In this document: positions 1-27,771 of the stretch, piece after piece
Layout of the letters: each line of letters starts with the position of its first letter
Position numbering within the stretch: the first letter of the stretch is position 1
Source of the DNA: a virus
DNA length: 27,771 nt
Reading direction: 5' to 3' (one strand)
IMG/VR virus record: IMGVR_UViG_3300042545_001303
Coordinates: 1 to 27,771 of that record
Notes under the pieces: model-generated
Told to the model about the DNA's origin: nothing
Seen by the model: only the letters and a program-made list of their open reading frames with translations
Database searches by the model: none
Translations under genes and position numbers: made by a program

Positions 1-3
1 ATT

Positions 4-321
4 ATGAAATCACTTGAATTATCCATTGTTAATAAAAGACTATCAGCTTGGTTACCAATAGTGTTGGATTGGCAACGTATGCAACGCAACAATTTAAAAT
101 TTTACAATAACTTAGATTATCTAGTAGAATGTATAGTCAAAGGATGGTATTATCCACTCAACGATCTCACACTAGATCAAGAAGCCATTATACAACATTG
201 TTTAATTTATCGGCATAATCTCAATCTCATGACATGGAACTTAGAAAAGTTTCCCAACAATACCATCGAGCTGCATAACCTATTAGAAAAAAATATACAT
301 GCAGTGGACAACATATACTAA
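4..321 (+). CDS. Small unknown protein, possibly 5'-truncated
   Basis: This frame encodes about 105 residues ending at a TAA at 319-321. I do not recognise the family. The protein is rich in Leu, Asn and aromatic residues, and has no signal peptide, membrane segment or cysteine motif. An ATG lies at position 4, but only three bases precede it in the window and they do not contain a stop, so the true start may be further upstream and no ribosome binding site can be judged. It is the only plus-strand gene left of 7118 and converges on the minus-strand block. Tandem hairpins followed by a T-run begin 11 bases after its stop, which suits the last gene of a transcription unit. It is probably a small phage accessory gene; no function can be assigned. 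Confidence 0.55.
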   Translation: MKSLELSIVNKRLSAWLPIVLDWQRMQRNNLKFYNNLDYLVECIVKGWYYPLNDLTLDQEAIIQHCLIYRHNLNLMTWNLEKFPNNTIELHNLLEKNIHAVDNIY

Positions 322-331
322 CCATTTGATA

Positions 332-382
332 AGATGTTCTGCGAACATCTGTTGTTTTCGCTATCGCTCAACAACTTTTTTT
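332..382 (+). terminator. Tandem hairpins with T-run after the first gene
   Basis: A perfect 8-bp stem (332-339 with 343-350, loop TGC) is followed directly by a second stem of 6 bp (351-356 with 370-375), then seven T residues at 376-382. This is the form of a rho-independent terminator on the plus strand, placed just after the stop at 321. The second stem is A/T-rich and therefore weak alone; the two together are more convincing. In the minus direction no T-run follows, so it is less likely to end the minus-strand unit. Confidence 0.5.
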
Positions 383-434
383 ATTTGCCGATATTAAGTA
401 GTTGTAAGTATCTCATCTAGACTCAACGGCCACA

Positions 435-455
435 CTTAACCCGCACAGGGTTAAG
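435..455. repeat. Perfect 8-bp inverted repeat
   Basis: CTTAACCC (435-442) and GGGTTAAG (448-455) are exact reverse complements separated by five bases. This is the strongest single hairpin in the gene-free region and would fold on either strand. No T-run follows it on the plus strand, so it does not look like a terminator. Confidence 0.6.
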
Positions 456-507
456 AAATGGCGACCTCATCTGAGCTCTTACTGCCACACTAGCGTTAGA
501 ACTATCA

Positions 508-524
508 GATATCAACTTGATATC
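508..524. repeat. Near-perfect palindrome GATATCAA-C-TTGATATC
   Basis: Positions 508-515 and 517-524 are exact reverse complements around a single central base. As RNA this gives a 7-bp stem with a 3-base loop. As DNA it is a 17-bp palindrome of the kind bound by dimeric proteins. It lies inside the gene-free stretch and does not overlap a promoter I can see. Confidence 0.5.
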
Positions 525-833
525 CTGCACAGGCGGTTGTCCGGTACCTGCTCGTTCCGTCTTAATATACAACGGTAGTCTGTAACACACACGCAGTCGT
601 GCGCACAAACTCGGGGTTTTTCTCCCCTCTTTTTGCCTTTTTGTCATCTTCAAACAATCAAATCGCAGGTCTTACTAAGCGATCGTCGTCCTGTTAAGGA
701 TAGTGATTGAGTGCTTCTTGCAGCGAGAAGACTTCCATCCCTGAGACTCTCGTCCAGGTTTAGGGCACCCGAAGTTAACTGGTGCTGGTCGTTACTGCCG
801 ATCGTTGCCTATAAAGTTGGTGGTACTGCTGAT

Positions 834-1262
834 TTAAATTTTATTTTTTATGTGTGATCCATGTACACGCACCTGAATGTGACCATTGTAGTAGTCATCT
901 GATTCAAGTACACGCCTGCTGAATTGTTCGCGGGCTTCTATGTACGAGCATTCGGATTTTGATTTACAGTAGTATAATATTTCGCGTCGGAAATTGTCTG
1001 TGCCTTGCTGATTGATATCTTCTGTGAGATTGGGGGAGCTGCCGTAGTATTGTTGCCAGTCTGAGTTGATTTTACTTCGAATTTTCTTGCGTTTTTTAGT
1101 GCCATTCTTTAATTTTACTACTTTATAGGTGGTCTTTGCAAACTTTGCGAGTTTTTTTCCTATGTACATACGACCAGTTGCTATATTTGTAATTTGATAA
1201 ACAAACCCTATACAGTCTTCTGGTAATTCTTCAACAGGAATTCCTTGATAATACCATGTCAT
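834..1262 (-). CDS. GIY-YIG family endonuclease
   Basis: The 142-residue protein opens with a GIY-YIG nuclease core: a GFVY strand at residues 19-22 and MYIG at 32-35, spaced as in this family. Between them and the helical part is a Lys-rich insertion (about 44-64). Glu109 in the YIEAREQF stretch and Asn126 in YYNGH are plausible catalytic partners, and the Trp-Gln-Gln-Tyr-Tyr-Gly stretch at 69-74 is a pattern I associate with phage members. Such proteins in T4-like phages are mostly free-standing homing endonucleases (Seg type) or related nicking enzymes that cut one strand or make a double-strand break in related DNA. It is the last gene of the minus-strand block, starts at ATG, and has a possible promoter of its own in the 43-base gap before it. 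Nuclease class is fairly sure; the homing role is inference. Confidence 0.8.
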   Translation of the reverse strand: MTWYYQGIPVEELPEDCIGFVYQITNIATGRMYIGKKLAKFAKTTYKVVKLKNGTKKRKKIRSKINSDWQQYYGSSPNLTEDINQQGTDNFRREILYYCKSKSECSYIEAREQFSRRVLESDDYYNGHIQVRVHGSHIKNKI

Positions 1263-1275
1263 GTCTATAGTTATG

Positions 1276-1281
1276 ATTATA
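1276..1281 (-). promoter_or_regulatory. Possible -10 box before the nuclease gene
   Basis: Read on the minus strand this is TATAAT, 13 bases before the ATG at 1262. No good -35 element stands 16-18 bases upstream of it. The leader would be only a few bases long, so the site may be chance in an A/T-rich gap. Confidence 0.25.
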
Positions 1282-1305
1282 GCACAACTATGTCTAAAAT
1301 TTACA

Positions 1306-2169
1306 CTAACTTAATTGAATTTCTTTTTGCCATTGTGATTTAAAATTTGTTTTATTATAACTAGTAGAACATACATTTTTACAAACAGGATTTGGGTTAT
1401 TTGTATTCCAACTTGCCTGAACTTCTTCAAAATTGGTTACAAAATTACTCTGTCTGCTACCTAACCAGCAACAAGGACTAACGCGACCTTGTGCGTCAAT
1501 ATAAAGGCTTTGTTCTTCCAAAGCATGACATTGTATAGGACCGGTACGTTCTCCAGTTTTTATCCATCCTATTGGAAACTCTAATTGATTAACAAATGGA
1601 CGTTTGCTGACCTTGGCACGGAACCATTTAAAGCCCATACTTTGTGCTAACTGTTCTGCTTCAGCAACTTGATGTTGATTATGTCGATATACCAACATGT
1701 CCCAGTGAGCTTGTCCTCCAGCGTCGATAAACGCAGCAGCGTTTTCAATTAATTTAGACCAGTTGCAATTGACCCGATAGATGTGATTGGTATCCTCCAA
1801 CCCATCAATGCTAAACACCACATAATCCTGTGGTTGATTCAGTATAACAGCAAGTTCCTGCCACCATGCGGTGTTTTGCAATGCTCCATTCGTATTCATA
1901 CCCAGTACAATTTTGGGATTGATAGATCTGAACCAACGATAAATTTCTAACGTTTGACGACCAGCAGCTGGATCTCCGTATGATCCGCACATGAACATTT
2001 TATCCATTTTTGCTATATCGTTGGGTGAAAAATGTTGCAATATTTGATCAATAGTTAAATGATGTCGTTGGAATTTGTCAAACTCAGGATCAGTTTCGCG
2101 AGAACATAGTGAGCAAGCAACCTGGCACACATCAGTTGGTTCAAGGTGTAATACTTTTATATTACGCAA
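1306..2169 (-). CDS. Radical SAM enzyme with SPASM-like C-terminal cysteines
   Basis: The 287-residue protein has the radical SAM signature C-x3-C-x2-C at Cys15, Cys19 and Cys22, which holds the 4Fe-4S cluster that cleaves S-adenosylmethionine. MCGSYGDPAA at about 60-69 matches the glycine-rich SAM-binding strand. The C-terminal part has Cys214, Cys233-Cys234, Cys263 and Cys267, the spacing of a shortened SPASM-type region that may hold an auxiliary cluster. SPASM enzymes often modify peptides or proteins, but the substrate here is unknown and no precursor peptide is obvious. The start is TTG: it gives the full N-terminus before the first cysteine and no ATG is available in this stretch. It overlaps the end of gp46 by 8 bases, so it is probably translated by coupling. 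Radical SAM proteins of this look occur in other large marine phages; their role is undefined. Confidence 0.85.
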   Translation of the reverse strand: MRNIKVLHLEPTDVCQVACSLCSRETDPEFDKFQRHHLTIDQILQHFSPNDIAKMDKMFMCGSYGDPAAGRQTLEIYRWFRSINPKIVLGMNTNGALQNTAWWQELAVILNQPQDYVVFSIDGLEDTNHIYRVNCNWSKLIENAAAFIDAGGQAHWDMLVYRHNQHQVAEAEQLAQSMGFKWFRAKVSKRPFVNQLEFPIGWIKTGERTGPIQCHALEEQSLYIDAQGRVSPCCWLGSRQSNFVTNFEEVQASWNTNNPNPVCKNVCSTSYNKTNFKSQWQKEIQLS

Positions 2170-3925
2170 TATCTACATCCGTATTATAACTAGTAAATCC
2201 ATTTTCCTTAACTACACGCAAGATGTTTTCAACACGTCCAGCTAGTTCGTCTCTGTGGCTAACCAACCAGATACTCTTATGACGCTCTCTACTCATCTGT
2301 TTCAACAAGGCCAAGCTGTTCTCTACTCCTTGTGTATCCAGCCCTGAGTCGATCATTTCGTCAATGAACAGCACATTGATGGGTTGGTACAGGCTTTCGA
2401 ATACATCGCGGAAGGCCCAGCTCATACTTAGTATCAGTCTGTTGCGTTCTCCACGCGACAAGTTATCAAAGTCTAGTTCGCGGCCTAGTTCTTCGATGCT
2501 GACAGTGAGATCGTTTTGAAATACCACTGTGTGTGGCAAACCAATACGATCCAGATAGTGTGTGAGTCTAGCATTAAGATAGCTAAGATTCTGCTCAATG
2601 ATCTTCTTCCTTATAAAGCTATCCTTGCTGGTCAGCAACTTGAGCAAGAAGTCTTGATGATCCTGTAAACGAGTCATCTCGTTCATGGCATCGTACGTGA
2701 CTTCTTGCAAGGCTTGATTTTGCATTTCCACGATTTGCTCACCGTAGGGATCTGTTTCTGCCGACCGTGTGGCTAATTCTTTTTGTAGGGCTTCCAAGCT
2801 GTTGCGATGATTGAGTGCATCCTCAAGAGTATCGTAAAACACAATTGGTTGACCACCAACTTCTCCTAAATCCTCTAGTTCGTTTTCTAATTCAACGATA
2901 GCAACACCAGCTAGATCTACTTCGACACAAGCTGTGTCTAACTCGTTACGCTTGGCAGCAACAACAGCTTCGTGATTGTCGTCATGAAGATCTTGACCGC
3001 AAGCATGACACTTGTGTTCTATCAATTTGGCCAGTTCGTCTGCTATTTTATCAGCGGTTCGGCGTTCGCGATCCAGATCCAGTTGAGCTCGGGTCCGGGT
3101 CTTTTGTACATCAGCACGTTCTTTAACAAGATTGTTGTACTCAGTTAAGGCTTTGTGAGCAGCCAGTTCTGCTTCAATGTTGATGTGCTCAAGGCTACCA
3201 ATAGCTGATTCCAGTTTGGCAACATCTTCGGTTTGTTTATTGCTCCACATTCGTTGTCGCTTTCGCAGGCTTTCTATTTGTTCTTCGATGCGTTTGTTGG
3301 CTTCTTGCACTGCACGAATACGAAATTCTTCTTGCTGTATGCCTTCTTTGGTTGCTTTGTTGAGTTCTTTTATTCGATCAGCACGTTCACTCAGCACAGT
3401 AATGCCCAGTAACTGTTCAATGATAGTGCGTTGATCGTTAGCTCTCAAACTCAAGAACGGTTCGGTGTAAGTGTTCAAGGCCAAGATGTGTTTGAACATG
3501 TCGTGACTTAGTCCCAAAGTACGTTCAACAGCATCCTGTGTTTCACGACTGTCGCCTTGTGCATCGTCTGCAATTTCTTGTTCACGATCGTTGACATAGA
3601 ACCTTAACACATTGGGCTTGCGTCCTCGTTCAATGCGGTACTGTTGCCCGGCCACTGCAAAATCCAAACTGACCAGCATGTTCTTGCCGTTGGTCTTGTT
3701 TACCAGATTGTCTTTGCGTATATTGCTAAGTGCGTTACCGTATAAGGCATAGCTGAGTGCGTTGATGATTGTGGTCTTGCCTGTGCCATTGCGACTGCCG
3801 TCACCGCCTAGGTCCAGATTTTCGCCTAACACCAGGGTTAGATCACGGCGATCAAAGTCAACACCCTGCGTGGCATTACCTACACTCATAAAATTTCTTA
3901 CAGTGAGATTCTTAATTTGTATCAT
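2162..3925 (-). CDS. 46: gp46-like recombination endonuclease ATPase (SbcC/Rad50 family)
   Basis: The 587-residue protein is the ATPase half of the T4 gp46/gp47 complex, which resects DNA ends to start recombination-dependent replication and also helps degrade host DNA. Walker A is at about 34-52, with SRNGTGKTT at its core. A coiled-coil arm (about 180-300) leads to a zinc hook, CHACG, with Cys306 and Cys309; a second arm follows. The ABC signature LSRGE starts at 489, Walker B is NVLFIDEM near 519-526, and VSHRDEL near 555 supplies the switch histidine. All key motifs are intact and the length is near that of T4 gp46. Its start lies 14 bases inside the end of the preceding ORF with no clear ribosome site, pointing to translational coupling. 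The order gp47, small ORFs, gp46 matches T4. Confidence 0.96.
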   Translation of the reverse strand: MIQIKNLTVRNFMSVGNATQGVDFDRRDLTLVLGENLDLGGDGSRNGTGKTTIINALSYALYGNALSNIRKDNLVNKTNGKNMLVSLDFAVAGQQYRIERGRKPNVLRFYVNDREQEIADDAQGDSRETQDAVERTLGLSHDMFKHILALNTYTEPFLSLRANDQRTIIEQLLGITVLSERADRIKELNKATKEGIQQEEFRIRAVQEANKRIEEQIESLRKRQRMWSNKQTEDVAKLESAIGSLEHINIEAELAAHKALTEYNNLVKERADVQKTRTRAQLDLDRERRTADKIADELAKLIEHKCHACGQDLHDDNHEAVVAAKRNELDTACVEVDLAGVAIVELENELEDLGEVGGQPIVFYDTLEDALNHRNSLEALQKELATRSAETDPYGEQIVEMQNQALQEVTYDAMNEMTRLQDHQDFLLKLLTSKDSFIRKKIIEQNLSYLNARLTHYLDRIGLPHTVVFQNDLTVSIEELGRELDFDNLSRGERNRLILSMSWAFRDVFESLYQPINVLFIDEMIDSGLDTQGVENSLALLKQMSRERHKSIWLVSHRDELAGRVENILRVVKENGFTSYNTDVDIA

Positions 3926-4439
3926 TTAACTGTTTGATTTCCAATTTTTGTAAATTTTTTAAAGTTAAAAAATTATTATCTAATATTGATTTTTTTGACT
4001 GCACTATACTGCGTATCTCATCTAATGGTTTGGTGATAAAATCAGTTATAGTGTGTTCCAATGCATGCCATCGTTTAACAGGATCTATAATCAAGTCATA
4101 CGATTCGTCAATTACATCCGAAAAGGTTTCAAATCCTTTGCTATGCAACAATGCCAGAGTCCCGGGAGAACCAATTATAATAAACAATCTTTTACAAGCA
4201 ATAGGTCTGATAGTCTTTTCTGAAACAAATGGGTATGGATAATTGTATACTGATTCTGTCACTAAGTCTACAGCAATTTTTTTATAAAATTCTTCTTGAC
4301 ATGCTCCCCAAACTCCTCTTCTCATAGGTTGAGAAATCAACTCGTGATGTGTCTTGTGCAAGATGGGATTGCATTTAATAGTATTGTCAATCCAATTCTC
4401 GTTATTTCTACTGAAAGGTTTAGTAGTGAGATAAGTCAT
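3912..4439 (-). CDS. Unknown protein, C-terminal half of a split phage family
   Basis: The 175-residue protein contains FVSEKTIRPIACKRLFIIIG followed by SPGTL, GFETF and DESYD (about 91-135). This resembles a conserved C-terminal block I recall from longer unknown proteins in marine phages and metagenomes (TEKTxKPI, then a hydrophobic strand, GFxxF, and a D-x-S-[FY]-D motif followed by ER/KR). The layout is reminiscent of sugar-transferase C-terminal domains, but I cannot name an activity. In those longer proteins this block follows a domain like that of the gene just upstream. The ATG at 4439 lies one base after the upstream TAA, and no Shine-Dalgarno sequence precedes it, so it is either translated by coupling or joined by frameshifting. 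It may also be the broken second half of a former single gene. Its end overlaps gp46 by 14 bases. Confidence 0.7.
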   Translation of the reverse strand: MTYLTTKPFSRNNENWIDNTIKCNPILHKTHHELISQPMRRGVWGACQEEFYKKIAVDLVTESVYNYPYPFVSEKTIRPIACKRLFIIIGSPGTLALLHSKGFETFSDVIDESYDLIIDPVKRWHALEHTITDFITKPLDEIRSIVQSKKSILDNNFLTLKNLQKLEIKQLNDTN

Positions 4440-4440
4440 T

Positions 4441-4965
4441 TTAATATTTTACTGCAATGCGATCTAGCAATTTGTTATTGTCAATATAATGATACAATGC
4501 ATTTCTGTGTACTCTGTTTCCACCCATTATACCGACTCCAGGCATAATAATCTTATCTGTATCAACTTCGATATCTTGATAGTAATTGGTATAATGGTAA
4601 GTGCTGATAAATGTTTCAATGATAGTCGGGCAATCGTTTGGATCAGTAATTAATTTTTCAACTTCTTTCCCTATGCCAAAGTGATTGGTAATTAATAACA
4701 TGGTAAACAACGGAAGATCGACTTTTCTAAATGCAGTAAAAAGATTATACAAAGTAATACCGTATGGAAAATCAGGCAGATAATAATCTGTATCGAAGTG
4801 CTCGATCACAATGCGATCGTCAAAAGGATGATATTCTTTCTTTAGTTTCAGCAACATTGCTTCGATATGATCAAAATTTGAATCGTGCCTGACTAGATGT
4901 ATTCCACCTAGTACATTATATTTTGTAGTTAAAAAATTTCTGTAATCTTCAGTTATTTCTGACAT
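4441..4965 (-). CDS. Unknown protein, N-terminal half of the split family
   Basis: The 174-residue protein has no motif I can assign to an enzyme. It is acidic and aromatic-rich, with IEHFDTDYYLPDFPYG at about 54-69 and a hydrophobic stretch near 84-94 (TMLLITNHFGIG) that is too short and polar to be a membrane segment. Near the C-terminus HRNALYHYIDNNKLLD resembles the R-x-HR-x2-L...LLD element that in longer phage homologues leads into the domain found in the next gene. It begins 5 bases after gp47 ends and has no visible Shine-Dalgarno sequence, so coupling to gp47 is likely. It ends in TAA at 4443-4441, one base before the next start. It is a real gene by its place in a compact operon; function unknown. 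Confidence 0.7.
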   Translation of the reverse strand: MSEITEDYRNFLTTKYNVLGGIHLVRHDSNFDHIEAMLLKLKKEYHPFDDRIVIEHFDTDYYLPDFPYGITLYNLFTAFRKVDLPLFTMLLITNHFGIGKEVEKLITDPNDCPTIIETFISTYHYTNYYQDIEVDTDKIIMPGVGIMGGNRVHRNALYHYIDNNKLLDRIAVKY

Positions 4966-4970
4966 GTGTA

Positions 4971-5987
4971 TTATAGATTCTGATATATTTTTAAAAGTAG
5001 CTTGGGATCATAAAACTCACTTTCGATGGCAGTGATTTGATCTGTCACAATCTGGTCTACACTTTCAAACTTGATCTCACCTGGGGCCATGTCAGTGTCC
5101 ACAGCAGAGTTCTTGTTGGGTATCAAGGCCATTTCTCTCAAATTATAATCTTTGATATATGTTTCTTTAATAAAGTTGGCTTCTTCGTAGCTGATTTCAA
5201 TATCTAGCTGAACACGCACATGCATTCCGGGGCTGAGTAAATCTCTGGCATTGTCAATTACTTGACTCAGTCCATATACTCTGTAGCGAGGTTGATCAGG
5301 CCAGGCATGATATTCTGGTTCTGATCCCCATTCTAAAATCATCATACCACGTGCATCATCGCCGGCGTCAGCAAAGTTGTGCGGAAAGCAGTTGCCAATA
5401 TAGTTGATGTTGCGTTTGTGTTGTCGCAAATGAAAATGTCCCGAGAACACTCGATCAAAGCCGCCGAAGTTATCAACCTTAAGCTCACCGTGATCTGGCA
5501 TTTCTACCATGGCATTCATTTTGAAGTGCGGAAGTTCAAAGTGCCCAAACATGTACTTGGCCGTCATCTTTTGAATACGCTTGTAGTCGTCGCCTACCAG
5601 CCAAGGAGCAATGATCACATCTCCGGATTGAAACCAATCATTACAAATGTGTATGTTAGGCAAGTGTTGTGCCCACTCAACACCGTGGATGTCACGCCGG
5701 TCTCTATAGTAGAGGTCGTGATTGCCAGGAATGAAGTAAAATTGATCAAATGCAGCTGACAACTTTTCCAAAGCACGTAGGCTAAACTGCAAGGTCTGTA
5801 GGTTAATACTGGCACGATGATTGTGCCAGTCACCCAGGAACATGCCAGTTTCACAGCCGTTTTGTTTGGCAGTGGCAATGAACCAATCTACAAAAGCCTC
5901 GCAGTCGCGATTGTGCACCAGGCTGTTGCTTTTAAGACCCCAGTGTATATCGGTACAAACTGCTGCTTTTTGAAACAAGTTACTCAT
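4971..5987 (-). CDS. 47: gp47-like recombination endonuclease subunit (SbcD/Mre11 family)
   Basis: The 338-residue protein is the metallophosphoesterase nuclease that pairs with gp46. The five metal-binding motifs are present in order: D-I-H at 13-15, G-D-W-H at 52-55, G-N-H-D at 88-91, F-G-H-F at 147-150, and G-H-F-H at 183-186. These bind the two metal ions (usually manganese) used for 3'-5' exonuclease and endonuclease action. The remaining C-terminal part would include the capping and gp46-contact regions. Length equals that of T4 gp47 (339). The ATG start has a good ribosome site, AAGGAAG, just upstream. The 65-base leader after gp55 also holds a small inverted repeat (6014-6019 with 6022-6027). 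All catalytic residues appear intact. Confidence 0.96.
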   Translation of the reverse strand: MSNLFQKAAVCTDIHWGLKSNSLVHNRDCEAFVDWFIATAKQNGCETGMFLGDWHNHRASINLQTLQFSLRALEKLSAAFDQFYFIPGNHDLYYRDRRDIHGVEWAQHLPNIHICNDWFQSGDVIIAPWLVGDDYKRIQKMTAKYMFGHFELPHFKMNAMVEMPDHGELKVDNFGGFDRVFSGHFHLRQHKRNINYIGNCFPHNFADAGDDARGMMILEWGSEPEYHAWPDQPRYRVYGLSQVIDNARDLLSPGMHVRVQLDIEISYEEANFIKETYIKDYNLREMALIPNKNSAVDTDMAPGEIKFESVDQIVTDQITAIESEFYDPKLLLKIYQNL

Positions 5988-6052
5988 AACTTCCTTATTG
6001 TTAGATCACAAGAATACTTACAAGTATACACAGCTACTAAAACAAAGTCAAA

Positions 6053-7000
6053 CTATTTGGCTTCTTCTTCTGACAAGTTGTATTCCGCAGGATCAATTAC
6101 AGTAACTTCGCCTGGTTTCTGATAAGCCTTACCTGAATTCTGACGAGTCCAGGAAGGGTTGAGTCCGTTCATCTCCAAGATGTCATCTCTAATGTTCTGC
6201 ATTTTCTTTTCGATGTTTAGAATACGAGTGAAACTATTAGTGATGGCTGCGGTATAGTAAGCAAATGGGTTTTGACTTTTTGATTCGTCGAACTGTAAGC
6301 CAATCTGGCTCAACTGTAGTAAGGCTTGCCCACGCATTTCTTCGTTGTAGGTATAGCCACGCCAGTTTGAGCGTGTGGCATAGCGTTCGCACAACTTCAA
6401 GAACATGCGAGCCAACTCTGCGGTCATGTCACCGTGATCTCTTGAGTATTCGCCTGTGATCAAATCACCTTTCCAGTGGCTTTTGCCCACCAGATACGGT
6501 TCCTTTTCTTCTGTGATTCTGTAGTGATAAAAGGGAGGAAAGTTTACACGAACATGTGTGGGATTTAATACTACTTCATCTACTATATCGGCCAATGGAT
6601 CTTCTATGGGTTCTTCCAGTTCCAAAATATCCTGTAGTTTTTTCTTTTTTGTTACAGTCTTAGGTACTTTTTTAGGTGCTATGGGTATGTGTTCCCAGCA
6701 GGTAATCCTAAACACCAAGTCTGTATTGGGTATTTTCTTTTCGTTGTGAACAATACCTGTTTCTCTTTTGAGTCGATCTGCACGATTACGCCTGGCCTCG
6801 GCTACTGTACGCTGATTGATTTTATCCAACGACGGCAGAATAATATCATACTGATGATCAGTTTTGGGATCTCGATATGTGCAGTATGTGTTCTTGCTTA
6901 GATGTATTTGCTTTAATAAATCTCTGTTGTTGAGATAATTGACCCTACCAGGTGCTTTTACGGGCAGGGGTTTTGGTGCGGCTGGAGCAGCTTCAGACAA
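6053..7000 (-). CDS. 55: Late-transcription sigma factor, gp55-like, with large insertion
   Basis: T4 gp55 is a small sigma-70 relative that lets host RNA polymerase use late promoters, activated by the sliding clamp. Two blocks match it: NYLNNRDLLKQI at 21-32 corresponds to the N-terminal NYVNNKELLQAI of T4 gp55, and 214-270 (GYTYNEEMR, FDESKSQNPFAYYT, NIEKKMQ) matches the sigma region 2-like core. T4 gp55 is about 185 residues, this one 315: some 160 residues (32-190), including a Lys-rich patch at 110-121 and an acidic patch at 125-142, separate the blocks. The T4 clamp-binding tail (SLDFLYE-like) is not evident; the end is NLSEEEAK. The start is TTG at 7000, supported by AGGAG seven bases upstream (7008-7012) and no usable ATG nearby. 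It is the first gene of the minus-strand block. Confidence 0.92.
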   Translation of the reverse strand: MSEAAPAAPKPLPVKAPGRVNYLNNRDLLKQIHLSKNTYCTYRDPKTDHQYDIILPSLDKINQRTVAEARRNRADRLKRETGIVHNEKKIPNTDLVFRITCWEHIPIAPKKVPKTVTKKKKLQDILELEEPIEDPLADIVDEVVLNPTHVRVNFPPFYHYRITEEKEPYLVGKSHWKGDLITGEYSRDHGDMTAELARMFLKLCERYATRSNWRGYTYNEEMRGQALLQLSQIGLQFDESKSQNPFAYYTAAITNSFTRILNIEKKMQNIRDDILEMNGLNPSWTRQNSGKAYQKPGEVTVIDPAEYNLSEEEAK

Positions 7001-7007
7001 TGTCGAT

Positions 7008-7012
7008 CTCCT
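7008..7012 (-). promoter_or_regulatory. Ribosome binding site fixing the TTG start of gp55
   Basis: Minus-strand AGGAG stands seven bases before TTG at 7000-6998. The next in-frame ATG is more than 180 codons downstream and would remove the conserved NYLNNRDLL block, so the TTG is the best-supported start. Confidence 0.8.
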
Positions 7013-7024
7013 AATAGATTACTT

Positions 7025-7052
7025 ATTATAACACAATGTTGCAAAAAAGCAA
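7025..7052 (-). promoter_or_regulatory. Sigma70-like promoter for the minus-strand block
   Basis: Read on the minus strand, a perfect -10 box TATAAT lies at 7030-7025. A partial -35 box, TTGCTT, sits 16 bases upstream at 7052-7047. Transcription would begin shortly before the gp55 ribosome site. The -35 and spacer lie inside a palindrome. This would be an early or middle promoter used before gp55 is made. Confidence 0.5.
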
Positions 7053-7056
7053 CATT
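7035..7056. repeat. 22-bp interrupted palindrome in the divergent control region
   Basis: AATGTTGC (7035-7042) and GCAACATT (7049-7056) are exact reverse complements around six A residues. On the plus strand the second arm is followed by CTTTTTA, so it could act as a terminator against stray plus-strand transcription. As DNA it covers the -35 and spacer of the minus-strand promoter and would suit a dimeric repressor. The sequence does not decide between these roles. Confidence 0.55.
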
Positions 7057-7063
7057 CTTTTTA

Positions 7064-7069
7064 TATAAT
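7064..7069 (+). promoter_or_regulatory. Possible plus-strand -10 box
   Basis: TATAAT occurs 48 bases before the ATG at 7118, but the 17-base-spaced -35 position (GCAAAA) is poor. It may be a weak sigma70 promoter backing up the late promoter, or chance. Confidence 0.2.
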
Positions 7070-7088
7070 GTTAGCCGTTTTTGTCTAC

Positions 7089-7096
7089 AATAAATA
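7089..7096 (+). promoter_or_regulatory. Late promoter (gp55 type) for the baseplate genes
   Basis: AATAAATA matches the NATAAATA late-promoter core known from T4 (TATAAATA) and from marine T4-like phages. It ends 21 bases before the ATG at 7118, leaving room for the AGGATA ribosome site at 7103-7108. No -35 element is needed by gp55 polymerase. The same octamer recurs before gp6. Confidence 0.7.
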
Positions 7097-7117
7097 ACAC
7101 ATAGGATAACAACACTT

Positions 7118-8647
7118 ATGGCCACCTCAGCACCTGCACCGCAAAACAATCCGCCGGATCCACAGATCATTGGCCAACCAGTTACGGTGATATTATTAGA
7201 CCGAAGAATATTTGGTCAGCGTGATCCTGCGGGTTTTCAAGCATTTAGAGATTATGAAATAGACGCTCGACGAGCACTCAGAGGCAAATATCGTGCAGAA
7301 GAAGCAGCCAGACTGGGATTGCGGCCCAACGACTTTCTTGGGACCGAGCTTGAACAAGCTATTGACCGTGTAGCAACACAACAAGCAGAAACTGCAGCTC
7401 GACGAAGATTTGCACCGCAAATTATAGCTGCTGGTGCTGGTACATCAGAAGTAGCATCAGAACCACTATTGCCACAACAACCACAACCGCCAATATCACC
7501 AACCAATACTACTCCGGTTAATCCAGCGGTCGATCCACAGGTACCTGCTGCTGCTACACCAGCTACTACACCTGCAGTGACAACGCCTGCGGCAGTTGCT
7601 GTTGATCCGCCTGATATTACCGGCGACGAAAGTGCATTTGTTCCTACCCCGCCTACCCCTGCACCTGCACCAGTGCCCACAACTCCAGCAGCACCTGCTG
7701 CACCAAGGGTTCCGGCAGTGACAGAACCATTTCCTTTACCAAATGATGTTGATCCCAATTTTATCACACAACCAGCAGTGGCCACAATTCCGTCGCCCGG
7801 GCAAGCTGATCAGGACTTGGCTAATCAGACATTTGCCAATAGAGAAAATGCCAAGCTACAGGCCACAATACAGGCACAACGCAAGCAGGCCAACGATGGC
7901 GACTGGCGTGTAAAACTGCGGCTGGCTGCTGGTGCCAACTATCTATACAAGGCCTCAGAGCCGGGTATTTTAGAACCCTTGTCGGTGTCTGATGGTGTAG
8001 TGTTTCCGTATACTCCAAAAATCAACACCACTTATTCAGCCACATATTCGCCCACAGATCTCACACACAGCAACTATCGCGGATATTTTTATCAAAGTAG
8101 TCAGGTGGGTGAAGTCAAGATCAGTGCGGTATTCACAGCACAAGATACATTTGAAGCCAACTATCTCTTGGCAGTGATACACTTTTTCCGCTCAGTGACC
8201 AAGATGTTTTACGGCCAGGATCAGCAGTATCGCGGTGCTCCACCGCCCTTGGTATTTCTGCAAGGCTTGGGCGAGTATCAATACAATCTGCATCCTTGTG
8301 TGGTATCACAATTTGATTATGTACTACCAGATGATGTGGATTATATCCGTGCCAGAAGCGTCAGTGTCAACGGTACTAATCTTCTGCAGAAACGAGATCG
8401 TCAAACTGTATCAAACGGATCTGATTCTACTTCGGCTGGCAGACTGCAAGGTGCCGGGTTGAGTGCTGGAGGAATCTTTATTCCTCCCCCGCCGCCTACC
8501 TTGGGCATCGACAAACCCACTTATGTGCCAACCAAGATGGAAATGTCCATAACACTGTTGCCCATGCAGACACGAGCACAGGTCAGTCAAGAATTCAGTC
8601 TGGCCAAGTATGCCAATGGTAATTTAGTTAAAGGAGGATTCTGGTAA
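7118..8647 (+). CDS. Probable tail-tube initiator/baseplate protein (gp48/gp54-like)
   Basis: The 509-residue protein has three parts. Residues 31-108 form a helical module (RDPAGFQAF to PQIIAAGAG) that recurs at the C-terminus of the large protein two genes on. Residues about 110-230 are a Pro/Ala/Thr linker. Residues 262-509 are a conserved structural domain: DWRVKLRLA, FPYTPKI, LTHSNYRGY, EANYLLAVIHFFRSVTKMFYG and DVDYIRARS are patterns I know from phage baseplate tube-cap/initiator-type proteins, which join the baseplate hub to the tail tube. The ending KGGFW is typical of that group. The exact T4 counterpart (48 or 54) is a guess. ATG start with AGGATA upstream and a late promoter before it. 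It is the first gene of the plus-strand block and overlaps the next by one base (TAATG). Confidence 0.7.
   Translation: MATSAPAPQNNPPDPQIIGQPVTVILLDRRIFGQRDPAGFQAFRDYEIDARRALRGKYRAEEAARLGLRPNDFLGTELEQAIDRVATQQAETAARRRFAPQIIAAGAGTSEVASEPLLPQQPQPPISPTNTTPVNPAVDPQVPAAATPATTPAVTTPAAVAVDPPDITGDESAFVPTPPTPAPAPVPTTPAAPAAPRVPAVTEPFPLPNDVDPNFITQPAVATIPSPGQADQDLANQTFANRENAKLQATIQAQRKQANDGDWRVKLRLAAGANYLYKASEPGILEPLSVSDGVVFPYTPKINTTYSATYSPTDLTHSNYRGYFYQSSQVGEVKISAVFTAQDTFEANYLLAVIHFFRSVTKMFYGQDQQYRGAPPPLVFLQGLGEYQYNLHPCVVSQFDYVLPDDVDYIRARSVSVNGTNLLQKRDRQTVSNGSDSTSAGRLQGAGLSAGGIFIPPPPPTLGIDKPTYVPTKMEMSITLLPMQTRAQVSQEFSLAKYANGNLVKGGFW
7208..7441 (+). repeat. Duplicated protein module, copy 1 (N-terminal)
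   Basis: Residues 31-108 of the gene at 7118. Shared elements with copy 2 are F-x-x-RDPA-x-F-x-x-F-x-x-Y at the start, an E-rich helix with RLG in the middle, and F-x-PQI-x-AAGAG at the end. The similarity is at protein level; the DNA has diverged. Confidence 0.6.
8631..8637 (+). promoter_or_regulatory. Strong ribosome site inside the preceding gene's conserved C-terminus
   Basis: AAGGAGG stands nine bases before the ATG at 8647. The same bases encode the Lys-Gly-Gly of the KGGFW ending of the upstream protein, so one sequence serves both functions. Confidence 0.75.
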
Positions 8648-8946
8648 TGGCTGAATACGGCACCACCAGTCCGTATCAATTAACGGGCTATACACAATTT
8701 TATTTAGACACCATGGTGGATCGTCCCATCCCCAGACTGGCCGACGATCAATATTTTGCTATTACTCAAACATATCAATACAGACCAGATCTCTTGGCCT
8801 TTGACTTGTATGGGCAGCCGGGCCTATGGTGGGTGTTCTATCAACGCAATCCCAATACCTTGACAGCACCACCCTGGGACTTTGAAGCCGGTGTTGAGAT
8901 TTACGTTCCCAAAGTGTCTACATTACAATCAGTGTTGGGGTTCTAA
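8647..8946 (+). CDS. 53: Baseplate wedge protein, gp53-like
   Basis: The 99-residue protein carries the pattern of the gp53 wedge family: Y-x-x-FYLDTMVDRPIP at 17-29, then I-T-Q-x-Y-Q-Y-RPDLLA, LYG near 55-57, LWWVFYQRN at 61-69 and a closing aromatic-rich DFEAG followed by IYVPK, a LysM-like fold. In T4, gp53 (196 residues) locks neighbouring wedges together around the hub at the end of baseplate assembly. This form is about half that length and corresponds to the core domain only. The start is fixed by TAATG overlap with the previous stop and a strong AAGGAGG. The next gene starts three bases after its stop. Confidence 0.82.
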   Translation: MAEYGTTSPYQLTGYTQFYLDTMVDRPIPRLADDQYFAITQTYQYRPDLLAFDLYGQPGLWWVFYQRNPNTLTAPPWDFEAGVEIYVPKVSTLQSVLGF

Positions 8947-8949
8947 TAA

Positions 8950-11900
8950 ATGGCCGTTACAATCAATGGCGTGGTCATTACCAATCCAACGGACATAGCA
9001 GATTATACAAAGGCTGCGTTTGCCGAAGCCGAGGCTCGAGGATTCTTGTTTGATGCAAAACTCAAGCGTGATCCTGGTGAAATAGCTGCTGCCCAAGCTC
9101 TGTTAAATCAACGCAGAGCTGCTACTCAATCTGCTGCAACCATTGCAGTGAATAACGCCAGAGCTGAATCTGCACCTCCTACCAGTTCAGGACAAACCAC
9201 AGCAGAGGCACAACGTGCTCGTGATGATGGTGCCAATCGGCAGGCACCTCAGGGTGCACCACTGACCGCCGGTGCCAATGGACGAGTGCAACCTGCTGCT
9301 GCCACAACAACTCCCACAAATGCCAGACCTGCAACAACAACTCCCACTGCCGGAACCAATGCACCTACTCGTCCCAGTTCAGCCACGCAGGCAGTACCAG
9401 CACCCACTGCTACACCAAACGCAGGTCAGATACCCGGAAACTATCCGGGTACCATAGCAAATTTACCACCACCTGGACCTCAAGCAACCAGTACACGCAC
9501 CCCGGGTGTGGCTGCTGGCATCGATGATACCAGCAACAATGCAGTACTACAACGATTACAGACCATATTCAGCGGTGCTGCTGCCAAAATACCTACTCAG
9601 CCCAATGCACTCAGTAGATATTCATCCTACACCTACAACATAGGTCTTTACATATTAAAACCTGAACAGTACAACACCTACATTACCAGTAAACGTATAA
9701 CAATACCAAATGGTCAACTGTTGATGGCATCAGGAGGTGCACCGCTTTCGGCCAATTCACAGCCACCAACTAACAATAACATGCAGACTGGATCTGCTGC
9801 CAATCGACCTGGAGTTGATCTTGCTGCCGGTAGATCACAGTATTTTCCCTTGGACTTTTATATAGATGATGTAAAATTATCCGGCATTATCAACGGCAAA
9901 GGTTCCAGATCTGCACACAACATTTACAACATAAATTTTAAAATTACAGAACCCAATGGCATCAGCCTTTTGGACAATCTCTACAAGGCCACTGAAGAAA
10001 TCATGGGAGAAGCTCCCAACTATGCTGCACAGATATTTCTTATGGTTATAAATTTCTGGGGCTATGACGAAAACGGAACATTGACTCCGGCTATGGGTAT
10101 AGATCCCGACGATCCTGCTAAAACCACAATACCTATTGTAAAATACATACCATTTGTTTTTCAAAATATCAAGTTTCGCGTTTCTAACAAGTTGACAGAA
10201 TACACCTGTGAGGCCATTGCTGTACAAAATTCCAAAGCCACTGGTCAAGCCTTGGGCACTATACCTTACAACGTTGAGCTCACAGCTGAAACCATGACTG
10301 ACATATTCAATGGTGCATCGGCTATCACAACAACTTTTAATCCAGCCGCCGGGCGTCAACCCACTGCTGTACCTAATGCTGGTGCAGCAGCACCTGCAGG
10401 TGCACCACCCAAGGCTGGTGCAGCACCCAAAGAAACAATTACATCTGGCATTATTCAGGCCATGAATGACTTCGAGGAACTGCAGATTGAAAAAGGCATA
10501 TTTGAACATGCCAACCAATACGAAGTAATTTTCACTGACAGCATCTTGGCAGATGCCAAACTGGTTCCACCTGGTCCCACTGATAAAACTTCCACACCAA
10601 TGGGGCCTACCAATGCCACACCTGGCCAACAGTTAAATCCGGCTGCAGGGTCAGTTAACAACTCGGCCAAAAATAATAGTGCAACTGCAGGTACTACCTT
10701 GATCCAATTCATGGACAAGACACTGAGTGCCAGCTCCTATATAATTGATCAACAGAACGCCATCATTGATGTCAATGGTGATCGTATACCACAAAAAACC
10801 ACAGCCAGTATTATGGGTTGGTATCGTATCGGGCTGCAGGCTGTGCCCATTGCTTATGATCCAAAACGTAGAGACTATGCTTACAAGATAACATATCAGG
10901 TCAGTCCGTATCTGGTGAATGATATCAAAAATCCTTATTTTCCGCAAGGCAGATTCCGGGGAGTGCAAAAGAGCTACAAGTACTGGTTCACAGGCGAAAA
11001 CACCGAAGTGTTAGATTACAATGCAGACTTCAATTTTATCTATTACACAGTGGTCAACAGCAAGCAAGAAGCATCAGAAACTTCTGATTACAGATACGCT
11101 GAGTATGTGAGACGAAGATTTCAAACCAAGAGCAATGAAAGCATACAGTCTGGCACTTCTGAAGATGTAACTGAACCTGCTGCACAAGCCAAAGATAACT
11201 TGTACAGTCCTGGAGACCTCAATCGAGCACACCTGACTATATTGGGTGACCCTGCGTGGATACAACAAGGAGAACTGGGCACAGGAGTATTGGGTCCAGG
11301 ATTCAACTACAATCCTTATCTGCCAGATGGAACCATCAACGTTGAAGCCGAAGAAGTCTTGTTTGAAATTGCCTGGAACAAGCCAGTAGATTACAATCTT
11401 GCAACAGGACTAATGGAACCTGGGCAACGCATATACGGTGCCAATGACTTGGTCAATAATTCTGCCAGCAAACAAACTACTCAAAGTTATATCTACAAAG
11501 CTGTCACTGTCAATAGTATGTTTAGCAAAGGCAAATTTACTCAAGAATTGGAAGGAGTTCGTGTGTTGTTCCCAACAAATTCTCAAGGTATTGTGAAGAA
11601 AAATGACAAAGGTGCAGAGGTACCTACTTCTCCTGGACAGGCAGATTCAGACTTGGCCGAACAGCAGTTGCGAGCTCAAAATTCTGCCACGGCTGCAACT
11701 TCTCGCACAGCAGTAGCTGCCAACTATCCGGGTGCCATAGCCAATCCCAATGTGATAGCTACTCCGCCAACACCGACAGCGAGACCAAGTCCTGCTGCCA
11801 TCACAAATAGATCAGCAGCACCGCCAACCAATCCTGGCCGTATAGCACCTGCTCCGGCTGCAAGACCGCCCACCAGCGGTGGAACTCCGGTGGGTCCTGC

Positions 11901-12312
11901 CAATCCTGTCACACCTACTGATACCGCAACAGGTGGCACTCAAGTTACTGAAAACACACAGCTAACATTCAGTGCAGCAACCTTCCGTGAACGAGATCCT
12001 GCCAGTTTTGCAAAGTTTGAAGAGTATAGACAGCAACAATTTAATTTGATTTTTCAGTCTGAAAAATCTCGATTGGGAGTTCTGGCGGTAAAAAATAATC
12101 CTTACTTAAATGATGATCCGGCAACTCTTTTAAGACTTGTTACTGGATCAGCTCAAATAACAGCAACTCTTGAAGCAGATAAGGCAGCTATTACACTATT
12201 TGATCCGCAAATTAAAGCAGCAGGTGCCGGCGGCATCACAACCTCAACTACGCCTGCTGACACAACTCCTGTAAATACAGCAGCAGGACAAACCATGAAT
12301 AGGCAACCATAA
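8950..12312 (+). CDS. Large baseplate structural protein, possibly hub-like
   Basis: The 1120-residue protein alternates folded domains and linkers. Residues 1-70 are helical; 71-215 are a Pro/Ala/Thr linker; 222-460 are a domain with YFPLDFYIDDVKL (298-310), ITEPNGISLLDNL, FLMVINFWGYDENG (363-376) and IPFVFQNIKFRV. About 464-495 is a second linker, followed by a domain with VSPYLVNDI and YWFTGENTEVLDYNADFNF (678-696). About 885-1005 is a third linker, and 1011-1094 is a module shared with the protein encoded at 7118. I recognise the domains as common in large marine myovirus structural proteins but cannot name the family. It directly precedes the gp5-like spike gene, the usual place of a gp27-like hub protein, so a hub role is a position-based guess. 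It overlaps the next gene by one base. Confidence 0.75.
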   Translation: MAVTINGVVITNPTDIADYTKAAFAEAEARGFLFDAKLKRDPGEIAAAQALLNQRRAATQSAATIAVNNARAESAPPTSSGQTTAEAQRARDDGANRQAPQGAPLTAGANGRVQPAAATTTPTNARPATTTPTAGTNAPTRPSSATQAVPAPTATPNAGQIPGNYPGTIANLPPPGPQATSTRTPGVAAGIDDTSNNAVLQRLQTIFSGAAAKIPTQPNALSRYSSYTYNIGLYILKPEQYNTYITSKRITIPNGQLLMASGGAPLSANSQPPTNNNMQTGSAANRPGVDLAAGRSQYFPLDFYIDDVKLSGIINGKGSRSAHNIYNINFKITEPNGISLLDNLYKATEEIMGEAPNYAAQIFLMVINFWGYDENGTLTPAMGIDPDDPAKTTIPIVKYIPFVFQNIKFRVSNKLTEYTCEAIAVQNSKATGQALGTIPYNVELTAETMTDIFNGASAITTTFNPAAGRQPTAVPNAGAAAPAGAPPKAGAAPKETITSGIIQAMNDFEELQIEKGIFEHANQYEVIFTDSILADAKLVPPGPTDKTSTPMGPTNATPGQQLNPAAGSVNNSAKNNSATAGTTLIQFMDKTLSASSYIIDQQNAIIDVNGDRIPQKTTASIMGWYRIGLQAVPIAYDPKRRDYAYKITYQVSPYLVNDIKNPYFPQGRFRGVQKSYKYWFTGENTEVLDYNADFNFIYYTVVNSKQEASETSDYRYAEYVRRRFQTKSNESIQSGTSEDVTEPAAQAKDNLYSPGDLNRAHLTILGDPAWIQQGELGTGVLGPGFNYNPYLPDGTINVEAEEVLFEIAWNKPVDYNLATGLMEPGQRIYGANDLVNNSASKQTTQSYIYKAVTVNSMFSKGKFTQELEGVRVLFPTNSQGIVKKNDKGAEVPTSPGQADSDLAEQQLRAQNSATAATSRTAVAANYPGAIANPNVIATPPTPTARPSPAAITNRSAAPPTNPGRIAPAPAARPPTSGGTPVGPANPVTPTDTATGGTQVTENTQLTFSAATFRERDPASFAKFEEYRQQQFNLIFQSEKSRLGVLAVKNNPYLNDDPATLLRLVTGSAQITATLEADKAAITLFDPQIKAAGAGGITTSTTPADTTPVNTAAGQTMNRQP
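11980..12236 (+). repeat. Duplicated protein module, copy 2 (C-terminal)
   Basis: About residues 1011-1094 of the gene at 8950. It matches copy 1 at 7208-7441 in the RDPASF start, SRLG centre and FDPQIKAAGAG end. Spacing between these elements is conserved to within several residues. It precedes a short Thr/Pro-rich tail. Confidence 0.6.
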
Positions 12313-15131
12313 TGGCAGAAGACATACAACGGAGTCGCGGACGGGGACAAGGCTACAAGTTCGATCGTGGCGGCACCAACACGGAATTTGGACCATTCAT
12401 CGGCCGAGTCAAAAACAACGTTGATTCCACAAGATTGGGCCGCCTACAAGTTTATATTGAACAGTACGGCGGTAGCGATCCCGAAGATGAAAGCTTATGG
12501 CGTACAGTGAGTTATGTGCCGCCTTTTTACGGCACAGTGTCGCAGTCAGGCACAGACGACGGCACCGGTACCTACATTGGAAACCCGCAAAGCTACGGCA
12601 TGTGGTTTACACCGCCAGATATCAACACACAGGTAATCTGTTTCTTTGTGGAAGGCGATCCAGACCAAGGCTATTACATTGGCTGTGTGCCCGAGCCAGG
12701 CATCAGTCACATGATTCCAGCTGTTGGTGCCAGCAAGAAATTTGATTTACAAAATTCAGAACAAAAGAACTACTTCAGTAAGGCCACGCAATTGCCTGTT
12801 ACTGAAATCAACGACGAAAACGAAGAAATAAGTGAAGCACCCAGATACTACGATCAAGCAAAACCAGTACACAGTGTAGTAGCCGGAATTATGCTGCAGC
12901 AGGGGCTCATTAACGACACCCAGCGTGGTCCTATAACCAGCAACAGTCAACGCGAAAGCCCCAGCAGAGTGTACGGAATCAGCACCCCAGGTCGTCCTGT
13001 GTATCAAGGTGGTGCCAGCGAAAAAGACATCAAACAAAAAATACAGGAAGGTGCCAAGTCAGAAGACTTCAAAGTCACTGGCCGACGTGGCGGCCACAGC
13101 ATAGTAATGGATGACGGTGATCTTGAAGGCAAAGACAATCTTGTGCGTATTCGCACCAGCAAAGGTCATCAGATTACCATGAGTGATGACGGAGAATTTT
13201 TCTTCATTATACATGCCAATGGACAGACCTGGGTTGAACTTGGCAGCGAAGGCACCATTGACATGTTCAGCACCAACAGTGTCAATGTGCGTTCGCAGGG
13301 CGAAATCAACTTGCATGCAGACAAAAACATCAACATGTTTGCCGGCGAAAGCATCAACATCAAAAGTAAAAATGTACGTATTACCAGCAGTGAAAAAATA
13401 GACCTGGCAGCCACAACCAAACTCACAATGGGCAGTAAAGGAGACTTGGGCATTGTGAGCGACGGTGCACTTACTCTTAAGAGCACCAGTGTAGGCGGAT
13501 GGGACGGCGGCCAAGCCTTGTCGTTCCGAGCTGGAAAGATAGATCTCAATGGCGGCACTGGCCCAGGTGCAGTGGCATCACCTGCAGAAATAGCTGATGT
13601 GGAATTGGCTGACACCAAATTTGTAGAAGGAACAGGATGGGAAGTGCAAGAAAAAACACTGACTACTATTGTTTCCAGAGCACCCACACATGAACCTTAC
13701 CCGTACCACAACAAAGGGGTTGATGTCAAAGTTTCCTTGTCGGAAGGCAGCGGCTCAGGTACAACAACTACTGCCGCCACTACCGGAACCACAGCAGCAG
13801 CTGGAACCACACCCACAACTGCCACAAACACCGTTGCAAACTCACCACCATCCGCAGTTCCGGCAGCACCACCTTCGGCCGCAGCAGTGGCAAAGTTAAA
13901 TAACTTGCCAGTCACACAGCCAGTTAACGTAGCTCAAATATTAAAGCAATCGCCAGCGACCAGTGCCATTGGAGCATTAAAGATTCCTCAGGTCACCAGC
14001 CTGATGTCATCGGCTGCTGCTGCAGTGGGTCAGCCATTTAATGCAATCAGTTCTTCATTGGGAATTGGAAAATTTGGTCTTGATCCACGCCAGTTGGAAT
14101 CACAAGGCTATCTAAAACCTGGAACACTATCGAGATTTGGATTAGGAGTTCCTGGAGTGAACTTGGGGAATTTTACACAGATTTTAGCAAGTCCCACAAT
14201 CTGGACCGGCAAGAACAACATACCCAATCTAAATACCCTGTTGACCAATCCCAATGTACAAAATTTGATACAACAGGATCTCATGTCGTCTGGGCTGCAA
14301 GCTCTGCAAAAGAAAGGTATTTTAGGCAAAGGTGAAACAGCACAACAACTGGGTGCCATGTTGCAGACTGCTGTTAGATTTGGTCCAGAAGCAGCCGCAC
14401 AATGGGCAATAGGCCAGGCCAGTGGTAAAGTGATAGGGAAAATTAATCAATTGGCAAAAAATGCACAACAAGCAATCGACAAAGCCACTGGTGGTATTTT
14501 TGGCGGTGGCGGCATATTCAGTATTGTGAACTTACAAGTAGCACTGGCCGGGGTAGTTAATACTGTGAACCGTGCACCTGTTGACTCTGCATTAAAAGGT
14601 GTTATTGGTGACCCTAAAGTACCCACACCTGACTACGGCAACCCCATTAGTATTGACATCAGAGCTGAACAACAAGAAGTAAGAACTGAAGCGTTCAACA
14701 AGGCCATTGCTGAGGGCAAATCTGAAAGGGAAGCAGCACGTATTGGCGCAGCAGTTGGCAACGAATATGGCACCAGAAGACTTGCGGAGTTAGGATCTAA
14801 CGCAGGATTAACTTCTCCTACTACTGGCGTTGCCGGTACCACAGGAACCACTACACCAACAACTGGTAATGCACCTGTGCCTGCTGCTCGTGGCTTGGGA
14901 GAATTCCAACGAGACTTTGGTACACAGACTGCACAAGCAGCCGGGCAAGCAACATATCTGGGGGGCAATAACATTTCGGTAGCAAATCCGCCAGCTAATC
15001 CTCCGGTGAATTATAATGATCCGCAATTTCAGTCGACTGCTCAGATTGATGCCGAAATTGCAGCAGAAGCAAAACTTGCTGCCAAGAGAGAAGCATTTTT
15101 TGCTTCTAATCCCAACGCCAAATCAGGATAA
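12312..15131 (+). CDS. 5: Baseplate hub spike protein, gp5/VgrG-like without visible lysozyme
   Basis: The 939-residue protein forms the membrane-piercing spike at the centre of the baseplate. Residues 25-130 are an OB-fold domain (GPFIGRVKNN, RLGRLQVYI, SYVPPFYG, GMWFTPPDINTQVICFF, GYYIG). Residues about 258-412 include RGGHSIVMDDGD, RTSKGHQITMSDDG and then short repeating strands such as GEINLHADKNINMFAGESIN, the triple beta-helix needle of the gp5 family. VSRAPTHEPYPYHNKGV (455-471) closes it. Residues about 480-535 are Thr/Ala linker. The rest includes a helical domain with LESQGYLKPGTL and ASPTIWTGKNNI that I have seen in other phage hub proteins but cannot name, and a glycine patch near 730. 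T4 gp5 carries a lysozyme between OB fold and needle; none is visible here. It starts at TAATG. Confidence 0.9.
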   Translation: MAEDIQRSRGRGQGYKFDRGGTNTEFGPFIGRVKNNVDSTRLGRLQVYIEQYGGSDPEDESLWRTVSYVPPFYGTVSQSGTDDGTGTYIGNPQSYGMWFTPPDINTQVICFFVEGDPDQGYYIGCVPEPGISHMIPAVGASKKFDLQNSEQKNYFSKATQLPVTEINDENEEISEAPRYYDQAKPVHSVVAGIMLQQGLINDTQRGPITSNSQRESPSRVYGISTPGRPVYQGGASEKDIKQKIQEGAKSEDFKVTGRRGGHSIVMDDGDLEGKDNLVRIRTSKGHQITMSDDGEFFFIIHANGQTWVELGSEGTIDMFSTNSVNVRSQGEINLHADKNINMFAGESINIKSKNVRITSSEKIDLAATTKLTMGSKGDLGIVSDGALTLKSTSVGGWDGGQALSFRAGKIDLNGGTGPGAVASPAEIADVELADTKFVEGTGWEVQEKTLTTIVSRAPTHEPYPYHNKGVDVKVSLSEGSGSGTTTTAATTGTTAAAGTTPTTATNTVANSPPSAVPAAPPSAAAVAKLNNLPVTQPVNVAQILKQSPATSAIGALKIPQVTSLMSSAAAAVGQPFNAISSSLGIGKFGLDPRQLESQGYLKPGTLSRFGLGVPGVNLGNFTQILASPTIWTGKNNIPNLNTLLTNPNVQNLIQQDLMSSGLQALQKKGILGKGETAQQLGAMLQTAVRFGPEAAAQWAIGQASGKVIGKINQLAKNAQQAIDKATGGIFGGGGIFSIVNLQVALAGVVNTVNRAPVDSALKGVIGDPKVPTPDYGNPISIDIRAEQQEVRTEAFNKAIAEGKSEREAARIGAAVGNEYGTRRLAELGSNAGLTSPTTGVAGTTGTTTPTTGNAPVPAARGLGEFQRDFGTQTAQAAGQATYLGGNNISVANPPANPPVNYNDPQFQSTAQIDAEIAAEAKLAAKREAFFASNPNAKSG

Positions 15132-15139
15132 GTATAGAC

Positions 15140-15514
15140 ATGGCCACATTTATCGGATTTAACACTGTTGATCAGTTCAAAAAATTTACACTCACAGACT
15201 TTGAACTTATCAAACGTGACTTAATTAATGCACTCAATATACGGCAAGGCGAATTGCCGGGTCGTCCTGGTTACGGAACCATAATATGGAGTTATGTTTT
15301 TGAGAATCAGTCTTCTACTATGCAAGAAAATATCAAAGCTGAAATACAGCGTGTAGTAGGCGGTGATCCCAGATTATCAGTCAGCAACATAGAAGTATTC
15401 CCCCAAGACAACGGTCTGCGTATAGAATTAACAGTGCAAACTGTAGGCAGCTATACCGCAGAAAGATTGGCTTTATTTTTCAATGAAGAATCTCGTCGAG
15501 CAAGCTTTATCTAA
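15140..15514 (+). CDS. 25: Baseplate wedge protein gp25
   Basis: The 124-residue protein matches the gp25/gpW family in length (T4 gp25 has 132) and pattern: an N-terminal strand, a helix with LIKRDLINAL at 23-32, the family's GELPGRPGYGT turn at 37-47, a helical stretch, and a final strand region INIE-like with LRIELTVQTV near 92-101. gp25 is a universally conserved wedge piece that binds gp6 and gp53 and helps start sheath assembly; despite its early name it is structural. ATG lies 8 bases after the spike gene's stop, with AGGATAA a little far upstream as possible ribosome site. A weak hairpin (15513-15518 with 15523-15528) overlaps its stop. Confidence 0.92.
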   Translation: MATFIGFNTVDQFKKFTLTDFELIKRDLINALNIRQGELPGRPGYGTIIWSYVFENQSSTMQENIKAEIQRVVGGDPRLSVSNIEVFPQDNGLRIELTVQTVGSYTAERLALFFNEESRRASFI

Positions 15515-15535
15515 AACTACGTGGTTTTTAACTGT

Positions 15536-15543
15536 AATAAATA
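15536..15543 (+). promoter_or_regulatory. Late promoter (gp55 type) before gp6
   Basis: AATAAATA is identical to the site at 7089-7096 and ends 18 bases before the gp6 ATG. It lies in the largest gap of the plus-strand block (47 bases). It would give the gp6 and giant-protein genes their own late transcript. Confidence 0.7.
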
Positions 15544-15561
15544 CTCTATAGACGAGATAAC

Positions 15562-18500
15562 ATGGCTAAGACTGCACGACAAACCGCGATATTTGGAGTA
15601 GAAGATTGGAAGCGTCTGTACCAAACTTACAGAGAAGCTGACTTCCAAAGCTACGATTTTGAAACTCTACGCAAGAGTTTTGTAGACTATCTGCGTTTAT
15701 ACTATCCAGAAACCTTTAACGACTACATCGAATCCAGTGAATTTATTGCCTTGCTGGATGTCATGGCATTTATGGGACAAGCCCTGGCATTTCGAAATGA
15801 TTTAAATGCCAGAGAAAACTTCTTAGACACAGCAGAACGACGCGACAGTGTGGTCCGACTGGCCAACTTAGTCAGCTATACTCCAAAACGTAATCAAGCA
15901 GCCCAGGGCTACATGAAGGTGTTTGCTGTACAAACCACAGAAAGCATTACAGATTTCAACGGTGTAAACTTATCCAATGTGCTGGTAAACTGGAATGACC
16001 CTACAAACCCCAACTGGTTAGAACAGTTTACTTACATAGTAAATGCCAGCTTAGTTGATAGCCAAAAATTTGGACGCCCCGGAAACAATGCTGTATTGCA
16101 AGGTATTAGAACTGACGAATACACTATCAATCTAATTCCAGGTTATCTTCCTGTTGTACCTTATTCGGCTGTGGTAGACAATATCAACATGCCATTTGAA
16201 ATAGTCAGTGGTACCAGCAAGGGCAAAGATTATGTGTACGAGGTAGCACCTGCCCCCAGCGGTGCCTTTAATGTGCTGTATCGCAACGACCAGCTGGGAT
16301 TTGGATCTGGCAACACTGGATTTTTCTTCTTGTTCAAACAAGGCACACTGCAAAATCAAGATTTCAACTTGGCTGAAGCAATTCCAAACCGGGCTGTCAA
16401 CATCAACATTGACGGAGTCAACAACGAAGACTATTGGTTGTATGAACTCACAGATGTAGGCACTGTGGCCAGCGAGTGGCAATATGCCGAAAGCATTTAT
16501 GCTGCTGCTGTTGAACAGTTGGCACCAGATCAAAGAAAGATTTATTCGATAACCAGCAGAGCAAACGATCAAATCACGCTGACATTTGGTGACGGTGTAT
16601 TTGCCGAAACACCAGTGGGCTTTTTCCGCACTTATGTACGTGCCAGTAACGGATTACCTTACATTATTAATCCAGAAGAAATGCAATCAGTGCAGATACC
16701 TATCAGCTATATCAGCAGATTTGGTCGTTTGGAAACCATTACATTCATTTGTGGAATCACTAATCCTGTGTCAAATGCACAGCCGCGTGAAACTCTGGAA
16801 GAAATAAAACAACGTGCCCCAGCACGTTATTACACACAGAATAGAATGGTCAACGGCGAAGATTATAATCTTTTTCCGTTCACCCGTTATAATAGCATCA
16901 TTAAGAGTAAAAGTGTAGTACGTGCCAGTGTTGGTACCAGTCGTTATATTGACCTCAATGATCCCACTGGAAAATATAGTTCTACTAATATTTTTGGATC
17001 AGATGGTTTCTTATACAAAGAAAATGTTCTACCAACATTTGACTTTGACTGGGTCAGCCGTAACGATATTGTAGATATTCTTGTAAATTCTGTCGAGCCA
17101 CTGTTGGGATCTCGCGGCATGACACAATTTTATTATGCTAATTTTCCAAGACCAAACTTGTTGATTATAAACTTGGCTTGGAATCAGAGTACAACAGTAG
17201 TTAACGAAACTTCAGGATATTTTTACAATTACATCAGTGGCGGCACACAGTCCATTGGAACTTATGCCAGCAACAACGCCAAATACATTACTCAAGGGGC
17301 TTTGATAAAATTTATCCCGCCTGCTGGCTATTTCTTCGATGCAAACAATCGTTTAGTTGCAGGCACACCAGTACGTGCTGATGAAAAATTAGAAATTTGG
17401 GCGACTGTGGCTGCTGTTGTGTTGGACGGAACTAATTCTGGTCTTGGTAATCTGTCTGACGGCACTGGTCCTGTTGTATTGAATACATTTGTGCCTACAG
17501 GTGCATTAGCTCAACAAGTTATACCCAAGTTTGTGGACGATTTACCCACTGCATTAGAACAATCTATACTGCAACAAGTTGAGCTTGTGAGAAATTTTGG
17601 ACTTGGATATAATAATCTTACCAGTACCTGGTATTTGATAACCAGCACAAACCTGGCACAAGACGCTGCCTTTAGTTTGGAGTATGCAGAAAACACACAA
17701 GGTCTTAATCTTGATGCCAGCTGGTTAATACAATTTCATGTCATCGGCTCCACTGGTGCATACACTGTGACTTCTCGAGCATTAGATTATGTTTTTGCCA
17801 GTGTGATACAAACAAGATTTTTCTTTGACGGAAACGAAAAAGTATACGACAGTCGTACTGGCCGGGTCATCAATGATTTTGTTAATGTGTTAAAAACCAA
17901 TGCCAGACCCGATTCAAACACGCCATTGCCAGGAGATATTGTTGCAGATATTATTGCACAACCAGTGCAAAGCGACGGTTATGTCAACGACTTTCAAGTA
18001 GTTGTCAGTTATCGCGACAGTGACTCAGATGGGGTAGCAGATAATCCTGATTTCTTTGATGAAATTGTTGCACCCACGGTGAACCCCAACACAAAGTATG
18101 TGTTCTTGCAATTGACCACTGATTTTGATGATACTGAAAATTATCTCCCAGTTGAATCAGGTATAGTTAATCTTACCTACGCCACCGAAGATGCTATTGA
18201 ATTGGTCAAAAGTGAATATGCCAATGGCCAAGTTTTTTATGCTTATCAGGAAGATGCTTTCTTTGAATTACAAGTGGCTTTGATAAATGGTGTAATTCAA
18301 CGAACACTAATCCCACGTACTGATTTTATTAGTCGTGTAGGTCGACAAGATCTATATTTCCAATATAGACACAATAGCTCTATCACCAACTTGATTGATC
18401 CTGGTGTAACCAACATTATTGACACGTATGTGGTCAACCAAGAGTATTATACAGCATATCAAAATTATGTCAAAGACACAACTGGCACAGTGAGAGAACC

Positions 18501-19107
18501 GTCGCCGCCTACTATAGATCAACTCAACACTGCATACGCAGCACTTAATGATTATAAAATGATATCAGACAACCTGGTACTCAACAGTGTGATCTTTAAA
18601 CCCTTGTTTGGAGCCAAGGCAGCACCAGAACTACGTGCCACAATCAAAGTTGTACAGGCTCAAAATACCACTGCCAGTGTAAGCGAAATTAAAAGTCAGG
18701 TAATTCAATACATCAATAATTATTTTACAATTGATAAATGGGATTTTGGAGATAACTTTTTCTTTTCAGAACTGTCAGCATACCTGCATCAAAACTTAGG
18801 ATCAATCATAAGTTCAGTGGTATTAGTTCCGTTAAATCCTCTTAAATCATTCGGAGACCTGTACGAAATTAGATCTGCTGCTAATGAAATCTTTGTCAGT
18901 GCTGCCACTGTGGCAGACGTAGAAGTAATTACAGCATTGACACAAAGCAATATTCGTAGTCAAACGTCTGTGTCAGGATTATATCCAAATAGTATTAGTC
19001 AAGGCACCAGTGGACAGAGAACTGTGATCACAAACACTCAGTCCAGTTCCAGCAGTAGCGGCGGAGGTGGTGGATATTCACCCAGTAGTAATGGAGGAGG
19101 ATACTGA
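15562..19107 (+). CDS. 6: Baseplate wedge protein gp6, enlarged
   Basis: gp6 forms the ring of wedge dimers that links the baseplate and drives its change of shape on infection. The N-terminal part is clear: VEDWKRLYQTYREADFQ, then SFVDYLRLYYPETFNDYIES and the helix LLDVMAFMGQALAFRNDLNA (about 50-93), RENFLDTAERRDSV and LANLVSYTPKRNQ, all typical of gp6/J-like proteins. Later RAPARYYTQNRMVNGEDYN marks the second gp6 domain. At 1181 residues it is far longer than T4 gp6 (660), with beta-rich sequence added in the second half. The last 30 residues are a Ser/Gly/Tyr tail. Its stop TGA overlaps the next ATG by one base, and the Gly codons of the tail supply the ribosome site of the next gene. Confidence 0.93.
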   Translation: MAKTARQTAIFGVEDWKRLYQTYREADFQSYDFETLRKSFVDYLRLYYPETFNDYIESSEFIALLDVMAFMGQALAFRNDLNARENFLDTAERRDSVVRLANLVSYTPKRNQAAQGYMKVFAVQTTESITDFNGVNLSNVLVNWNDPTNPNWLEQFTYIVNASLVDSQKFGRPGNNAVLQGIRTDEYTINLIPGYLPVVPYSAVVDNINMPFEIVSGTSKGKDYVYEVAPAPSGAFNVLYRNDQLGFGSGNTGFFFLFKQGTLQNQDFNLAEAIPNRAVNINIDGVNNEDYWLYELTDVGTVASEWQYAESIYAAAVEQLAPDQRKIYSITSRANDQITLTFGDGVFAETPVGFFRTYVRASNGLPYIINPEEMQSVQIPISYISRFGRLETITFICGITNPVSNAQPRETLEEIKQRAPARYYTQNRMVNGEDYNLFPFTRYNSIIKSKSVVRASVGTSRYIDLNDPTGKYSSTNIFGSDGFLYKENVLPTFDFDWVSRNDIVDILVNSVEPLLGSRGMTQFYYANFPRPNLLIINLAWNQSTTVVNETSGYFYNYISGGTQSIGTYASNNAKYITQGALIKFIPPAGYFFDANNRLVAGTPVRADEKLEIWATVAAVVLDGTNSGLGNLSDGTGPVVLNTFVPTGALAQQVIPKFVDDLPTALEQSILQQVELVRNFGLGYNNLTSTWYLITSTNLAQDAAFSLEYAENTQGLNLDASWLIQFHVIGSTGAYTVTSRALDYVFASVIQTRFFFDGNEKVYDSRTGRVINDFVNVLKTNARPDSNTPLPGDIVADIIAQPVQSDGYVNDFQVVVSYRDSDSDGVADNPDFFDEIVAPTVNPNTKYVFLQLTTDFDDTENYLPVESGIVNLTYATEDAIELVKSEYANGQVFYAYQEDAFFELQVALINGVIQRTLIPRTDFISRVGRQDLYFQYRHNSSITNLIDPGVTNIIDTYVVNQEYYTAYQNYVKDTTGTVREPSPPTIDQLNTAYAALNDYKMISDNLVLNSVIFKPLFGAKAAPELRATIKVVQAQNTTASVSEIKSQVIQYINNYFTIDKWDFGDNFFFSELSAYLHQNLGSIISSVVLVPLNPLKSFGDLYEIRSAANEIFVSAATVADVEVITALTQSNIRSQTSVSGLYPNSISQGTSGQRTVITNTQSSSSSSGGGGGYSPSSNGGGY
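19093..19100 (+). promoter_or_regulatory. Strong ribosome site for the giant gene
   Basis: GGAGGAGG lies six bases before the ATG at 19107 and is made by the last glycine codons of gp6. It fixes the start of the giant protein. Confidence 0.8.
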
Positions 19108-22100
19108 TGGCCACACGCCGCACGGTAGATTTGTTACCAGAAATATTTCGCACTGACACTAACAAGAAATTTTTAAGTGCAACACTGGATCAGCTGACCC
19201 AGGAACCAAATTTTAAACGTACCCAAGGTTATGCTGGCCGTAGAGTTGGCCCTGGAGTTAATCCAGCTGATTCTTATATAACAGAACCGTCTGCTGTACG
19301 ATCTGATTATCAACTGGAACCTGGTGTAGTATTTTTAAAACCAGAAACTAATACCGCAATAGACGCCATCACTTATCCTGGCATCATTGATGCTTTGTCA
19401 TTGCAAGGTGCTGAAATTGCACGTCAAGATGTACCATTCGCAAGCGAATACTATTCGTGGGATCCATTCTGCGACTTAGATAAGTTTACAAACTACAGTC
19501 AATATTATTGGTTGCCAGGTGGTCCAGATTCGGTTGATGTAGCAGGAACTGATATACCCTTAACAGACTCTTGGTCAATAACTCGTGTCGCTAATGCCTA
19601 TGAGTTCAGCGATATAGCTGAAAATAATCCAATCCTTACATTAGTACGCGGTGGTAATTATGAATTCACAGTAAATCAACCTGGGTTCAATTTCTGGATA
19701 CAGGCAGCACCAGGTGTTGCTGGAACAATGCCAGCAACACCAAATATCAGCAGCAGAGATGTGTTAGGCGTTGTTAACAACGGCGAAGATCAAGGCACTG
19801 TAACTTTTAACGTGCCATTAAAAAACGCACAAGATTTTTATTATACTTTAAGCAGTGTAGGCTCAGCGGATTTGATCACTGACCTAAAGTTCAATCAAAT
19901 AAACAATGTATATGTAAGTGAATTTCTTTCGCAATACCCAGAAGGCATCGACGGTATCACCAACCTCAATGGCCGTACTGTTGTTTTCACTAATACCATT
20001 GCCAACGCTCAAGACGGCGGCTGGCAAATAACCACACAATTTGATCCTCTGCTAAGAAACGATGATAACAATGGATTATTAGGCAGTTTTGATACTACCA
20101 CTTTTGATCAAACCACTGACATAGATACTCAAGCACAACGTTACAGTATCTGGCAAATACAATACATTAATGATCAAGCTGGCAATCCTTTTATGCGGTT
20201 AAGCAGCATAACACCGGTGCCAAATTTAAGTAAATTCAATATTAGATTTGGTACACAATATGCCAGCACACAATGGTACAAAAATGCCAGTGGTTATTTT
20301 GAACAGATACCTTTATTAACAGCAATATTAGATACTGTATGGTATCAGGACAGCGTGAACCCTTCAATATTTGGGCAAATTAAATTAGTAGACCCGGGCG
20401 AAGATGTAGTTGTTGACATCAACGATATAATAGGTGCAAAAAATTATACCAGTCCAAATGGAGTTGTATTCACCAATGGACTCAAAGTGCAATTTCGCGG
20501 TACCGTGAGACCTGCACAGTTTCAAAATTTAGAATATTATGTAGAGGGAGTGGGAACAGGGCCTGGTATTGACACAAGAGTAGGATTTGTCGACGGTGAG
20601 GCCTACTTTGGTGCCTTTCATGTGCACCAAGGTCAAAAGATGACAGGCAGCATGCATACCAGTAATTTCCATCAATACATCTATGATACCATTGAAGAAA
20701 GTTTATTAAACACCGGAGCAGGTGGCCCCACTGGTGCAGCCTTACCTATTACCAGCACAATTGGTGCCACAGTTGGCAATGGCATCAAACTATTACCTGT
20801 TAGTGATTTTGTAACACCCGAGACTTATACTCGCAGCACAACCATACCGTACGACAGCACCAGCTACGATTCGACACCGTTTGATAGCAGCTTGAACGCA
20901 CCTGAGATTCAAGATTATCTAACCATTAATCGTGCCAGTCACGATAGAAATGCATGGACACGCAGTAATCGCTGGTTCCACATTGATGTAATTAGAGCCA
21001 CTGCAACTTATAACAATCAAGTTCTTTTCCTGGACAACAGTTTACGTGCCAAGCGTCCCGTCATTGAATTCCGTGCCAACCTTGATCTTTACAACTTTGG
21101 TACACAAGGCAAAAACGCAGTTAACATAATTGACTTTGCAACCACCGATGCCTTGAGTAACATCAACGGACAGTTGGGTTACAGCACAGACGGATATACA
21201 TTTATAAATGGCAGCAGAGTTATATTTGCAGCTGACTTAGATCCAGATGTACGCAACCGAATTTATGAAGTACAATTCATTGATCCCGATAACTCTGGAA
21301 CGTTGATAATTGACCTTATTCCTGCTGCTGATTCGTTAGTGTTAACTAATCAGACTACGGTAGTGCTAAGTGGAATAACACAGCAAGGAAAAAGCTATTG
21401 GTATTCAGGCCAAAGCTGGATACTGTCTCAACAAAAAACACAAGTTAATCAACCACCGCTATTTGATGTGTTTGACAGTAATGGCATAAGTTTCTCCAAT
21501 AGTGCTACCTACCCCAGCACAACATTTAGTGGCAGCAAGTTGTTTGGGTATGCATTGGGAACTACTCAAATTACTGATTCAGTCTTGGGATTCTCTCTGA
21601 GATTCCTAAATATCAATAACGTAGGCGATATAGTTTTTGAAAATTATCTTTACACAGACACATTTATCTATGTAAAAGACAGTGTCAGTTTTGAACAAGC
21701 TATCAGTACAGGATTTGTTCGCCAGTATATCGACCGTGTAACTTTTAGTAATCTCATTGGATGGCAACCAGCTGCTGCCGAAAGTCGCAGTAGACAATTG
21801 TTTAGTTTTGTTTACGATCAAGCACCTTTACAGTTAGATATACCAGTAGACACTGACACAGTGTTTCCTCCCTTGCAATTGTTTGTTGAAGGTCAGTTTG
21901 TTGATCCCACTACCTATGTGTACGAAATAGTAGACAATGCCACAATAATCACCATTCTTGAATCCGCAACAGATCCAGTACTGCCAGGCACAATTATTGA
22001 AGTGCAAGCTCTAAGTTCAGTGGCCAGTACCATTGGTTTTTATCAAGTTCCTTTGAATTTAGAAAATAACTCCTTGAACGAAAACAGCAATGTGTTTACA

Positions 22101-25100
22101 CTGGGTACAATACGCACTCATTACGAAACTATAGGTCAGAATCTCAGAACAATACAAGGTCCAGTAGTAGGTGCCAATAATACCAGAGACTTGGGCAATA
22201 TCATACGCTACGGCGACTTGATAGTTCAAAACTCAGCACCAATATCACTGACAGGTGTATTTTTAAGAGAAAAGCAGTTTGAATTGTTTTCTGCTATTGA
22301 GTTCAACAGTAGAGAATATGACAAATACAAGGCTCAACTGTTGGATCTCACTGCCAACGGTGATTTTGAAAACAACACACCTACTGAAATATTAGACGCA
22401 GTACTTCAAGAACTAAGTTTAGGACGTAGCAATATCAATCCATTTTATTGGTCTGATATGTTGCCGGCCGGAGAAACTTATACAGAGAATACCTACACAT
22501 ATTCAGTAATCAGCACACCTACGTTTGACACTTTACAAACATACAATTTTACTGCGTCAAATTATTTAGGATTGTTGGTATACCTAAATGGCAATCTGTT
22601 GACCATCAATTATGATTATACAGTAGCAGTTGACACACCCACTTTGACTATTACAGTGCCGTTAGCAGTGGGCGATGTTATAAAAATTAGAGAATATCCT
22701 ACCACCTACGGTAGCTATGTACCAAACACTCCCACTAAGTTAGGCCTTTATCCTACATACAAGCCTGAGATATATGTAGATGACACTTATATAACTCCAC
22801 GTACTGTGATACGAGGTCACGATGGTTCAATTACCCTGGCATTCAGCGATTATAGAGATCAGGTATTGTTGGAATTTGAAAAACGTATTTTTGATAATCT
22901 CAAAATAAAATCTGTTATCCCTTTATCAGCAGCTGAAGTTGTACCGGGACAGTTTAGAACTACCGAATATAATCTTAGTCAAATAAACAATATACTCAGC
23001 GAAGATTTCCTAACATGGGTAGGTTGGAACAAGTTGGACTACACAGAACAAAATTATTTGTCTGCTGATCCCTTTACATACAATTACAGTCAAAGTGCTG
23101 ATAAACTCACACGACAACCTGTGCCTGCAGGTGCCTGGAGAGGACTTTACAATTACTTTTACGACACTTACACACCAGACACCACACCTTGGGAGATGTT
23201 AGGACTAAGTCAAAAACCCACCTGGTGGGAAGATGAATATGGTCCAGCACCTTACACTTCTGGTAACACAGTGTTGTGGGATGATTTAGCAGCAGGTATT
23301 ATTAGAGATCCAGCGGGCACAAGAGTCGATCCACTTTATGTTCGCCCTGAATTATTACAGGTGTTACCGGTTGGCTCAGAAGGAGAATTGCTGAACCCGA
23401 TAGAATCAGTGATAGGCAATTATGATGTCACCAGCTTCAGACGCAGCTGGACTTTTGGCGATGATGGCCCTGTAGAAAATGCCTGGAGAACCAGCAGTGC
23501 CTGGCCATTTGCAGTTATGCGATTATTGGCTCTTACAAAACCAGCAAAGTTCTTTAGTTTGTTCTCTGACAGAGATCGTTATGTATATGACGATACCCTT
23601 GAACAGTTCTTATGGGACGATCGTTATCGCCTTGATGCTACTAAACTGACTCCCTTGTACGGAAATGGTGTCAGCAAGGCCAGTTATCTTGATTGGATAA
23701 TCGACTACAATAGACAACTGGGTATCAACAGCACTGATAATTTGACAGTGACACTCAACAACATCGATGTGAGACTGTGCTGGAGAGTGGCTGGCTTTAC
23801 TGACAAGAATTATTTAAAGATATACACCGAAAGATCTACACCAGGCAGCACAAATGCTGGATTGATTTTGCCAGACGAAAGTTATCAACTGTTGCTGTAC
23901 AAGAATCAGCCATTTGAACAAGTCACCTACAGTTCAGTTATTGTACAAAAAGTTGACACTGGATGGGCAGTTCTGGGTTACAGCACACAGCAGCCATTCT
24001 TTAATATCTTGGTATCGCGTGTAGCGGGCCAAAGTACAGTAATTTCAGTTGCCGGAAATGAAGTTCGGGTAGCGGTAGAACATACTGATAATGTGGTACA
24101 GATACCGTATGGATATGTGTTTACTAATTTGGCCAGTGTGTGTGACTTCCTGGCCAGTTACGGTGCTTTACTTGAACGTCAAGGTTTAATATTTGAAACA
24201 AGAGAAAACGGATATATCTTAGACTGGTATCAGATGTGTCAAGAATTCCTGTACTGGAGCCAGCAAGGATGGGGCGTAGGATCAATAATAAATCTTAACC
24301 CAGCTGCTGTACGTATATCTGTTACCCGGCCACAGGCTGTGGTGGATAGTATTCTCACATATTCCCCCAACGACATAATACTAAATCAAAATCGTCAGCC
24401 ATTGCCGTTGTCAGATTTGGTTATTGATCGCATTGACAACTTGTTCCGTGTCACAAGTCTGAGCAACAATACAATAAATTATTTAAATCTGAGATTTACT
24501 GCGTACGAACACATGGTGGTCTTGGATAACCGTAGTATTTTTGCAGATCTTATCTATGATAGAATAACAGGTTCGCGACAGAGTAGAGTGTTAATCTCGG
24601 GATGGATAACTAACGACTGGACCGGCTTAGTTAACGCACCTGGCTTTGTGTTGAACCAAGACAATATCATTGAATGGTCACCAACTCGCAAATATTCCAA
24701 AGGCGACATTGTGTTGTTTAAAAACGAGTATTGGTCAGCCAGCACAATTATTCAACCAAGTCAAAACTTCAATTATAATCTTTGGATCAAGAGTGATTAT
24801 AATCAGATACAAAAAGGTCTATTGCCTAATGCTGCCAATGCCAGCGACCAATTATCGCAAGCCTACAGCGTATATGATGCCAATCTTGAACAAGAATTTG
24901 ATTTATTCAGTTATGGACTAATTGGATTCCGACCACGACAGTACATGGAGGCATTGAATCTTGATGATGTAAGTCAAGTCAATCTTTACCAACAATTCCT
25001 TGGAACCAAAGGAACAATACGCAGTGCAGAACTGTTTAGTCTGGCCAACTTAGGCAAAGAAACTGCCACATACGACATCAATGAATATTGGGCAGTGCTG

Positions 25101-27771
25101 CGTAGCACCTATGGTGCTACTGCTAACCAAAGTTTTATTGACCTTAGATTAAACGAGGCCTTACTGCACAGTAATCCTTGCTTGGTACAAGTAGTGCAAC
25201 CACAACAAGAATCAGCTGCTGACCAGGCCATCTTGCTTGAGAATGTTTGGAAATCCAGTGTTAAACTCACATCTACTGACATATTCCCTACAACTCTTGC
25301 ATTACCGACAGACATCAGTTTGCCTACCGCTGGATATGTAAATTTCAATGATGTAGATTTGAATGTTTTTGACTTTGATACACTACAGCTGGTTCCAGAA
25401 ATAATCAATGACATCGGGGTAGGCACTACTGTATGGGTAGCCAAAGTCAACAGTTACGACTGGAATGTATACCGTTGCAGTTTAGTACCAGGTGATATTA
25501 TATCAGTTACCGACAATCTGAATGCCCAGGCCCTGGTCACATTCACAAAACCGCACAATTTAGTTGCAGGTGATACGTTAATAATCAGATTCTTTGATGC
25601 TGCTATCAATGGTCTGTATGTTGTGCGTTTTGTCACAGGAATAACCACACTGTTGATTGATTTGGTATTTGTTGGAGAACAAACTACATATACTGGAACC
25701 GGAGTTGGCTTTACTTTACAATCATCGCGTGTTGCACAACCGTCTGACATAGCAAGTTTATCGTATGCACGTCAATTAGGCTCAGGAGTTAAAGTCTGGG
25801 TTGACAACAACGGCAACGACCAATGGACTGTATTAGAAAAAACTGATCCTTTTGCTGATCCTGTCACAGTAGTTCCTTTTGCTACTGTAGAAAATTCAAG
25901 ATTTGGTGCCAGTATAGGGCAAGGGTTCCGTAACCTTAGTGCCTTGATTGGAGCACCTGGGTATAACGTAGCTGGCCTTACTGATGCCCCAGGTGCAGTG
26001 TACACCTATGTCAAGAATGATCAAGACCAATATGAAGAAAATGGCATATTAGAACTTGGAACCACTGACACTGCAGGCTACGGAAATGCAGCTGATATTG
26101 GCGATCAAAGTTGGGCTATTGTAGGTGCCAGTGCCAGTGCCTCTTATCGCGGATATGCTGCAATAATATACAATACCCCAGCATCTAACGTATTTGAACA
26201 ATGGCAACTGTTATTGATAGACCCTGCAGAAGCAGCCACTACGGCAGATGAATTTGGCCACTCAGTAACTGTAAGTTTAGACGAACATTGGATTTACGTG
26301 GGTGCACCCGGCGGCAACAGAGTATATGCGTATGGTCGAGTAGACTATCAAGATCAATCCGTAGAATATATTACCGACGGCAGCCAGAATCTTTTCAATT
26401 ACAGCAATGATATTGTAGTGGATTCTGGGGATCAACTGTCAGTGGCATTAGACAACGTAGTTTTAACCTACAACGTAGATTATACCACAAATGGCATCTA
26501 TGTAATTTTCTTTACACCGCCGTCTGCTGGGCTGGCGTTGGTTATTGCTCGCAGAAGTGCTGCACTTTTCTTAGGCGACGGGCTAACAGACACTTTTAGT
26601 TTGGCTAACATTTACTCAGCAAGTCTATACACTCCTGGTAACATTGGTGGTGCGATCAGTGTGTACGTAAATAATATACTACAAAGACCAGTTGCAGATT
26701 ATGATTATGATCCAGACAGTTCGCAAAATTTAATATTTGTAACACCACCTGGTTCTAATACAGTAATTTCTGTACGTGCCTCAACGTATTTTGCATTAGT
26801 GGATACTATCGAAGTAACTGGACTAAATGCCACTGATAAATTTGGACACAGTATAACTACTACCAGCAACGGCCGTCAAGTCATTGTTGGATGTCCAGAT
26901 GCCACTTATACAGATCCAGTAACTGGCGACGTGCTGACACAAGCAGGTGCAGCATACGTATTTGATCGCTCAGTACAGAATTTCCAAGTAACAGATGCCA
27001 CAGTATTATCATACACCACTGAATTGCCGTTGATAGAACCCACACAGGTTCTATTGAATGGTGTATTCTTGTTGAACAAGGCCAACAACATTGGCGGCAC
27101 TTATTCTGTATCCGGTTCTACAATTACATTAGATACAGAAATAAATGTAGGTGATGTAATTACTGTAGAAACAAATCAATTCAGTCTGTTACAAACTATT
27201 AATTCTGCAACGCCTCAGGCCAATGCTGAATTTGGATTTGTTGTAGATCAGTGCATCAATGATTGTAGCTTGTATATTGGTGCACCTTTTGCTAATTCTC
27301 AGGTAATACAATCAGGCCAGGCAGAATTCAGTCAAAACCAGGCCCGTGTATATGGTACTATCACAAGTGAAATTGCCAATCCCACTATCACTGCTGGCAA
27401 TTTTATACGTGTAAACAATTATTTTGTCGAAGCAACTGGTACTACCGTAGCCGAGCTGGCAGACGACATTAATACTGCTGCTGTTCCAAATGCAATTGCT
27501 TCAGTTACTGCCAATTTAGAACTTGTAGGCGATGCAACAACACGTATTTTTGATGTAGGCACAATTTATAGTTCTACTCTTTTGTATACCACTGTTGTAT
27601 TTGTCGACGACGTGCTTCAAACAGCTGGTGTCAACTACACTTACAACAATACCACACAGCAGATTACATTTACAACTGCTCCAGTGTTTAATGCTGTTAT
27701 CACAGTGGTATCTGGCAGATTGGTTATTGCAGCAAAAAATATAGCAGCTTCTCAGCCGCTGAACCGTGTGC
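19107..27771 (+). CDS. Giant baseplate/tail structural protein, 3' end outside window
   Basis: One frame stays open for 2888 codons from ATG 19107 to the last base; I read it codon by codon through about 23200 and in long stretches after that without meeting a stop. The N-terminus (LLPEIFRTDTNKKFLSATLD) and internal blocks such as SRSNRWFHIDVI-like residues near 625, GKSYWYSGQSW (about 762), IRGHDGSI (about 1235), FLTWVGWNKLDY (about 1300) and YGNGVSKASYLDWIIDYNRQ (about 1520) match giant virion proteins I recall from marine T4-like phages. Their place in the particle is not known to me; the position after gp6, where T4 has gp7 and gp8, suggests an outer wedge or fibre-attachment role. From about residue 2263 several FG-GAP-like units (FGASIG...ALIGAPGY; FGHSVTV...IYVGAPGG; FGHSITT...VIVGCPDA; FGFVVD...LYIGAPFA) suggest a beta-propeller, and copies of a beta-rich repeat are inserted among them. 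Confidence 0.85.
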   Translation, partial: MATRRTVDLLPEIFRTDTNKKFLSATLDQLTQEPNFKRTQGYAGRRVGPGVNPADSYITEPSAVRSDYQLEPGVVFLKPETNTAIDAITYPGIIDALSLQGAEIARQDVPFASEYYSWDPFCDLDKFTNYSQYYWLPGGPDSVDVAGTDIPLTDSWSITRVANAYEFSDIAENNPILTLVRGGNYEFTVNQPGFNFWIQAAPGVAGTMPATPNISSRDVLGVVNNGEDQGTVTFNVPLKNAQDFYYTLSSVGSADLITDLKFNQINNVYVSEFLSQYPEGIDGITNLNGRTVVFTNTIANAQDGGWQITTQFDPLLRNDDNNGLLGSFDTTTFDQTTDIDTQAQRYSIWQIQYINDQAGNPFMRLSSITPVPNLSKFNIRFGTQYASTQWYKNASGYFEQIPLLTAILDTVWYQDSVNPSIFGQIKLVDPGEDVVVDINDIIGAKNYTSPNGVVFTNGLKVQFRGTVRPAQFQNLEYYVEGVGTGPGIDTRVGFVDGEAYFGAFHVHQGQKMTGSMHTSNFHQYIYDTIEESLLNTGAGGPTGAALPITSTIGATVGNGIKLLPVSDFVTPETYTRSTTIPYDSTSYDSTPFDSSLNAPEIQDYLTINRASHDRNAWTRSNRWFHIDVIRATATYNNQVLFLDNSLRAKRPVIEFRANLDLYNFGTQGKNAVNIIDFATTDALSNINGQLGYSTDGYTFINGSRVIFAADLDPDVRNRIYEVQFIDPDNSGTLIIDLIPAADSLVLTNQTTVVLSGITQQGKSYWYSGQSWILSQQKTQVNQPPLFDVFDSNGISFSNSATYPSTTFSGSKLFGYALGTTQITDSVLGFSLRFLNINNVGDIVFENYLYTDTFIYVKDSVSFEQAISTGFVRQYIDRVTFSNLIGWQPAAAESRSRQLFSFVYDQAPLQLDIPVDTDTVFPPLQLFVEGQFVDPTTYVYEIVDNATIITILESATDPVLPGTIIEVQALSSVASTIGFYQVPLNLENNSLNENSNVFTLGTIRTHYETIGQNLRTIQGPVVGANNTRDLGNIIRYGDLIVQNSAPISLTGVFLREKQFELFSAIEFNSREYDKYKAQLLDLTANGDFENNTPTEILDAVLQELSLGRSNINPFYWSDMLPAGETYTENTYTYSVISTPTFDTLQTYNFTASNYLGLLVYLNGNLLTINYDYTVAVDTPTLTITVPLAVGDVIKIREYPTTYGSYVPNTPTKLGLYPTYKPEIYVDDTYITPRTVIRGHDGSITLAFSDYRDQVLLEFEKRIFDNLKIKSVIPLSAAEVVPGQFRTTEYNLSQINNILSEDFLTWVGWNKLDYTEQNYLSADPFTYNYSQSADKLTRQPVPAGAWRGLYNYFYDTYTPDTTPWEMLGLSQKPTWWEDEYGPAPYTSGNTVLWDDLAAGIIRDPAGTRVDPLYVRPELLQVLPVGSEGELLNPIESVIGNYDVTSFRRSWTFGDDGPVENAWRTSSAWPFAVMRLLALTKPAKFFSLFSDRDRYVYDDTLEQFLWDDRYRLDATKLTPLYGNGVSKASYLDWIIDYNRQLGINSTDNLTVTLNNIDVRLCWRVAGFTDKNYLKIYTERSTPGSTNAGLILPDESYQLLLYKNQPFEQVTYSSVIVQKVDTGWAVLGYSTQQPFFNILVSRVAGQSTVISVAGNEVRVAVEHTDNVVQIPYGYVFTNLASVCDFLASYGALLERQGLIFETRENGYILDWYQMCQEFLYWSQQGWGVGSIINLNPAAVRISVTRPQAVVDSILTYSPNDIILNQNRQPLPLSDLVIDRIDNLFRVTSLSNNTINYLNLRFTAYEHMVVLDNRSIFADLIYDRITGSRQSRVLISGWITNDWTGLVNAPGFVLNQDNIIEWSPTRKYSKGDIVLFKNEYWSASTIIQPSQNFNYNLWIKSDYNQIQKGLLPNAANASDQLSQAYSVYDANLEQEFDLFSYGLIGFRPRQYMEALNLDDVSQVNLYQQFLGTKGTIRSAELFSLANLGKETATYDINEYWAVLRSTYGATANQSFIDLRLNEALLHSNPCLVQVVQPQQESAADQAILLENVWKSSVKLTSTDIFPTTLALPTDISLPTAGYVNFNDVDLNVFDFDTLQLVPEIINDIGVGTTVWVAKVNSYDWNVYRCSLVPGDIISVTDNLNAQALVTFTKPHNLVAGDTLIIRFFDAAINGLYVVRFVTGITTLLIDLVFVGEQTTYTGTGVGFTLQSSRVAQPSDIASLSYARQLGSGVKVWVDNNGNDQWTVLEKTDPFADPVTVVPFATVENSRFGASIGQGFRNLSALIGAPGYNVAGLTDAPGAVYTYVKNDQDQYEENGILELGTTDTAGYGNAADIGDQSWAIVGASASASYRGYAAIIYNTPASNVFEQWQLLLIDPAEAATTADEFGHSVTVSLDEHWIYVGAPGGNRVYAYGRVDYQDQSVEYITDGSQNLFNYSNDIVVDSGDQLSVALDNVVLTYNVDYTTNGIYVIFFTPPSAGLALVIARRSAALFLGDGLTDTFSLANIYSASLYTPGNIGGAISVYVNNILQRPVADYDYDPDSSQNLIFVTPPGSNTVISVRASTYFALVDTIEVTGLNATDKFGHSITTTSNGRQVIVGCPDATYTDPVTGDVLTQAGAAYVFDRSVQNFQVTDATVLSYTTELPLIEPTQVLLNGVFLLNKANNIGGTYSVSGSTITLDTEINVGDVITVETNQFSLLQTINSATPQANAEFGFVVDQCINDCSLYIGAPFANSQVIQSGQAEFSQNQARVYGTITSEIANPTITAGNFIRVNNYFVEATGTTVAELADDINTAAVPNAIASVTANLELVGDATTRIFDVGTIYSSTLLYTTVVFVDDVLQTAGVNYTYNNTTQQITFTTAPVFNAVITVVSGRLVIAAKNIAASQPLNRV

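Follow-up and report, generated by a model that had tools for sequence, protein, structure and literature searches.

RF01718 ("Polynucleobacter-1") is the described RNA family closest to the locus studied here. It was reported in a 2010 screen, where it was listed as a probable RNA, probably cis-regulatory (marked "y"), with Burkholderiales and fresh water or estuary samples as its source (Weinberg et al. 2010; PMC2864571), and our literature search found no further papers naming it. Other known systems offer looser parallels. GOLLD, ROOL and OLE are large pseudoknotted RNAs of unknown function, of which GOLLD and ROOL are phage-borne; in GOLLD the 3′ part is conserved and the 5′ part varies more (PMC12286853). 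The highly abundant noncoding RNAs of ICP1 and the PLE satellite are a parallel in that a large phage has a gene-free stretch and that phages as well as integrated elements carry such RNAs (PMC7567579). The omega RNA (HEARO) that accompanies IscB is a structured RNA beside a nuclease gene.

The window analysed here is the whole 27,771-nucleotide stretch of IMG/VR virus record IMGVR_UViG_3300042545_001303 (positions 1–27,771). On its minus strand, conservation and covariation among 125 phage loci delimit a noncoding RNA of ~470 nt at 332–801, the 5′ boundary being uncertain within ~30 nt. Like RF01718, this RNA is common to phages and Burkholderiales islands, and its bases 790–652 align with all 141 nt of the model at a score well over the cut-off; it differs in its length (~470 nt here and ~600 nt in islands), in being mostly phage-borne and in that the 5′ part of some relatives no longer matches RF01718. 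The whole RNA resembles GOLLD and ROOL in kind, and its 3′ part is conserved while its 5′ part is more variable, as in GOLLD. However, its sequence differs from those of GOLLD, ROOL and OLE, with no covariance-model match, and identical-core direct repeats such as those reported below were not found described for these three RNAs in the available part of PMC12286853. GOLLD and ROOL are often located near tRNA islands, whereas no tRNA was identified in the window, nor in any of 13 loci scanned. The likeness to the ICP1 and PLE RNAs is one of description, and the ICP1 RNA is longer (~800 nt; PMC7567579). The omega RNA differs in its nuclease family, in showing no covariance-model match to the RNA here and in that the nuclease here is not a constant neighbour.

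The gene-free stretch and its Rfam match

No gene occupies bases 322–833 of the window, and no credible ORF was found from 321 to 834. The GC content of this stretch is 0.40–0.47, compared with 0.29–0.33 in bases 1–300 and 0.29–0.32 in bases 1051–1350. It carries perfect 8-bp hairpins at 435–455 and 332–350 and a 6-bp stem at 351–375. The predicted folding energy of the minus strand of 332–801 was better than that of 100 of 100 shuffled sequences (z −3.1). The plus strand of the same interval likewise folds well (z −2.75), so that energy alone does not give the strand; the minus strand is indicated by both the Rfam match and the pair counts. The preliminary description, made from the letters of the window, had noted a gene-free structured stretch with inverted repeats that was less A/T-rich than its flanks, and these observations are borne out. 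The interval it gave, 383–833, is indeed structured, but because the element spans ~801 to 332, its 3′ end lies ~50 bases outside.

A 76-amino acid ORF on the minus strand (423–653) was considered as a gene and rejected: it has no Pfam or PHROG match and spans RNA helices with single-base indels in relatives. Codon-level conservation, including the "codon-stop" appearance of the core (RNA-URA), was also rejected, as the alignment shows the matching frame to be broken in relatives such as locus L001.

Positions 790–652 on the minus strand match RF01718 over the whole model (1–141) with 114.8 bits, against a gathering cut-off of 37 (E 1.5e-24). This was the sole match in the window among Rfam models at E up to 1, with GOLLD, ROOL and OLE unmatched. 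Models of group I and group II introns, tRNA and tmRNA gave no match in the window either, in agreement with the earlier failure to recognise a tRNA, a tmRNA or a group I intron by eye. The RF01718 model corresponds only to the 5′ third of the RNA; in phages the covarying structure runs ~320 nt further 3′. The RNA was thus already known in part: the earlier word "undescribed" is wrong for the 5′ third, because this is RF01718, whereas no family in Rfam 15 accounts for the remaining two thirds, for the broad occurrence in phages or for the repeats with identical cores.

Structure of the RNA

Column pairs were scored on 125 dereplicated loci by a G-test with average-product correction and compared with alignments simulated on the tree. 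Observed covariation reached 240, against null maxima of 43–69, and most of the top pairs were canonical. The derived structure contains 100 pairs, including one pseudoknot between a loop and 492–495 and the crossing helices around GGTACCGG..ACCGCC. In A2, an alignment of 30 sequences, 84.6% of cells were paired (38–42% in slid controls), 439 cells were changed on both sides (59–124) and the covariation score was 0.405 (0.07–0.11); the structure was partly derived from A2's own sequences, which favours it over the slid versions, and the gap is large and clearest in the double changes. The earlier suggestion of a large structured phage RNA is therefore strongly supported by the covariance-model search, the covarying pairs among homologues, the comparison with shuffled sequence and the lack of codon-level conservation, which were among the checks proposed with it.

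The 5′ domain (652–790) corresponds to RF01718. In this region, a long-range helix (794–798/720–724, spanning 720–798) encloses the hairpins 781–785/765–769 and 741–757, and further helices are formed by 788–790/777–779 and 726–730/714–718; mostly 80–95% of cells are paired in these helices, with changes on both sides. The long hairpin at 580–608 pairs through its loop (592–595) with 492–495 as a pseudoknot (helices 12 and 13); the loop pair 256–355 in alignment numbering covaries between CG and TA among the 125 sequences. The conserved GGTACCGG...ACCGCC core (530–573), also present in relatives with no RF01718 match, is composed of the crossing helices 569–573/536–540 and 546–550/530–534, with 98.6–100% of cells paired. 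It is closed by helix 554–557/499–502 (spanning 499–557), which is paired in 100% of cells and has four pairs changed on both sides.

Two direct repeats follow, copy 1 at 466–478 (GAG-CTC-AGATGAG, 7-nt core 466–472) and copy 2 at 412–424 (GAG-TCT-AGATGAG, 7-nt core 412–418), with the perfect 8-bp hairpin 435–455 between them in the derived structure. For the base preceding AAGAC, most aligned sequences show the same letter as on the 3′ arm of this hairpin and the complement of the letter on its 5′ arm, which suggests that a base triple or alternative pairing may form here; alignment positions 285, 397 and 411 are window positions 564, 452 and 438. The RNA ends in a 3′ stem-loop (GAGCG..AGCGA, 351–375) and a terminal hairpin (332–350), together at 332–375, with covarying pairs. 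On the plus strand these hairpins are followed by TTTTTTT (together 332–386) and may double as the terminator of the convergent gene at 4–321.

Distribution in phages and bacterial islands

A pattern built on the RF01718 core identified 77 viral contigs, nearly all with the order gp46 (SbcC-like), SegE-like GIY-YIG nuclease and then 400–500 gene-free bases; in the alignment of this set, conservation extends ~250 nt past the Rfam model. A pattern from the 3′ part identified at least 120 contigs with this layout, in most of which the 5′ domain had diverged beyond the reach of the first pattern. Four contigs with the strict 5′ motif (L056, L057, L062 and L036) lacked the strict 3′ pattern, yet were matched by a covariance model built on the 3′ region, which recovered such contigs only when they were long enough. 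The 14 other records searched carried one copy each. A pattern for another core type revealed viral relatives with no RF01718 match but with GGTAC..ACCGCC (except L427), similar 3′ hairpins and twin repeats with the identical cores AGGAAAA, AACAAAA, AGAAAAA, AGCGAAA or ATTGAAA; because core identity was among the criteria that selected them, they demonstrate breadth and are not an independent test.

BLASTN gave no match against cultured phages, RNA model R1 gave only chance-level matches in five cultured relatives (E 0.45–0.53), and a plasmid search gave only chance matches. Strict-pattern matches in cellular genomes (L190, L191, L193 and L195–L198) were rejected as chance on the basis that they have no RF01718 match, and L043, L101 and L104 look like chance matches as well. 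RF01718 is the head of a much larger RNA whose carriers are hundreds of uncultivated phages and, in bacteria, some genomic islands.

Diverged versions of the RNA were located in chromosomal islands of Burkholderiales. Of 186 genomes from a single Burkholderiales genus, probably Polynucleobacter, 20 carried RF01718, mostly on chromosome-sized contigs; elsewhere it was rare. In the islands the RNA is divergent to a DUF6641 gene, and a short tyrosine recombinase is encoded close to the RNA, in many cases with an intervening variable gene. The islands of L281 (10184–15104), L277, L278 and L283 carry the RNA with DUF6641, the short tyrosine recombinase, an AAA ATPase and a larger integrase, and the variable gene separates the RNA from the recombinase. 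Because the island AAA ATPase is closest to phage clamp loaders, its sequence suggests, rather than establishes, that the islands are phage satellites, possibly of large phages.

Twin repeats with identical cores

The two 13-nt repeats lie 54 nt apart, and their 7-nt core varies among phages while remaining identical between copies in 125 of 125 aligned loci. Alignment positions 377/431, 378/432, 381/435 and 383/437 agree in all 125 loci and changed 20, 7, 11 and 12 times on a tree built without the repeat positions (window coordinate = 849 minus alignment position); the core as a whole shows ~42 concerted changes on the tree. Core identity was also found in 53 of 53 new loci (not dereplicated) and in 56 of 57 further new loci, for which exact duplicates were removed, copy 2 was taken as the best TCT match and a shuffled-core control was run; the exception, L453, differs at one base. 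The triplet before the core is always CTC in copy 1 and TCT in copy 2 (125/125). Among the island copies, 22 of 26 readable loci are identical, a figure biased because the scan itself asks for identity; of the remaining island loci, inspected by eye, L260 and L244 have identical pairs and L263 and L269 mismatched ones. L453, L263 and L269 are the only loci found with differing cores.

The 3′ half contains a duplicated unit, in which two strands pair over ~4 bp and each runs 3′ into NN-R-YYY and the 7-nt core. The short helix that joins the two units ahead of the repeats is moderately supported (helices 17 and 18). Scans for 13-mer and 7-mer complements identified no consistently placed complement to the core within the RNA, the excess over control in one scan being the copy's own complement. 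Four phage contigs (131–166 kb) contained no third core copy or complement beyond shuffled expectation, and 15 host genomes shared no long target. SegE residues tracked position 377 no more than in simulations or than did gp46 as a control, and at slower core positions the gp46 control equalled the SegE signal at two of three; SegE-core coevolution was accordingly rejected. No pairing found explains the coupling of the identical repeats, which is the most surprising and least explained feature of this RNA.

Proposed function and alternatives

Taken as a whole, the locus is on balance best explained by a stand-alone, probably trans-acting structured RNA. This RNA belongs to large myoviruses with T4-like gp47-gp46-segE upstream and to a family of integrated islands, and is probably made as the 3′ part of a segE transcript or from its own promoter. 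Its repeats would serve as equivalent docking sites on a pseudo-symmetric RNA, each occupied by one copy of the same partner, of which the simplest candidate is a homodimeric protein that another part of the element encodes. With the same partner at both sites, the two would have to change together. Because no partner was found in the RNA, the phage contigs, the host genomes or SegE, we infer this twin-site mechanism and put it forward tentatively; for each of the ~42 concerted changes the partner would have to change correspondingly, a demanding requirement for a protein.

Alternatively, the repeats could contact each other, or those of a second molecule, through same-base interactions in an RNA-only dimer or assembly like those of OLE, ROOL and GOLLD. 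Homotypic contact of this kind would require identity with no third partner, and none was found in the RNA, the four phage contigs or the 15 host genomes. OLE dimers have a conserved symmetric stem in which four A-A pairs link the chains, and the phage RNAs ROOL and GOLLD form RNA-only cages (PMC12286853). The identical columns contain all four bases, which fits this explanation, whereas the three strictly different positions within the repeats (CUC in copy 1, UCU in copy 2) argue against it. To our knowledge, no natural RNA contains a parallel homotypic stretch of mixed bases, and we regard self-contact as rather unlikely.

We consider it more doubtful still that both copies base-pair with one host or phage RNA, with wobbles accounting for the CUC/UCU and G/A differences. 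Every fixed difference between the two copies is a transition, which pairing of both with a single strand would predict; however, the complement was not above chance in the phage contigs and host genomes scanned, and the A/G mixtures that wobble would tolerate were not seen.

Genomic context

Upstream of the RNA lies the SegE-like GIY-YIG gene (834–1262, minus strand; PF19835, E 1.5e-33); its best PHROG match, phrog_447, carries the label "NAD synthetase", apparently an annotation error that has been propagated. A radical SAM gene (1306–2169) lies between segE and gp46, with similar genes in ~22 other loci. Downstream is a convergent gene (4–321, plus strand) to which the ORF list and Pfam and PHROG searches assigned no function.

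SegE is directly upstream of the RNA in 163 of 184 loci, an arrangement in which the RNA may also play a 3′-UTR role behind segE; some of the other 21 loci end at contig edges or are chance matches. By analogy with omega RNA and IscB, the RNA could serve this nuclease as guide or scaffold; the preliminary description had remarked that mobile nuclease genes often lie beside structured RNA. A functional tie to the nuclease is not supported. SegE is displaced by an intervening gene in L120, L154 and L170, replaced by another gene in L041, L091 and L097, on the opposite strand in L364 and L415, and not found nearby in L427 and L443; across the loci no constant association with one nuclease was observed. 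Moreover, bacterial copies adjoin DUF6641 and tyrosine recombinases, the fastest core position shows no coupling to SegE, and SegE-type proteins occur in many phages outside the RNA-bearing group. We therefore consider a guide or scaffold role highly improbable, and the displacement, absence or inversion of the nuclease in some relatives makes the RNA look stand-alone rather than a nuclease guide or leader.

There is equally little to favour the assumption made in 2010 (PMC2864571) that the RNA is a cis-regulatory element (5′ UTR or riboswitch) acting on the gene downstream, since the next gene in the window is convergent, downstream genes elsewhere are unrelated, on either strand and often convergent, and in relatives a TATAAATA-like late-promoter motif often directly follows the terminal hairpin, so that the RNA is not the leader of the next gene. 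From its sequence features, the element is almost certainly a stand-alone structured noncoding RNA.

Implications

RF01718, an Rfam entry with no known function, proves to be the head of a far larger RNA. With an extended model, annotators could find this RNA and would no longer call such stretches empty. The twin repeats provide a rare testable handle, as swaps of natural cores would separate partner-binding, self-assembly and guide models. We regard it as plausible, though with some reserve, that RF01718 is a fragment of a superfamily of large phage and island RNAs with a GGUAC..ACCGCC pseudoknot, in which mutually identical but freely changing twin segments would mark a homotypic quaternary contact or twin docking sites. 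If this is true, covariation by identity rather than by complementarity would mark a type of contact or docking undescribed for natural RNAs.
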